DNA of 58,919 bases from Verrucomicrobiales bacterium. Its GTDB lineage: Bacteria > Verrucomicrobiota > Verrucomicrobiia > Verrucomicrobiales > V1-33. Below, in pieces: positions 1 through 58,919 of the stretch. Numbering within the stretch: the stretch's first letter is position 1; every line of letters starts with the position of its first letter. The position numbers were made by a program, and so were the translations under genes. The notes beneath the pieces are model-generated. The model was given only the letters and a program-made list of their open reading frames with translations. It searched no databases and had not been told where the DNA came from. The DNA is taken from assembly GCA_018003315.1 (NCBI GenBank), contig JAGNEJ010000021.1, positions 1-58,919 on the forward strand. The letters are read 5' to 3'.

Positions 1-119
1 CTCTTCCTTCCTCCAGACTCAGCCTCGCGACTGACGCCCTTGGATTTCAGCTAGCACTTCCCCTTGCCGGGTGTGCGACGGACTTGAACCGTCAAGTGAA
101 TGCGCCCTGCCGGGCGCAC
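1..119 (-). mobile_element. Group II intron, bacterial class C-like, 5' end of domain I (truncated by window edge)
   Basis: Read on the minus strand from 119, the sequence opens with GTGCGCCCGGCAGGGCGCA, the conserved group II 5' end (GUGYG) plus its first hairpin. A second hairpin follows (GACGG-TTCAAGT-CCGTC), then CAAGGGCGTC and GGAGGAAG. These blocks appear in the same order in domain I of class C introns such as the Oceanobacillus iheyensis intron, which I compared from memory. The insertion point is five bases past a rho-independent terminator stem, which is the usual target of group IIC introns. The rest of the ribozyme and any reverse transcriptase lie beyond base 1. The T-arm-like hairpin could be mistaken for a tRNA, but there is no cloverleaf. 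Confidence 0.8.
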
Positions 120-120
120 T

Positions 121-152
121 AAAAAAAGAGCCACCCGCGTGGGTGGCTCTTT
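121..152 (-). terminator. Rho-independent terminator of the PEP-CTERM gene; target of the intron
   Basis: A 12-bp perfect stem pairs 125-136 with 141-152 around the 4-base loop GCGT. On the minus strand it is followed by seven T residues (127-121). It lies about 20 bases after the stop codon of the minus-strand gene at 173-859. The group II intron starts at 119, immediately after the T tract. Confidence 0.92.
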
Positions 153-172
153 GTAAAATCAACGAGGCTGAT

Positions 173-859
173 TTAGCGACGCCGACGGAGGAACCCAAGA
201 CCCAAAAGCCCAAGCAGTGCGATGCTTGAGGGTTCAGGGACCGGAACCAAGCCAATGGTTCCGCCGCTAGTCTGTCCTGGGGTTACGATGCCACGCAATA
301 CATCATCTGCGTCATTGAGGCGCGATGATGTCATTGCCATCGTCAAACTTCCACCAAGAGTTGGATCGTTAAAGGGTGCGACCCAGTCAGGGGCACCGTT
401 GGTCGAATCGTTATTGGAAAGGATTGCCCACGCGCTAGGGTTAAGCGAGGCAGAATCCGTTACAAATACATACAGACGCTCGTTCTGTGGGAGATAAGCT
501 CCGCTGATCCCTTCCGCCTTGAAAGTAAACTTGCCGGTAGGCAATACAGTGGAGGGTGCTGTTCCACCACTTAGGCCGGAAGTTCCTGAACCAGCGTCCG
601 GGTTGTCGGAACCAAGGAATTTCACCAAAGTGCGAATGTCTGCGAAATCATTGCCGGTTAGCCTGGCATAAGTGGCGGCGTATGCTGGATCACCTACGTT
701 ATCTTGCGGCCCCGGAATAAAAGCAACTCGCACGATGGAGTTTGCAGGCAAATTAAATCCAGCTCCACCACTGTTATTGGCCGAGATGGTAACAGCCGCC
801 TGTGAATGATTGGAAAAAAGCAGCCCAGCAGCACAAACAGGCAGAAGATATTTATTCAT
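173..859 (-). CDS. PEP-CTERM sorting-signal protein, secreted
   Basis: This is a 228-residue exported protein of unknown function. The start at 859 puts a signal peptide ([21 protein letters not shown]) at the very N-terminus; an upstream in-frame ATG would add 12 non-signal residues. The C-terminus has the full PEP-CTERM tripartite signal: VPEPSS, a short hydrophobic helix ([12 protein letters not shown]) and an RRRR tail. The established role of this signal is recognition and cleavage by an exosortase, leaving the protein at the cell surface or in the extracellular matrix. The middle is Gly/Ser/Asn rich with no domain I recognise. A strong terminator follows. No exosortase is encoded in this window. 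Confidence 0.9.
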
Positions 860-909
860 AATGATTGGAGGAATGGAATAGTAATCGGAGAGCAATGAAT
901 CGCAGTGAG

Positions 910-2046
910 TTACGGACCGACAACAACGCTTGGAATGGTTGTTACTTTTGCAGGACCGGCATTTGGTTTGATAACCAAACCTGTTCCGTTAGGAACGGCA
1001 ACCAAATTGGGGTTTGGGATTGTATTGGCAGGGGGGTCGGTGAATGCGCTCCCAACATCCGTTCCACTTGCATCCACAATGGCGTTCACATCATCGCCAT
1101 AGTAATAGATTCCGGTGTTGGTGAAAACGCCCCCATTAATACCGAACAATTTAATTTCCTCCTCGTAGGGAGCCAGCCCGGCAGACTGCAACCCGAAGTT
1201 CCCAAGCGGCGATTTCTCAATTCCTGTCAGGGTTCCCGGTGAGGTTACTGAAGTCAGGCCCACCAAGGGGTTGACTTGGCCGAAGAGATTGAACACTCCA
1301 GGGTTCAAAACCACTTGGGTGGGGGTGGTCTTGACATAGGAAACATCCCCACCGCCAAAGGTGAAGACTCGCGTTCCACCAGCGGTAACCACCATCCCTT
1401 GTCCGGGCAGAACAACTTCGCCATCACGGTTGGTGGACTGATCGTCTGCAACAATCTGCCCGCCTGCAACCGAAGCGGAATCGTAATAAAAGTCTTTGGA
1501 GGTGCCATTCGCATACATCAGCGTTACGGTGTCCTCGAATTCGACCATGCCATCGGAGTCCGTGCCGTCAACGGTGCCCGCACCGCCCTTGAAAATAGAA
1601 CCCAAGGTGTTGTGGCGACGCACGAGGTATTTGAGAGGATTCGGCCCGGCGACAAATCCGGCGGGCACCTTCGCCACCAAAGAATCGGCAGCGTTGGACA
1701 CGACATTCAGGATCATTCCGGCATGGGCGGCAGTCCCGTCGTCAAGGATTTCAACGTGGTGGCTGTAGGGGTCAGGGGCAGTACTGGTGTTGAACTGATT
1801 TATTCCCCATCCTGCGCCGGTTTGGTTCACGGTAAGATCGGTGCCGGAGACGGATGAACTAGTGGCCTGGCCTTGAAAATCCGTTTTTTGAACAAATCCG
1901 CAAACCCAGATGGATTTGCTGGCCGGGACATTGAATTTGTAGAATCCGATGGTGGGCGTGGTCGAAGTCTGCGCGGCGGCATTGGTGCCTAACGCTGCGA
2001 GGGCGGCCGCGGCAAGGCTGAGTGGAAGGAAGGAGGAATAACGCAT
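910..2046 (-). CDS. Secreted TIGR02597-like hypothetical protein
   Basis: This is a 378-residue protein with a clear Sec signal peptide (residues 1 to about 25, ending AAAQT). The mature part is rich in Gly, Thr, Val and Asn and looks like a beta-rich surface protein. Phrases such as GFYKFNVPA near the mature N-terminus and the overall plan resemble the verrucomicrobial paralogous family TIGR02597, assigned here from memory without a search. There is no PEP-CTERM tail and no catalytic motif. It lies in the same orientation as the PEP-CTERM gene, 50 bases upstream of its start, so the two may be co-transcribed. Confidence 0.75.
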   Translation of the reverse strand: MRYSSFLPLSLAAAALAALGTNAAAQTSTTPTIGFYKFNVPASKSIWVCGFVQKTDFQGQATSSSVSGTDLTVNQTGAGWGINQFNTSTAPDPYSHHVEILDDGTAAHAGMILNVVSNAADSLVAKVPAGFVAGPNPLKYLVRRHNTLGSIFKGGAGTVDGTDSDGMVEFEDTVTLMYANGTSKDFYYDSASVAGGQIVADDQSTNRDGEVVLPGQGMVVTAGGTRVFTFGGGDVSYVKTTPTQVVLNPGVFNLFGQVNPLVGLTSVTSPGTLTGIEKSPLGNFGLQSAGLAPYEEEIKLFGINGGVFTNTGIYYYGDDVNAIVDASGTDVGSAFTDPPANTIPNPNLVAVPNGTGLVIKPNAGPAKVTTIPSVVVGP

Positions 2047-2395
2047 GGGATGGCTGAGTTGAGGATTGGAATTAATTGCGTTTTAGAAATTTTTGGCCGT
2101 GATGACAAGAATAAAATCCATTTCTGCGCGAAATCTTTCCCGGGATGCGGAAATCTGGAGGGAAATTACTCGCAGTGATCTGCGGGCGCAAGGGATTCCA
2201 GGGGATTTTTTTGCGTGATTTCGAATGGGCGGTGATTCCGCCGCCGAGTCGCATTCCACGCCCGAGCATCCACCTGGATTGCGCGGGATTGTGCCGGTGC
2301 TGGAGGATGCCGCCGGATCAAAACGTCCGGCAGGCATGGTCACGCGTGGCGGCGGGGAAAACCTGTGTGGCCGGTGAGGGAGCAACGGAGAACCA
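2047..2395. other. Intergenic region, no gene recognised
   Basis: These 349 bases separate two minus-strand genes. Short open frames exist on both strands but none has a recognisable protein or ribosome binding site. The part next to the secreted-protein gene is AT-rich and holds a possible minus-strand promoter. Confidence 0.5.
2080..2108 (-). promoter_or_regulatory. Possible sigma70-type promoter of the secreted-protein gene
   Basis: On the minus strand TTGTCA (2108-2103) and TAAAAC (2085-2080) are separated by 17 bases. They lie about 35 bases upstream of the ATG at 2046 in a locally AT-rich stretch. This is a match by eye only. Confidence 0.35.
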
Positions 2396-2698
2396 TTATT
2401 CCCCCGAGCGTTCGAATTCGATGATCCGCCCGAGGGCTTCGTAGAATTCGGTCAGCATTTCTGCGGGCACCATGATGGTGTCGCGGCGACCGCGCACATC
2501 TTCGGTAATTTTGAGCACCCGTCCGCGGTTGTTTTCCTTCAGGTCCAGGAAGAATATCTTCCGGTCGCTGACCAGTTTTTCCGTAGCCAGCGGAGGCTGG
2601 CTCTGCCGGTGGGGCCGGTCGTCATAGGATCGTTCCTTTTCCCCTCCGCCATAATGACGTTCGCTGTAGCGGTCGGTGTAGGGTCTGTCATAGTCCAT
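2396..2698 (-). CDS. DUF3276 / Pur-alpha-like nucleic-acid-binding protein
   Basis: This is a 100-residue protein. The N-terminal 45 residues are hydrophilic and rich in Tyr, Arg, Asp and Gly (MDYDRPYTDRYSERHYGGG). The C-terminal half (SDRKIFFLDLKENNRGRVLKI and onward) has the PUR-repeat pattern of DUF3276, a bacterial relative of eukaryotic Pur-alpha that binds single-stranded DNA or RNA. I chose the ATG at 2698 because AAGGA lies about 10 bases upstream; a longer in-frame start at 2800 would add low-complexity residues. A role in nucleic-acid binding is inferred from the family. Confidence 0.8.
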   Translation of the reverse strand: MDYDRPYTDRYSERHYGGGEKERSYDDRPHRQSQPPLATEKLVSDRKIFFLDLKENNRGRVLKITEDVRGRRDTIMVPAEMLTEFYEALGRIIEFERSGE

Positions 2699-2884
2699 CG
2701 GTTCTCGTCCTTTCTTTCCTTCAGTCCTCCCTTGTTTTCGTTCGGATCTGGCTTGGTTGTGGTTTGTTTTTGCTTCTGCGGTGGCGTTCCTGACTGCCAC
2801 AAACGCCAGAGGATCATAGTGGTAATGCTTGGTTTGTCCACCGGGGAAATTTCGCCTTAACGCCGCGAAACGATCCCAGGCAAT

Positions 2885-4147
2885 CTAGGGCTTTTCCCTA
2901 GCTTCTGCGTCCTGACGGGAGTCTGCCTGCCGCTGCTTCCAAGCTCCAAGAGCTGCATCATAGCAGTCTTCGAGATTGTGCATCTGTGCCTGGAGGCCGA
3001 AATTGGCCCTGACACTGGACGCGGCACCCTGCGCGAGGCTGGTGTAAAGTTCCGGGGAGGAAAACAGGCGCCGCAGAGCCGCGGCCAGTTCCTCGGGATT
3101 TTTCTCTGCGACCAGGAGTCCGTCGGTGCCATCGGTGACGGCCTCTGGAATGCCGCCGTGGCGGGTGGCAACGACCGGCAGGCCGGTGGCCATGGCTTCG
3201 AGCATGGAGTTGGGGATGCCTTCCTGGTCGGCGGTCTCCGTGAGTTCGCTGGGGTGGAGGAAAACGTGGGAATCGGCGTAGGCGGCGATGAGTTCCTGCT
3301 GGCTGAGCCAGCCGCGCACCTCCACGTTGTTTTTCAATCCGAGACGGTCGCGGGCGGCCAGAAAGGCATCTTTGACGGGGCCGCTGCCGCAGACCACAAA
3401 TTTGAGTGCCGGGAACTGCGGCACGACCCTGGCCAGTGCTTCCAGCGTGGTGAAGAGCCCTTTTTTTGGAATGAGCCGGCTTGCCTGGACCAGCCGCCAG
3501 GCACCGCTGGCAGGAGGCGTGCGCCTGACCACGGAGAAGTGATCCAACGGAATGGGCGTCCGGTTCAGCCGCAATTTTTCCGGCGGACAGCCAAGCTGGC
3601 CGATGGCAGCGAGCAGCGACTGGCTGCGCGCCAGAATCAATTCCGACTTTTCGAAAACCGATTGCAATTGCGCCACGTATCCCGGGTCGTCGGTAAACTT
3701 CGACACATCCACGCCGTGGAAGGAAACCAGAAATGGACCGCCCCAGTGCTGCAGCATGTCCAGGTATTTGACTGCTTTGTGGCCGTAGTAAACGTGGACG
3801 AGGTCGATGCGGTGCTCGTGCAGTCGCGCCGGGAGGTCATAAGGAAAGTGCGGACCCGGGGGCCGTTTGTTGATTTCCCGCGGCGGTGGCCACTGGCGCA
3901 CGAGGTGCTTGTACCAGAAGCGCAGCAGAAAATTCCCGCGCGGTCTGGGGCGGCGAAGACGGGCGAGTTCGATCACTGGCTCGAAGGGAAACTGCTCCCG
4001 ATTTTGCACGGCCTCGGTGAAGACGAGATTCTCAAAACGCTGCACATGCACCAACTGCCGGTAAATGCTCTGCATTTCCGGTTTGAGGAACGTCCCGCAC
4101 AGGCTGGCGAGGCGCGGTCGGGCAAAGGGTTCGGCAGCCTCCGGCAT
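2885..4147 (-). CDS. GT4-family glycosyltransferase
   Basis: This is a 420-residue GT-B fold glycosyltransferase of group 1 (GT4). The N-terminal domain contains VSFHGVDVS. The C-terminal nucleotide-sugar domain has FVVCGSGP, VEVRGWLSQQEL, then EGIPNSMLEAMATGLPVVAT, the E-x7-E donor-binding region, and HGGIPEAVTDG. Such enzymes transfer sugars from UDP or GDP donors in envelope polysaccharide synthesis; the substrate cannot be told from sequence. I chose the start at 4147 (MPEAAEPF). An ATG at 4228 is in frame but would overlap the divergent gene at 4227, and the extra residues look non-coding. Confidence 0.9.
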   Translation of the reverse strand: MPEAAEPFARPRLASLCGTFLKPEMQSIYRQLVHVQRFENLVFTEAVQNREQFPFEPVIELARLRRPRPRGNFLLRFWYKHLVRQWPPPREINKRPPGPHFPYDLPARLHEHRIDLVHVYYGHKAVKYLDMLQHWGGPFLVSFHGVDVSKFTDDPGYVAQLQSVFEKSELILARSQSLLAAIGQLGCPPEKLRLNRTPIPLDHFSVVRRTPPASGAWRLVQASRLIPKKGLFTTLEALARVVPQFPALKFVVCGSGPVKDAFLAARDRLGLKNNVEVRGWLSQQELIAAYADSHVFLHPSELTETADQEGIPNSMLEAMATGLPVVATRHGGIPEAVTDGTDGLLVAEKNPEELAAALRRLFSSPELYTSLAQGAASSVRANFGLQAQMHNLEDCYDAALGAWKQRQADSRQDAEAREKP

Positions 4148-4226
4148 CCCTGCGCATTGCGGTGTGCATGGCCCCTGCGCAACCAAAAATTTTTTCCCAT
4201 GTGCCCCGCACGGGCTAGACTCCGGC

Positions 4227-4733
4227 ATGTCAACAACCCGCGCTGTCGAAGCCGAGGAGGAACCGCCGAAGTGGTCCCGCGGCTGTTTGGGGCTGGCCCA
4301 GAGCGTGCCCGGTTCCGTGGGATTCTGGGAAGCCGGGGCGAGCTTTGCCGATGGAAAAACCTGGCGGATCCGCTGGAACCGCCGTGCGGAAACCGCTCAG
4401 ATTCTCGACGCCGCGACCGGTGACCTGCTCGGGTGGATGGAGGCGGCTGGCAAGAACGCACGGCGGTTCAAACTGGCCGGTGGCGACGTATTGCCCGTGA
4501 CGCTGGTCAAACGCTGGTTCACCTGGCGTGCCGCCACCGACGGTCAGGAAAAACCGGTGGTTTTTTCCTTCGATGGCCGGCAGCGCGCCTTCGAACCGAA
4601 ACGGCTGCGGATCACCCACCGCGATTTCATGTCCGAGGTGAAGCTGGAGTGTGAACCGGGCTTGGAAGTCGCCGCGGTCATGCTGGGTTTTCTGCTCTTC
4701 AATGCCGCCAACTGCCGCCGCGGGGAGAAATAA
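4227..4733 (+). CDS. Hypothetical protein, possibly of the tubby/LURP-one fold
   Basis: This is a 168-residue protein starting MSTTRAVEAEEEPPKW. It has alternating short beta-type segments (KTWRIRWNRR, TAQILDAATGDLLGWM, PVTLVKRWFTWRA, KPVVFSFDGRQRAFEP) and ends with a hydrophobic stretch, VAAVMLGFLLFNAAN. The phrase 'LDAATGDLLGWM' and the beta pattern recall phospholipid-scramblase/LURP-one-like proteins, but I do not recognise it securely. It is divergent from the glycosyltransferase with about 80 bases between the two starts. Confidence 0.6.
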   Translation: MSTTRAVEAEEEPPKWSRGCLGLAQSVPGSVGFWEAGASFADGKTWRIRWNRRAETAQILDAATGDLLGWMEAAGKNARRFKLAGGDVLPVTLVKRWFTWRAATDGQEKPVVFSFDGRQRAFEPKRLRITHRDFMSEVKLECEPGLEVAAVMLGFLLFNAANCRRGEK

Positions 4734-4872
4734 TTTCCGTGGTTTCCACCCGGAAAATTTGCGTCATATTTCGGAATGCCCGCCGAGCCATGATGCGGGG
4801 CGCTCCTAGACTTTCCGAACGGGAACCAGTTCCGCGCAAGGCGGTTCCGCCACCTCATTCCATCCCCCTGCC

Positions 4873-6060
4873 ATGATCAATCTGACACGCCTCTGGACGG
4901 GCCAAGCCCAGCCTGCCGACTACCTCCGCTATGGTGAAGGCGACCAGGCACCGAAATCCTCCGCCGCCCGTCGGCCCATCGTCGTGTGGAACATCACCCG
5001 GACCTGCAATCTGCGCTGCGTCCACTGCTATTCGGACTCGGACCGCCGCAACTATCCCGGAGAACTAACCTGGGATGAAAACATCCGCGTCCTCGACGAC
5101 CTGGCGCAGTTTCAGATTCCCGGACTGTTGTTTTCCGGCGGTGAACCGATGGTGCATCCCCGGTTTTTTGAGTTGGCAAAGGAAGCCCGCAGCCGGGGTC
5201 TGCGGCTCACCCTTTCCACCAACGGCACGCTCATCAACCCCGCCAATGCCGAACGCCTCAAGGAACTGGACTTTGCCTACGTGGGCATTTCCCTCGACGG
5301 CATCGGGGCGGTGCACGATGCCTTCCGCCGCACGGAAGGCTCCTTTGAGCGGGCCGTCGCCGCCTTCCGCAACTGCAAGGCGGCCGGACAAAAAACCGGA
5401 CTGCGCTTCACCCTGACAAAACACAACGTCGCCAACCTCGAACCGGTGCTCGACTTCATCGAACAAGAGGACATTTCCCGGGTCTGTTTCTACCATTTGG
5501 TCCCCAGCGGACGCGGCGGCGAACTGCAGTTGCTCACTCCCCAGGAAGCCAGAAACACGGTGGATATGCTGCTGGACCGCGTTGGCAAATGGGCCGCCGC
5601 AGGCCGCCCGCGGGAAGTGCTCACCGTGACCCAGCCGGCGGACGGCGTTTACCTCCTGCTGCGCCAGCAGCGGGAACATCCCGAACTCGCACCGGAGACC
5701 CACCGCCTGCTTTCCTGGAACAGCGGTTCCAATGCCGGTTCGGGAATGGGGCTCGGCAACATCGACAGCCAGGGAGAAGTCCATGCCGACCAGTTTTCCC
5801 AGTCCTGGAGCTTGGGAAATGTCCGGAAACGTCCCTTCAGCGAAATCTGGCAGGATACCTCCTCCCATGAACGGCTGGCCGTCCTCCGCGGCCAGGGCGG
5901 CGCCATCAAGGGGCGCTGCGGCAGTTGCCGGTTTCTGGATCTCTGCGGCGGCGGCTTCCGCCAGCGGGCAGCCACCCTGACCGGCGATCCACTGGGCTCC
6001 GACCCGTGCTGTCCGCTCACGGATGAGGAAATCTTCGACCAGGCAATTTGCGCGGCCTGA
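4873..6060 (+). CDS. Radical SAM/SPASM protein of the NirJ/AhbC heme-biosynthesis group
   Basis: This is a 395-residue radical SAM enzyme. The [4Fe-4S]-SAM cluster motif is C45-x3-C49-x2-C52 (CNLRCVHC), followed by FSGGEP and STNGTL. The C-terminal region (CGSCRFLDLCGGGFRQRA, then TGDPLGSDPCCPLTDEE) is the auxiliary-cluster region of the NirJ/AhbC family. The N-terminus (LTRLW, YLRYGEG, PIVVWNITR) also fits. NirJ works in heme d1 synthesis and AhbC removes acetate side chains in siroheme-dependent heme synthesis. I cannot decide between them. AhbC-type proteins usually read CGGC where this one has CGGGF. It is followed by a SnoaL-like gene after 53 bases. Confidence 0.8.
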   Translation: MINLTRLWTGQAQPADYLRYGEGDQAPKSSAARRPIVVWNITRTCNLRCVHCYSDSDRRNYPGELTWDENIRVLDDLAQFQIPGLLFSGGEPMVHPRFFELAKEARSRGLRLTLSTNGTLINPANAERLKELDFAYVGISLDGIGAVHDAFRRTEGSFERAVAAFRNCKAAGQKTGLRFTLTKHNVANLEPVLDFIEQEDISRVCFYHLVPSGRGGELQLLTPQEARNTVDMLLDRVGKWAAAGRPREVLTVTQPADGVYLLLRQQREHPELAPETHRLLSWNSGSNAGSGMGLGNIDSQGEVHADQFSQSWSLGNVRKRPFSEIWQDTSSHERLAVLRGQGGAIKGRCGSCRFLDLCGGGFRQRAATLTGDPLGSDPCCPLTDEEIFDQAICAA

Positions 6061-6113
6061 GGGCGGCAGCACTGAGGTTTGACGGGCGTCCCATTCCCCG
6101 GCAGACTGGTCCC

Positions 6114-6530
6114 ATGACCACGCCCCGGCAAGCTTCCCTCAGCCTGATTCAGAACTACTACGACACCTTCAATTCCGGGGACCGGAACGCATTCTTGGAA
6201 CTGCTCGCGGAGGGTGTCGTCCATGACATCAACCAGGGAGGCCTGGAAATCGGACGGGAGGCATTCGAACATTTTCTCCAGCGCATGGACCGCAGCTATG
6301 CGGAACAGGTGGAGGAACTCCAGGTGTTTGCCAGCGAGGACGGCTCCCGGGGTGCGGCCGAATTCTACATTTCCGGCCAATACCGGCACACCGACGAAGG
6401 ACTCCCCCCAGCCACCGGCCAAGTCTATCGCCTGCGGGTCGGCGCCTTTTTCGACATTCGGGACGGGAAAATTTCCCGCGTCACCAACTACTACAACCTG
6501 CAAAGCTGGCTGCAGCAGATCGGAGAGTGA
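6114..6530 (+). CDS. SnoaL-like / ketosteroid isomerase-related protein
   Basis: This is a 138-residue single-domain NTF2-fold protein. It has the motifs of ketosteroid-isomerase-related proteins: NYYDTFNSGDRNAFLELL, VVHDINQGG, AAEFYISGQY, GLPPATGQ-Y, GAFFDIRDGKISRVTNYYN. The start at 6114 sits 53 bases after the radical SAM gene, suggesting co-transcription. The family contains small-molecule isomerases, cyclases and proteins with no catalytic role, so substrate and reaction are unknown. Confidence 0.8.
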   Translation: MTTPRQASLSLIQNYYDTFNSGDRNAFLELLAEGVVHDINQGGLEIGREAFEHFLQRMDRSYAEQVEELQVFASEDGSRGAAEFYISGQYRHTDEGLPPATGQVYRLRVGAFFDIRDGKISRVTNYYNLQSWLQQIGE

Positions 6531-6585
6531 TGCCCTGGCCCCATCTGGCCTGCAGCGAGGCATCCGTCATGATCTTCGGCAGGTA

Positions 6586-6621
6586 AAAACCATGCGGGAC
6601 GCCCACTTAAAGGCGTCCCGC
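6586..6621 (-). terminator. Terminator between convergent genes
   Basis: A perfect 10-bp inverted repeat (GCGGGACGCC at 6594-6603 with GGCGTCCCGC at 6612-6621) encloses an 8-base loop. On the minus strand the stem is followed by ATGGTTTTTA, so it best serves the PEP-CTERM gene that ends at 6668. It may also stop transcription from the plus strand. Confidence 0.75.
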
Positions 6622-6667
6622 TGGCAGGTTCGAGAAAGCAATGGCTGAGCAGGCCGCCGTGGTTTCG

Positions 6668-8728
6668 TCAATTTCTGCGACGGCGGAGGAGGAATCCACA
6701 CCCCAGCAGGAGCAGCACTCCGGAGGAGGGTTCGGGAACCAGATTCAAGCCAGCGAGGGACCCCAAAGTAGCCGCACCATCGGCCATGAGCAGTTCATAA
6801 TTGGTTGGCGTCCCTGCCACATATTCGGCGCCGAAAATTTCAAAATAGGCTCCGCCACCCTTTTCGAAAAACAGGCTTTCGATCGGGTAGCTGCCTGCGG
6901 TGAGGCTGATCTCTCCGATCGTCCGGCTGTTGCCCGTAAGCGCATCGGTCCACAAAGTGTCTCCTGCCGGGTTGGCGGTGCCATTGACGTCCGAGACGAT
7001 GGCCAAGCCCGTGACATTTTCGACGATGGACCACCCGGAAACTCCGGCAATGCGCAGGTAACCTCCGTCATCGCCCTGGAATCCGAACCGATACGTGCCC
7101 GTGGCGGGAATCACCAGCGTTCCGGTGGCAAGCAAACCAAAATCATTATCATCCGCTGCGGTGTTGTTGGGGAAGGCAATGTCACCGCCGATGCTGCCCG
7201 GGCCACCGAATCCAGGATCATTGTAGTTGATGGAAGCAACGTTGTTGGCGGAAGCTCCCGGATTGTTGAGCAGATCGGCTCGGGCATCGGAAATATTGTT
7301 CACCGCAGTGCCACCGGGGAGGGAAGTCGTCACCGTCCAACCGGTGGAAGTGATGCCGGGGCGGTGGACGGCGGCCGTGCTGGGATCACCGACGAGCGAA
7401 AAGGGACCGCCATCCTTGGAAACGGCAAGTTCCTGCCAGGCACCGCCACCGCCTTCGAAGCCCACGAATTCCAACTGATAATTCCCCGGGCTCAGGCTCA
7501 AGGTGCCCGAGGTATTGGAGTCGCCCGTTCCACCGGCAAAATACATCGTTTGCGGATTGAGCGGATCCACGCCGCCGCCGCCGGAAACGCTGCCCCAGTT
7601 TTGCCCGAGGACCCGCAGGGCAAAGCCATCGTCGCCACGCACCCGGAAGGTGTAGTTGCCGGCGGCGGGAACTTGAATGGTGCCTTTGGCCACCAGGGCA
7701 ATGCGGTCGTCCGCAGCGCCGGTATTGGTAAGGAACGGCAGGTCACCCATGAATGAGCCGGAGTTGTTGCTCGTTTCCGGATCGCTGAAGTTGATGCGTG
7801 AAACCGATCCGGTTACCGACGTGGTGACCGAGGGATTCCCCGGGCGCAGCGCGCTGACGGCGGCGTCGATGTGGTTCATGTTCAGGCCGTTGTTGGTCTG
7901 GACCTCCGTCACCGAAAACGTGCCGACTCCACCCCAGTTTCCCGGCAGATTGTTTGGCAGGTAACCTTGGGCGGCAGGCAGGGAAAGCGGACTCCCGCCG
8001 GAGGCGAGGTACTGCACCTGGTTCGGACGCAGCGGAGCGTTATAGGCGGCCACATCATCCACCGTGCCCAGCAGGCCGCCGTTGATGGAACTGCCCACAA
8101 CGACCTCGCCCGCGGCGTTGTTCAGCAACCCAGAGTTGCTGCTCGCCACGATGTATCCATTTTGATAGAGAAACTGCGCGTTGGCAGGGGCCCCGGCTCC
8201 AAACGTCGCCGGTGTCAACTGCGTCCATGCATAGTGGTTCCACGTCCCGGTGCTTACGGCTAGGGCTGAGGTGGTGTCATTGCCCCAGTGACCCATGTGA
8301 ATTTTGTCGCCTCGAAATCCGTCGTGCAGCACCGTATTCGGACCCATCTGGCCGAAAACCATGTTATCTCCGGTCACCGAGTCCAGATTGACCCAAGCGC
8401 TTGCGGTGTAGGCGTTGTTGTGGAATCCGACGGTGCCACCGTTAAATCCGGTTTTGAAAAATTCTCCCGTGTTGTCATTCGCAGAACCGTCCGCGCTCAG
8501 CTTGAGTCCGCCACCCGGAGTGCTGCTGCCGGGAGCGCCAGCCACGTATTCATCGCCTCCGAAGTTCAACGGAGTGCCGGTCCCTCCGAGCGAACCGGTA
8601 TTGTTCAGGGTTCCGCCCTCGAAATTGTAATAAAGGGTCGGCGTCTGAGCGCCGGAATGCTGCATCAGCAGCCAGAGGGCGGAGGTGGCGACTGCGGAGG
8701 CCACTCGGATTTTCGGAATCGATTTCAT
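6668..8728 (-). CDS. PEP-CTERM protein with LamG-like and two PA14-like modules
   Basis: This is a 686-residue surface protein. A signal peptide (residues 1 to about 28, ending HSGAQT) is followed by a concanavalin/LamG-like module of about 220 residues containing TASAWVNLDS and GTVDDVAAYN. Two consecutive PA14-like modules follow. Each starts with a short 'SRINFSDPETSN' or 'ASINYNDPGFGG' phrase and carries YTFRVRGDDGFALRV or YRFGFQGDDGGYLRI, then a PLDxxFFEGGGGA-like block. The C-terminus is a PEP-CTERM signal (VPEPSS, a hydrophobic helix, RRRR). LamG and PA14 modules usually bind carbohydrate. Export, exosortase processing and glycan binding are inferred from these families. The start at 8728 was chosen for the signal peptide. 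Confidence 0.88.
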   Translation of the reverse strand: MKSIPKIRVASAVATSALWLLMQHSGAQTPTLYYNFEGGTLNNTGSLGGTGTPLNFGGDEYVAGAPGSSTPGGGLKLSADGSANDNTGEFFKTGFNGGTVGFHNNAYTASAWVNLDSVTGDNMVFGQMGPNTVLHDGFRGDKIHMGHWGNDTTSALAVSTGTWNHYAWTQLTPATFGAGAPANAQFLYQNGYIVASSNSGLLNNAAGEVVVGSSINGGLLGTVDDVAAYNAPLRPNQVQYLASGGSPLSLPAAQGYLPNNLPGNWGGVGTFSVTEVQTNNGLNMNHIDAAVSALRPGNPSVTTSVTGSVSRINFSDPETSNNSGSFMGDLPFLTNTGAADDRIALVAKGTIQVPAAGNYTFRVRGDDGFALRVLGQNWGSVSGGGGVDPLNPQTMYFAGGTGDSNTSGTLSLSPGNYQLEFVGFEGGGGAWQELAVSKDGGPFSLVGDPSTAAVHRPGITSTGWTVTTSLPGGTAVNNISDARADLLNNPGASANNVASINYNDPGFGGPGSIGGDIAFPNNTAADDNDFGLLATGTLVIPATGTYRFGFQGDDGGYLRIAGVSGWSIVENVTGLAIVSDVNGTANPAGDTLWTDALTGNSRTIGEISLTAGSYPIESLFFEKGGGAYFEIFGAEYVAGTPTNYELLMADGAATLGSLAGLNLVPEPSSGVLLLLGCGFLLRRRRN

Positions 8729-8845
8729 GATGGCAATGGGAATGCGGGGAATGTTTTTTTGCAACGTGCAGGGGCTATTTGCCATGTTCTGCGGCCTCAC
8801 GTCAACCTGGTTTGCGTGAATGCCTTGTTTGCGTGGACAAACCAC

Positions 8846-10099
8846 TCAAACCGACGGCGGAACCGGCAGTGCGGCGGGCTGGTGGCGCATTTTCCCATCG
8901 AGCAGGCAGGAGACGCTGAGGTCGCCCATGACATTGATGGCGGTGCGGCAGCGGTCGAGGAACCAGTCCACGGTGAGCAGCAGCGGGATGTAGTCGATCG
9001 GGAGTTTCACCGCGCTGAAGACAGCCATCATGGTGACCAGCCCGGCTTCCGGAATGCCGGCCGCTCCCACGCTGGCCACCACCGCCATGACGACCACCAC
9101 CGCCTGCTGCCCGAGGCCGAGCTGCATGCCCAGCGCCTGGGCAATGAACAGCGCGGCCATGGCTTCGTAGAGCGCGGTGCCGTCGTTGTTGAGGTTTCCG
9201 CCCACCATGGCGCCCAGCCGGGCGGATTCCTCGCGCAGGCCCATTTTTTCGGTGGCGCAGCGATAGGTCACCGGCAGCGTGGCGGTGGAGCTGGCGGTGG
9301 AAAAGGCCACGGCCAGGGCCTCGCTGGAATGTTTCAGCAGATGTCCCGGTCTGATCCACGACCCCAGCCTGACCCGGACCAGGTAAAACGCCGCCTGCAA
9401 TGCCAGAGCAGCGATGACCGCCACGACGAATTTTCCGAAGCTGGCGAAGGCTCCGAATCCCTCGTTTCCGACCACCGCGGCCACGACGCAAAACACCGCG
9501 GGCGGCACGGCGTAAAACAGCCCGTGCAGCAGCACCAGAATGGTCTGAAACACCACGTCGATGCCGCCTTCCAATGAATGCACCATGGCGGTGGACTCTG
9601 CGCGCCGCTTCACCGCCCGCAATCCGAGTCCCAGCGCAACCGCCAGAACCACCAGCGCCAGCACATCATTTTCCACCAGCGGCGCCCCGACGCTACGGGG
9701 GATGAACTTTTTGATCAAATCCTCGACCACGTCGAATTCGCGTTTCGATTCGATGAAGGCGTGCTGCTTCTGGGTGGGCGGGGGCAGGCCAGCCCCGGCT
9801 CCCGGCTGCAGGGTGTTGCTGACCAGCAGGCCGATGCCGATGGCCACCAGGGTGTTGCTCGCCAGCAGCCAGCCCAGTTTCAGTCCGCTGCGGCCATTGA
9901 TCTGGGCGCGCACCAGGGCGAGAATGACGGCGCAGAAAATGAGCGGAGTCGCCAGCAGCCGGAGGGCGGCCAGCACCAAGTCGCTGAACAGTTTCAACCC
10001 GCCGGTTTTCCCCGGAAACAGCCAGCCCGCCAGCAGCCCCAGGGCCAGGGCGGCCAGAATCCAGACTGCCAGGGGAATTTTGCGGTTTGCGGCGGACAT
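8846..10099 (-). CDS. Dicarboxylate/amino acid:cation symporter (SDF/DAACS family)
   Basis: This is a 417-residue inner-membrane transporter with about eight hydrophobic segments. The substrate-site signatures are present: STASSTATLPVT (HP1 serine-rich loop), NLNNDGTALYEA (TM7, the NMDGT equivalent), ASVGAAGIPEAGLVTM (HP2), and DWFLDRCRTAINVMGD (TM8, the substrate-carboxylate Arg region). The family co-transports Na+ or H+ with C4-dicarboxylates or acidic/neutral amino acids. The NMDGT motif reads NNDGT here, a mild departure. It is divergent from the alpha/beta hydrolase gene across about 118 bases. Confidence 0.93.
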   Translation of the reverse strand: MSAANRKIPLAVWILAALALGLLAGWLFPGKTGGLKLFSDLVLAALRLLATPLIFCAVILALVRAQINGRSGLKLGWLLASNTLVAIGIGLLVSNTLQPGAGAGLPPPTQKQHAFIESKREFDVVEDLIKKFIPRSVGAPLVENDVLALVVLAVALGLGLRAVKRRAESTAMVHSLEGGIDVVFQTILVLLHGLFYAVPPAVFCVVAAVVGNEGFGAFASFGKFVVAVIAALALQAAFYLVRVRLGSWIRPGHLLKHSSEALAVAFSTASSTATLPVTYRCATEKMGLREESARLGAMVGGNLNNDGTALYEAMAALFIAQALGMQLGLGQQAVVVVMAVVASVGAAGIPEAGLVTMMAVFSAVKLPIDYIPLLLTVDWFLDRCRTAINVMGDLSVSCLLDGKMRHQPAALPVPPSV

Positions 10100-10217
10100 G
10101 GGCGGCACCTTTCGCAGGAAGCGTGCAGGTTTGGCAAGCAGCTTTGAGGAATTTCGGCTTTCCCGGCAGGGAATCCGCGCCATGTTCCGAGCACACCCCA
10201 TCCAGCCTTTCAACATC

Positions 10218-10961
10218 ATGTTCGGAGACATTCGCAACACCCACGGAGAGAAGCTCGACCACCGGCTCCATCCCGCTGCACAGCCGCAGCAGGCGGACCA
10301 CCTGGTGATCATTGGCCACGGAGTGACTGCCAATCTGGACCGGCCCTTTGTCGCCGCGCTGGCGGAGGGACTCGCCGCCGCAGGCTGGAACGCACTGCGG
10401 TTTTCCTTTTCCGGAAATGGCGCCAGCGAAGGGCGCTTCCAGGACTCCTGCATCTCCAAGGAAGTGGCCGACCTGGGCTGTGTCATCGATGCCGCCCAGG
10501 CGGCGGGATTTTCCGTGAGCTATGCCGGCCACAGCATGGGCGGCGCGGTGGGCGTCATTCGCACCGCGGAAGACCCGCGCATCCGGCGATTGCTGGGGCT
10601 GGCCCCCATGGTGGAAACCCGGCGCTTTGCAGAAACGGAATTCGGCTCGACGGAGCCGGACCGCGGGTTCATGTGGGACGAGGAAACCTGCCCGCTTTCC
10701 AGCACCTTCATGAACGACCTGCGCGCCATCGGCAGCACGCTTCCGCACGCGGCACGCATCACCGTTCCGGTCTGTCTCATCCACGGTGCCGACGACGACC
10801 TGGTCCCGGTGGAGGAAAGCCGCGCCCTGGCCGCAGCGATTCCCGGTGAGACCAGTCTGGTGGAAATCCCGCAGTGCAGCCACGTCTTCAGCGGCGAGGC
10901 CAGCACCAGCGCCATGGTGCAGGCCGCGGTGGACTGGCTGAACCGTACCCCTATTTGCTAG
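10218..10961 (+). CDS. Alpha/beta hydrolase
   Basis: This is a 247-residue soluble hydrolase. The nucleophile elbow is GHSMGGA and the oxyanion region is VIIGHGVTAN. The acid lies in LIHGADDDLVPVEES and the catalytic His in PQCSHVFSGE, so the Ser-Asp-His triad is complete. The short lid and FSGNGASEG resemble the 'alpha/beta hydrolase, dienelactone hydrolase-like' serine esterases (COG1073-type). The substrate is unknown. An alternative in-frame ATG lies at 10182, but the conserved fold starts at MFGDIRNTHGEKL. Confidence 0.88.
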   Translation: MFGDIRNTHGEKLDHRLHPAAQPQQADHLVIIGHGVTANLDRPFVAALAEGLAAAGWNALRFSFSGNGASEGRFQDSCISKEVADLGCVIDAAQAAGFSVSYAGHSMGGAVGVIRTAEDPRIRRLLGLAPMVETRRFAETEFGSTEPDRGFMWDEETCPLSSTFMNDLRAIGSTLPHAARITVPVCLIHGADDDLVPVEESRALAAAIPGETSLVEIPQCSHVFSGEASTSAMVQAAVDWLNRTPIC

Positions 10962-11034
10962 GGACACTCCCCGTGCTTCCGCAAGGGCGGCGGTCTTTTC
11001 GCTCGCGGCCGAAGGGATGCACGCCGACGGGTTC

Positions 11035-12396
11035 ATGCGACTCCGCCAATCCATGATCCGCCCGCTCCTCGCTTTGCTCGTTCTGTCGGCCTGGCTCCTG
11101 CCGGTCCGGGCCGCAGAACAACCGAACATCGTTTTTGTCCTCGCAGACGACATGGGGCCGGGCGACACCGGCTGTTCCGGCGGCACCCTGGCAAAAACAC
11201 CGCATCTGGAACGGCTCGCCGCGCAGGGGATCACGTTCACCCAGTACTATTCCGCCTCCCCGATCTGTTCGCCGTCGCGCTGCGGAATCCTAACCGGTCA
11301 GCATCCCGCGCGATGGCGCATCACCAGCTTTTTGCAGTCGCGCGACGGAAACCGCCGGTGCGAACAGGCGGACTTTCTCGATCCCGCCGCACCCAGCCTG
11401 CCACGGGTGCTCCAGGGCGCAGGTTATGCCACGGCGCACATCGGCAAATGGCATCTGGGCGGCGGGCGCGATGTAGCGGCTCCGCCGAAATTTGCCGCCT
11501 ACGGGTACGACCTGGGGCTGGGCACCTACGAAAGCCCGGAACCCGCGGCGGCACTGGGACTCAAAACCACGCCGTGGGGGCCGGATGCCAAACGCGAACC
11601 CGGCCAGGTGCCGCGCCACCAGCGGACGCGGTGGATGGTGGATCAGGCACTGGCTTTCCTGACAAAAAATCGCGGCCGCCCGTGCTTTATCAACCTTTGG
11701 CTCGACGACACCCACACCCCCTGGGTGCCCGCGGATGCCGTCCAGGGCGACGGAAGCCGCCGGGAGAATCTTGTCAGGGTCGTCGAGGAAATGGACCGCC
11801 AGATCGGCCGGCTCATGGACGGCGTGCCGGACGACACCCTGCTCATTTTCGCCAGCGACAACGGCCCCCTGCCGACCTTCAAGCGCCAGCGCACCAGTGG
11901 ACTGCGCGGCAGCAAGCTCAGCCTGTATGAAGGCGGCATCCGGCTGCCATTCCTCGCCCGCTGGCCGGGGCGCATCCCCGCCGGGAAAGTGGACGCCGCC
12001 ACGGTGCTGCACGCCACCGACCTGCTGCCGACCCTGGCAGCTGTCGCCGGTGCCGCCCTGCCAAAAGATAGTGCTCCCGACGGCGTGGACCGCTCGGCGG
12101 CTCTCCGGGGAACGCCGCAGCCGGACCGCCCCGTCCTGTTCTGGGAATACGGGCGCAACGCCACCGCATTCAAATTTCCCGCCCCGCCCGACCGCAGTCC
12201 GAACCTGGCGATGCGCGACGGCCCGTGGAAATTGCTGGTCAATGCCGATGGCACCGGTGCGGAACTTTACCACCTGGCGCACGATCCCAACGAAGCCAGC
12301 AACCTCGCCGCCGCCAGGCCGGAAGTCGCTGCGCGGATGAAATCCGCACTCCTGGACTGGCGCAGCCGGCTGCCGAAACCGGCCCAGAATCCATAA
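11035..12396 (+). CDS. Secreted type I sulfatase (arylsulfatase A-like)
   Basis: This is a 453-residue sulfatase of family S1 with an N-terminal signal peptide ending near VRAAEQ. Metal-binding D38 and D39 lie in VLADDMGPGD. The formylglycine signature is C78-S-P-S-R, so it needs an FGly-generating maturase, which is not encoded in this window. HIGKWHLGG and SDNGP match conserved active-site blocks. It removes sulfate esters from glycans or aryl substrates in the periplasm; the exact substrate is unknown. It is 42 bases upstream of a second sulfatase in the same orientation, probably forming an operon. Starts at 11053 or 11017 are possible. Confidence 0.93.
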   Translation: MRLRQSMIRPLLALLVLSAWLLPVRAAEQPNIVFVLADDMGPGDTGCSGGTLAKTPHLERLAAQGITFTQYYSASPICSPSRCGILTGQHPARWRITSFLQSRDGNRRCEQADFLDPAAPSLPRVLQGAGYATAHIGKWHLGGGRDVAAPPKFAAYGYDLGLGTYESPEPAAALGLKTTPWGPDAKREPGQVPRHQRTRWMVDQALAFLTKNRGRPCFINLWLDDTHTPWVPADAVQGDGSRRENLVRVVEEMDRQIGRLMDGVPDDTLLIFASDNGPLPTFKRQRTSGLRGSKLSLYEGGIRLPFLARWPGRIPAGKVDAATVLHATDLLPTLAAVAGAALPKDSAPDGVDRSAALRGTPQPDRPVLFWEYGRNATAFKFPAPPDRSPNLAMRDGPWKLLVNADGTGAELYHLAHDPNEASNLAAARPEVAARMKSALLDWRSRLPKPAQNP

Positions 12397-12438
12397 CGGC
12401 ACCTTTGGCACTTCCTGACAAATCACCCGGCCGCTCCC

Positions 12439-13938
12439 ATGCGTTTTGGAAAATTTCTGCTGCTCCTGCTGGCCTGCGGTTTGACCGGGTCGCCGGCCTC
12501 TGCCCGCCCCAATGTGCTGCTGATTCTGGTGGACGATCTCCGGCCCGCCCTGGGAGCCTATGGGGACAAGGCGGCGGTGACCCCAAACATGGACCGGCTG
12601 GCGGCCCGCGGACTGCGGTGCGACCTGGCCTACTGCAACATTTCGGTGTGCGCCCCGTCGCGTTTCACGCTGATGACCGGCTGCCGCCCCACCACGCTGG
12701 GAATCTACGGGTTCCACAGCGACTTCCGCCGCACCTTTCCCAGCGCCGTCACCCTGCCGCAGCATTTCAAAAACCACGGCTACCAGGCCGAGGCCATCGG
12801 CAAGGCCTATCATTTCGGCCACGGTTGTCAGGATGACGCCCCCTCCTGGAGCACGCCCACCCGGCGTGATCTGGTCATCGAATACCTCTTGCCGGAAAGC
12901 ACTGGCGGCAGGCTCACCCGTGAGGAAGCCCTTTTTTCCAATGCCCGAGTGGATCCCAAAGACCAGCCGCTCCCGCGCGGCGCGGCCTGGGAGGCTCCGG
13001 AAGGCGGCGACGATGCCCATGCCGACGGACGCACCGCGGCGGCGGCGGTCCGGCGGCTTCAGGCCGCAAAGACAAACCCCGGCCAGCCGTTTTTCCTGGT
13101 GGTGGGATTTGCCCGCCCCCACCTGCCGTTTTCCGCGCCCAAAAAATACTGGAACCTTCACGACCCCGCCCGGCTTCCCATGCCGGCCTTCGAACAAGCC
13201 CCGGAGGGCGCTCCTCCATTTGCGCTGAAACGCGGCGGGGAAATCGAAAACTATTCCCCCATCCCGGCCGGGAAAAGCGCCGTCCCCTATCCAGACTCCC
13301 TCAAGCGCCAGCTCATCCACGGCTATTATGCCTCCACCAGCTACGTCGATGCCCAGATCGGCAGAGTCATCGCCGCCCTGGATGAAACCGGTCTGGCGGA
13401 CAACACCATCGTTATCCTCTGGGGCGACCACGGATTTCTGCTCGGCGAAATGAACAGTTGGACCAAGCACTGCAACTACGAACTGGCCAACCACATCCCG
13501 CTGCTCATCATCGCCCCCGGCGTCACCACGCCCGGCTCCTCGACCCGCCAACTGGTTGAAACCGTGGACCTCTACCCCACCCTGGCGGCACTGGCCGGAC
13601 TCCCGGCCCCGCCCGGACCCCAGCCGCAAGACGGACTCAGCCTGGTGCCGGTGCTGAAAAATCCTGACATTCGCATCCGGGACCATGCCTTCCACTGCTT
13701 CCCGCGGCCCCAGGGCAACCGCCTCGGCCGCGCCATCCGCACCGAACACCACCGGCTCGTCGAATGGCTGGAAATCGGAGGACGCAGGGAGGATGCCGTG
13801 CTGGAACTTTACGACTATGCCGACGGACCAGTGGAAAAACGCAACCTCGCCGCGGAAAAACCGGAACTGGTCCAAAAACTGCGCGCCCTGCTCGACCGTC
13901 ACCCGCCCCCCCGCCGACCCGGCGGCAATGCGCGTTGA
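12439..13938 (+). CDS. Secreted sulfatase, iduronate-2-sulfatase-like
   Basis: This is a 499-residue S1 sulfatase. The signal region LLLLLACGLTGSPASA could be cut by signal peptidase I or, through LLAC, anchored as a lipoprotein. Conserved blocks are ILVDDLRPALGAYGD, the FGly motif C71-A-P-S-R, VGFARPHLPF, and ILWGDHGFLLGEMNSWTKH. The last two are typical of iduronate-2-sulfatase-type proteins. With the preceding gene it forms a two-sulfatase cluster, suggesting growth on sulfated polysaccharide, a common verrucomicrobial lifestyle. The substrate is inferred only at class level. Confidence 0.93.
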   Translation: MRFGKFLLLLLACGLTGSPASARPNVLLILVDDLRPALGAYGDKAAVTPNMDRLAARGLRCDLAYCNISVCAPSRFTLMTGCRPTTLGIYGFHSDFRRTFPSAVTLPQHFKNHGYQAEAIGKAYHFGHGCQDDAPSWSTPTRRDLVIEYLLPESTGGRLTREEALFSNARVDPKDQPLPRGAAWEAPEGGDDAHADGRTAAAAVRRLQAAKTNPGQPFFLVVGFARPHLPFSAPKKYWNLHDPARLPMPAFEQAPEGAPPFALKRGGEIENYSPIPAGKSAVPYPDSLKRQLIHGYYASTSYVDAQIGRVIAALDETGLADNTIVILWGDHGFLLGEMNSWTKHCNYELANHIPLLIIAPGVTTPGSSTRQLVETVDLYPTLAALAGLPAPPGPQPQDGLSLVPVLKNPDIRIRDHAFHCFPRPQGNRLGRAIRTEHHRLVEWLEIGGRREDAVLELYDYADGPVEKRNLAAEKPELVQKLRALLDRHPPPRRPGGNAR

Positions 13939-14118
13939 TGGTGCGTGCGGCGAGTGATCCACCGATGCGACCCCGGCGTCGAAATCCTGACACCGTGAGA
14001 CTTGCAGGTTGGCAGTGCGTGGCCGTCGGCAGGATGGCGCACACCCCGCTGCGGGAGAGAATCCACCGCTTGCAGGGGAGGCGGGGCCGCTGCATGTAGT
14101 GGCGTTGTCCTGTTTGCC

Positions 14119-15402
14119 ATGATTTGTCTCATCCAATCCGCCACCGTCCTCCAGCCTTCCGGATCCAGTGAACACACGGACGTGCTGCTGACGGACGGCA
14201 GGGTGGCGCAGGTGGGGACGGGACTGGCGGTGCCGGACGGGGCGACGGTCATGGATGGGCGGGGCAAAGTGCTGCTGCCGGGGCTTTTTGACTCCCATGC
14301 ACATGTCAGGGAACCGGGGCGGGAGGATTGCGAGACGGTCGCCACGGGCATGGCTGCGGCGCTCAACGGAGGCATCACCGGAATGGTGTGCATGCCGGAC
14401 ACGCATCCGCCCATCGACAACGGCGGGATGGTGCAAAGCGTGCTGGATGCGGCGTCGAAAGCGCCGCGGCGCGTGGATTTTTTTGTGGCCGGCTGCCTGA
14501 CGCGCCAGCGCCTCGGAGAGGAGCTGGCGGAACTGGGCGACATGCAGGCCAGGGGAGCGGTGATGGTGACGGATGATCCCGACGCGGTGAGCGGCGCACA
14601 AATCATGCGCCGGGCATTGCAGTATGCGCGGGATTTGGGCCTGCTGGTGGCGGCGCACTGCGACATTCGCGAGCTGAGCGGACCGGGCAGCATGAATGAC
14701 GGACGCATTTCCTACCGGTTGGGACTGCCCGGCATGCCGGCGTGCAGCGAGGAAATCTGCCTGGCGCGCGACATCCGACTGGCCCAGTCGGTGCGCACCC
14801 GCATCCACATCCAGCTAGTGACCACCGCCCGCGGGGTGGAAACAGTGGCCCGCTACAAACGCGAGGGCATGCCGGTGACGGCGGGAGTGGCGCCGCACCA
14901 TCTGGTTTTTTGTGATGAAGATGTGGGGGATTACGACACCAACTTCAAAGTGAAGCCGCCGCTGCGCACCCGCCAGGACCGCGATGCGCTGCGCCAGGCG
15001 GTGCGCGAGGGAGTCATCGATCTCATTGCCACGGATCATTCGCCGCACACGGAATTTGAAAAGGAGCGCGAGTTTGCCACGGCTCCGTTTGGCATGACCG
15101 GACTGGACACCGCGCTGCCGTTGCTACATGACCGCCTGCTATTGGAAAACCTGCTGGACTGGCCAACCCTGGTGGAGCGGTTTTCCCGGGCACCGCGGCG
15201 GCTCATCGGTCAGAAGCCCGCGGAAATCGAATGCGGGCAGCGCGCCAACTGTGTGCTGTTTGATCCAGCCGGCTCCACCCGTGTGACCGCAGACTGGATT
15301 GAGTCCAACAGCCTCAACACGCCGCTGCTCGGGCAGACACTGCGGGGGCGGGTGGAGGCGGTATTTCTCGACCGCGACTGTTTTCAACCCGCCACGGCAT
15401 GA
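14119..15402 (+). CDS. pyrC: Dihydroorotase (class I), possibly with a defective metal site
   Basis: This is a 427-residue amidohydrolase for the third step of pyrimidine synthesis (carbamoyl-aspartate to dihydroorotate). Family blocks are D58SHAHVREPG (H60, H62), CMPDTHPPIDN, VTDDPDAVSG, APHHL, DTNFKVKPPLR and the metal Asp in ATDHSPH (D306). H180 is present, but the usual HVS/T metal His is replaced: RIHIQLVTTARGVE has Leu233 where Aquifex DHOase has His232. It may therefore be a non-catalytic DHOase-like subunit or use an altered site. It overlaps pyrF by ATGA, so the two are translationally coupled. Confidence 0.88.
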   Translation: MICLIQSATVLQPSGSSEHTDVLLTDGRVAQVGTGLAVPDGATVMDGRGKVLLPGLFDSHAHVREPGREDCETVATGMAAALNGGITGMVCMPDTHPPIDNGGMVQSVLDAASKAPRRVDFFVAGCLTRQRLGEELAELGDMQARGAVMVTDDPDAVSGAQIMRRALQYARDLGLLVAAHCDIRELSGPGSMNDGRISYRLGLPGMPACSEEICLARDIRLAQSVRTRIHIQLVTTARGVETVARYKREGMPVTAGVAPHHLVFCDEDVGDYDTNFKVKPPLRTRQDRDALRQAVREGVIDLIATDHSPHTEFEKEREFATAPFGMTGLDTALPLLHDRLLLENLLDWPTLVERFSRAPRRLIGQKPAEIECGQRANCVLFDPAGSTRVTADWIESNSLNTPLLGQTLRGRVEAVFLDRDCFQPATA

Positions 15403-16172
15403 CGTATTCGGAAAAACTGCAGCGCCGCATCACCGCCACCGGAAGCTGCCTGTGCGTGGGACTGGATCCGCGTCCGGAATTCATTTCCGGATCCGTCAGG
15501 GATTTTTTGCAGCGGGTGGTGGAGGAAACCGCTCCGTTTGCCGCCGCCTTCAAGCCGAACAGCGCGTATTTTGAGGCATCCGGGTGGGAAGGCGTCCGCT
15601 TGCTTGAGGAAATCCGCGCGCTCATCCCGGCGGAAATTCCCGTGGTTCTGGATGCCAAGCGCAGCGACATCGGCGAAACCCAGCGCTATTATGCCAAGGC
15701 GGCCTTCGAAGTGCTTGCCGCCGATGCGGTGACGCTCAATCCCTATCTTGGCTTTGATACCATCGAGCCGTTTCTGGGCTATGCCGGGCGGGCGCTGTAT
15801 CTGCTGGCGGTGACTTCCAATGCAGGCGCGGCCGACATCGAACTCGGAATCCTGGCCGAAGGCTGCTGCGTCTTCGAACGGGTCCTGAAAATGGCCGTCC
15901 GCGCGGCGGGAGCGGCAACGGAGGTGGGATTTGTCATCGGACTAACCAATGCAGCGGGCCCGGTGCTGGAAAAGGTTCCGGATGTGCCGCTGCTGATTCC
16001 CGGCTTTGGCGCCCAGGGCGGAGATCCGGGGGCACTGTCGGCTCAGAATCGCTCTGCGCCCCTGCTGATCAATGCCTCGCGCTCCATTCTCTATGCCCGT
16101 CCGGAACAATCCTTTGCGGAAAAGGCACGGCAGGCCGCCGCGGAGATCGCCGCGGCCCTCGCACTGCGGTGA
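15399..16172 (+). CDS. pyrF: Orotidine-5'-phosphate decarboxylase, type 2
   Basis: This is a 257-residue TIM-barrel enzyme that decarboxylates OMP to UMP. The catalytic Asp-Lys-Asp motif is in VVLDAKRSDIGET. The N-terminal VGLDPRPEF and FKPNSAYFE, and GFGAQGGDPG near the phosphate site, match type 2 PyrF. The start ATG overlaps the pyrC stop by four bases. The two genes encode steps 3 and 6 of pyrimidine synthesis. Confidence 0.95.
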   Translation: MTYSEKLQRRITATGSCLCVGLDPRPEFISGSVRDFLQRVVEETAPFAAAFKPNSAYFEASGWEGVRLLEEIRALIPAEIPVVLDAKRSDIGETQRYYAKAAFEVLAADAVTLNPYLGFDTIEPFLGYAGRALYLLAVTSNAGAADIELGILAEGCCVFERVLKMAVRAAGAATEVGFVIGLTNAAGPVLEKVPDVPLLIPGFGAQGGDPGALSAQNRSAPLLINASRSILYARPEQSFAEKARQAAAEIAAALALR

Positions 16173-16231
16173 GGCGGGCAGCCACGAATGGGGAATCGAC
16201 AAGGACGCTGCGATTGTCCTACAAGTCGGGC

Positions 16232-17149
16232 ATGACTGCCAAACTCTTTGCCGCCGTGTGGCTGGCCGCAGCACTTGCCGCGGCCGCCGATTCCCAGGAG
16301 CTTCCCAACCAGGCTGCCCGATCGCCGCTGCCGCAAGGAGCAGGATTCGCCGCAGCGTTCAAGGCGGATGCCGGAATCGCCAAATCCCCGGAGGTGGTCT
16401 TCGCCGACGATTTCGAAGGGGCGACGCTGGGTGCCGGATGGGACGAAACCTCCAATCCCAATGGAAACGTGCTTTCCCTGACCGAAGCCGGAGCCCCGCA
16501 GCTCGGCAAACAATGCGTGAGGGTGGACGCCCACCTGGGCAAGGATACCGGCGGCGGTTTCACCAAATGGTTCGCGCCGCACAACACCATCTTCATCCGC
16601 TTTTACACCAAATTTCACCCCGCCTGCGACTACGTGCACCACTTTGTCACCCTGCGGGCCAATCGCGGCCTGCGCGGCGGCGACAAATGGAGCGGATTTG
16701 GCGGGGCCGGCAACAAACCCGCGGGCGATGAACGTTTTTCCACCGCGATTGAAGCGTGGGGGAACTGGGGGAAATTCCCACCTCCGGGCCGGTGGAATTT
16801 TTACAGCTACTGGCACGAGATGAAAAAGTCCCCGGACGGGAAGTATTGGGGCAATGCCTTTTCCGTGCCGGAGGCTCCGGTCATCAAGCGGGGCGAGTGG
16901 ATTTGCGTGGAATTCATGCTCAAGCACAACACCCCGGGCAAGCCCGACGGCGAACAGGCCTTCTGGATCGACGGCCAGCGGCTCGGCCACTGGACGGGGA
17001 TCAACTGGCGGAAAACCGAAGGACTCAAGGCCAATGCCCTAACTTTGGAAAGCTACGTCACCGACCGCTGGACCAAAAACCCGGTGAACACGGTCTATTA
17101 TGACAACCTGGTCATTGCCGGAAAATACATCGGTCCCAGCGGGAAATGA
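16232..17149 (+). CDS. Secreted concanavalin-like protein, possible polysaccharide-active enzyme
   Basis: This is a 305-residue protein with a signal peptide (MTAKLFAAVWLAAALAAAADSQ). The mature part is a beta-rich domain: VVFADDFEGATLGAGWDET, a FIRFYTKFHPACDYVHHFV block, WNFYSYWHEMKKSPDG, and a C-terminal LTLESYVTDR...VYYDNLVIAGKYIGP. Such '...YYDNLVIA..YIGP' endings occur in secreted glucanase/lyase-like ConA domains. I cannot name catalytic residues. The gene starts 60 bases after pyrF but belongs functionally with the secreted glycan genes. Confidence 0.7.
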   Translation: MTAKLFAAVWLAAALAAAADSQELPNQAARSPLPQGAGFAAAFKADAGIAKSPEVVFADDFEGATLGAGWDETSNPNGNVLSLTEAGAPQLGKQCVRVDAHLGKDTGGGFTKWFAPHNTIFIRFYTKFHPACDYVHHFVTLRANRGLRGGDKWSGFGGAGNKPAGDERFSTAIEAWGNWGKFPPPGRWNFYSYWHEMKKSPDGKYWGNAFSVPEAPVIKRGEWICVEFMLKHNTPGKPDGEQAFWIDGQRLGHWTGINWRKTEGLKANALTLESYVTDRWTKNPVNTVYYDNLVIAGKYIGPSGK

Positions 17150-17227
17150 GCCGGACCGGACGGCATGGGAACCCGAACAAAACGGGCGGCAGTCTCCACG
17201 GCAAATCGTTCCTGACGAACGAACGAA

Positions 17228-17298
17228 CTACCCCGCAAGGATTCGAACCTTGACAAAGAGAACCAAAATCTCTTGTGCTACCGTTACACCACGGGGCA
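17228..17298 (-). tRNA. tRNA-Gln (anticodon TTG)
   Basis: On the minus strand a full cloverleaf can be drawn. The acceptor is TGCCCCG/CGGGGTA, the D arm is GTG-TAACGGTAG-CAC, the anticodon stem is AGAGA/TCTCT with loop TTTTGGT (anticodon TTG), and the T arm is CAAGG-TTCGAAT-CCTTG. The discriminator base is G. CCA is not encoded. It lies alone between two plus-strand genes. Confidence 0.96.
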
Positions 17299-17424
17299 AT
17301 GCACGAAGGCGGGCATTATCCATGCACCCCATGCCGCGAGTTGCAAGTGCCAGGTGATGGAATTTTTCACCGGTGCGGCAAAGGAGGCTTGCGCGGCCGC
17401 ATGGGGCGGTGATTGGGTCCGACC

Positions 17425-17862
17425 ATGCACTGGAAATTCATCGTGGTGGGGCGTCCGGCGCTCGACTATGCGCGGCGCGGGGTGGCGGAATACCTGCCGC
17501 GGCTGCAGCGCCATGTGCGCGCGGAGGTGGAGTATTTGAAGGACGGCCCGGCAGAACAGGTGGCCCGGCGCCTGGCGCGGGCTGCGGAGGGCTGCCGCCG
17601 GGTGGTGCTGGATGAACGGGGCGACCTGCTGACAACGGAACAGTTCCGCAGCGTGGTGGACAAATGGGAATTGTCAGGAACCAAAACGGTCGCCCTGCAC
17701 ATCGGCGGGGCCGACGGGCATTCCGGCGGGGTGCGCCAAAGCGCCGATCTGGTGCTGGCGCTGGGAAAATTTACCCTGCAGCATGAACTGGCCCTGGTGG
17801 TGGCCCTGGAGCAGGTGTACCGCATCTACACCCTGAAAAAAGGGGAACCCTACCACCGCTGA
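17425..17862 (+). CDS. rlmH: 23S rRNA (pseudouridine1915-N3)-methyltransferase
   Basis: This is a 145-residue SPOUT-fold methyltransferase that methylates pseudouridine 1915 of 23S rRNA in the assembled ribosome. The SAM-knot motif LHIGGADGHSGGVRQSAD and the C-terminal EQVYRIYTLKKGEPYHR are diagnostic. The usual length is about 155 residues. The start at 17425 (MHWKFIVVGRP) fits the family N-terminus. It is convergent with the DUF1552 gene, with under 30 bases between stops. Confidence 0.95.
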   Translation: MHWKFIVVGRPALDYARRGVAEYLPRLQRHVRAEVEYLKDGPAEQVARRLARAAEGCRRVVLDERGDLLTTEQFRSVVDKWELSGTKTVALHIGGADGHSGGVRQSADLVLALGKFTLQHELALVVALEQVYRIYTLKKGEPYHR

Positions 17863-17889
17863 GCAGCGGCCGCGGCACGTCCGCAGCCG

Positions 17890-19191
17890 TCAAACCGCCA
17901 GCGGTCCGCCTTCGCAGAGTTTTTTGTTTCCGAAGCTGGCGGTGTGATGTCCCATGGCGTGGGCGATGGCCAGCCAGAGGCGGTTGTGGGCCACGTTGTC
18001 GAACTGCAGCGCCCGGCCCATCTTCCACCCCAGTCCACCGCCAAGGAGCAGGAAAGGAATGTTGTCGTGCGAATGGCTGTTGCCCTTGCCCAGTTCGTTC
18101 GTCCAGACGATGGTGGTGTGGTCCAGCAGGGTGCCGCTGCCGCCCGGTTCAGGGGTGGCGTCCAGCTTCTGGGCAAGCCGGGCCAGTTCCCCGGCGAACC
18201 ACTGGTTGATCTGAACGAGCTTTTCCTGCGAGTCCTTGTTGAGGTCGGGATCGTGGGAAAGCGCATGGTGATTTTCCTTGATGCCCAGCCACTGCATGCG
18301 CGCCTGGCCGACGGAGGCGGTGTATTGCAGCGAGGCGACGCGGGTGAGGTCGTTGGCCAGCGCACTGGCGAGGAGGTCGATCTGCATGGCGGAGGCTTTG
18401 GGCATGTCGTCGTTGCCGTCGCCGACTCCGGCCTCCTGCACGGGCGGCGGCTGGCGCAGCTTTTCCTCGTGCCGGTTCTGCAGGTCCCGCTCCATTTCCC
18501 GGACAAATGTCAGGTTTTTGTCGAGCAGGACCTTTTCCTCCGCGCTGGCAGAGGCCGCCACCCGGTTCAGATCAGCGGCGATTTCATCCAGCACGCTGGC
18601 GACGTTTTCGCGGTCCTTGAGGGAGCCGTAGAGCTGTTCGAACATTTGATAGGGATCGCTGACCGGCGCGAGCGGCTGGTTCGGGCCGCCGTAAACCCAG
18701 CGGGTCCAGGGGTCGGCGCGGTTGGGCACGGCGACGCCGAATTCCACCGATCCGAACCGGGTGGCGGTCTCCGGTTTCGACTGGAGGAAATTGCGCAGCT
18801 CCTGGTCGATCGAACGTCCGCTGGCCCAGCCGGCGGGGGTTTCCCCGCCGCCCTGGATGTTGCCGGGGAACAATTCAATGGCGGTGAGCAGGCAGCTCAT
18901 GCCGCGCATGTGTCCGTCTCCGTCCCCGCGGACTTTGTTGGAGATGCCTTTGAGGGTGAGCATCCGGTTCCAGTACGGCTTGAGCGGTTCGAGAATGCGC
19001 TTGCCGCCGAAATCCGTCCCTGGTGCGTCCGGCCAGAAGTCGGGCTGCACGGTGCCGTTGGGTGAAAACAGGAAAATGATGCGCTGGACCGGCGCACCAT
19101 TGTCCACAGCCCGCAGCCGGTGCAGCGGCGGCAGGAATGGCAGGGCAGCGGCGGAAAGCCCGAGGCGGTGGAGGAAGGTGCGGCGGTTCAT
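17890..19191 (-). CDS. DUF1552 secreted protein
   Basis: This is a 433-residue protein of DUF1552. The N-terminus MNRRTFLHRLGLSAAALPFLPP carries a twin-arginine (Tat) signal. Conserved phrases are RIIFLFSPNGTVQPDFW, LTLKGISN, GHMRGMSCLLT and DHTTIVWTNELGKGNSHSHDNIPFLLLGG. The fold is alkaline-phosphatase/DUF1501-like. In PVC bacteria these genes pair with cytochrome c/DUF1592 genes, as here, where the start overlaps the upstream stop by ATGA. The molecular function is not established. Confidence 0.92.
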   Translation of the reverse strand: MNRRTFLHRLGLSAAALPFLPPLHRLRAVDNGAPVQRIIFLFSPNGTVQPDFWPDAPGTDFGGKRILEPLKPYWNRMLTLKGISNKVRGDGDGHMRGMSCLLTAIELFPGNIQGGGETPAGWASGRSIDQELRNFLQSKPETATRFGSVEFGVAVPNRADPWTRWVYGGPNQPLAPVSDPYQMFEQLYGSLKDRENVASVLDEIAADLNRVAASASAEEKVLLDKNLTFVREMERDLQNRHEEKLRQPPPVQEAGVGDGNDDMPKASAMQIDLLASALANDLTRVASLQYTASVGQARMQWLGIKENHHALSHDPDLNKDSQEKLVQINQWFAGELARLAQKLDATPEPGGSGTLLDHTTIVWTNELGKGNSHSHDNIPFLLLGGGLGWKMGRALQFDNVAHNRLWLAIAHAMGHHTASFGNKKLCEGGPLAV

Positions 19192-21569
19192 GGCGGTTGC
19201 GTGGCGGGAGGCGGACTGGTGGTGGCTGCCGAGGTGGCCGGTGCGGGGACTTTCCCCAGCACCGCGGCCACTGTGATGTCCACGATGAGCTTTTGAAGAT
19301 TGCAGTTGCTGGCGGAGAAGGATTCCTCCAGCCGCTCGAGCGTCTCCGGACCGCAGACGGAGGGCGGCTGCTTCACGAGATGCTGGAAAAGCTGGCGGAC
19401 GAACCCGCGGCGCGCCGTGCGGTTTTCCGCGGCGTGCAGCGCCAAATCCCGCGGCCCTCTGAGTTTCACGGTTTCGCCATCCACCGTGAGGTAGTCGGAC
19501 ACCGGGTCCACCGCCTTGTGATTGTCGGTGGTGCGCCAGCGTCCGGTGGCGTCGAAGTTTTCCAGACTGAAGCCGAGTGGGTTGATCATGACATGACACC
19601 CCATGCAGGCGGTTTTGCCCGTGAGCTGGGTGACCTTCTCCCGCATGGTCAGCGACGGGTCGAACCGGTCGTCCATGAATTCAATGGCCATGGGCGGCGG
19701 CTTGAGGAAGCGGCCCATGATGCTGCGCGTCAGGAACACGCCCCGATGAATGGGCGAAGTGGATTTATGATAGGAAAGCGAGGTCAGGACCAGCGGGTGC
19801 GTCAGGACTCCGGCGCGCTGCGCGGGATCAAAGGAGACCTTCACAAACCCATCCGTCTCCGGCACCGCCACGCCGTAGTATTTGGCGAGCCGTGGATTGA
19901 GAAACAGATAGTCCGCCAGAAGCAACTGGCGGTAGTCCGCTGTTTCGCTCCAGACCACATGGTCAATGAACAATTCCAGCGAGCGGCGCATGTCGCAGAC
20001 CAGCTGGGCATCGAACCCTGGAAAGGCGGTTTTGTCCTTGTCGAGGTGGTCCGTCTCGTTCATCCCCAGCCAGTCGGCGAAGAAGCCGGCGATTTTGGTC
20101 CGGGTGCGCGGATCCTTGAGCATCCGCTCCGCCTGCCGACGCACCTGGTCCGGCGAGAGGGTTTCCCCGCGCCCAGCCGCATTCAGAAGGTCTGCGTCCG
20201 GAATGGAATCCCAGAGCGTCAGGGCGAGCCGGGCGCTGATTTTGAATGGATCGTCCTGCGCACCGAGTTCCGGATACAAAAACCGCGGTGACTTGAAGAT
20301 GGCAACCAGTGAGCGCTTGACGGCCAGTTCGACAGGAACTCCGTCGGCGAATGGCTTGTCGACGTAGAGAACGCGCAGGTCCCCAGTGAGCGGGCGGCGG
20401 AAGGCGCGTTCCGCCACGGCAGCCAGCATGACCTTGCATTTTTCCGCACGGTCGGGCGCCTTGTCATCCGCACCGGAAAGTCGGCGCAGCCGGGCCAGCA
20501 CCTGCGCACCGAGTTCCAGGGCGGCCTTGGTCGTGGCTTCATGCCAGTCTTTGGAAACGGAGACGCCCCGTTCAAAGCCGGAACTGGCATCATCCGCCGG
20601 AAAATTCACCGTCACGGTTGTCACCGGACGGCTGGATTCCGGGGAAAGCCAGGGGGCGGCCAGCACCTCCCATTCACCGCCTGGAGGCTTCCATTCCAGC
20701 CGGACGGACCCTAGCTTGTCCTTGTATTTGAAATAGTCGAACCGGATGGGATAGCTGCGGCCGCCCAGCAGAAAGACACGGGCGGTGACTTCCCGGACAT
20801 CCGTTCCGGAACTGACCCAGGCATCAATGGTGGGCGGCGTTCCTTTTTCGCCGCTGTCGTCGCGGTGGTTGCCGGCTCCGCGCTGCAGATCGGTGTTCAG
20901 ATAGAGCCGCGCCCCGTTTGGAGTGCGCACCCGGAAGTCATGCCAGCCGGTGTTCTGCGGAAGCAGGGAACCATCCCAGGAAATCGAAAACTGATCCGCG
21001 GCAATGCCCTCCGCCGGACCGGCCTCGCCGAAATCAAAAACCAGCGACCGGTCCACGCGCTGCAGCCCCTTGCGCGCCTTTTTATTCATGCCGTCCGACT
21101 GGAAATAATCGCCATGCAGCCCGGTCGCAGCCCCGCGGGGCTGGGGCGGCTGCAGGCTGGCGATGACATCGGCGGCGGATTCCTGAAACTGCCGGTTGGT
21201 TAGTCGCGCTGCAGCCCGCTTTTCCGGAAACATCCGAGCCCGCGCGGTGGTCGAGTAAAATTCGTTGTAAATCCACTCCGCCACCTGGGCGGATCCTTTG
21301 GCATCCAGCGTTTCCTCCTCATCCTCCGGCATTGACCGGTCGATGTACTTCGCCAGTGCGGCGAGAGATTTTTCCCCGTAAATGGGTTCATCATGCTTTC
21401 CGGCCACGCCCTGGCCGCGGTCTCCGTGGCACTTGGCGCACATGTCCTGGTAAATCGTTGCGCCGGGGTGCTGCGCGGAAACGTCGGCGGCCACGGACAC
21501 CGCGGCAACCGCCAAAAAGGCGCCGGGCACGGAAGCAGCCGGGAAGAAGGTGGAAAATGGCAATCGCAT
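19188..21569 (-). CDS. Cytochrome c/DUF1592-family multi-domain secreted protein (DUF1587-PA14-DUF1595-DUF1592-DUF1588-DUF1585)
   Basis: This is a 793-residue exported protein. After a signal peptide it has a c-type heme motif C44-AKC-H48 with YQDMCAKCHGDRGQG. A DUF1587-like segment (RLTNRQFQESAADV) follows, then a PA14-like insert (residues about 150-270, LHGDYFQSDG, WHDFRVRTPNGARLYL). Next come DUF1595, DUF1592 (LALTLWDSIPDADLLNAAGRG), DUF1588 with a second CxxCH (CMGCHVMINPLGFSLENFD) and DUF1585 (TVDGETVKLRGPRDLA). It is coupled to DUF1552. The pair is widespread in Planctomycetes and Verrucomicrobia and tied by inference to periplasmic redox or polymer breakdown. Confidence 0.92.
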   Translation of the reverse strand: MRLPFSTFFPAASVPGAFLAVAAVSVAADVSAQHPGATIYQDMCAKCHGDRGQGVAGKHDEPIYGEKSLAALAKYIDRSMPEDEEETLDAKGSAQVAEWIYNEFYSTTARARMFPEKRAAARLTNRQFQESAADVIASLQPPQPRGAATGLHGDYFQSDGMNKKARKGLQRVDRSLVFDFGEAGPAEGIAADQFSISWDGSLLPQNTGWHDFRVRTPNGARLYLNTDLQRGAGNHRDDSGEKGTPPTIDAWVSSGTDVREVTARVFLLGGRSYPIRFDYFKYKDKLGSVRLEWKPPGGEWEVLAAPWLSPESSRPVTTVTVNFPADDASSGFERGVSVSKDWHEATTKAALELGAQVLARLRRLSGADDKAPDRAEKCKVMLAAVAERAFRRPLTGDLRVLYVDKPFADGVPVELAVKRSLVAIFKSPRFLYPELGAQDDPFKISARLALTLWDSIPDADLLNAAGRGETLSPDQVRRQAERMLKDPRTRTKIAGFFADWLGMNETDHLDKDKTAFPGFDAQLVCDMRRSLELFIDHVVWSETADYRQLLLADYLFLNPRLAKYYGVAVPETDGFVKVSFDPAQRAGVLTHPLVLTSLSYHKSTSPIHRGVFLTRSIMGRFLKPPPMAIEFMDDRFDPSLTMREKVTQLTGKTACMGCHVMINPLGFSLENFDATGRWRTTDNHKAVDPVSDYLTVDGETVKLRGPRDLALHAAENRTARRGFVRQLFQHLVKQPPSVCGPETLERLEESFSASNCNLQKLIVDITVAAVLGKVPAPATSAATTSPPPATQPP

Positions 21570-21792
21570 GGACCCCGCTGCCTATGCACAGGAATCCCCG
21601 CCCTTCACGTCCGCATCCACGCCCTACGGAAATGCGGTGTGGGAGGGGTGATTTGGCGGCGTGGCAAACCAGCAACGCAACCGGCGCTGCCGCTGGCGGC
21701 GGAAATCCGCCATTTCGGACGCCGGCCCCTCTGTTTGGAAAACGCGGGACTGGCACACCGGACCGTTTCAGCCACAATGGGTGCCTGCCTGC

Positions 21793-22764
21793 ATGAATGC
21801 CACCGCGCCCACCTCCGCCGCCTGCGATCCTCCACCGGACTCCGGATTTCCGTGCCTCGAAGCCTGCGGCAATCCGAGGGCGGGAAGGCACTCCCGCGGC
21901 TGCAGCCGGAGGAAATTTGCGGCGCTGCTGCTGGGTGCGTCCGCCATGACCGGCCAGGCCCAGACGGCCAAAACGGACGCTGCCGGGAAGGCCCTCCGAT
22001 TTCGCATTGGTGCGGGCTTTGGCAACGCCAGTGCCGCGGATATTTCCGCCGTGCTCCAATCGGCGGGGGAGGCGCTCTGGCGGCACTGCCCGAAGACACG
22101 CTGGGAAGTCCCTGGCTTTTACGTTTTCCACACTCAGGATGCTCCCGTCACCCTTTACGAGCACCATGCCGACGGGAGCATCGCCATCGGCCTCTCCGCC
22201 CAGGGCACCTATTGGTCGCAGTTCGCCTTCCAATTCGCCCATGAATTCTGCCATGCCCTGGCCGGACACTCCAACCACTGGCAGGATCAAAAGGACTGGA
22301 TTCGCAAGCCGAAGGCCAACCACTGGCTGGAGGAGAGTCTCTGCGAAGTGGCATCCCTCTTCGCCCTGCGCGCCATGGCTGAAACCTGGAAAGTGCGCCC
22401 GCCCTATCAAAACTGGCGGGACTACGCCGGAGCGCTGGCCGGGTATGCCCGGGACCGCCTGGAGACCACGGGGAAATCGCTGCCGGAAGGATTCCGCTTT
22501 TTGGAATGGATGCGCGAAAACGAGCCGGCGATGCGCCGGAACGCCACCATGCGGGAGAAAAACAACATCGTGGCGCGGGAGCTGCTGCCGCTGGTGGAGC
22601 GCACGCCCTCCGTCTGGGAGGCGGTCACCTTCCTGCAGCATGGAAAACGGGAGCCTGACATGTCCCTGGAGGCCAAACTGCGGGACTGGAATGCCTGCGT
22701 GCCGCGGGAACTGAGCGGAGCGGTGCGCGCCATCGGCGGTGCCTTTGGCCTGTGGCTGGGGTGA
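21793..22764 (+). CDS. Putative exported HExxH zinc metallopeptidase-like protein
   Basis: This is a protein of about 323 residues that I do not recognise as a named family. Residues 39-59 (RRKFAALLLGASAMTGQAQ) look like a Tat or Sec signal, which suggests a later start than 21793; no better ATG is visible. The core has HExxH at 150-154 (FAHEFCHALAGHS) and downstream NHWLEESLCEVASLFAL (E180/E181/E185), a plausible third ligand as in gluzincins. The rest is alpha-helical. It is divergent from the DUF1592 gene. Protease activity is inferred only from the motif. Confidence 0.65.
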   Translation: MNATAPTSAACDPPPDSGFPCLEACGNPRAGRHSRGCSRRKFAALLLGASAMTGQAQTAKTDAAGKALRFRIGAGFGNASAADISAVLQSAGEALWRHCPKTRWEVPGFYVFHTQDAPVTLYEHHADGSIAIGLSAQGTYWSQFAFQFAHEFCHALAGHSNHWQDQKDWIRKPKANHWLEESLCEVASLFALRAMAETWKVRPPYQNWRDYAGALAGYARDRLETTGKSLPEGFRFLEWMRENEPAMRRNATMREKNNIVARELLPLVERTPSVWEAVTFLQHGKREPDMSLEAKLRDWNACVPRELSGAVRAIGGAFGLWLG

Positions 22765-22832
22765 TTCCGCCCGTTGCCTTTTGCTCCCGCCTGCCGGACG
22801 GGTGTCGGTTCCGCAAAACCAGAAGATCCGTC

Positions 22833-23978
22833 ATGCCAGAAGAAATCCAAATTGTGCCGCTGCCCCGCCATGCCTCGGGAGTCCGCCGTTTCCTCAACGT
22901 GGGCGGCGGCATCTATCGGGACGATCCCCACTGGGTCGCTCCGCTGTGGATGGACATGAAAAAAGTATTCAGCGCCGGCAATCCCCTGTTCCAGCACGCG
23001 GAAATGCAGCTTTGGGTGGCGGTGCGCGGCGGCAAGGATGTCGGGCGCATCGCGGGGATTGTGGATGCCGAGCACAACCGGGTGCAGCGGGATTGCGCCG
23101 CCTTCTTTGGTTTTTTTGAATCACAGAACGATCCTGCCATTGCACGCAAACTGGTTGCCTGCGTTGAGAATTGGGCGCGGCACAAGGGCCTGCAGCGCAT
23201 TCTTGGCCCCATGAATCCGACCGCCAACGACGAATGCGGCGTGCTCATCGACGGGTTCAACGCGCCGCCAGTGCTCATGATGACATACAATCCGCCTTGG
23301 TACGGGCCGCTTTTGGAACATGCCGGCCTGCGCAAGGCCAAAGACCTCCTGGCCTATGTCCTGGACATCGGACGGGGACCCAGGGAGCGCTTGGAAAAAC
23401 TGGCCGCACGCGCCAAAAGCCGGCATCCGGATTTGATCCTGCGCCCGATCACCAAAAAAAATCTGGCCGCAGACCTGGGCAAAATCAAAACCATCTACAA
23501 CGCCGCCTGGGAGAAGAACTGGGGCTTTGTTCCCATGAGCGACGGGGAGATCGACTTCATGGCCGCGCGCCTCAAGCCGCTGCTGTCGATCGAACTTTCC
23601 TGGCTCCTGGAAATCGCCGGCGAACCGGCGGGGTTTCTCCTGATCCTTCCGGACTTCAATGTCGCCTTCAAACCCCTGCGGGGCCGCCTGCTGCATGGAG
23701 GCCTGTTCAAGGCGCTGCCTTATCTGCTGAACTGGAAACGGCCCGAAATGATCCGCGTCCTGACGCTGGGAGTCATCGAAAAATTCCGCGGTGCCGGACT
23801 GGAATCGGTCCTGCTGGCTGAAGGTTTGCGCGCCGCAGCCGATGCCGGTTTTACCAGGGCAGAGGCCTCCTGGGTGCTGGAGGACAACCTGATGATGAAC
23901 CGCATCATGGAAGTATTCGGCGGAACGGTTTACAAAACCTACCGCATCTATGACAAACCGCTGGAAACGACCGGGTGA
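22833..23978 (+). CDS. GNAT-like N-acetyltransferase family protein
   Basis: This is a 381-residue cytosolic protein starting MPEEIQIVPLPRHASG. It resembles the YghO-type hypothetical N-acetyltransferases: RFLNVGGGIYRDDPHWVAPLWMD, GRIAGIVDAEHN, FFGFFES, GPMNPTANDECGVLIDGF, and a C-terminal GNAT-like region (IRVLTLGVIEKFRGAGLESVLL). The substrate is unknown. It begins 68 bases after the metallopeptidase-like gene in the same direction. Confidence 0.8.
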   Translation: MPEEIQIVPLPRHASGVRRFLNVGGGIYRDDPHWVAPLWMDMKKVFSAGNPLFQHAEMQLWVAVRGGKDVGRIAGIVDAEHNRVQRDCAAFFGFFESQNDPAIARKLVACVENWARHKGLQRILGPMNPTANDECGVLIDGFNAPPVLMMTYNPPWYGPLLEHAGLRKAKDLLAYVLDIGRGPRERLEKLAARAKSRHPDLILRPITKKNLAADLGKIKTIYNAAWEKNWGFVPMSDGEIDFMAARLKPLLSIELSWLLEIAGEPAGFLLILPDFNVAFKPLRGRLLHGGLFKALPYLLNWKRPEMIRVLTLGVIEKFRGAGLESVLLAEGLRAAADAGFTRAEASWVLEDNLMMNRIMEVFGGTVYKTYRIYDKPLETTG

Positions 23979-24038
23979 AGCTGCCGCGGGGCCAGCGGGA
24001 TCCAGGTTTTCAAGGTGCGCCGTTTTTCCCCGCCCCGC

Positions 24039-25202
24039 TCACTCCGCCACGCCCCAGCCGCTCAGCGCTTTTTGCAGGGCGGCGGTGCGAATCCACTGGT
24101 CCTTGCTGCGATGGTCGGTCATCCGGTCGAATGCAATGAGCTGGTTTCTGCCCTCGCGCACCACCACGATTCCGCTGGGTGCGCTATTCTCAATGGCCTC
24201 CCACGCAACTTCGGCGAATTCCGCGGCCAGAATGGCATCCGCAGGCGCCGGCCTGCCGCCCCGCTGCAGGTGGCCCAGCACGCTGGGGCGCACCTCCACT
24301 TCCACATCCGCGTCGGGATCGGAGGGAACTCCAAAGTATTCCTGCAGTTTCTTGGCGAATTCATGGCCCGGATTTTCCGTTGCGGCTGGTTCAAACCGGA
24401 CCCCTTCCGCGATGAGCACGATGGTGTGGGTGCGTCCGCGCTTCATGGAATGTTCAATCTCACGGGCGATGCTGAGCACGCGCTCGTCCGTCATTTTTCC
24501 ATCCTCCGGAACGATGGCATACTCGGCTCCGGATGCGATGGCCGCGCGCTGCGTGAGTTCGCCGCTCTCGCGGCCCATGGTTTCCAAAACCATGATCCGC
24601 TGGTGGCTGCGGGCGGTGTCCTTGAAATGATTCACCGCCCAGACCACCGTTGCCACGGCACTCTGCACCCCCAGGGCCATTTCGGTGACCTGCAGGTCAT
24701 TGTCGATCGTCGAGGGAACGCCCACCACCTTCAGCCCGCCTTCCCTGCAAAGCGCCTCCGCCCCGGCCAGCGAGCCGTCGCCGCCGCACACGATCAAGTT
24801 GCGGACTCCCAACTGGTGCAGCATTGCCACGACCTGCTGGCGCAGCTCGGGCTTTTTCTTGAATTCGCGGCAGCGGGCGCTGCGCAGCTGAATGCCCCCT
24901 TGCACGACAATGCCGCTCACGCTCTGGTTGGTCATCAGGATCAAATCCTGCGTGGGATCGAGCAGGCCGAGAGTGCCGCGCTGTGCCAGGATTTTCTCCT
25001 TCATTTCAACGATGCTCACCTCGCCGGATGCCAGCCTCCTCGCCGCGCGGACCAGGCCCTTGTAGCCGTCCCGGACGCCCAGCACGTCGCGGTGGTAACG
25101 GTTGCTGCCGAGCCGGACCAGGGAACGAAGCAGGGCATTCATTCCGGGGGCATCGCCGCCGCTGAAAACGACCGCCGTGAGATTATCGGGGAGATTGGAC
25201 AT
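24039..25202 (-). CDS. pfkA: ATP-dependent 6-phosphofructokinase
   Basis: This is a 387-residue PfkA-family enzyme that phosphorylates fructose-6-phosphate in glycolysis. Family blocks are FSGGDAPGMNA, the nucleotide GGDGS motif, STIDND with catalytic Asp, MGRESGELT and RPSVLGHLQRGGRPA. It is about 65 residues longer than E. coli PfkA, mainly in the middle. The start at 25202 is preceded by GGGGGAAA. Nucleotide rather than pyrophosphate use is assumed from GGDGS but not certain. Confidence 0.92.
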   Translation of the reverse strand: MSNLPDNLTAVVFSGGDAPGMNALLRSLVRLGSNRYHRDVLGVRDGYKGLVRAARRLASGEVSIVEMKEKILAQRGTLGLLDPTQDLILMTNQSVSGIVVQGGIQLRSARCREFKKKPELRQQVVAMLHQLGVRNLIVCGGDGSLAGAEALCREGGLKVVGVPSTIDNDLQVTEMALGVQSAVATVVWAVNHFKDTARSHQRIMVLETMGRESGELTQRAAIASGAEYAIVPEDGKMTDERVLSIAREIEHSMKRGRTHTIVLIAEGVRFEPAATENPGHEFAKKLQEYFGVPSDPDADVEVEVRPSVLGHLQRGGRPAPADAILAAEFAEVAWEAIENSAPSGIVVVREGRNQLIAFDRMTDHRSKDQWIRTAALQKALSGWGVAE

Positions 25203-25273
25203 ACAACGATTTCCCCCGTAATGGGAAATCGGCGGCATTCAACGCGGAAATGGGAAAGTTTCTGCGCGGCGAA

Positions 25274-27130
25274 TCAAAACGACCAGAACAGCGGAATGCA
25301 GAGGGAGCCGACAATCCAGAGCAGGAAATCCAGCGGCAGGCCCGCACGGATGAAGTCGGTGAACCGGTAGCCGCCGGCCCCGTAAACCATCATGTGGGTC
25401 TGGTAGCCGGTGGGAATCGCAAAGCCAATGCTGGCCCCCATCATCACCGCCACCACAAACGGACGGGGGTCCACCTGCAGGCTGTGGCCAAGCTGGATCA
25501 CCAGCGGCGTGAGCAGCGCGGCCACGGCATTGTTGCTGAGCAGTTCGGTGAAGATGATGGAAAAAAGCAGCACGGCGGAGAGCACCAGCTTCAAATCCCA
25601 TCCACCGATGACTTTGAGCAGCCCGGTGACCAGCGTCTTGGCGGCACCCGTCCGCTCCATGGCGAGGCCCAGCGCCAGTGCGCCAAAGATCATGACCACG
25701 ATCCGCCACTCAATGGAATCATAGGCTTCCTCTGGGCGCAGACAGCCACCCAGCGTGACCAGCAGCGCCCCAGTCAGTGCCACCCACTGGAACGCGGGGG
25801 GACTCCAGGAATCCGGTAGCGACCCGCCCAGGATGATGATCAGCATGGCAAGCAGCGCGACCCAGGCCCGACCCGTGCGGTTCTCGGTCATTTTGGGGGC
25901 GGTCAGGTTGATGAAATCCCGCTCGTTGAACAGTTCCCGCACCCGCTCCGGCGTCCCCTCCAGCAGCAGGGTGTCGCCAAACTGCAGGCGCACGTTCTCA
26001 AAGTTGTCGCGCAGGTTTTCCCCCTGCCGGTGCACTGCCAGAATCAGCACGCCGTATTGCTGACGAAAGTTGGATTCGCGCAGGGTATGGCCGACGAAAC
26101 GGCTGTGCGGGCCGATCATTCCCTCCATGAGCGCGGCCTGTTCCGTGCGGGCATAGGTCAGGCCCAGTTCGCTTTTCGCCGCCATTTCCACGCCGTTGAT
26201 GGCGTCGATGCCCACCACTCCGGAAAGATGGGTCTTGAGAATGATCCGGTCGCCGGGCTCAAAGCAGATCTCATTCAGCGGACGGTCGATCCGGGTGCCG
26301 CTGCGGCGAACTTCGATGACGCGCATTTTTCGATTTTTTGCCAGCGGAGTTTCGGTGATGGTTTTTCCCGCCAGGGGCGAATCCGTGCTGATGATGGCTG
26401 CGGTCAAAAATTCCCGCCCATCCTCCTCGCTCAGCAGGGCGGCCAAGCTCACCCGGTCCGGCAGCAGTTTTCTCCCCAGCAGCACCAGATAACCCACGGT
26501 CACGGCGGAAAAGATCAACCCGATGGGGGTGATCTCAAAAAGGGTGAACGGAGGCAGTCCCCGGTGAATCACCTGGCCGTTGCGGGTGATGTCCTCGACC
26601 ACCTTGCCGTTGACGATCAGGTTGGTGGACGTGCCGATCATGGTGCAGAGGCCGCCGGCGATGGCGAAATACGACAGCGGCATGAGGAAGCGGGACGGCG
26701 GGGTCTGCCGGTTGCGGCACAGCCGCATGATGACCGGCAGGAACATGATGACCACCGTGGTGTTGTTCATGAACGCCGAGGTAACGATGACCAGAACGGC
26801 CATGAAGACGAGGGTGCGCCGGTGGCCGGCACCGACCATCCGATCGAAGTGCTCCCCCACCCAGGAAACGACTCCGGTGCGGTCCATGGCCATGCCGATG
26901 ATGAACATGAAAATGACCGTCAGCACCCCGTCGTTGGCAAAGATGCGCCCCAGGATGCGCAGTTGTTCGTCCTTTTCGGCAGCCCACAGCACCGGATGTC
27001 CGCCTACTGGCACCACCAGCAGCACCAGCAGCGCACCGGCGGCCACGATGTCCACCGGAATGCGCTCCCAGATGAAAAGCCCCACGGTCACCAGGACCAG
27101 GCAGCAGACAAACAATTGGTCAACGGGCAT
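25274..27130 (-). CDS. SLC13/DASS-family permease with two TrkA-C domains
   Basis: This is a 618-residue inner-membrane transporter. The first transmembrane half contains FMNNTTVVIMFLPV and GTSTNLIVNG. Two central RCK/TrkA-C domains (residues about 200-375, AGKTITETPLAKNRKMRVIEV and VGHTLRESNFRQQYGVLILAV) precede a second half with LLSNNAVAALLTPLVI and FAIPTGYQTHMMVYGAGGY. SNT/SNN motifs are the Na+ and carboxylate sites of the family. Sulfate or dicarboxylate uptake is likely. The ATG at 27130 was chosen; an upstream TTG at 27163 is possible. Confidence 0.92.
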   Translation of the reverse strand: MPVDQLFVCCLVLVTVGLFIWERIPVDIVAAGALLVLLVVPVGGHPVLWAAEKDEQLRILGRIFANDGVLTVIFMFIIGMAMDRTGVVSWVGEHFDRMVGAGHRRTLVFMAVLVIVTSAFMNNTTVVIMFLPVIMRLCRNRQTPPSRFLMPLSYFAIAGGLCTMIGTSTNLIVNGKVVEDITRNGQVIHRGLPPFTLFEITPIGLIFSAVTVGYLVLLGRKLLPDRVSLAALLSEEDGREFLTAAIISTDSPLAGKTITETPLAKNRKMRVIEVRRSGTRIDRPLNEICFEPGDRIILKTHLSGVVGIDAINGVEMAAKSELGLTYARTEQAALMEGMIGPHSRFVGHTLRESNFRQQYGVLILAVHRQGENLRDNFENVRLQFGDTLLLEGTPERVRELFNERDFINLTAPKMTENRTGRAWVALLAMLIIILGGSLPDSWSPPAFQWVALTGALLVTLGGCLRPEEAYDSIEWRIVVMIFGALALGLAMERTGAAKTLVTGLLKVIGGWDLKLVLSAVLLFSIIFTELLSNNAVAALLTPLVIQLGHSLQVDPRPFVVAVMMGASIGFAIPTGYQTHMMVYGAGGYRFTDFIRAGLPLDFLLWIVGSLCIPLFWSF

Positions 27131-27208
27131 GGAAGGAACAGGTGCGCTGCCCGTGCCGGTCAACGTGCGGAGGAAGCCCGTGGGACATGGCAGCAGGGGT
27201 TGGGGATT

Positions 27209-28294
27209 TCACACCCACCGGTGGAGGTTTCGCACCGCACTGGCATCGCAGGCGGGCAGCAGGGAGAGCATGAGTTTGAGCGCGGAAAGGTAGTCGCGCA
27301 GATCCAGGATGGAGGCATGGGAGTGAATGTATCTGGTCGGCACTCCCAGAACCACGACGGGCACTCCCTGTTCGGTCAACTGAATGCTGCGGGCGTCGGT
27401 CCCGCCGGATTTGCGCACGGCGACCTGGTGGGGAATGCGGGATTTTTCCGCCACCTTGAGGACAAATTCCACCAGCCGCCGGTGCATGATGGCCGTTGGA
27501 TCCAGCAGCCGGACCTGCACGCCCTTGCCCAGCGCTCCCTGGGCCTCGCTGGCATCCATGCCCGGGGTGTCATCCGCCGGAGTTCCTTCGAGGACGAAGG
27601 CAACGTCCGGTTTCACCGCTGCCGCCGCGGTCATTGCCCCGCGGCAGCCCACCTCCTCCTGCACGGTACCCACCGCGGCCAGCGTGCAGGGGAGCTTTCG
27701 CTTGTTGAGTTCCTGCACGCACTGAATCATCACCCCGCAGCCCACGCGGTTGTCGAAGGCTTTGGCGACAAACAGATTCGGATTGGCCTTGGCGGTGAAT
27801 TCCGAAAAGGGAACCACCGGATCCCCGGGGCGGATGCCAAACCCCTTCACAGCTTCCTCCTGGCTGCCCGCCCCGACATCGACCAGCAGGTTTTCCAGTG
27901 GCACCAGCTTGTCCCGCTGGCTTTCCGGCATGAAATGCGGCGGCGTCGAGGCAATGACGCCGGGAATCTCCCGCCCGGATTTTGTCAGGATGCGCACCCG
28001 CTGCGCGGGAAGATTCTGCGGCGGCCAGCCTCCCAGGGCAACCAGCCGCAAAAAGCCCGCCCTGGTGATGCTTTGAACGGCAAAGCCAACCTCGTCGAAG
28101 TGGGCGGTGACCATGACCGTGGGACCGCCGTCCGGGCCGTGGCGGGTGCAAATGGTGCTGCCCATGCGGTCAAAACTCAGTTCGCCGCAGCCGCTGACCT
28201 CCCGGCAGAAAATGGCGCGCACCGCGGCCTCCGATCCGGGGGCACCGTGGGCTTCGGTCAGCGCTTTGAGCAGGGGAATCGCGGATTTTTTCAT
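27209..28294 (-). CDS. M42-family metallo-aminopeptidase
   Basis: This is a 361-residue dinuclear-zinc aminopeptidase (M42, FrvX/glutamyl-aminopeptidase type). Metal and catalytic residues are visible in VTAHFDEVGF (His and following Asp), AKAFDNRVGCG (bridging Asp), VQEEVGCRGA (catalytic Glu and ligand Glu), LEGTPADD, and RYIHSHA (last His). It works in the cytoplasm on short peptides, as dodecamers in known members. The ATG at 28294 (MKKSAIPLLKALTEAHG) fits the family start. Confidence 0.93.
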   Translation of the reverse strand: MKKSAIPLLKALTEAHGAPGSEAAVRAIFCREVSGCGELSFDRMGSTICTRHGPDGGPTVMVTAHFDEVGFAVQSITRAGFLRLVALGGWPPQNLPAQRVRILTKSGREIPGVIASTPPHFMPESQRDKLVPLENLLVDVGAGSQEEAVKGFGIRPGDPVVPFSEFTAKANPNLFVAKAFDNRVGCGVMIQCVQELNKRKLPCTLAAVGTVQEEVGCRGAMTAAAAVKPDVAFVLEGTPADDTPGMDASEAQGALGKGVQVRLLDPTAIMHRRLVEFVLKVAEKSRIPHQVAVRKSGGTDARSIQLTEQGVPVVVLGVPTRYIHSHASILDLRDYLSALKLMLSLLPACDASAVRNLHRWV

Positions 28295-28364
28295 CGATCG
28301 TCAGGAGTCAGGGTCACCCATAGGGAATCCCGGTGGAAATCAATCAGCAAAACACCGGCGGAAT

Positions 28365-29528
28365 TCACGGCTGCCGGGCAGGGAGCGTTTCGCCGAAATC
28401 GCCAAACCCGCACTGCCGGAGTGTGGTGCGGGCGATCTTCAGAGCGCCGTCCGTCCGGCGCTGCCGCAGCATGTTTTGTTTCTTTTCCGCCCACGAGCCG
28501 GTGCGGATCAATTCCGCCACCAGCCGCCCCATGGCGGCTTCCTCTTCCAGATGCCAGCCGCAGCCGAGGCGCTGCAGCAGGTCGGCATTTCCCTCCTCCT
28601 GTCCGGGAATCACATAATTGACCACCAACGGCGTGCCCGCAGCCAGGCATTCATGCACGGTGGCGCCGCCGCCCTTGCTGATGACCAGATCATGCCCGGC
28701 AAGCAGCTTCGGAATCTCCCCGCACCAGCCCAGCAATGTCAGGCTCCGCAGGGGGAAGCGGGCAGTGGTTTTCCTGACAAGAGCGCCGAGCCGCCGTTCA
28801 TGACGCCCGGTCACGACCGTCAGGTGGCAGTCGCCGGGAAGATCGCGCAAAAGCCCCTCCAGCGTGGCCGCCACCTTTTTTCCCGCCGCCGTGGCGAAAT
28901 ACAGGACACGCTGGCCAGCGGAGGCCGCTTCCAAGCTGCGCGGAGCCTGACGGACAAAATCGGGAGAGACGGCAAATCCCGACACTTCCACGCGTTGCTC
29001 CGGAATGCCGCATTCCCGAAGTTTCAGCGCGCTGAAGTCATCGGTCACGAAATAGCGGTCGCAGGGAGCCTTCAGCCACACGGTGTTCACGGTGATGCTG
29101 TCGGTGATGACGACTCCGTGGAACCGCGGCGGCGCAATGCCATGGTGCCCGTGCGCCAGCAACGGCGGATACATGGGAAAGGTGGAAATGACCGCCGCCG
29201 GACGCAGCCGCGCCAGGTGCAGGCTGAGCCGCCGGTGCAGCCCCCCCAACCAGTCCAGTCCCAGGTGGGCCGGCTGCATCCGGTCGGCATAGTTGTAGAG
29301 CAGCCGCCAGCCCGCCGGGTAATGCGTGGTTAGGAAAACATAGCCCCATTTCAGAAATGCCCCAAGGTGCGGAGCCCCTTCGGAAAACAGGTCGATCACC
29401 TGCGGTCGGGCTCTGCCGTTGCTGACTGCCTCCAGGGCTGCAGCCACGCCGCGGGCTGCCGCATTGTGCCCGTCGCCAAAGCCAGCGGTGCAGATGAGAA
29501 TGTTGCCTTCGCACGTCACTTCTGGCAT
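28365..29528 (-). CDS. MGDG synthase/UgtP-like glycolipid glycosyltransferase (GT28)
   Basis: This is a 387-residue GT-B enzyme. The N-terminus has ILICTAGFGDGHNAAARGVAA, the GxGH motif of the MGDG-synthase and MurG-like family. The C-terminal domain has VLYFATAAGKK, LLGWCGEIPKLLAGHDLVISKGGGATVHECLA and NYVIPGQEEGNADLL, the nucleotide-sugar site. Relatives add galactose or glucose to diacylglycerol in the membrane leaflet. The sugar and acceptor are inferred. It is divergent from the amidase gene at 29582. Confidence 0.88.
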   Translation of the reverse strand: MPEVTCEGNILICTAGFGDGHNAAARGVAAALEAVSNGRARPQVIDLFSEGAPHLGAFLKWGYVFLTTHYPAGWRLLYNYADRMQPAHLGLDWLGGLHRRLSLHLARLRPAAVISTFPMYPPLLAHGHHGIAPPRFHGVVITDSITVNTVWLKAPCDRYFVTDDFSALKLRECGIPEQRVEVSGFAVSPDFVRQAPRSLEAASAGQRVLYFATAAGKKVAATLEGLLRDLPGDCHLTVVTGRHERRLGALVRKTTARFPLRSLTLLGWCGEIPKLLAGHDLVISKGGGATVHECLAAGTPLVVNYVIPGQEEGNADLLQRLGCGWHLEEEAAMGRLVAELIRTGSWAEKKQNMLRQRRTDGALKIARTTLRQCGFGDFGETLPARQP

Positions 29529-29581
29529 GGATGTCCCTTGATGTTTGCTTAACCTGTCCTAATTAATCTCAATTTCACCCA

Positions 29582-30421
29582 ATGAATCAGGACCGCACCC
29601 GCAATCGCTCACTCTGGGCGTCCTTGTGCGCCACAGGGACGCTGGGGGTGGCTGTGCTGGTGTTCATGGCCGCGAACTATTCACACAGACCCGGAAGCGG
29701 CGAGGAGAAAAATTTCCGTACGGAAGCACTTCCGCTGCATGCGGGATTCACCCTGGCGCAACCGGACGCTGGAATGCATCCGGTACTGCCTCCTGCCGGA
29801 CGCACGCCAGTCACCCTGAACCCACCCGGCACTACCAAACCGGACGGTGCCCGCGTACACCGGCAGTCCGGTCCGCCGGAAATCACGGTCGCGAAATCCG
29901 GCTCCGCACCGGCCATTGACCGCCGAGCCTCGAAACCCTCGTGGAAATTCCTAACCAGGGACGTGCGCCGGCAGATCGACTCTGCAGTCATCTCTCCGCG
30001 GCGCTGGAAGGTCATGGTGCTCCACAGCAGCGCAACCGCCGGCGGCGGGGCTGCCGTTCTGGACTACTACCACCGCCACGTCAAAGGCCTGGCCCGCGGA
30101 CTCGCCTATCATTTCGTCATCGGCAACGGACAGGGCGGCGGCAATGGCGAGGTGGAAGTCGGGGCGCGCTGGACCGGACAGTCCGCCGGGGAGCACCTGC
30201 GCGGCGAGGCGCAGAACGAAGTCTCCATCGGCATCTGTCTCATCGGAAACTTTGAGAAGTCCCCCCCATCCCGGCAGCAGCAGGAAGCCTTGGATGAACT
30301 GGTGGATTACCTGCAGGCCAAACTCGGAAAAATCCCCGTCACCACGCACCACCGCGTCGCCTCCGGACCGACCCATTGCCCCGGAAAGCATTTCCCCTCC
30401 GCGCTGTTCGTGGAGCCGTAA
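29582..30421 (+). CDS. Membrane-anchored N-acetylmuramoyl-L-alanine amidase
   Basis: This is a 279-residue protein with an N-terminal membrane anchor (residues about 10-31) and a Pro-rich linker. The C-terminal amidase_2/PGRP domain starts near RRQIDSAVISPRRW. Zinc ligands are visible in VMVLHSSAT and THCPGKHF (His-Cys), with LAYHFVIGNG and SIGICLIGNF as core strands. It cuts the MurNAc-L-Ala bond in the periplasm. A second wall gene, an L,D-transpeptidase, follows after 123 bases. Confidence 0.92.
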   Translation: MNQDRTRNRSLWASLCATGTLGVAVLVFMAANYSHRPGSGEEKNFRTEALPLHAGFTLAQPDAGMHPVLPPAGRTPVTLNPPGTTKPDGARVHRQSGPPEITVAKSGSAPAIDRRASKPSWKFLTRDVRRQIDSAVISPRRWKVMVLHSSATAGGGAAVLDYYHRHVKGLARGLAYHFVIGNGQGGGNGEVEVGARWTGQSAGEHLRGEAQNEVSIGICLIGNFEKSPPSRQQQEALDELVDYLQAKLGKIPVTTHHRVASGPTHCPGKHFPSALFVEP

Positions 30422-30544
30422 GCCCGGTCGCTACCTGCGGAAAATTTCCGCAATTCCGCTGTAACGGACCGCAGGGATTCCGGTAATCTCCCATCAGCCG
30501 CCGGACACTTTCGGCGGCAGGCATCCAACCCACTGTTGACTGAC

Positions 30545-31819
30545 ATGAGCACCGAACTTCACCTCCTGGTCCCCGCCGCCCAGCTTCCCGAAGAAGCCGC
30601 GGAAAGCCCCCGGTTTTCCGGCAACTCCAACGCCCGGGAGCTGCTCCGCTGGCTGACCGGACACTTGCAGAATCCGGCGATCGCCTTTCGCATCACCCCG
30701 GAAGGCACAGAATTTTCCGGAGGTCCCGTTGCTCTGGAACACATCCGCCTGCTCTGGGTGCCGGGGGAAACGGACACCCCCTGGATTTCCACCACCGGGG
30801 CTTCGCTGGATCTGGAACTGGACGACCTGTTCGAAACCGGAATGCCCCGCTACCAGGGCCAGGAAACACCGGTGGAAGATCAGATTCGGGATCTGTTAGC
30901 CAAAGTGAAAGGGGCTGCTGCGCCAGTGCTCTCCGGATTCCGCGGCGATCCGATGCCTCTGCTCGAATGGATTCCGGACGATGACGGCGGCGGCGCCGGG
31001 CATGCCATTTTTCATGGGTTCTGGCTCGCCGACCCGGCGGACCTGGCACAACTGCCCGGGTGGTCAGAACATGCCGGAGACGGACTCATCTTCGAGGAGG
31101 CCGACGTCGAAGGCCGCGGACTGCGGGAAATGACCGCGGCGGTGCTGATGCTGGGAGTGGTTTTCGGCGGGCAGCCGCTCGGTGCAGCCGACCACGCCCC
31201 CGCTCCCAAAACCGAACAGAAAGTCACGCTGGTTTCCAAACTGCGCAGCCTGTTCAGCCGGGATGACACCGCCGCCAAGCCCGCCCCCGCAAAACAGCCT
31301 GCCGCCACGGTCAAAGCCGCCGCTGCCAAACCCGCCCCGGTCAAAGCCACGGCCAAGGCCAAAAAATCGACGCCCGCCAAACAGTCGCCTGCCAGCATCA
31401 ACAAGGATTTGCTCGCCCAGTCCTGCTCGGAAAATGTCAGGGTGGTGGTGGACCTTTCCAAACAGCGCGCCTACCTGCTGGTGGACGGCCAGATCGCCCT
31501 CGACACGCCGGTTTCCAGCGGCGCTCCGGGCCGGTCCACACCGCGCGGCACCTTCACCATCACCGAAAAAGTCCGCACCGGAAAAAGGTCCACGCTCTAC
31601 CACTGTCCGCTGCCCTATTGGATGCGCCTGGGCGAAAGCGCCGTGGGCATGCACATCGGCGAACTGCCGGGATACGCAGCCTCCCACGGCTGCGTCCGCC
31701 TCCCGTCCGACATCGCCCCAATCGTCTTCGACCACACCTACAAGGGCACCTCGGTGTCGGTCCTGGAATCCTGGTCCCCCACCCCCGCTCCCGCTGCCGG
31801 CATGATTGCATCCAAGTAA
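30545..31819 (+). CDS. L,D-transpeptidase (YkuD) with a long N-terminal domain and internal membrane segment
   Basis: This is a 424-residue protein. The C-terminal YkuD domain carries HIGELPGYAASHGCVRLP, with the catalytic Cys, and forms 3-3 cross-links or attaches lipoproteins to peptidoglycan. It follows a Lys/Ala/Pro linker (residues about 218-300). Unusually, a signal-like hydrophobic segment (MTAAVLMLGVVFGGQPLGAA) lies at about 196-215, after an uncharacterised acidic domain of about 195 residues. The protein is either type II with a cytosolic N-domain, or the transpeptidase is translated from the internal ATG at 31130. The ATG at 30545 replaces a TTG at 30536. Confidence 0.88.
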   Translation: MSTELHLLVPAAQLPEEAAESPRFSGNSNARELLRWLTGHLQNPAIAFRITPEGTEFSGGPVALEHIRLLWVPGETDTPWISTTGASLDLELDDLFETGMPRYQGQETPVEDQIRDLLAKVKGAAAPVLSGFRGDPMPLLEWIPDDDGGGAGHAIFHGFWLADPADLAQLPGWSEHAGDGLIFEEADVEGRGLREMTAAVLMLGVVFGGQPLGAADHAPAPKTEQKVTLVSKLRSLFSRDDTAAKPAPAKQPAATVKAAAAKPAPVKATAKAKKSTPAKQSPASINKDLLAQSCSENVRVVVDLSKQRAYLLVDGQIALDTPVSSGAPGRSTPRGTFTITEKVRTGKRSTLYHCPLPYWMRLGESAVGMHIGELPGYAASHGCVRLPSDIAPIVFDHTYKGTSVSVLESWSPTPAPAAGMIASK

Positions 31820-31846
31820 CCGCCGCGCCCTGCCCTGCCCGACAGC

Positions 31847-31875
31847 ACGGCCCCGGACCACGGGGCCGTTGCGGT
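31847..31875 (+). terminator. Likely terminator of the L,D-transpeptidase gene
   Basis: A 9-bp GC-rich inverted repeat (ACGGCCCCG at 31847-31855 with CGGGGCCGT at 31861-31869) encloses a 5-base loop, 28 bases after the stop. The following TGCGGTT is a poor T tract, so it may act weakly or with Rho. Confidence 0.55.
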
Positions 31876-31950
31876 TGCATCCGAAAATTTCGCAGCCAAT
31901 GCGGCGAAAGCGCGTTGCCGAATGCGCACTTTCAGTCATGGTGCCAACCC

Positions 31951-33024
31951 ATGAAACGCCGCTGGAAAATCGCCGGAATCAACTTTGATCACTTCCACAT
32001 GGGGGACCTGCTGCGCATGGTGCAGGAGCATCCGGATGCGGAAATCGCGGGTATTTCCGACCTGCATCCGGAACGCATGGAGGAGGCACAGCGCAACTTT
32101 GGTCTGGGCGCGGACCAGGTCTTCACCGACTACCGGACCTGCATGGAGCGCACCCGGCCCGACCTGGTCATCCTCTGCCCCGCGGCGGCGCGCCATGCGG
32201 AATGGACGGAAAAAGTGGCTCCATTCGGCGTGCCCATTCTGATGGAAAAGCCATTTGCCGCCTCTCTGGCGGAGGCGGACCGCATGATCGCGGCCATGCA
32301 GGCCACCGGCCAGCCGCTGGCCATCAACTGGCCGCTGTGCTGGTATCCAAGCCACGCCACGGCGTTTCGTCTGGCACGGGAGGGAGCCATCGGCCAGATC
32401 ACTGAAGTGCATTCTTACGGCGGCAACCGCGGACCGCTGTGGCATGGGGCGGACAAAATCGAGCTGGAACCCACTCCGGAACGCAAAGCGGCAAGCTGGT
32501 TCTACAAGAAAAGCGAGGGCGGTGGGTCGCTGCTCGACTACCTGGGCTACGGTGCCACGCTGGGAACGTGGTTTTTGAACAATGCGCGTCCGGAGGAAGT
32601 CACCGGCGTTTTCGACACCACCAGCGGGCTGGAAGTCGATGAACACAGCATCACCGTGGCTCGCTATGGATTTGGCATGTCGAAATTTGAAACCCGCTGG
32701 GGAACATTTACGGATCCCTGGACGCACCAGCCGCAGCCGAAGTGCGGATTCGTCCTCAAGGGCACCGAAGGAACGCTCAGCAGCTATGACGGGGAGCCGC
32801 AACTGTTTCTCCAGACCCGCAGCCACCCGGAGGGCGCTCCGGTCCAGGCGGACACGCTGCAGGCACCCCATCAAAATCCGATCCAGTATTTTCTGCATTG
32901 CCTGGAAACCGGCACTCCGGTCGAAGGTCCGCTGTCTCCGGAGGTCAGCCGCATCGGCCAGCAGATCGTGGACACCGCTTACCGCAGCGCCCAGGAAAAA
33001 CGCACCCTGCCCCTGTGCCAGTAG
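31951..33024 (+). CDS. Gfo/Idh/MocA-family oxidoreductase
   Basis: This is a 357-residue NAD(P)-dependent oxidoreductase. The Rossmann N-terminus begins MKRRWKIAGINFDHFHMGD. MEKPFAASLAEADRMI is the conserved EKP block with the catalytic Lys region. The C-terminal domain includes EGGGSLLDYLGYGATLGTWF. These enzymes oxidise or epimerise sugars and inositols. The dinucleotide motif is degenerate (GINFDHFHMGD rather than GxGxxG). The substrate is unknown. Confidence 0.88.
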   Translation: MKRRWKIAGINFDHFHMGDLLRMVQEHPDAEIAGISDLHPERMEEAQRNFGLGADQVFTDYRTCMERTRPDLVILCPAAARHAEWTEKVAPFGVPILMEKPFAASLAEADRMIAAMQATGQPLAINWPLCWYPSHATAFRLAREGAIGQITEVHSYGGNRGPLWHGADKIELEPTPERKAASWFYKKSEGGGSLLDYLGYGATLGTWFLNNARPEEVTGVFDTTSGLEVDEHSITVARYGFGMSKFETRWGTFTDPWTHQPQPKCGFVLKGTEGTLSSYDGEPQLFLQTRSHPEGAPVQADTLQAPHQNPIQYFLHCLETGTPVEGPLSPEVSRIGQQIVDTAYRSAQEKRTLPLCQ

Positions 33025-33157
33025 GCCGGTGGGTTGCCATGTCTGCCAAATGTCAGGGAGAGCCCTGGCCGCGGCAAATCATGGCACCGCCCCGTTCCAG
33101 GGCCTCCCGCGCTTCCCCTTTGCGTTTTCGGGAAACCTGCGGCACAGAACGGCCTCT

Positions 33158-33880
33158 ATGGGAGCACAATGGAAGCAAAAATGGCGCGAGCTGCATGCCA
33201 ACAAAAAAGGCCAGCTCGTGGGAAAACTGGTGAAGGAAATCCAGGTCGCCGCGCAATTGGGCGGGGGCGATCCTGACCTCAATGCCCGGCTGGCAGCGGC
33301 TCTGGAGAAGGCCCGCAAGAATTCGGTGACTCGGGACACCATCGAACGGGCAATCAAGGTTGGCACCGGGGAAATCTCCGGCAAGGGAACGCTGGAGACG
33401 ATCCTCTACGAAGGATTCGCCCCACACCGGGTGCCGGTGATTGTCGAATGCCTGACCGACAACCGCAACCGCACCGCCTCCGAAATCAAGGTCTTGTTCA
33501 AAGCCGGCTCGTTTGGCTCGCCCGGCAGCGTTGCCTATCTTTTCGATCACATCGGGATCATCGAGGCCACCCACCCGCAGCCGGGGCGCGACCTGGAAGT
33601 GGATGCCATTGAAGCCGGAGCCAGCGAAGTGAGCCCTCTGGAAGCGGATGAGATCCCGCCGGGCGAAGCCGGCGCCCGCTTCATCACCGAACCGAAGGGA
33701 CTGAGTGCGGCATCGAAATGGCTGGCCCAGGCGGGCTGGAAACTCCTCTCCAGTGCACTTTGTTATGATGCAAAAACCCACCCCCCACTCACGGAAGCGC
33801 AGGCCGAGGAGGTGGGCCGATTCCTGCATGCGCTGGATGGACACGATGATGTCCACGCCGTTTTCGCCGCGGTGCGCTGA
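33158..33880 (+). CDS. YebC/PmpR/TACO1-family regulator
   Basis: This is a 240-residue protein of the YebC family. The N-terminal WKQKWRELHANKKGQLVGKLVKEI, then ALEKARKNSVTRDTIERAIK, YEGFAPHRVPVIVECLTDNRNRT and FGSPGSVAYLFD are signature regions. The pattern AQWKQKWRE replaces the AGHSKWANI of canonical YebC, which places it in a divergent branch. Members act as transcriptional regulators or help translation through polyproline stretches. Which applies here is unknown. Confidence 0.92.
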   Translation: MGAQWKQKWRELHANKKGQLVGKLVKEIQVAAQLGGGDPDLNARLAAALEKARKNSVTRDTIERAIKVGTGEISGKGTLETILYEGFAPHRVPVIVECLTDNRNRTASEIKVLFKAGSFGSPGSVAYLFDHIGIIEATHPQPGRDLEVDAIEAGASEVSPLEADEIPPGEAGARFITEPKGLSAASKWLAQAGWKLLSSALCYDAKTHPPLTEAQAEEVGRFLHALDGHDDVHAVFAAVR

Positions 33881-33900
33881 CCCTTACCGACCGCTTTCCC

Positions 33901-34728
33901 ATGTCCTCCGCTGCTTCCTCCCGGTTTTCCATCCACACCATCACCAACAAGCCGTGGAGTGGTGCGGAATGCGTCCGGCGCTATGCCGGGGCGGGCATTG
34001 GAGGCATCACATTCTGGCGGCATGATTTTCAACAGACACCCGCAGCGGAACTGGGCCGCCTGGCGCGCGAGGAAGGGCTCACCGTAACCGGCCTGGCACG
34101 GGGCGGTTTTTTCCCCGCCCTGGACTTGGCCGGGCGGCAGGCCGCCATCGAAGACAACCTCCACGCCATTGATGAGGCGCGGGAATGCGGAGCCCCCGTG
34201 CTGGTGCTGGTCTGCGGTGCCGTGCCCGGACTTCCCCTCGCGGATGCCCGCCAACAGATCGCCACCGGCATCCATGCGGTGCTGTCCCATGCCCGCGCCG
34301 CTGGCGTCCGATTGGCGATCGAACCGCTCCATCCGATGTATGCAGACAGTCGCAGCGCGATCGTGACCGTCGGTCAGGCCAACGAGGTGTGCGACTGGCT
34401 GGGATCCCCGCCTGAAGTCGGCATTGCCGTGGACGTCTATCACACCTGGTGGGATGCCAGCCTGGAAAGCGAGATTCAGCGTGCCGGGCAGGCAGGTCGG
34501 CTGTTCAGCTTTCACGTTTGTGACTGGAAAACACCCACCACGGACCTGCTCAACGACCGCGGACTCATGGGCGAAGGCTGCATTCCCATCCGCCGCCTGC
34601 GCCGCACCATGGAATCCGCCGGATTCAGCGGATTTTCCGAAGTGGAAATATTTTCCACCCGCTACTGGGAAATGGACCAGGCAACCTATCTGGAAAAAAT
34701 CGTCACTGCCTGTCACGAGCATTGCTGA
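33901..34728 (+). CDS. Sugar phosphate isomerase/epimerase (AP endonuclease 2 TIM barrel)
   Basis: This is a 275-residue TIM-barrel protein. It has FSIHTITNKPWSGAECVRR, GAPVLVLVCGAVPG, VRLAIEPLHPMYADSRS, VGIAVDVYHTWWD, FSFHVCDWKTPTTD and FSEVEIFSTRYW. The Glu, Asp-x-x-His and His residues at strand ends match the metal site of xylose-isomerase-like proteins. It follows the YebC gene by 20 bases. The Gfo/Idh/MocA gene upstream suggests a sugar or inositol pathway, an inference from context. Confidence 0.85.
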   Translation: MSSAASSRFSIHTITNKPWSGAECVRRYAGAGIGGITFWRHDFQQTPAAELGRLAREEGLTVTGLARGGFFPALDLAGRQAAIEDNLHAIDEARECGAPVLVLVCGAVPGLPLADARQQIATGIHAVLSHARAAGVRLAIEPLHPMYADSRSAIVTVGQANEVCDWLGSPPEVGIAVDVYHTWWDASLESEIQRAGQAGRLFSFHVCDWKTPTTDLLNDRGLMGEGCIPIRRLRRTMESAGFSGFSEVEIFSTRYWEMDQATYLEKIVTACHEHC

Positions 34729-34939
34729 CCCTGACCCGCCCCCGTTTCCGTCCATCCGCCGTCTGCCGCCCGGCCACGGGTGAGGCGGGCAAACCGGAGT
34801 CGAAATCGCGAAAGCCACCGTCCGTCAGGACCAGTGCTTCGGTCAGTCCCCGATGCCGGACGGAGGATTCCATGCCGCTTCCCGTGGCAAAAGGCAGTCC
34901 GGACTGGACATTTGGGGCCGTTCCGCCCAAGATGCACCG

Positions 34940-35869
34940 ATGAAACTCCTCCCCCTTGTGTTGCTTTGTGCCTCTGCGGCGGCAGCCGCGGCAGAGCCTC
35001 CGCCTGTCGCCGACTTTTTGCTGCCGGACGTCAACCCGGACAGCGACCGCCTCAAGGCGACCTCCGCCCCGCTTTCACCGCGAAACTACCTCAACCAGGT
35101 CAGTGCCTTCTACTTTGCCCACGAGGGGTGAGGCTACTGCCAGACGCAGTTTGCGATCTTAACCAGCATCTTCCTCGAACTCAAGGGCACCACGGTCCTG
35201 CCGGTGGACATCATCGGCGTCCATGAAATCGGCTACGGCACCAACGCGGGAATGTTTCTCGGAAAACCGGTGTCGTGGGTGCGCGACGAACCGGGGCAAT
35301 ACATCGAAAGCAACTGGCAGGCCACCTACCGCGATGTGGTTATCCTGGGGCCGCAGAATGGCAAGCTGGGCGTTTTCAACCTCACCACCTACGACCTGCG
35401 TCTCGAAGTCAACCGGACGGCCCTGAAAGACCTGCTCGTCGCGGCCGCGACTCCGGAGGACACGGACCACGACGGAATCCCCGACTACTGGGAGCAGCAG
35501 CATTTCGGCAGTCTCGCCGGCGACGGCAACAGCCCCGGCACCGGGGGCATCAAGACGCTGCTCCACTACGCGCTGGCCAACCGGAAACCGGAACAGATGT
35601 TGCCGGAAGGACTGCCAATGATCACCCCCCGCCCGGATGGCGGCATTTCCGTATTTTTCCAGCGCCGCAGGGGAACTGCGTTTGGGCTCACGGTGGTTCC
35701 CGAATTCTCGAATGCACTGGATGCCTGGACGGGCGTCCCCTCCGGCTGGGAACAGGTTGGCGTGCGAACGCTGTATGACGGTTCCGGCGGTGAGGCGGTC
35801 GAATGGCGACTGCCCGCGCCTGGAGGTCCGCGCCAGGTGCGGCTCAAGGTGGACCTGCCCGCGCCCTGA
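34940..35869 (+). CDS. Candidate selenoprotein: secreted thioredoxin-like U-G-Y-C protein with in-frame TGA (or point-mutated gene)
   Basis: This is a frame of 310 codons interrupted once, by TGA at 35129-35131 (codon 64). Both halves are one protein. A signal peptide (MKLLPLVLLCASAAAAAA) and a strand LNQVSAFYFAHEG precede the TGA. GYCQTQFAILTSIF and about 240 further residues follow. Aligned to thioredoxin, FAHEG-TGA-GYC corresponds to FWAEWCGPC, so the TGA falls on the first Cys of CxxC. A Trx-like domain extends to about residue 165 (DVVILGPQNGKLGVFNLT). Then comes a Ca-binding type repeat, DTDHDGIPDYWEQQHFG. Readthrough as Sec is inferred; a TGG (Trp) or TGC mutation or a sequencing error is the alternative. 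Confidence 0.6.
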
Positions 35870-35909
35870 TGTGCGCTCCATTTTTGTTCCGGGGCCCGGC
35901 GCCGCAGCG

Positions 35910-36854
35910 TCAGGCGGTGCCAAAATTCACCTGGAGCACGCGGATTCCGGAAGTGGTGGTCAGGGTGCGATCATCCGCCATGGCCGGCAGCATCACATGA
36001 TCTCCCGGCCGCAGCGGCACCGAGGCGAGGTGTCCGGATCCATTGATGACCACCACCATGGCAAATTCGCCGGGCTTTCCGATGGTGCGAGAGCCTGCTG
36101 GTGGAATCGACAGCGAGGCAACGCGAAAAAACGGACATTCGACGAGCATCTCCCCCTGCGGAATTCCGAATGCCGGGGCTGCATCTGTGAAGTCGATGCA
36201 CTGGAGTGATTCGGAGATGTGCAGCGGACGCGGCTTCCCGTCCAGCCCCAGCCGGTTCCAGTCAAACACGCGATAGGTGGTGTCACTGTTCTGCTGGATC
36301 TCAAAAATCACCAGTCCGCCGCCGATCGCATGCAGGCGCCCGCTGGGAATGAAAATGAAATCACCGGATCGAGGGTGCAGCCGCGGCACCAGTTCCGCTG
36401 CTGTGCCGTTTTCCAGGGCCGCACCAAATGCCTCTGCGGTCACCCCTGGTTTGACGCCGGCAAACAGCACGGCGCCAGCAGCAGCCTCGGCCACATACCA
36501 CATTTCCGTCTTGGGTTCTCCTCCCAAGGCTGAGGCAATGCCGACTGGCGGATGCACCTGGAGCGACAAGTCCTCCCGGGCATCCAGAATTTTCAACAGC
36601 AGCGGAAACCGATCCGACTCTGGAGCCGTGGCTCCAAAAATGCTTTCGCGATGTGCGGTCCACAAATCATGCAGGCTCATTCCGTGGAACGGTCCGCCAT
36701 CGACCACGCTCTGGGCCTCGGGGCGGTCCACGATCTCCCATGATTCGCCATAGGGCCGACCGTCTGCGGGCAATGGACGGTCAAAAAGCCGTTCCAGCGC
36801 CCTCCCCCCCCAGACTCGCGGCTGGAAGATGGGGCGGAAGCGCAGCGGAGTCAT
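35910..36854 (-). CDS. manA: Class I mannose-6-phosphate isomerase
   Basis: This is a 314-residue cupin enzyme converting mannose-6-P and fructose-6-P. Zinc ligands are visible in LSLQVHPPV (Gln, His), KTEMWYV (Glu) and GRLHAIGGG (His). EIQQNSDTTYRVFDWNR is the family signature near the active-site Arg. The length matches the short bacterial form. It is convergent with the candidate selenoprotein gene and leads a three-gene minus-strand run with DUF5069 and aquaporin upstream. Confidence 0.93.
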   Translation of the reverse strand: MTPLRFRPIFQPRVWGGRALERLFDRPLPADGRPYGESWEIVDRPEAQSVVDGGPFHGMSLHDLWTAHRESIFGATAPESDRFPLLLKILDAREDLSLQVHPPVGIASALGGEPKTEMWYVAEAAAGAVLFAGVKPGVTAEAFGAALENGTAAELVPRLHPRSGDFIFIPSGRLHAIGGGLVIFEIQQNSDTTYRVFDWNRLGLDGKPRPLHISESLQCIDFTDAAPAFGIPQGEMLVECPFFRVASLSIPPAGSRTIGKPGEFAMVVVINGSGHLASVPLRPGDHVMLPAMADDRTLTTTSGIRVLQVNFGTA

Positions 36855-36881
36855 GAACGTCAGTGGCGCTGCAGTCGGCGG

Positions 36882-37403
36882 TCAAGCGACGGCCTTGCGG
36901 GATTTCACATAGTCCACGATCTGTTGATCGTCCTCCCCCGCATTCCACACCACCTGGAGAAAGTCTGCGGGTGGAATGTCGAATTTGGTCAGAAATGCGC
37001 GGTCGCCACCGCATCCGTACATGATGTCGTGGGGCATTTCTCCGCGCAGTTTGGCCCGCGCCTTGGCGATGATTCTGGGCAGCCAGGGAACGCCGGCGAG
37101 CGCCTCGGGTTTCGGGGGAAATTGCTCCCGGTGGATTTCCAACCGGCTGGGTTTCCCCCCCTGCACCTGCAAAAAATAGCTGCGCCGGACCGCGGCGACG
37201 AGCAGTGCCGTGGAAGCAGACATGTCAGGTCCGTGGTCCTCCACGAAATCAAACAACTCGTGCGGCTTGCACCCAATGCCGCGGAGGAAGCTGAGATCCT
37301 CCTCGGAATACCAAGAGTTGAAGTTGGTGTTGCCCCGCTGGTATTGCTCGCGGCAGCGGTTGAACAGGTCGAGGAAGCGCTCGTTCCAGGAATAATCAAT
37401 CAT
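36882..37403 (-). CDS. DUF5069 protein
   Basis: This is a 173-residue protein typical of Verrucomicrobia. The conserved C-terminal block is IIAKARAKLRGEMPHDIMY followed by CGGDRAFLTKFDIPPADFLQVVW. The start at 37403 (MIDYSWNERF) was chosen over one four codons upstream. There is no catalytic motif I can name and no signal peptide. It lies between aquaporin and manA, likely in one transcript. Confidence 0.85.
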   Translation of the reverse strand: MIDYSWNERFLDLFNRCREQYQRGNTNFNSWYSEEDLSFLRGIGCKPHELFDFVEDHGPDMSASTALLVAAVRRSYFLQVQGGKPSRLEIHREQFPPKPEALAGVPWLPRIIAKARAKLRGEMPHDIMYGCGGDRAFLTKFDIPPADFLQVVWNAGEDDQQIVDYVKSRKAVA

Positions 37404-37427
37404 GGCGTGAATCACGGAGGAGGACCA

Positions 37428-38066
37428 TCAAACCTGCGGAGGCACGGGCGGAGGGGTGGCCTTCTGCAATGCCTGGGGACCGTCCCCCTGCAGGAGATTG
37501 ACCACGATGGCTGCGCCGAATGCCGCGACAGAGGAGCCGATGAGGCAGGAGAAGATGATGGAAAAATGCGCCTTCTGCAGCAGGGCGATCGCCAGCGCCA
37601 CAGCCGGATTGAAGGCCTGTCCAAACGCAGCAGCCATGGCCAAAACCGTGAGTCCGATCGCCGCACCGTAAAATGGATTCCCCTCCAGCTTTTTCGTGGT
37701 GGCCACGTTGAGCATCACATAAGCCAGGGCAAACGTTCCCAGAACTTCCGCGGTCAGATTCTGGAAGAACTGCTTGCCGGTCATGTCAAATTCCGGAGCT
37801 TTGATGTGCCAGACCAGGCCGATGATGACCGCCAACACCGCTGCGGCAAACTGGGCGGCGATGTATTGGAGCGCCTCCGGCAGCTTGATTCGTCCGCGAA
37901 AAAAAACCGCCGCGGTCACGGCCGGGTTGTAGTGACCGCCGGAGATGTGGCCGCCGGCGTAAACCATGACCATCAGCACGACGCCGATGGCAAGGGCATT
38001 GCCGGAAAGAGCCGCGGTGAGCGCCAGAAAGAAGGTTCCGATGAATTCGACGATGAGATTTCGCAT
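37428..38066 (-). CDS. Aquaporin/MIP-family channel
   Basis: This is a 212-residue inner-membrane channel with six membrane segments. The two NPA boxes are visible: GGHYNPAVTAAVF after TM2 and GQAFNPAVALAIA after TM5. The residues favour water or small neutral solutes, but the selectivity filter cannot be settled by eye. The start at 38066 (MRNLIVEFIGTF) puts the first helix at the N-terminus. Confidence 0.93.
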   Translation of the reverse strand: MRNLIVEFIGTFFLALTAALSGNALAIGVVLMVMVYAGGHISGGHYNPAVTAAVFFRGRIKLPEALQYIAAQFAAAVLAVIIGLVWHIKAPEFDMTGKQFFQNLTAEVLGTFALAYVMLNVATTKKLEGNPFYGAAIGLTVLAMAAAFGQAFNPAVALAIALLQKAHFSIIFSCLIGSSVAAFGAAIVVNLLQGDGPQALQKATPPPVPPQV

Positions 38067-38214
38067 GAAGACAGGCTGGTGTGTGGTGTGGCGCAAATCC
38101 TAAAGTCAAAGCGGATGCGTTCAAGGGGAAAGGGGGAATTGTCACCCAAGGCAGCCTTCCGATCCCAGGCGGAGCATGGCACCCGGGAGTCGCTCACGGA
38201 TGGCGGCAAGAGGA

Positions 38215-41200
38215 CTATTTCATCAGCGTGACGTGCCCAACATATGTCTTCTTGCGGGGCGCCTCCTTGTCCTTCTTTTTTTCCTCGGCGACGACGCCGC
38301 CAAGATCTGGCGAATAAACGCTGCCGTGGAACTGGAACAGGCCGCTCTCCGGACACCAGATGCCGTCTGGCGCGAGCCAGCGGAATCCGCTGAGCAAATC
38401 GGTGGCCGCGGGGCGCGGCATGCCGTCGCTGGTGAGAAAAATCGGATAGCCGGCGTCGTCGCAGTCGAGGCGTTCGATGATGGTGCCGGTGCTGCTGGTG
38501 AAGAACGTGCCGGTGAGGCCGGCGTTTGCGGAGGGACTGCCCTGGCTGCGGAATGTCAGGACAGGGTCGGTCTCGGGAACTAGTTCGAGAGGGATGACCT
38601 CGGCGGGGAGATTTGGGGAGTTAAATTTCTTCCGCTTGGGCTTCCGCCTCAGATTGCTGCCGCCGTCACTGTCACTTCCACCGTGCGGATAGAGGATGGT
38701 GCCATTGCGTGTGGAAATGCACGGGCCGATGCCAATGGCAGCCATGGTGAAGTTCGGCAAACTGTCGGCGCCGAGTTCCTGGACGCAGTCTGCACCGTCA
38801 TGGACGAAGAAGGTGTCCACGGGTGGCAACAGAGGGTCACTGCCGGGAACACTGCTCCGGGTGCGACGCCCCAGGGCATCGTAGGCATAGGTGGCGACGG
38901 TGGCACCGGTGGCGGCGTCGATCACCTCAACCAGGCGGCTGGCCTGGTCGTAAATGTATTGCTGCGGACCGGAGGCGCGTGACATCATGGTCAGGCAGCC
39001 CTGGTCATTCCATTCCAGCGGGCCGCGCGGCCAGGAGGAATACTGACCCATCTGGTCATCACCGGGCGGAATGAGGGGATTCTGAACATAGACGCCCGGA
39101 TTCCTGCCGCCCACCGCAGTGAGGCGGCGGCCTGCGAGGTCGAGCGTGTAGGTCACGCTGCTTTCGGAAAGCATGGGACCGCCCACGACTTCGCGCCGGG
39201 AAATGACGCAGGCGGTGAGACGACCGAGGCGATCCAGGGTGTAAACGTGGCGGCGGCCGGGTGCCTGGGGATCCCCCGTATGGAAGGCGTAGTGCTGGGT
39301 CACGTTCTGGGCGCGGTCGCGGCGCACGCGGGTGGAGTAAATCACCGTGCCGCCGGCATTGGTGCAGACGGTGCTGACGCAGCCATCAAAGGTGAAATCG
39401 TCGCCCGGACCGGGGATGGGAGGATCGCCGTCGCCGCGGTAGGTCAAGGTGGTGACGACGCCGTCGGCGCGGGTTTCGCGCTGCGGACGGTGGCCGAGGT
39501 AATCCACCTGGGTGACCGGCGGGGTGATGGCTGCTCCGGCGCTGTTGGCGCGGGAGATGGACTGGATGTTGCCAAACTGGTCGCGGGCCTCGATGAAGAT
39601 GGTGGCGTCGGGAAACACAATGCCGGTGCGACCGCGGTGATTGAAGGTGCGCGTAACCGTGAGGCCGTTGTGCGATTCACTGGTTTGATTTCCCATCGAG
39701 TCCCAGGTGAAGGCGAGATGCGATGCACCCTGGTCGCACTGCACGGGACGACCGAGGCCGTCATAGCGGTAGTCGGTTGGCGGCACGGGAACTGCGGTCG
39801 GAGGTCCGCCACTGTAGGTGACGAGATCAAGCCGCCCGTCTCTGTCCAGATCCGCCACGACCACGGTGCCATCCTTGTGGGTGATGCTGTGGCAGCGACC
39901 ATGGGAATCGAAGCCATAGTTCTCGTGGGTGCCGTCGGGGAAATCGCACTGGGTGAGATTCCCGGCGGAATCGCGGTGGAAAGTGGTGGTGTAACCCTTG
40001 GAGTCGGTAGCATCGCTGCAGACTCCGGACTGGCAGCGGAAGTGGCCCAGGATTTCGGCTGTGCCGTCGCCGTCCACGTCGCACGCATGGAGCACGGAAA
40101 ACGGCACGGGAGCCCCCCCGCCACCCCCGCCGGTTTCGCCATCATAGTGGAACCGATGGACCACCCCCAGCGGATCGGTGGTCTCGGTGAGGCGGCTGCA
40201 CGAGTCGTAGGTGAAGACAGTCGTGTTGCCGACGGAATCGGAGATCGAGAGGCGACGGCCAAGGGCATCGCAGGGTCCGACATAGGTTAGGGCTGCACTC
40301 GGTCCGCCGGGCACGGTGGATGAGTCTGTGCGGGTGCTGCTGGTGACATTTCCCGCGGCATCGCGGATCAAGGCGACGACCACGCGGGCATCCTGCACCG
40401 TCTGGAGCCGCCATGCAGTGTCGTAGGTGCAGGAAACGAGAACGTCCCCGTTGCGTGTGACGCTGTCCACCAGCCCTGCGGGCGAGCGGTGGACAGTGGT
40501 GGTTTCGGTTTCATGCGGCCCAGGCGCGCCGGGGGCAAAGCGTTCCAGGGTCCAGACGTCATCGTCCGCGAAGATATCGAAGAAGGCGGGACGGAATCTG
40601 AACCAGGTGCCATGTCCGTTGGTGTTGATCGCCCTTGCGGCGATGAATTGGAGATCGGTCTCGTTGTGCTGAAACACATGTTTGTGCGAGGCGGTTCTCG
40701 AGCGTCCGCGAGCCAGCAGCACATTCCCCGCGGAGCCGGGGACATCATTCACTTCGCCAAAAACGGAAACGGTGGTGAATCCCTGTTCGTCGTAGTCACA
40801 CTGCGTCATGTTGCCCATGGGGTCGGTGACAGAGGCTAGTCGCTGGAAGCCGTCGTAGGAGAGGACGGTCTCCAAAGGTGGAACTCCAGGAGGCGGCTGG
40901 GTGGGCAGCAAGCTGCAACGCGCGACCATGCCGACCGGCGTGTAGTCCAACTGCACCAGGGAGCCGCCAGGATCTCCGGGCAACCCGGTGCGGCACTGCC
41001 ATCCAAACCCGCGCTCGTCGTAGTCGGCCAGGCAGACGGCAGCGGTGTTCTGGCCGCGGCTGGCGGCGGGCACCCTGGCCTGCACGCATTCGCCGGCGTC
41101 GTTGTAGGTGAAATCACACACAGACCAGTCCGAAAGCAGGAGGGTCGGCGGATCATTCACCGGCGTAACGACGACGCCGGCATCCACCGGACGCTGCTCC

Positions 41201-44200
41201 GAGGCCATTCGCGAGAGATGGCCGCGGGAATCATACACCGCCCATGTGGTGTATGCCGGATTGGCGGCCACCAGTGCTCCGCTCGCATCGCGGTGCTCCA
41301 GGTCGCAGCGCACCAGCAGACCGCCGGCATCGTAAAAGCAGCTCATGGAAATGCGGCTGGGCATCCCGCTGACGCCCGGGCCTCCCGGCGTGCGGGAAAC
41401 CGTCGTGCGGTCGCAGGGATCATATTCCGTGAGCCAGTCGTGGCCGCGCGGGTTCACCACGCGGGTGACACGGCCCAGCGTGTCGTGCTCAAAGGTGGTG
41501 GTGATGTTGAGATCGAAGGGACTAGTGTGGGAATTGACCACAAATCCGCTCACGGCGTCATAGGTGTAGGTTTCCAGCAGGGGGGAGGCGGCACCGTTGA
41601 GCACCGTCACACTCGTGCATTGGCCGAGCGCATTGTAGGTAAAATCGCACCCGCTGCCTTCCACTGGCGTGCGCATGCCGGTGCAGTTGCCGTGGCTGTC
41701 GTAGCTCCAGGTGAACATTTGGCCGTGGCTGGTGAGCAGGCGCGTCATGCGGTGCGGCCTCGGGCCGGTGCAGTCCCGCCCGTCCTTGTCCACGCCGCGG
41801 GCCGCGTCGGTGCAACCGCCATTGCCGTCGCCGCCGTCCCACACGCTGCCGCCGCCCAGTCCGTGCTGGCCGTCCAGCAACCGATGGTTTCTCCCGCCTT
41901 TGATGGTCAGCCCGCCGACGGGGTTGCCGGCCACGGAAGCAGCGGAGGCGCCATGATTTCGTTTAATCACCACGCCGACACCGGGGATCGGATTGGTGGC
42001 ACAGTCGGGCACCACCAGACCGAATGCAGGGCCGCCCAACGGGCCTGCTGCCTGGCTGACATCCTCGACTTCATAGGACGGCGGCTGGAACGAAGTGAGA
42101 ACTCCGGTGCCGCCGCCGATACGATTGTTCTGAATGTTGCTGCGGGACTTGGTGAGCCTTCCGGTGGTGGAACAGTCGGTGCCGAACCAGCCTGCTTCGC
42201 AGGTGCCAAAGCCCCGCAGGTAGTCGCACGTCACGGTGCGTTCCGCACCGCCAACACTGCGCAGCGTGATGGTGTGGGCATTGCCGCGCTCACGCACCGG
42301 ACAGTCGCGGTCCAGTTCGCGTCCATAGGTGCATCGCTCCTGCGTGCCGTCGGCCAGGGTGCGGATTTTGATCCGATGGTCGGGATTGTAGCGGCACTGG
42401 GTTTGGAAGAACTCGGGGTCACCGGCGCGCAGTCGGGTGGCGGGATTCGGACGGTTGGTGGAGGAAGTGACCACCACGCCCGGTGTGGCAAAACCCGTAA
42501 ATTCGCGGCAGGCAACACAGCGGTGCTGTGCGTCGAAGTCGCACTCAGTGACGCGGCCCGCAGGATCATTGACAATGCATCGATAAGCGACCGGCGATCC
42601 GGGCACCGGCGACACAAGTTCAAATTTCATGAGCGTGACGTGACCCGTCAGTTGGGTGCGGTCGCAATTGACCGAAGCCACTGTGTCAAACTCGATGCTT
42701 GCCGCATTCGTCACCGGGCTGTAGGTGAATTCCTCCAGCAGCCGACCCGCTCCATCCAATGCCGTGAGCAGATTGTGATTCAGCCGGTCATCCAAATTGC
42801 CGGTGGTGTAGGTGAAGGCGGCCGGTCCCATGAGCGGCGGCTGGCCCACCACCTGCGGGCAGGAGACAGATTTCAAATCGCCCAGATTCCCGCCCGGTTC
42901 GCCCGTCGTGAAATAATCACACTCCACGAAGCGTCCGGTGTGGTCGGTCGCCTTGTCCAGACGGCCGTCGGAATCGTAGTCCAGCGCGAGGCTTTGTCCG
43001 AACTGGCTGGAAATCGTCACCAGCCGTGCGGCACTGTCGTAGGTGAACTGGATGGCCACACCGTTCGCATCGGCAATGCTCCCGATGCGTCCGCTCCACG
43101 GCACACCCACGAGCGGACAGAAGATGAACTGCGATTTGTCCGCAAAGGTGAGGCGAAAAGTCGTGTCCGGATCAAACCTTCCCTCGCGGAACATCCCGTC
43201 ACCGCGATAGGATCCGTCCTCCTGGCGCACCAGCACGTCGCTGCGGCCGTCACCGCCGAACAGCAGGAGCCGCTTGGCATTGGCTCCATCCTGCAGCGGC
43301 AGCGGCACGATGCGAATGTCATAGCTGCACGTCCAACCATGGCCGCAACGGACCAGGGTGCTGCTGGAAACGCCGCCGGTGCCAGCACGGGAGCGGTAGT
43401 GCAGCGACAGGGCGATGTCCGGCCCCGCAGGCGTCGCCAGGCTGAGCACTTCCTGGTCCACGCCGACTTCGTGCGGCAGCGTGCGCGCGATTGCGCCGAT
43501 GCTGTTCTTGGCTTCGCTGGTTTTGGCGGTTCCCATCGTGCGCGATAGAATGCCGAGGTTGAGTTCCGCCTCGCTCCGCTTTCCTTTTTTCATGTAGTCG
43601 AGAAACTTGGGGATGGCGACTCCTTCCAATGCTCCGGCTCCCGTGCAGCCGCCACCGCTCCATCCGGTGAAACGCAGGTTGTTCCTGCATTTTGTCCGGT
43701 TCGCTTTCTCCTTCGCCTTCATCAGCGCCGGCATGAGCAGGGAAAACGACGCATCCGGATCCGAATCATCGGCACTGCCGTCGCAGTCTTCATCTTCGCC
43801 TTCAGCGACTCGCATGTCTGCACCCGCAGCGGCGGCTTGAAAATTCGACACCGCATAGTGCCCCTGCTTGATGGAAGCCTGCTGCCGGTCGTTCGACTGG
43901 TTGCTCTTGGTTTTTGGTTTCAACACTGCCGCCCGCCATGCTGGAGGCTCCGACGGCAGCGATTCCGTGGCCAATCCGCTGTCGGTAATTTCCAGCGTCT
44001 GTCCCACCGTTGCCACTGGCAGGCCGCCGATGTCCACAACGCTCAATGTGGCCACCACCGGCAAGCCCGGCGGCAGGTTGGGCATGGTCGCTCGCCAGGT
44101 GCCATCCGGTCCCGGTGTCAGCGGCAGCACCAGCGTCTGCGGCTGTTCGCCGGGAATCTCCACCAGTAGCACGCTCCCCGGCGGCAGACACTGCGCCACC

Positions 44201-44559
44201 AACGTGATCTGCCCCCCCGACCGCGCCACCACTGCCGGTTCCAGGGAAAACACCTCCGGGAGCGGAGCTGGGACGCGGTAAAAGGCGCGCTGACCCGGCG
44301 GTTCCGGATCGATCCACTCCCCGCCCTCGACCAGCGCCCGCACACTCCAGCCGCCCGGTCCATCCGCGGTGAGCGTGGTGCTTTTTTCCACGCGATAGAC
44401 CACATTGGACTGCGGTGACCAGACCAGTTTCACCTGCTGGCCGGCGAGGCCGGTGGTGGATTCGAAGACGGGGATGAGCGGCGTTTCCGCAGCCGTCAGG
44501 CGGGAAAGCGTGACCAGGAGCAAAGCCGCAATGCACGGATGGCGGGGGCGTGTTTTCAT
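38215..44559 (-). CDS. Giant cysteine-rich RHS/YD-repeat secreted protein
   Basis: This is 2,114 residues with a signal peptide (MKTRPRHPCIAALLLVTLSRLTAAE). Residues about 25-235 are beta-rich. Residues about 270-345 hold pseudopilin-like tracts. From about 360 on there are YD repeats (YDxxGRLxxxxDxxG) of the RHS class, many written with Cys just before the Tyr-Asp core (TQCDYDEQG, CDFTYNALGQC). RHS shells wrap a C-terminal toxin or other cargo. Here the usual core motif is degenerate (GFRWLAPDGIWCPESGLFQF), followed by only about 25 residues ending GHVTLMK, with no toxin domain. GHVTLMK also occurs at residues 639-645. No immunity-like gene follows; aquaporin is next. Confidence 0.9.
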   Translation of the reverse strand: MKTRPRHPCIAALLLVTLSRLTAAETPLIPVFESTTGLAGQQVKLVWSPQSNVVYRVEKSTTLTADGPGGWSVRALVEGGEWIDPEPPGQRAFYRVPAPLPEVFSLEPAVVARSGGQITLVAQCLPPGSVLLVEIPGEQPQTLVLPLTPGPDGTWRATMPNLPPGLPVVATLSVVDIGGLPVATVGQTLEITDSGLATESLPSEPPAWRAAVLKPKTKSNQSNDRQQASIKQGHYAVSNFQAAAAGADMRVAEGEDEDCDGSADDSDPDASFSLLMPALMKAKEKANRTKCRNNLRFTGWSGGGCTGAGALEGVAIPKFLDYMKKGKRSEAELNLGILSRTMGTAKTSEAKNSIGAIARTLPHEVGVDQEVLSLATPAGPDIALSLHYRSRAGTGGVSSSTLVRCGHGWTCSYDIRIVPLPLQDGANAKRLLLFGGDGRSDVLVRQEDGSYRGDGMFREGRFDPDTTFRLTFADKSQFIFCPLVGVPWSGRIGSIADANGVAIQFTYDSAARLVTISSQFGQSLALDYDSDGRLDKATDHTGRFVECDYFTTGEPGGNLGDLKSVSCPQVVGQPPLMGPAAFTYTTGNLDDRLNHNLLTALDGAGRLLEEFTYSPVTNAASIEFDTVASVNCDRTQLTGHVTLMKFELVSPVPGSPVAYRCIVNDPAGRVTECDFDAQHRCVACREFTGFATPGVVVTSSTNRPNPATRLRAGDPEFFQTQCRYNPDHRIKIRTLADGTQERCTYGRELDRDCPVRERGNAHTITLRSVGGAERTVTCDYLRGFGTCEAGWFGTDCSTTGRLTKSRSNIQNNRIGGGTGVLTSFQPPSYEVEDVSQAAGPLGGPAFGLVVPDCATNPIPGVGVVIKRNHGASAASVAGNPVGGLTIKGGRNHRLLDGQHGLGGGSVWDGGDGNGGCTDAARGVDKDGRDCTGPRPHRMTRLLTSHGQMFTWSYDSHGNCTGMRTPVEGSGCDFTYNALGQCTSVTVLNGAASPLLETYTYDAVSGFVVNSHTSPFDLNITTTFEHDTLGRVTRVVNPRGHDWLTEYDPCDRTTVSRTPGGPGVSGMPSRISMSCFYDAGGLLVRCDLEHRDASGALVAANPAYTTWAVYDSRGHLSRMASEQRPVDAGVVVTPVNDPPTLLLSDWSVCDFTYNDAGECVQARVPAASRGQNTAAVCLADYDERGFGWQCRTGLPGDPGGSLVQLDYTPVGMVARCSLLPTQPPPGVPPLETVLSYDGFQRLASVTDPMGNMTQCDYDEQGFTTVSVFGEVNDVPGSAGNVLLARGRSRTASHKHVFQHNETDLQFIAARAINTNGHGTWFRFRPAFFDIFADDDVWTLERFAPGAPGPHETETTTVHRSPAGLVDSVTRNGDVLVSCTYDTAWRLQTVQDARVVVALIRDAAGNVTSSTRTDSSTVPGGPSAALTYVGPCDALGRRLSISDSVGNTTVFTYDSCSRLTETTDPLGVVHRFHYDGETGGGGGGAPVPFSVLHACDVDGDGTAEILGHFRCQSGVCSDATDSKGYTTTFHRDSAGNLTQCDFPDGTHENYGFDSHGRCHSITHKDGTVVVADLDRDGRLDLVTYSGGPPTAVPVPPTDYRYDGLGRPVQCDQGASHLAFTWDSMGNQTSESHNGLTVTRTFNHRGRTGIVFPDATIFIEARDQFGNIQSISRANSAGAAITPPVTQVDYLGHRPQRETRADGVVTTLTYRGDGDPPIPGPGDDFTFDGCVSTVCTNAGGTVIYSTRVRRDRAQNVTQHYAFHTGDPQAPGRRHVYTLDRLGRLTACVISRREVVGGPMLSESSVTYTLDLAGRRLTAVGGRNPGVYVQNPLIPPGDDQMGQYSSWPRGPLEWNDQGCLTMMSRASGPQQYIYDQASRLVEVIDAATGATVATYAYDALGRRTRSSVPGSDPLLPPVDTFFVHDGADCVQELGADSLPNFTMAAIGIGPCISTRNGTILYPHGGSDSDGGSNLRRKPKRKKFNSPNLPAEVIPLELVPETDPVLTFRSQGSPSANAGLTGTFFTSSTGTIIERLDCDDAGYPIFLTSDGMPRPAATDLLSGFRWLAPDGIWCPESGLFQFHGSVYSPDLGGVVAEEKKKDKEAPRKKTYVGHVTLMK

Positions 44560-44744
44560 GCGATGAGTGGGGGGATGGGTTGTCTGCTTTCGCAGCGGAA
44601 ATTGCCTGCGCATTTTGCCTATTTTGGAAAAATCTGTCGATGCCATACTGAAAGATTTTCGCCATCGTGCAGCGAAAAGCGGAATTGGTGCGGCATGGCG
44701 GCAGGAGAAAACCGCCGGAAAAACCTGACCGCGGAAAGCCGCGG

Positions 44745-45512
44745 TCACAGTCCCGTCGGGTGGTCCACAAATTCCCAAGGCAATCCGAATTCCTGCGCCG
44801 CCCAGTCGGCGAGCGCCTTCACGCCGAAGGTTTCGGTGGCGTAGTGGCCGGCATAGAAAAGGTTGATCCCCAGTTCTTCCGCCAGGGTGTAACTCCAGTG
44901 CGGACCTTCACCGGTGATGAAGGCGTCCAACCCGGCACTGGCCGCCGCGGCCACCTCGCTGCCCGCACCGCCAGTGACGATGCCGACGCTGCGAATGATG
45001 GCCGGTCCGGCGGGACAGACATGCACCCGCGCACCGCCAGTGGCCGCTGCGATGCTTTCTGTCAGGGTTTCCCGCGGCATTTCCGTGGCAAATCGCAGGC
45101 CCACCGGCATCCCTTTCCAGTCGCCAAAGGGTTCGCCCCCGGTGAATCCACAGGCGGCAGCAAGCCGCGCATTGTTTCCCAGCAGCGGATGGACATCCAG
45201 CGGCAGATGCGCACTGTATATCGCCAGATCGTGATCCATGGCCAGCTTCAGCTTGCGGAAGACGCCGCCGGCGATCATCTGCACCCCGGACCAGAACAGT
45301 CCATGATGCACGAGCAAAAGCTGCGCCCCAGACTGGACCGCGGCTTCGATCACCGGCAGGCAGGCATCCACCGCAGCCGCCACTTTGTTTACGGAACCGG
45401 AGGCATTGGCCAATTGCAGGCCATTCCACGCTCCGGCATAGTCCGGAATCTCCGCAACACGCAGTTCGGAATGCAGACGGGCGGCAAGGTCGGACAAGGG
45501 GACGGAAGGCAT
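44745..45512 (-). CDS. Nif3-like dinuclear metal center protein
   Basis: This is a 255-residue NIF3/DUF34 protein, often annotated as GTP cyclohydrolase 1 type 2 homolog. Metal ligands are in LLLVHHGLFWSG (His-His) and LFYAGHYATETFGV (His, Glu). DYAGAWNGLQLAN and FITGEGPHWSYTLAEELGI are conserved. It forms a toroidal hexamer in known members. The biochemical role is unsettled. A 199-bp piece of this gene is repeated in inverted orientation at 45725-45923. Confidence 0.92.
   Translation of the reverse strand: MPSVPLSDLAARLHSELRVAEIPDYAGAWNGLQLANASGSVNKVAAAVDACLPVIEAAVQSGAQLLLVHHGLFWSGVQMIAGGVFRKLKLAMDHDLAIYSAHLPLDVHPLLGNNARLAAACGFTGGEPFGDWKGMPVGLRFATEMPRETLTESIAAATGGARVHVCPAGPAIIRSVGIVTGGAGSEVAAAASAGLDAFITGEGPHWSYTLAEELGINLFYAGHYATETFGVKALADWAAQEFGLPWEFVDHPTGL
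45185..45383 (-). repeat. Inverted duplication, copy within nif3
   Basis: This segment of the nif3 gene, codons for VAAAVDACLP to SAHLPLDVHP, is repeated at 45725-45923 on the other strand. By my count there are about ten mismatches over 199 aligned bases and no gaps, near 95% identity. The arms are 341 bases apart. Confidence 0.9.
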
Positions 45513-45724
45513 CCGGGTTTCCTACTCCAAGGTCCGCTCGGTTTCCAGCATGGAGGCGCGCAAAAACAACGGGCCTGTGACGAAGGATGACGCGGATCCG
45601 TACTCCGTTAAATTCCTGACGGAGCATCTTCACGGCGGCGAATGGCGCACCGGTGACCTGAAGTTTGGCAGGATCGGCATTCCCGCCCAACGCAACTTTG
45701 ACCCTCCGGCCAATGCTGGTCGGC

Positions 45725-45923
45725 GTGGCGGCTGCGGTGGATGCCTGCCTGCCGGTGATCGAAGCCGCGCTCCAGTTGGGAGCGCAGCTTTTGCTCGTGC
45801 ATCACGGACTGTTCTGGTCCGGAGTGCAGATGATCGCCGGCGGCGTCTTCCGCAAGCTGAAACTGGCCATGGATCACGATCTGGCGATATACAGTGCGCA
45901 TCGGTCGCTGGATGTCCGTCCGC
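45725..45923 (+). pseudogene. nif3 gene fragment, inverted partial copy
   Basis: On the plus strand this reads VAAAVDACLPVIEAALQLG, the Q-to-HHGLFWSG core, and SAHRSLDVRP, matching residues 43-109 of the Nif3 protein at 44745-45512. It lacks the start, the rest of the protein and the second metal-binding half, so it cannot be functional alone. It is open in the frame of the Crp/Fnr gene but no start supports a fusion. Codon differences are few, so the duplication is recent. Confidence 0.85.
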
Positions 45924-46022
45924 CGTCATCCTCCTCGAAGTTGGGCGGGTTCCCAAGGGCGTCGTCACCCTGCAACACGATCCACGCCCTCTCGTCCGCA
46001 TCGGCCGACGCAACACTCGGAT

Positions 46023-46036
46023 TTGATTCAGATCAA
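46023..46036 (+). promoter_or_regulatory. FNR/DNR-type operator, TTGATTCAGATCAA
   Basis: This is a perfect match to the FNR/Anr/Dnr consensus TTGAT-N4-ATCAA. It is centred about 61 bases upstream of the Crp/Fnr start at 46091. The recognition helix of that Crp/Fnr protein has the E-x2-S-R residues that read this half-site, so autoregulation is likely. The same N4 (TCAG) occurs in the site upstream of the Nod-like gene. Confidence 0.8.
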
Positions 46037-46090
46037 ACCTGCGAGCGCTCGGCAGAACTCGCTCTCCAGCGGACTGTTTTTTGTGATACG

Positions 46091-46843
46091 ATGATTCAAG
46101 TCATGAAAGCACGGACCAAAATTCCTCCAACCCAGGAGATGAAGCGGGCGCCATTGGTTTACTGCGTCTCTCACTGCCTTTTATTCACCGGACTGCCACG
46201 CGAGGATATCGACACCGTCGCGGAACTGGGAATCGTGCGGAACCTCGGCAAGGGAGATTACGTGTTTCGCCAGGGAGATCCGTGCCATGGATTCTACCTG
46301 GTGCAGCGAGGTTCCATCAATCTGCACCGCGTGGTGGCCGACGGACGGGAGAAAGTCATCCACATCTTCCGCGAGAACGAGTCGTTTGCGGAAGGAGCGA
46401 TGAGCATGCCCGGGGGCTACCCGGCGGATGCGAGAGCGGAGGAACCGACCCAACTGCTGATGTTTGGGAAGGCGGAGTTTCTCGGCTTGCTGCGCCAGCG
46501 TCCGGACCTTTCCCTGTGCATGATGGGCTCTCTTGCAGCGCACAATCGCCTGCTCCTCTCCAAGCTGGAAGACCTGACCTCCAAGGACGTGGAAAGCCGC
46601 CTGGCCGACTGGCTGCTCAAACGGTGCCAGAAACCGTGCGCCGATGCACCGGCGGAAGTCAGGCTCACCGTCACCAAACGCGTCCTCGCCGCGGAATTGG
46701 GAACGGCTGCAGAGACGCTTTCCCGCGCACTGGCCCATCTGCGGCAGTTGGGACTGCTGGATGCCAACGGGCGGCAACTGGTGGTGCCCAATCTCCGTGA
46801 ACTGGAACGCTTCCTCCAGGCCCGGATCACCTCCTACCGATGA
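46091..46843 (+). CDS. Crp/Fnr-family transcriptional regulator (DNR/FNR-like)
   Basis: This is a 250-residue regulator. The cyclic-nucleotide-binding-like sensor domain spans residues about 25-145 (LFTGLPREDIDTVAELG, GDYVFRQGDPCHGFYLVQRG). The dimer helix follows. The Crp-type HTH is at about 190-225 (LTVTKRVLAAELGTAAETLSR), with E208, S211 and R212 in recognition positions for TTGA-N6-TCAA. N-terminal Cys are at C25 and C29, but the FNR [4Fe-4S] spacing is not present, so it resembles NO-sensing DNR more than FNR. A second ATG at 46103 is possible. The stop overlaps the next start by ATGA. Confidence 0.9.
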   Translation: MIQVMKARTKIPPTQEMKRAPLVYCVSHCLLFTGLPREDIDTVAELGIVRNLGKGDYVFRQGDPCHGFYLVQRGSINLHRVVADGREKVIHIFRENESFAEGAMSMPGGYPADARAEEPTQLLMFGKAEFLGLLRQRPDLSLCMMGSLAAHNRLLLSKLEDLTSKDVESRLADWLLKRCQKPCADAPAEVRLTVTKRVLAAELGTAAETLSRALAHLRQLGLLDANGRQLVVPNLRELERFLQARITSYR

Positions 46844-47349
46844 GTGTTCAGGGGCTGCCGTCCGCGGAAACGGACATTCCCAGCACGGTTGCGCCGGCGG
46901 CCCTGCGGGTATTTCTGCTGGTGGTGCTGGATCGCATTCGCGCCGGCAGTGAAACGCCGCTGCAATTCGATCTGGATGCGGCCCGCATTTTTGAGGAGGC
47001 GTGGAAAACCCTGACCGCCTCCGCCGGAACGTCGGCAAGGTGGGTGGAGGTGCGCCCGTGGCTGGACCGTCTGATGACGGAACTGCTTCCAACGGCGGGC
47101 GGACAGACCCGAACCTGGTGCGGACACTTGCCGCTGGAAACAGGTCCGGTCCAATGGGTTCACCTGCTCCAGGCTGCACTGCGCCAGGCAGATCCACAGT
47201 GCGCCGCCGTCGCCTGTCTGCGTGCCGAGGGCTGGCCGGAACGTGAAGCCGCTCGGCGCTGCGGTCTTGGTGCCCGCTTGTTCCGACACATAGCCGCCGC
47301 GTTTCACGAAGCCGACGCCCACCATTCCCCCACCCTTTCCAGGCCATGA
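46840..47349 (+). CDS. Small protein with a sigma-factor-region-4-like HTH, function unknown
   Basis: This is a 169-residue soluble protein. The N-terminal half (AALRVFLLVVLDRIRAGSE, RIFEEAWKTLTAS, WLDRLMTELLP) has no family I recognise. The C-terminus (ACLRAEGWPEREAARRCGLGARLFRHIAAAFHEA) looks like an HTH of sigma70 region 4 of ECF-like factors. A region 2 is not visible. It is translationally coupled on both sides by ATGA overlaps: with the Crp/Fnr gene upstream and the kinase downstream. A DNA-binding or sigma-like partner in a kinase operon is inferred. Confidence 0.6.
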   Translation: MSVQGLPSAETDIPSTVAPAALRVFLLVVLDRIRAGSETPLQFDLDAARIFEEAWKTLTASAGTSARWVEVRPWLDRLMTELLPTAGGQTRTWCGHLPLETGPVQWVHLLQAALRQADPQCAAVACLRAEGWPEREAARRCGLGARLFRHIAAAFHEADAHHSPTLSRP

Positions 47350-48665
47350 TGATCGCCATTGTCGAACGCCTGCAGGCTGGCGAGGCGGTGGCAGAGGAGC
47401 GCTTTGCAGGATGGAAAAACGCCCTGCACCAGCTTCGGGACGCCTTTGCGGGAAATGCGCCACCGGCAGTGGAGGAACTGCATCGCCTGACATCTCCCCT
47501 GCCCGCAGACCAGCGGGAGGCGGCCTGGCAGGACCTTGCATCCATCTTTCTGCGTGAATCGTGGAAATCGGTACAAGGAGCGAAGGTGGAGGTTCTGCTG
47601 CGCAGCATCGCGGATCCGTGCCATGATCTGCTGGCAAATCTGCTGGAGGAGGAATTCCTCGCCAGGCACCAGTGGCCGGCCGGCGACGCACCGGACCCGG
47701 CAGAATACACGCAGCGCTTTCCCAATGTCGCCGGACTCGCCGAGAGGCTCGATTCCCACCGCTGCGGCGGGGGGCGCTATGTGAAGCTCTCGCTTTGCGG
47801 AATCGGCGCCGCGGGCCAGGTGTGGGAGGCGCACGACCGTCGGGAGCGGCGGACGGTGGCGCTGAAACAACTGGCGGGCGAAACGGCTGCGCTTCAGGAT
47901 CTTCGAAGAAAGCTGCACGACGAATACTCCGTCGCCGCCAGCCTCAAACATCCTGGCATCATTGCGATGAACGACTGGCACGGCGAGGAATCCATCCCAT
48001 TCTTCACGATGGAATTGATCCGCGGCGAGTCGCTCTCCTCACGGATCGGAAATCTCCACTGTCCTCCACCGTCCCACACGGCAAGGGACATCGCCGAGGC
48101 ACGGGGCGCACTGCTGGAGGTGTTCCGTTCACTCTGCGAGGCCATGGAATTCGCCCACTCACGCGGCATCCTGCACCTCGATTTGAAACCGGCGAACATC
48201 CTCATCCGCGATGGGGCAGGTCCGGTGATTCTTGATTGGGGCGGAGCCCGCGAAGCCGCCGCGCGGGAATCATGCGGACACACCGCCGGCGTCATCGGAA
48301 CCCGCGAATACATGGCCCCGGAACAGGAAGATGGAAATCCGGAGGCGCGCAGCGACGTGTTCGGCTTGGGAGCCATCCTTTATGAAATCCTGACAGGACG
48401 ACCGCCGCGCCATCCATCTGGAAGCATACCGGAGGACCCGCGGCACGCCGAAGGAATCATCCCGCCCCGCAGTCTGGTTCCATCCATTCCACGCGAACTG
48501 GATGCGCTCTGTCTCAGGGCGCTCGCGGGAAATCCTGACAAGCGCTTCTCCACTCCATCGCAATTGGGCGATGCCGTGGGCCACCTTCTCGCACGGGAGG
48601 AAATGCCTGCCTGGCGGCGCATGCTGCACCGCATTTCCTGCCAGGCGGCAGACCCGTCCCGGTGA
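47346..48665 (+). CDS. Hanks-type serine/threonine protein kinase
   Basis: This is 439 residues. A 140-residue N-terminal region has PDPAEYTQRFP, typical of planctomycete/verrucomicrobial kinases. The kinase domain (145-420) has a Gly loop G152-IGAAG, K174 in VALKQL, catalytic H277-L-D279 (HLDLKPANI) and D297-W-G299 in place of DFG. GTREYMAPEQ and SDVFGLGAILYEILTGRPP are also present. All catalytic residues are there, so it should be active. No membrane segment or PASTA repeats follow, so it is probably cytosolic. It is the third gene of the Crp/Fnr operon. Its targets are unknown. Confidence 0.93.
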   Translation: MMIAIVERLQAGEAVAEERFAGWKNALHQLRDAFAGNAPPAVEELHRLTSPLPADQREAAWQDLASIFLRESWKSVQGAKVEVLLRSIADPCHDLLANLLEEEFLARHQWPAGDAPDPAEYTQRFPNVAGLAERLDSHRCGGGRYVKLSLCGIGAAGQVWEAHDRRERRTVALKQLAGETAALQDLRRKLHDEYSVAASLKHPGIIAMNDWHGEESIPFFTMELIRGESLSSRIGNLHCPPPSHTARDIAEARGALLEVFRSLCEAMEFAHSRGILHLDLKPANILIRDGAGPVILDWGGAREAAARESCGHTAGVIGTREYMAPEQEDGNPEARSDVFGLGAILYEILTGRPPRHPSGSIPEDPRHAEGIIPPRSLVPSIPRELDALCLRALAGNPDKRFSTPSQLGDAVGHLLAREEMPAWRRMLHRISCQAADPSR

Positions 48666-48692
48666 AAAATCCGGCGGTTTGCCCGGCCAAAT

Positions 48693-49931
48693 TCAGGCGA
48701 TGATGTCGAGGAGCGGATACTTCCCAATCACCGGTTCGCTTGGGATGCCCAACCATTTTTCGAGCACCGTGGCGTAGAGGCTGCGGAAGTCGGTGGAAAA
48801 CTTCAGACTGCCCCCGCCGCCGCCCTCAAGATCGGTCAGGCTGGGGTGCTTTCCGTGAATGCCGGGCTTGATGCCCGGGCCGAAGACGAACGAGACGCCG
48901 CCTGCGCCGTGGTCCGTTCCGCCGGTGCCGTTTTCCTGAACCCGGCGACCGAATTCGCTGGTGGTGAATGTCAGGACGCGCTTGGCGTGGCCCTGTTTGG
49001 CGAGGTCGGCCTGGAAGGCCACGACGGCATCGTTCAACTGGCCCATGAGATTGTTGTGGGCATCGCGCTGGCCGCTGTGGGTGTCGTAGCCGCCCTGGAA
49101 GGTGTAGTAGGCGCGGGTGCTCAGCCCGCCAACGATGAGTCCGGCGATGACTTTCAAATTGTTGCCGAGTTCTGTTGCTGGATATTCCGTCTGGCTCTTG
49201 TAGCCGGTGGCCAGTTCACGAATTCGCTGGCTGCAGGCATTGGCATTGACGGCGGTGCGGGTGACGAACGAGAGCGTGTCCGCAAGTGGCTGGGCCGCCG
49301 GTGCATTGAATTTGGCATAGAGCGCCGCCCGGTTCTTGTCGCCGTGGTCGCCTTTGAAGCGGAAGGCATCGGGCTGGTAGAAACTCAGCCCCGGGTGCTC
49401 CTGCCCTTCGATGGCCAGCGGCGCCTGGCCGCTGCCCACTGCCATGGCAAGCTGCGGGTCGGGATTGCCCTTGAAGCCGACGTCCAGAGCGCGTCCGATC
49501 CAGCCGTATTTCAAATCCCTGCCGCGCGGATCCGCGGCGTGCCAGATGTCCGTGGCAGTGAAGTGGCTGTAGTTGGGATTGGGATAACCGACGCCCGGCA
49601 CGGCAGCGAACGCTCCCTGGGCCAGCAGTTCCTTGAAGCCATGCAGCCGGGGATGCAGGCCCAGTTCGCTGTCCAGTTTGATGACTTCCTCATCCTTGAT
49701 GCGGGTCAGATTGCGCATTTTGCCGTATTCGGCATGGCCGAACGGGACCAGCGAGCTGATGGAGTCGTTGCCGCCGCTCATTTGAATGACGACAAGAACA
49801 CGGTCATTCACGGGCTCCGGGGCGGCCAGGGAAGTGCGCAGCAGATAATCGGGCAGCACGGTGCTCACACCGATGAGTCCGAGACCGCGGGCAAGAAAAT
49901 CGCGGCGGGTGGCAATGGGCAAACGGTTCAT
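48693..49931 (-). CDS. DUF1501 secreted protein
   Basis: This is a 412-residue protein with a Tat signal (MNRLPIATRRDFLARGLG). VLVVIQMSGGNDSISSLVPFG, HGFKELLAQGAFAAVPGVGYPNPNYSHF, the FTTSEFGRRVQENGTGGTDHGAGG motif and FGPGIKPGIHG are DUF1501 signatures. The fold is alkaline-phosphatase-like. It pairs with the DUF1800 gene 32 bases upstream. The biochemical role is not established. Confidence 0.93.
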   Translation of the reverse strand: MNRLPIATRRDFLARGLGLIGVSTVLPDYLLRTSLAAPEPVNDRVLVVIQMSGGNDSISSLVPFGHAEYGKMRNLTRIKDEEVIKLDSELGLHPRLHGFKELLAQGAFAAVPGVGYPNPNYSHFTATDIWHAADPRGRDLKYGWIGRALDVGFKGNPDPQLAMAVGSGQAPLAIEGQEHPGLSFYQPDAFRFKGDHGDKNRAALYAKFNAPAAQPLADTLSFVTRTAVNANACSQRIRELATGYKSQTEYPATELGNNLKVIAGLIVGGLSTRAYYTFQGGYDTHSGQRDAHNNLMGQLNDAVVAFQADLAKQGHAKRVLTFTTSEFGRRVQENGTGGTDHGAGGVSFVFGPGIKPGIHGKHPSLTDLEGGGGGSLKFSTDFRSLYATVLEKWLGIPSEPVIGKYPLLDIIA

Positions 49932-49963
49932 GGCAGTGGAATGTTGGTTTGGATGGTGGAAGG

Positions 49964-52171
49964 TCAGGACACCTGGAATTCCGGAGTGCTCAGCAGCGCC
50001 GCGGCCGCGGCGCGCAGACGGGCGTTGATTTGATCGCGCTGCGTGGCCCATTCGGCGGGCGGCGGCAGGGGACCGAGAAAACGGATCAGTTCCGCACGCT
50101 TCGCCTCGTTGAGCGGGAGCAGCATCAGGCCTCTGGCGAGCCAGTCCACAGCGGCTTCCGTTTGCTGGATGCCCCTGGCTTCGAGCAGCGCGGCCAGATT
50201 TGCCGTTGACTGATCCACCAGCGCGGCCAGGGCGTTGTAGCGCGTGAGCAGGCGGCTGGTATTGATCCAGTCGCGTCCGCCGTCCCAGCCTTTGACGCTG
50301 GGAGGTTCGAAGAGTTTCTGCCCCATTTCCACCATCGCATTGTCCAGCGCTGCGTAGTTCACGTCCTTGAGGCCCAGCGTCCGAATCGCCCCCGCCATCA
50401 GTTCCGCAGGGCTTTTGATATGGGCGACCGCCGCTGCAGGGCTGTAAAATTCTTCCGACAGGAAGAGGTTTCTGAGCACGGGTGCGATGTCATAGCGGCA
50501 GGTGCGCAGGGTGCCGGCGATCTGATCCAGCATGGCGGCGGAAGGATTGTCATGAACGAAGAAGCGAAAAATCTTGCCGGCCACAAATCGTGCGGTTGCG
50601 GGCTGTTGCAGGATCATGTCCACCAGGTCATCTCCGCCCCAGTTGCCGGAGCGGCCAAAGATGGTCTTCGGCGTCTCGTCGTGGCGGGTGGCAATGAATT
50701 TGAATTGGCCGGTGGCATGCTCATAACTGTAGCCGGTGAGGGCGCGCGAGGCCTCGCGGAGGTCCTGCTCGCTATAGCCCTGGCCTTCGCCCATGGAGAA
50801 CAACTCAAGAATTTCCCGTCCGAGATTTTCGTTCCCGGCTCCCTTGAAATTCGCCTGATTGTCCAGATAGGCAATCATGGCCGGATCCTGCGCAATGCCG
50901 CGGAGCAGACCGCCGAAATTTCCCGCGGCAAAGTCCCGGAAAAGACGGTTCTGCCGGTACATGATGTGAGGGTTTTCGTTTTTCGTGAAATTCACCGCGA
51001 AGTGGCCGTGCCACAGGAGGGTGAGCTTCTCCTCCAGCGGTCGCTGTGACTCCGCCATGCGCTGCAGCCACCATTTCCTCAGATTTTCCTGCTGCTGGAA
51101 GCGCCGCGAAGTGCGTTCGTTACCGAGTTTGAACCGCTCGGATTCGACAAGCCGGTGTTCGAACGGTGTTTCCGTTTCCGGCTGGCGCACGTCCACGCTG
51201 ATGGCCGGCTCTGGCAGTTTCTGGAAATCCACCAGGAAATCCACGGCCGCGTGCAGCCCCATGGCGTGCAGTTTGGTGACTTCCTCCACCGAGCCGCCGA
51301 ATCCGGCGCGCCAGAGCAGGTGGCGGGCTTTGGCAAAGTCCCATGCCTTGCCGCTCAGCGGCTTGAGTCCTCCAATCAGGCTTGCCTGGGTCGCCGCGTT
51401 CGCATCCAGCAGCGCGGGAATTTCCGCGGTCTTTTGGGCAATGGTTGCCGCTGCGGCATCGCGGGCGGCAACGGCGGCGGCATGGGCGGCGACCGCCGTC
51501 TTGGTGGCTTCCACCAACGCCAGCGTGGCCCCCGATTTTTCGGTCACGGCCTTTTCCTCCGCTGCTTTGGCGGCACTGACCGCAGCCGCGGCCTTCTGGA
51601 TTTCCGGCTCTTTGGCAGCGACCACTTTCTCGGCCTCAGCCTTGGCCGCACGCGCCTTTTCCAAGCCATCAACGGCCGCAAAGGCCTCCTCCGCCAGGAC
51701 GGATTCCGCCGCGGTCCGCTCGGCAGTCTGCGCTTTGGAATACGCCTGCTCTGCAGCGGTTTTCTCTGCGGCTGCCTTGTCAGCAGCAGTCTTGGCAGCG
51801 GTGGCGGCATCCGCGGCGGATTTTGATGCGGCCGCTTTGTCGGCGGCGATTTTGTCTGCGGCGGCCTTGTCGGCGGCAGCCTTCGCTGCAGAATTTGCTG
51901 CGCTCGCCGATTCCGCAGCCAGCCGGTCGGCAAGTTCTTTTGCCGCGGAGGCTTTGTCGGATTCAGCTTTCGCCGCGGCGACTTTTGCGTCGAGCGACTG
52001 TTTTGCAGCACCGCTTTCCGCGGATGCTTTTGCGAGGCCCGCCCGGGCCGCATCCACCGGCGAGGGCGGTGCGGGGGTCGCTGGATCGGCGAGGGAAATC
52101 ACCGCCAGGCAGGAGAGCAGGGGCGGCAGCAGCGCCGCAGTGGACATTCGGAAGCAATGGATTCGTTTCAT
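49964..52171 (-). CDS. DUF1800 protein with a long Ala/Lys-rich coiled coil
   Basis: This is 735 residues. A signal peptide (LLPPLLSCLAVISLADPATPA) starts the protein at 52171. Residues about 40-270 are almost only Ala, Lys, Glu, Asp and Ser in heptad-like order (KAAADKAAADKIAADKA), a predicted long coiled coil. The C-terminal DUF1800 domain (about 285-730) has ARHLLWRAGFGGSVEEV, LTLLWHGHFAVNFTK, GNENLGREILELFSMGEG and PPSVKGWDGGRDWINTSRLL. A stalk this long is unusual for DUF1800. It is co-transcribed with DUF1501. Confidence 0.92.
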   Translation of the reverse strand: MKRIHCFRMSTAALLPPLLSCLAVISLADPATPAPPSPVDAARAGLAKASAESGAAKQSLDAKVAAAKAESDKASAAKELADRLAAESASAANSAAKAAADKAAADKIAADKAAASKSAADAATAAKTAADKAAAEKTAAEQAYSKAQTAERTAAESVLAEEAFAAVDGLEKARAAKAEAEKVVAAKEPEIQKAAAAVSAAKAAEEKAVTEKSGATLALVEATKTAVAAHAAAVAARDAAAATIAQKTAEIPALLDANAATQASLIGGLKPLSGKAWDFAKARHLLWRAGFGGSVEEVTKLHAMGLHAAVDFLVDFQKLPEPAISVDVRQPETETPFEHRLVESERFKLGNERTSRRFQQQENLRKWWLQRMAESQRPLEEKLTLLWHGHFAVNFTKNENPHIMYRQNRLFRDFAAGNFGGLLRGIAQDPAMIAYLDNQANFKGAGNENLGREILELFSMGEGQGYSEQDLREASRALTGYSYEHATGQFKFIATRHDETPKTIFGRSGNWGGDDLVDMILQQPATARFVAGKIFRFFVHDNPSAAMLDQIAGTLRTCRYDIAPVLRNLFLSEEFYSPAAAVAHIKSPAELMAGAIRTLGLKDVNYAALDNAMVEMGQKLFEPPSVKGWDGGRDWINTSRLLTRYNALAALVDQSTANLAALLEARGIQQTEAAVDWLARGLMLLPLNEAKRAELIRFLGPLPPPAEWATQRDQINARLRAAAAALLSTPEFQVS

Positions 52172-52322
52172 TTGAGTGTTGGGATGCAGGCCGTTGGCAT
52201 CCTTACCAACGGACCCGAAGGGGCTGTCGAACAGCCATTTCACGGAACCAGCGGATGCTGGATTCGAATGGATGGATTGAACTGGAACGTCAGAAAACCG
52301 ACTTGAGTCGATGCCCTGCCGG

Positions 52323-52685
52323 TCAGGGCCGCCGACCCCGCAGCCATGCGAAGAGGCCTCCGGCATCACGGGTCTGCTGGGCGGAGGAAAAGCGCCATTC
52401 TCCGGTGTCGCCGCGGCCTCGAAAATCGGTCCATTGCATGTGAATGGCATCATCCCCGCAGGGATCAATGCACAGGCCGCAACTGGTGCAGCGGTCCGGT
52501 TGTGTCAGGACGGCGGCATCCCAAACAATCTCCAGCGCCGAGACCGGGCAGACGGCGGCACATCGTCCGCATCCGACACAGAATCCGTTGATGGCCGGCA
52601 GGTGCTTCTGTCCCGACACCGGCGCGGATTGCGCCGGTGCGTCCGCAGTGCGGAGATCCGCCTCCATGGTGGCATCGCGGTTCAT
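52323..52685 (-). CDS. 2x[4Fe-4S] ferredoxin-domain protein
   Basis: This is a 120-residue protein with two cluster motifs. FCVGCGRCAAVCPVSAL is a full C-x2-C-x2-C-x3-C-P. RCTSCGLCIDPCGDDAI has the fourth Cys but Gly in place of Pro. The start at 52685 overlaps the stop of the NO reductase-family gene by ATGA, so the two are coupled. The ferredoxin may bring electrons to the enzyme, or to an assembly or sensor step. This is inferred from coupling. Confidence 0.88.
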   Translation of the reverse strand: MNRDATMEADLRTADAPAQSAPVSGQKHLPAINGFCVGCGRCAAVCPVSALEIVWDAAVLTQPDRCTSCGLCIDPCGDDAIHMQWTDFRGRGDTGEWRFSSAQQTRDAGGLFAWLRGRRP

Positions 52686-55144
52686 GGCTCGTTGTCCGGA
52701 ATTTTGTCAGCCAGCATGGTGGCGCTGTCACCAGGACCGCCGCCGAGGTCGGAAACTCCGGTGACTGCCAGCACCGAGCGGGGAACGACAAACATTTCCG
52801 CAGCCGTCTGGGCCGGGCGCTGGTCAAACCACCGAGTCACCATGAACCAAACGAGCGGAAACAGCCCGCCGACAATGAAGACGGTGACGCCGACGCCGCG
52901 CAGCATCGTGTAGAACTGGAACGATTCCGCCTGGATGAAGTTCTGGGAGCGAGCGGCGGCATAGCCGTCCTCCATCGCCACCATCAGCTGATGCACTCCG
53001 GCCGGAAACAGATCCATGACCACCATCAGCAGGAGCCCAAGATTCATCGACCAGAATGCGGTCTTGAGGAGTCCGCCGTTCCAACGCTTGGGCACGATGT
53101 TCCAGCGTCCGCAGAAGAGCATGGCGGCAATGGCAAGGTTTCCATAGACTCCGAACAACGCCGCGTGAGCGTGGTTTACCGTCAGGTAGGTGCCGTGCTG
53201 GTAGTAATTGACGATCGGGAGATTGATCGTAAAGCCCAGCACGCCGGCCCCGAAGAAGTTCCAGAAGTTCACGCCCACAAGAAACAGAAAGGCAGTGTCC
53301 AGCCCGAAGGTCGCCTGCGGACCTCCAGTGCGGCGCATTTCTGCAAGCATGGTTCCCGGCATGTGGCGGAACCTCCATGCCGACACCGTCAGCAGCACCA
53401 GTGGCGCGACCTGGAGGCTGGAGAGCACGCCGCCGAGGGCGATGGTTTCGATGGATTTGGCATTCCAGTAGAAATTATGGGAGATGCCGATGAGTCCGGA
53501 ACCGAGGAAGAGCAGGGAGGCCAGATAGACCACGCGGGCCGCCACCCGGTGACTGATGAAGCCCATCAGATACATGAAGTAAGCCACGATGATGGTTGTG
53601 AATACTTCAAAGAATGCCTCCACCCACATGTGGATGGTGCACCAGCGCCAGAAGTCGGCGATGACGAAATTGGTTTCAGGCTTGGCGACAAACGATGCCG
53701 TGAACATGAAAATGATGCCGGCGATGGAATAGACCATCCAGTTTGGGAGCGACCAGGACTGCTTCTGCCGCAGTGCCGGCCACAGACCGCGCCACACGAT
53801 GACCAGCCAGGCGACGAAGGCGGCAAAGAGAATGTATTGATAGACGCGTCCGATCTGCATGAACTCCCAGCCTTGAAGGCCGAACCATGAAGTGGCGGCC
53901 TCGCCGAAGACACCCTTGACGCCGAGCGGCATGCCGATGGTGCCGCCGACGGCAACGACCACCAGCATCCAAAACAGGGCGTTGATCCACTTGAGCTGCC
54001 CTTTTGGTTCCGGGCGGCAAACCAGCGGAAGCACCCAGATGGTGGCGGCAAACCAGCACACGGAAATCCACAGCACGGAAATCTGGGAATGCCAGCCGCG
54101 GGTTACGGTCACGGGCAGGACTTTGTTGACATCCAGGCCGATCTTCGCAAACCACCCCAGGAAATCCGCCAGCGTCATCACTCCCGCCATTACCTGGATG
54201 AAGAAGAGCAGCGCGGCGACCGCAAAATATTTGTAAGTGGCCCGCTGCGTTTCAGTCGGTTTGAATGAGTCCACCACCGCGCTGGAGGCGAACGGAGCCT
54301 GCCGCGTGTTGTGCTTCTCCTCCATCTCCTCCTGGTCCATTTTGCCGTAGTAATAAAAGATCACTCCGATGGAGAGGATGACCACCAGCACCCCGATGAC
54401 GCTCCAGAGCACCAGACCTCCGTGAGGTGTGTTTCCGGCGATGGGTTCGTAGGGCCAGTTGTGGGTGTAGCTGTAGGTGTATCCGGGGCGCTCCGCGGCA
54501 CACAGCCAGCCGCCCCAGTAGCAAAAGGCCGCCAGTTGGCGCTTTTCCTCCTCCGAACCGATGTACTTGCCGGGTTTGAAGTGTTCCTTTTTGGCAAGCG
54601 CACCGCCTTCTCCGTAAACCTCCGAATAGTAGCGCACCAGATGGTGGAAGGCGTCAGCCTGCGCCGGCGTCATGACCACCGCTCCCGCCTTGCGGTATTC
54701 CTCGGACCCTCCCGGGTGATTGGCATAAAAATTCGGATCATGCCGGTTTTTCTTCAATTCAGCCTGCACCACGGACTGCACCACCGCCTTGCGTTCGGCA
54801 TCGTCGGCGACTTTTTCCTTCCAGTCCTTTTCCTTGAATTCCATCATCCGTTCCGCGGTCACTTTCAGGGCTTCCCCGCTGAAATCCGGGCCGCGCATTC
54901 CGCCGTCACCCAGGAAGCTTCCGTATTCCATCAGCCCGTAGCGAAAGAACACCTTCTGCCCCGCAACGATGTCTTCCGCCCGGAAGACGACCTCATTCTT
55001 TTCATCGACAAAATCGCAGACAGGCGGCGCGTATTGATAGGTCTTGTAACCGATATACCCCACCACCGCCACACTGACGGCAAAAATGAGGACGAAAATC
55101 TTCCACCAGTGCTTGCGTTGATCGATCAATTTTAATGCTTTCAT
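52682..55144 (-). CDS. qNor-family protein with nitric oxide dismutase (Nod)-like active site
   Basis: This is an 820-residue membrane protein of the NorZ family. Residues 1-240 form the periplasmic domain after one helix (MVFRAEDIVAGQKVFFRYG-like, PGGSEEYRKAG), followed by 12 or more helices. Conserved residues are W351-H352, H505-M-W-V-E509, H556, and H658-A-H660 (NHAHAALFG, heme b/b3). In place of the Geobacillus qNor quinol residues H328/E332/F336 it has L325/L329/A333. In place of FeB ligand H560 and of E581 it has N557 and Q578. This pattern matches putative NO dismutase (2 NO to N2 + O2). The family is certain; the Nod reaction is inferred. Confidence 0.9.
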   Translation of the reverse strand: MKALKLIDQRKHWWKIFVLIFAVSVAVVGYIGYKTYQYAPPVCDFVDEKNEVVFRAEDIVAGQKVFFRYGLMEYGSFLGDGGMRGPDFSGEALKVTAERMMEFKEKDWKEKVADDAERKAVVQSVVQAELKKNRHDPNFYANHPGGSEEYRKAGAVVMTPAQADAFHHLVRYYSEVYGEGGALAKKEHFKPGKYIGSEEEKRQLAAFCYWGGWLCAAERPGYTYSYTHNWPYEPIAGNTPHGGLVLWSVIGVLVVILSIGVIFYYYGKMDQEEMEEKHNTRQAPFASSAVVDSFKPTETQRATYKYFAVAALLFFIQVMAGVMTLADFLGWFAKIGLDVNKVLPVTVTRGWHSQISVLWISVCWFAATIWVLPLVCRPEPKGQLKWINALFWMLVVVAVGGTIGMPLGVKGVFGEAATSWFGLQGWEFMQIGRVYQYILFAAFVAWLVIVWRGLWPALRQKQSWSLPNWMVYSIAGIIFMFTASFVAKPETNFVIADFWRWCTIHMWVEAFFEVFTTIIVAYFMYLMGFISHRVAARVVYLASLLFLGSGLIGISHNFYWNAKSIETIALGGVLSSLQVAPLVLLTVSAWRFRHMPGTMLAEMRRTGGPQATFGLDTAFLFLVGVNFWNFFGAGVLGFTINLPIVNYYQHGTYLTVNHAHAALFGVYGNLAIAAMLFCGRWNIVPKRWNGGLLKTAFWSMNLGLLLMVVMDLFPAGVHQLMVAMEDGYAAARSQNFIQAESFQFYTMLRGVGVTVFIVGGLFPLVWFMVTRWFDQRPAQTAAEMFVVPRSVLAVTGVSDLGGGPGDSATMLADKIPDNEP

Positions 55145-55492
55145 GAAACGGCGACATTGGTTGTTGGCAATTCAGCCGACTGACAATTTTGGTTGGGAAC
55201 AGGCGGCGAGAAACATGAGGGCGCTTTTGACGCGGAAAAAATGCCCGCCCGTTGCGTCGATTTCCAAGAATTGAATGCGTATCGACACGCCAAAACCCCA
55301 TGGGAATCCAATTCTATTGACTCAGGTCAAGGGCTGAAGCCGCAAGGGAACGTGCCGACGCGGCCAAGGCGGGCCAAGTCCTGTGTTAGGATGCTTCTGC
55401 GAACGGCCTGCCGGATCGATTTTCCCGTGGTCAATCCGCTGCGACAGCATTCGCAGGGGCGCAAAATACCCACGGTGACGGGCATGGGAGAC
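55145..55492. other. Upstream region of the Nod-like gene with no gene
   Basis: These 348 bases lie between the start of the NO reductase-family gene (minus) and the end of an isomerase gene (minus). They hold an FNR/DNR-type site at 55317-55330 and TAGAAT at 55311-55316, a fair -10 for minus-strand transcription. The leader of about 140-170 bases is unusually long. I see no small gene. Confidence 0.6.
55317..55330 (-). promoter_or_regulatory. FNR/DNR-type operator, TTGACTCAGGTCAA (plus-strand reading)
   Basis: This palindrome is TTGAC-N4-GTCAA with the same central TCAG as the perfect box at 46023-46036. Its centre is about 180 bases upstream of the Nod-like start at 55144. It fits control by a TTGA-reading Crp/Fnr regulator such as the one at 46091-46843. 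Confidence 0.75.
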
Positions 55493-56371
55493 TCACCCCA
55501 CGCGGCAGTGCTTGAGGTGCCGGAGCGCAAAGGTCTGTCCGGCCATTTCCAGATCTCCACGATACACGGGATCATGCCCGCCTTCGATGTCCACCGCACC
55601 CCGGAAGCCCGCGGCCGTGAGTTCGCTGAAAATGTGCGCCCAGTTGGAATCGCCCAGTCCGGGAAACCGGTGAAAGGCAAACCGTTCGCCTCCGAACACA
55701 CCGCTGCGGCGGAGGATGTCGTGGCGCACCTGGGCATCCTTCCCGTGCAGATGGAAAATGCGCGGTCCCCATGCCTGAATCTGCGGCAGGGGATCCATGA
55801 GCTGGCAGAGCTGGTGTGCCGGCTCCCATTCCAGTCCCAGTGCGGGCGAGGCAACCGCATCGAAGAGCAGCTGCCATGCCGCCGGGTTGTGCGCCAGGTT
55901 TCGGTCCCCGTGCTGCCAGGAGCCGCCCTGCAGGCAGTTTTCAAACGCCAGGCGCACGCCGCAATCTTCCGCCCGTCGGGCCATGTCAGAAAAAACATCA
56001 CGAAACCGGGGAAGCGAATCCGGAATCGGAGTGCCCGGCACCCTGCCGGTGAAGCAGCAAACCAGGTCGGTTCCGAAGGCTGGTGCCAGATGGATCATTT
56101 GCTGCAAGGCCTCCCGTACTTCCTCGCCGTGGCTGGATTCCGCCAGGGTGTTTCCGTAGATGCCCAGGCAGGAAATGACGGCCCGGGCGGGATCGAGCGC
56201 CTCCTTGACCTCACTGGCCAGCCGTTTCAAATCGGTTCCTGCCAGGCTGTTTTTGAAGGCGATCTCGAAACTTTCGAATCCGAGCGCCTGGAGTTCGGCA
56301 ATGCGGCGGGGCGCGGCATGGCCGAGGTTTGCCAGGACGGTTCCGATGCGGATGAGCGGTGCTTCCTTCAC
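55493..56371 (-). CDS. Sugar phosphate isomerase/epimerase (TIM barrel)
   Basis: This is a 292-residue AP-endonuclease-2-type TIM barrel. It has IRIGTVLANLGH, VRLAFENCLQGG, LGLEWEPAHQL, IFHLHGKDAQV and VDIEGGHDPVY, with the Glu, Asp/Glu and His metal residues. Translation probably starts at GTG 56371, because GTG overlaps the stop of the thioesterase gene (GTGA) and no ATG lies near. The coupling suggests joint expression. The substrate is unknown. Confidence 0.85.
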   Translation of the reverse strand: MKEAPLIRIGTVLANLGHAAPRRIAELQALGFESFEIAFKNSLAGTDLKRLASEVKEALDPARAVISCLGIYGNTLAESSHGEEVREALQQMIHLAPAFGTDLVCCFTGRVPGTPIPDSLPRFRDVFSDMARRAEDCGVRLAFENCLQGGSWQHGDRNLAHNPAAWQLLFDAVASPALGLEWEPAHQLCQLMDPLPQIQAWGPRIFHLHGKDAQVRHDILRRSGVFGGERFAFHRFPGLGDSNWAHIFSELTAAGFRGAVDIEGGHDPVYRGDLEMAGQTFALRHLKHCRVG

Positions 56372-56775
56372 GGCTGCGAGACGGGAACCGGCGCTTTGCG
56401 TCCGTTGGCATCCACATGCACCATCACGGCACTGGTGCGGAAGACCTCGGCGAGGGATCGCGCATTCCGACACCACACGCGAACCGCACAGGAGGTGTTC
56501 CCCAGCGACTGCACCTGGGCGAAAATCTTGATGATGTCGCCGTTGCGCACCGGAGAGATGAAATCGAACGCATCGAAGCGCCGCGTCACGAAGGATGCCA
56601 GGGGAAATGTCAGGGAGGCGGCATTGAACGCCATGTCGTCCGCCCACTGCATCATGTAGCCGCCGAAGAGTCCGCCAAACTGGTTGAGAAACTCCGGCCG
56701 GATGAGCAGGGTTTTTTCATGCACGGGAGGGTCGGCTGGCGGCGGCATTTCCGGAAATCGCGGAGATTCGTCCAA
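56368..56775 (-). CDS. Hotdog-fold acyl-CoA thioesterase
   Basis: This is a 135-residue protein of the YciA/BFIT acyl-CoA thioesterase type. It has FLNQFGGLFGGYMMQWADDMAF and VTRRFDAFDFISPVRNGDIIKIFAQV, with the active-site Asp/Glu region (WADDMAF). It hydrolyses acyl-CoA esters in the cytosol. It overlaps the following isomerase gene. Confidence 0.9.
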   Translation of the reverse strand: MDESPRFPEMPPPADPPVHEKTLLIRPEFLNQFGGLFGGYMMQWADDMAFNAASLTFPLASFVTRRFDAFDFISPVRNGDIIKIFAQVQSLGNTSCAVRVWCRNARSLAEVFRTSAVMVHVDANGRKAPVPVSQP

Positions 56776-56824
56776 AAATCAAGCCGCGTGACGCGCGCCG
56801 CTCCGGTGATCGCCTCCGCATGGC

Positions 56825-58153
56825 TCAACCGTTCGGATCGTTCGGGAACTGACGAACGATCTCTGCGCAGCGTCTGGCGGCTCCGCGGTGGGGTTCGAGC
56901 GCGGCGCGGCCCCGCAGTGCCGCGGCGCGGGATTGGTCAGGATCGCGCAGCATGCCCCGCAGCGCCTCGGCAAGCCCCGCGGCATCCGCCAGCCAGGTGA
57001 TGGCGCCGGCGTCGTCCAGCAGATGCATCACTGCGGAAAAATTTTCCATGTGCGGTCCGGCAATCACCGGAGTGCCGGCGGCAATGGCCTCGACGGGATT
57101 CTGTCCGCCGGTGGAGAGGATGCTTTTCCCGATGACCACCACGTCGGGAATCTGCTGCCAGTCGCGCAGTTCCCCCGTGGTATTGACCAGCAGCACATCA
57201 GCCCCGGGCTGGAGCGGGGACACGGTGCGCAACTGGACGCCCAGTCCCAGGTTTTCCAGTTGCAGCTTCACCTCCGGGCTGCGCTCGAAATGCCGCGGCA
57301 CCAGCACCGCCTTGAGTTGGGGAAACTCGCTCCGCAGCTCCAGCAGCGTTTTGCCCAGCAGTTCCTCCTCGCCAGGAAACGTGCTGGCACCGAGAAACAT
57401 GGGAGGCGGCGGCGTCCCCCAAAGCGCTTCCAGCATGGCACGGAATTCCACGGCGCGCTCCGTTTTGGTGGCCGGTTCGTCGTATTTCACACTGCCTGTC
57501 AGGATGACCGCACCTGGGCGCACGCCGATGCCCTGCCACCGTGCCGCATCTTCGGGGAACTGCACCAGCACCCGGTCAAGCAGGGAAAAAATGGTGCTCG
57601 CGGCCCAGCGGAAGCGCCGGTAGCGCCGCTCCGAACGCGGGGAGAGCCGGGCATTGGCCAACAGCAGGGGAATGCCGCGGCGCTTTGCCAGCGCAGTCAG
57701 GTTCGGCCAAACCTCCGCCTCGACCAGAATGATTTTTTCCGGCTGCAGCCGCCGCAGCACCCGGGATGCCACCGGGAGGAAATCGACCGGACTATAGATG
57801 ACCGTGACCTGCGGCGGCGCATCCCTGACCGCCACGGCGTGGCCGGTGGAAGTCGTGGTGGAAAGCACGATCCGGCGCTCCGGCTCGCGGCGCAGAATTT
57901 CGCGGATCAGTTTCCGCGCCACATTGACCTCTCCCACGCTCACCGCATGCAGCCAGAAGGGCCGCGGGCCGCCCGTGACAGGCAGCTGCCGCCCCAAAAA
58001 TCCCAGTCGCTGCCAGAAATTCCGTCCGTAGCCGCCGCGCCGCCGCATTTTCAGGATGGATCCCGGAAGCAGCACCAGCAGGACGAACGGCAGCAGCAGG
58101 TTATAAACCAGCAGCACCAGGCGGCGGCGCCATTTCAGAGGATCGTGCATCAT
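56825..58153 (-). CDS. waaA: 3-deoxy-D-manno-octulosonic acid transferase
   Basis: This is a 442-residue inner-membrane-bound GT-B enzyme that adds Kdo to lipid A, so the cell makes LPS. The N-terminal helix is LVLLVYNLLLPFVLLVLLPG. FWLHAVSVGEVNVARKLI, EAEVWPNL (catalytic Glu), NARLSPRSERRYRRF and QNPVEAIAAGTPVIAGPHMENF are signature blocks. The start at 58153 overlaps rsmD by about 50 bases; a start at 58150 is equally possible. Confidence 0.93.
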   Translation of the reverse strand: MMHDPLKWRRRLVLLVYNLLLPFVLLVLLPGSILKMRRRGGYGRNFWQRLGFLGRQLPVTGGPRPFWLHAVSVGEVNVARKLIREILRREPERRIVLSTTTSTGHAVAVRDAPPQVTVIYSPVDFLPVASRVLRRLQPEKIILVEAEVWPNLTALAKRRGIPLLLANARLSPRSERRYRRFRWAASTIFSLLDRVLVQFPEDAARWQGIGVRPGAVILTGSVKYDEPATKTERAVEFRAMLEALWGTPPPPMFLGASTFPGEEELLGKTLLELRSEFPQLKAVLVPRHFERSPEVKLQLENLGLGVQLRTVSPLQPGADVLLVNTTGELRDWQQIPDVVVIGKSILSTGGQNPVEAIAAGTPVIAGPHMENFSAVMHLLDDAGAITWLADAAGLAEALRGMLRDPDQSRAAALRGRAALEPHRGAARRCAEIVRQFPNDPNG

Positions 58154-58706
58154 GATGAAGGGAGAAAAATCGAATGGCCGCATCGCCGTAGCGGCGCACC
58201 TCGCGCTCTTCCCACGGCCCTGCAGCCGGTGCAGGATGGACGCTCCTGGTGAACGATTCCAGCACGAAAAGGCCCTCCGGCATCAGCCATCGAGGCATCT
58301 CCGCAGACTCCAGCAGCACCGCGTCCCAGTCGCGATCACGCGCAGACTTGTGATAGGGAGGGTCTGCAAAAACCAAATGGCACGGGACCGCCGGACGGCG
58401 CAGAAAGGCCTCCACATTCGCGCAGACCACGCTGCCATTGGCCAGGCGCGCCTTGGTCAGATTCTGACGAATGACATCGCAGGCCGCACGTTCGGTTTCG
58501 ACAAAAGTCACTGCTGCCGCGCCGCGGCTCAGGCATTCCAAGCCGTAGGCTCCGGAACCGGAAAACAAATCGAGCACCACCGCGCCCTGCACCCGCTCCC
58601 CCAGCATCGAAAACACGGCTTCCCGCACCCGTTCGGCGGTCGGACGCAGGACGGTTTTGGGAACGGCAATGGGCACGCCGCCGCTCTGGCCGGAAATGAT
58701 GCGCAT
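58101..58706 (-). CDS. rsmD: 16S rRNA (guanine966-N2)-methyltransferase
   Basis: This is a 201-residue Rossmann methyltransferase that modifies G966 of 16S rRNA. MRIISGQSGG at the start, VREAVFSMLG, LDLFSGSGAYGLECLSRGA (SAM motif) and the catalytic FADPPYHKS fit RsmD. The start at 58706 was chosen for the family-typical N-terminus. It overlaps waaA at its 3' end, so it is co-transcribed. The IS630-like element ends less than 100 bases upstream of this start. Confidence 0.92.
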   Translation of the reverse strand: MRIISGQSGGVPIAVPKTVLRPTAERVREAVFSMLGERVQGAVVLDLFSGSGAYGLECLSRGAAAVTFVETERAACDVIRQNLTKARLANGSVVCANVEAFLRRPAVPCHLVFADPPYHKSARDRDWDAVLLESAEMPRWLMPEGLFVLESFTRSVHPAPAAGPWEEREVRRYGDAAIRFFSLHHDARSSEMAPPPGAAGL

Positions 58707-58796
58707 GACTTCAGGATGGAGGCAGACGGCGCACCGCGCCAGCACCAATGCAGCGGCAGGAGCAGGCAATTTCCCAAGGCTCGGTCCTGCCACCTA

Positions 58797-58919
58797 GTGC
58801 TTAATTGCATAAATTAATTATTGTATTTCTCAGTTGAGCTCCGCGGACTTCTCGCTTGCGCCATATGAATGGGCGGGGATTCTCATTGGTCCGCGCAATG
58901 AATGCCTCGATGGCCGCAC
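58797..58919 (-). mobile_element. IS630-family element, transposase 3' end (truncated by window edge)
   Basis: On the minus strand the last 117 bases encode AAIEAFIARTNENPRPFIW followed by RKREVRGAQLRNTIINLCN and a TAA stop (58803-58801), which matches the C-terminus of IS630-type transposases. The element end is likely next to TA at 58795-58796, the usual IS630 target dinucleotide. The strip after the stop is AT-rich, unlike the flanking GC-rich DNA. The rest of the IS lies beyond the window. Confidence 0.72.
58801..58919 (-). CDS. IS630-like transposase, C-terminal fragment
   Basis: Only the last 38 or so codons are visible. They carry the C-terminal PFIWRKREV region. The catalytic DDE residues would lie beyond the window, so activity cannot be judged. 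Confidence 0.7.
   Translation of the reverse strand, partial: AAIEAFIARTNENPRPFIWRKREVRGAQLRNTIINLCN

Follow-up and report, generated by a model that had tools for sequence, protein, structure and literature searches.

Nitric oxide dismutases and related reductases

Putative nitric oxide dismutases (Nods) are described from Candidatus Methylomirabilis oxyfera (DAMO_2434/2437), strain HdN1, and Muricauda (PMC3413370). The production of O2 by Nod is a family-level hypothesis for which physiology in other organisms is supportive (PMC3413370, PMC13386854). The literature is contested, and no Nod has been purified or biochemically characterized as O2-making (PMC13386854). Two published general nod primers encode the motifs YTHNWP and FYWIAKP (PMC6636425). 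Genes for Nod have also been reported in two Scalindua MAGs (PMC10359470).

The locus described here lies in a window of 58,919 nucleotides, the whole stretch that was analyzed, from contig JAGNEJ010000021.1 of a Verrucomicrobiales bacterium (GCA_018003315.1). Its putative Nod shares with those of M. oxyfera, HdN1, and Muricauda the H560-to-N and E581-to-Q replacements, the lost quinol site, the qNor fold, and the YTHNWP and FYW-AK motifs. It belongs to a different Nod clade as far as tested, with NC10 and HdN1 compared through primer-site motifs only. No pMMO is found beside the gene; its neighbors are instead a ferredoxin, DUF1800, and DUF1501.

The Nods of Ca. Scalindua and other Planctomycetota (loci L032-L037, L039, L041, and L042) are in the same clade as the window Nod, with 63-70% identity and an identical catalytic signature. 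Neither the ferredoxin nor the DUF1800/DUF1501 genes occur at the Scalindua loci; the other planctomycete loci have most of them. Bacteroidota-type Nods (Algoriphagus, Hydrotalea, Saprospiraceae) resemble the window Nod in their N557 and Q578 equivalents and in the loss of E332 and D746. They differ in being 46-50% identical, in often retaining His at the H328 column, and in that no linked ferredoxin was found. The qNors of Geobacillus (3AYF) and Alcaligenes (8BGW) have the fold, domain layout, H508, E512, and H559 in common with the window Nod, but the latter has a changed quinol site and FeB ligand set and sits on a separate branch of the tree.

The nod gene and its product

52682-55144, minus strand: nod, putative NO dismutase of 820 amino acids with a qNor fold (from domains, alignment, tree, and model)

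The first-pass annotation had placed an NO reductase-family gene on this reading frame, and the frame is real: a Pfam search finds a COX1 domain and a NorB cytochrome c-like domain in the product. Geobacillus qNor (3AYF) aligns over nearly its full length (E=1e-138, ~35% identity), and the closest solved structures are all qNors. An AlphaFold model built from 32 homologues has a mean pLDDT of 82.5 and a pTM of 0.85, with 3AYF as the top fold match (TM 0.84/0.91, rmsd 2.8). No NCBIfam model names the protein. In the plasmid collection, the sole matches are qNor-like, at ~35%.

Catalytic and quinol-site residues

Residues were mapped, in Geobacillus qNor numbering, by aligning 85 Nod-type rows with 16 qNors. 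The catalytic residues are as first proposed: H508, E512, and H559 are kept as H505, E509, and H556, while H560 is N557 and E581 is Q578. A qNor has an FeB site with three histidines and a conserved Glu581, as well as an intact quinol site (H328, E332, F336, D746). In the window protein, all four quinol-site residues are replaced, and the combination of FeB His560 to Asn, Glu581 to Gln, and lost quinol residues, with the other ligands and the qNor fold retained, is that of a Nod. The loss of the quinol site had been recognized in the first-pass annotation, but the residues it named (L325/L329/A333) are one position out of register. The correct replacements are H328 to A326, E332 to G330, and F336 to K334, and the fourth residue, D746, is V753. 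Nor is the alignment gapless with a constant offset of three, as had been described; there are several gaps relative to 3AYF, and the offset is two at the quinol site.

Among Nod-type rows with letters at these columns, N557 is present in 84/84 and Q578 in 83/83, while all 16 qNors have H and E. As judged from this invariance in the aligned relatives, the N and Q substitutions are far beyond chance. E332 and D746 are lost in all aligned Nod-type rows. His is kept at the H328 column in 37 of them, mostly of the Bacteroidota type, and a lost H328 alone is therefore unfit to define Nod. At the two primer sites, the window Nod reads YTHNWPY and FYWNAK.

Phylogeny and distribution

The tree and the AU test were computed with the signature columns removed and the NC10 and HdN1 Nods left out. 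Nods and qNors split at 99% SH-aLRT. The window Nod is inside a 14-member planctomycete-type clade (support 100%), adjoining Scalindua and G429, a genome of the same order; its members are mostly 63-70% identical. Forcing the window protein with the qNors is rejected (AU p 1e-5). The tree places the protein in Nod, apart from the qNors. Together, the residues, the two published primer-site motifs, and the tree strongly support family membership, and the protein is almost certainly a member of the Nod family.

Named genomes were scanned with the patterns KH[WF]WK[IV]F (KHWWKIF in its simplest form) and YTHNWPY. Neither pattern contains a signature residue, and the helper alignment behind them allowed for a known primer-site variant. 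The H,E,H,N,Q signature is present in 80/80 of the best loci. The nearest of these are Ca. Scalindua (70% identity) and other Planctomycetota (63-68%), with a gammaproteobacterial MAG at 65%, a deltaproteobacterial MAG at 61%, and Bacteroidota and others at 46-50%. No NC10 Nod is among the best 80 loci, and the comparison with NC10 is made through the published primers only.

Within a sample of the host's own phylum, a match of any kind occurs in 22 of 388 genomes, and the remaining full qNor-type matches all carry H and E. In its own order (387 genomes), nod is found in the window genome, G429, and G018. The G429 gene is in two contig pieces that are 66-70% identical to the window Nod. The G018 gene is cut by a contig end after the first 40 amino acids (78% identical), with DUF1501 adjoining. 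Such a scattered occurrence suggests that nod was transferred horizontally or repeatedly lost.

Two MAGs, one deltaproteobacterial (L077, 4633-6765 and 7001-8731) and one flavobacterial (L082, 7001-9289 and 9618-11879), carry two highly divergent nod genes in tandem. In each, a relative of the window Nod (61% or 48%) is beside a 37-39% one with an HNFYWIAK motif.

The nod gene cluster

52323-52685, minus strand: Nod-linked ferredoxin with two four-Cys cluster motifs; its start codon and the nod stop codon share bases (ATGA)
49964-52171, minus strand: DUF1800 protein with a probable signal peptide (Pfam PF08811, E=1e-115); start inferred at an internal ATG
48693-49931, minus strand: DUF1501 protein with a twin-arginine signal (ATRRDFLARG; Pfam PF07394), paired with DUF1800; start inferred at an internal ATG
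47346-48665, plus strand: Ser/Thr protein kinase (domain search), with homologues near nod in L036, L037, and L041
46840-47349, plus strand: small protein without a family, before the kinase here and in L036 and L037
46091-46843, plus strand: Crp/Fnr-family regulator with an ETLSR recognition helix; the listed ORF start, 45665, is too early

The genes nod, ferredoxin, DUF1800, and DUF1501 run in the same direction, and the four-base overlap of nod and ferredoxin shows, from gene coordinates, an operon-like arrangement. In a homology search, ferredoxin homologues directly follow nod in L034, L035, L036, L037, L039, L040, and L143. A strict double-cluster pattern matched two of the loci because most of the homologues lack one second-cluster cysteine; the homology search recovered the remainder. 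Both four-cysteine sets are present in the window and L040 ferredoxins. One second-cluster Cys is mostly absent from the others (L034 10266, L036 9418, L037 9508, L035 6418, L039 9471, and L143 1376), which suggests that their second cluster may be [3Fe-4S] or absent. No export signal is visible in the window ferredoxin.

DUF1800 adjoins nod in most loci of the window's Nod clade. DUF1501, usually with DUF1800, is near nod in 8/14 clade loci, the window and G018 counted. With 22 DUF1501 genes in the 5.09 Mb of the host genome, ~7-8% of random genes are expected to have one as near; the loci are not independent, and planctomycete genomes may hold more copies. The DUF1800/DUF1501 pair is also beside nod in six planctomycete loci of another Nod clade (L045-L047, L056, L106, and L078). 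A model of the DUF1800 domain (window 49964-51358) has a pLDDT of 87 and a pTM of 0.87. A PDB fold search with this model gave no match (best E 0.46), and the predicted domain is apparently an unsolved fold.

No oxygenase was seen beside nod. The nod neighbors in a 2026 survey differ from those here and include cytochrome c peroxidases, mau genes, NsrR, and OxyR (PMC13386854). Elsewhere in the window, 19188-21569 encodes a protein with cytochrome c, PA14, and DUF1592/DUF1588 domains.

FNR-type boxes and the regulator

55317-55330: FNR/DNR-type box TTGACCTGAGTCAA, ~170 bp upstream of the nod start
46023-46036: FNR-type box TTGATTCAGATCAA, 55 bp upstream of the Crp/Fnr regulator start

These are the only FNR-type boxes in the window, where 0.15 are expected and 0/100 shuffles reach two. 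The palindrome TTGAC-N4-GTCAA of the box before nod is found at 12 places in the genome, compared with 2 for a reversed control pattern. The ETLSR helix of the regulator is typical of FNR-like proteins. Around nirK and nosZ, the retrieved sequence showed no FNR-type box. In the accessible literature, the conserved nod-ferredoxin-DUF1800-DUF1501 cluster (with the kinase and the Crp/Fnr regulator) and the FNR-type boxes before nod and the regulator are new.

A fragment of the NIF3-family gene (44745-45512, minus strand) forms a 199-nt inverted duplication (95%; 45185-45383 and 45725-45923) directly before the regulator. It may be a scar at the cluster's edge.

Nitrogen and oxygen enzymes of the host

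The genome encodes NirK and a clade II NosZ. No NirS is over the cut-off, and no NarG is found in the genome. Other oxidases are CoxA, a CcoN-CcoO fusion (cbb3), a divergent CcoN-like protein, and a B-type heme-copper oxidase (L114 1399-3111, contig C12). In the latter, the equivalent of ba3 Tyr237 is Gln, and a CuA subunit adjoins. From the missing tyrosine, this oxidase is probably an sNOR-type NO reductase. Reduction of nitrite to N2 is thus probably feasible in the host without Nod. Given NirK, NosZ, and this NOR-like oxidase, Nod is probably a second route for NO and not the sole one. The host probably reduces NO with enzymes other than Nod and can likewise reduce N2O, so its gene set does not imply oxygenic NO dismutation.

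A DUF1501 gene is ~4 kb from nosZ on genome contig C79 (67808-68965 and 73121-74938), a possible further link between DUF1501 and nitrogen-oxide metabolism. The first-pass annotation had called the host a polysaccharide degrader, which is not borne out among the window genes scanned.

Proposed function and alternatives

The overall reading that we moderately favor is a Nod-family qNor derivative, encoded in an FNR-controlled cluster, that disproportionates NO. In the active site, heme b3 would sit beside a non-heme metal whose ligands are two His, Glu, and Asn; the sequence shows the fold, these ligands, and the loss of the quinol site. At low oxygen or in the presence of NO, the Crp/Fnr regulator would turn on nod-ferredoxin-DUF1800-DUF1501. 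NO would be supplied by the host NirK or an outside source. Nod would then bind two NO and turn them into N2 and O2 without a net supply of electrons. The host cbb3 or CoxA oxidases may consume that O2, or the reaction may serve NO detoxification. By analogy with the family, the chances that O2 production is the main reaction of the window Nod are about even, and internal oxygen production in the host is possible. In favor of this reading are the residue signature and fold, the primer-site motifs, the tree, the host's NirK, NosZ, and O2-reducing oxidases, and the two FNR-type boxes in the window. Dismutation needs no electrons, so the dedicated ferredoxin beside nod, which suggests electron input, counts against this proposal. 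Further points against it are the contested literature on Nod, the NOR-like oxidase and NosZ in the genome, the finding of no FNR-type box upstream of nod in 11 clade relatives, and the lack of an oxygenase beside nod.

Nod may instead be mainly an NO scavenger that makes little physiological O2, with the ferredoxin and DUF1800/DUF1501 serving assembly, cluster repair, or sensing. This possibility is the less probable one but deserves weight: FNR-type boxes are present in the window, NO-stress regulators are found beside other nod genes (PMC13386854), and the host has another NOR-like enzyme and NosZ. It leaves unexplained why E332, D746, and the third FeB histidine are invariably lost.

NO reductase activity fed by the enzyme's own ferredoxin, or by another non-quinol carrier, would make N2O or N2 for detoxification. 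The lost quinol site, a specific ferredoxin whose gene shares bases with nod here and comes immediately after it in seven relatives of other genomes, and a NosZ that could remove N2O all fit such a reductase, yet we regard it as unlikely. The active-site Asn and Gln occur together without exception in every Nod clade, although in most of these clades no ferredoxin of this kind is seen close to nod, and the Scalindua members of the window's clade have none at the locus. Known NORs are supplied with electrons by the quinol pool or from the periplasm, and a ferredoxin without a visible export signal does not resemble either route.

A tentative idea is that the planctomycete-verrucomicrobial Nod clade is a distinct system made up of Nod, a dedicated ferredoxin, and exported DUF1800-DUF1501. 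Either electrons would enter Nod for a reaction beyond pure dismutation, or NO-derived O2 would be passed to periplasmic oxidation by the DUF proteins.

A planctomycete contig wrongly binned into a verrucomicrobial genome is improbable. The nearest named homologues are in Planctomycetota, and the assembly has 155 contigs (96.5% complete, 2.6% contamination). However, the same-order G018 and G429 hold nod pieces (78% over 40 aa; 66-70% over longer stretches), DUF1501 is beside the G018 gene, and the presence of nod in these relatives makes mis-binning unlikely. The 16S rRNA of the genome has an exact site for EUB338-III, the probe designed for Verrucomicrobia. This site and the kindred nod genes of G018 and G429 support the verrucomicrobial context given in the first-pass annotation. 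The ~35% identity and shared fold might suggest a normal quinol-dependent NO reductase that carries a few neutral changes. This is highly improbable and is refuted as far as sequence allows, since every member of the clade shows the E332/D746 loss and the H-to-N and E-to-Q changes, and a placement with qNors is rejected in the tree.

Significance

Planctomycete Nod, including that of Scalindua, was already known (PMC10359470); the additions here are Nod in Verrucomicrobiota and the ferredoxin/DUF cluster. The conserved ferredoxin is a concrete handle on Nod function and the most testable lead, since pure dismutation requires no donor of electrons. If Nod makes O2, light-independent oxygen production would extend to Verrucomicrobiota with NirK, NosZ, and high-affinity oxidases. 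One enzyme clade links such Verrucomicrobiota with anammox planctomycetes.
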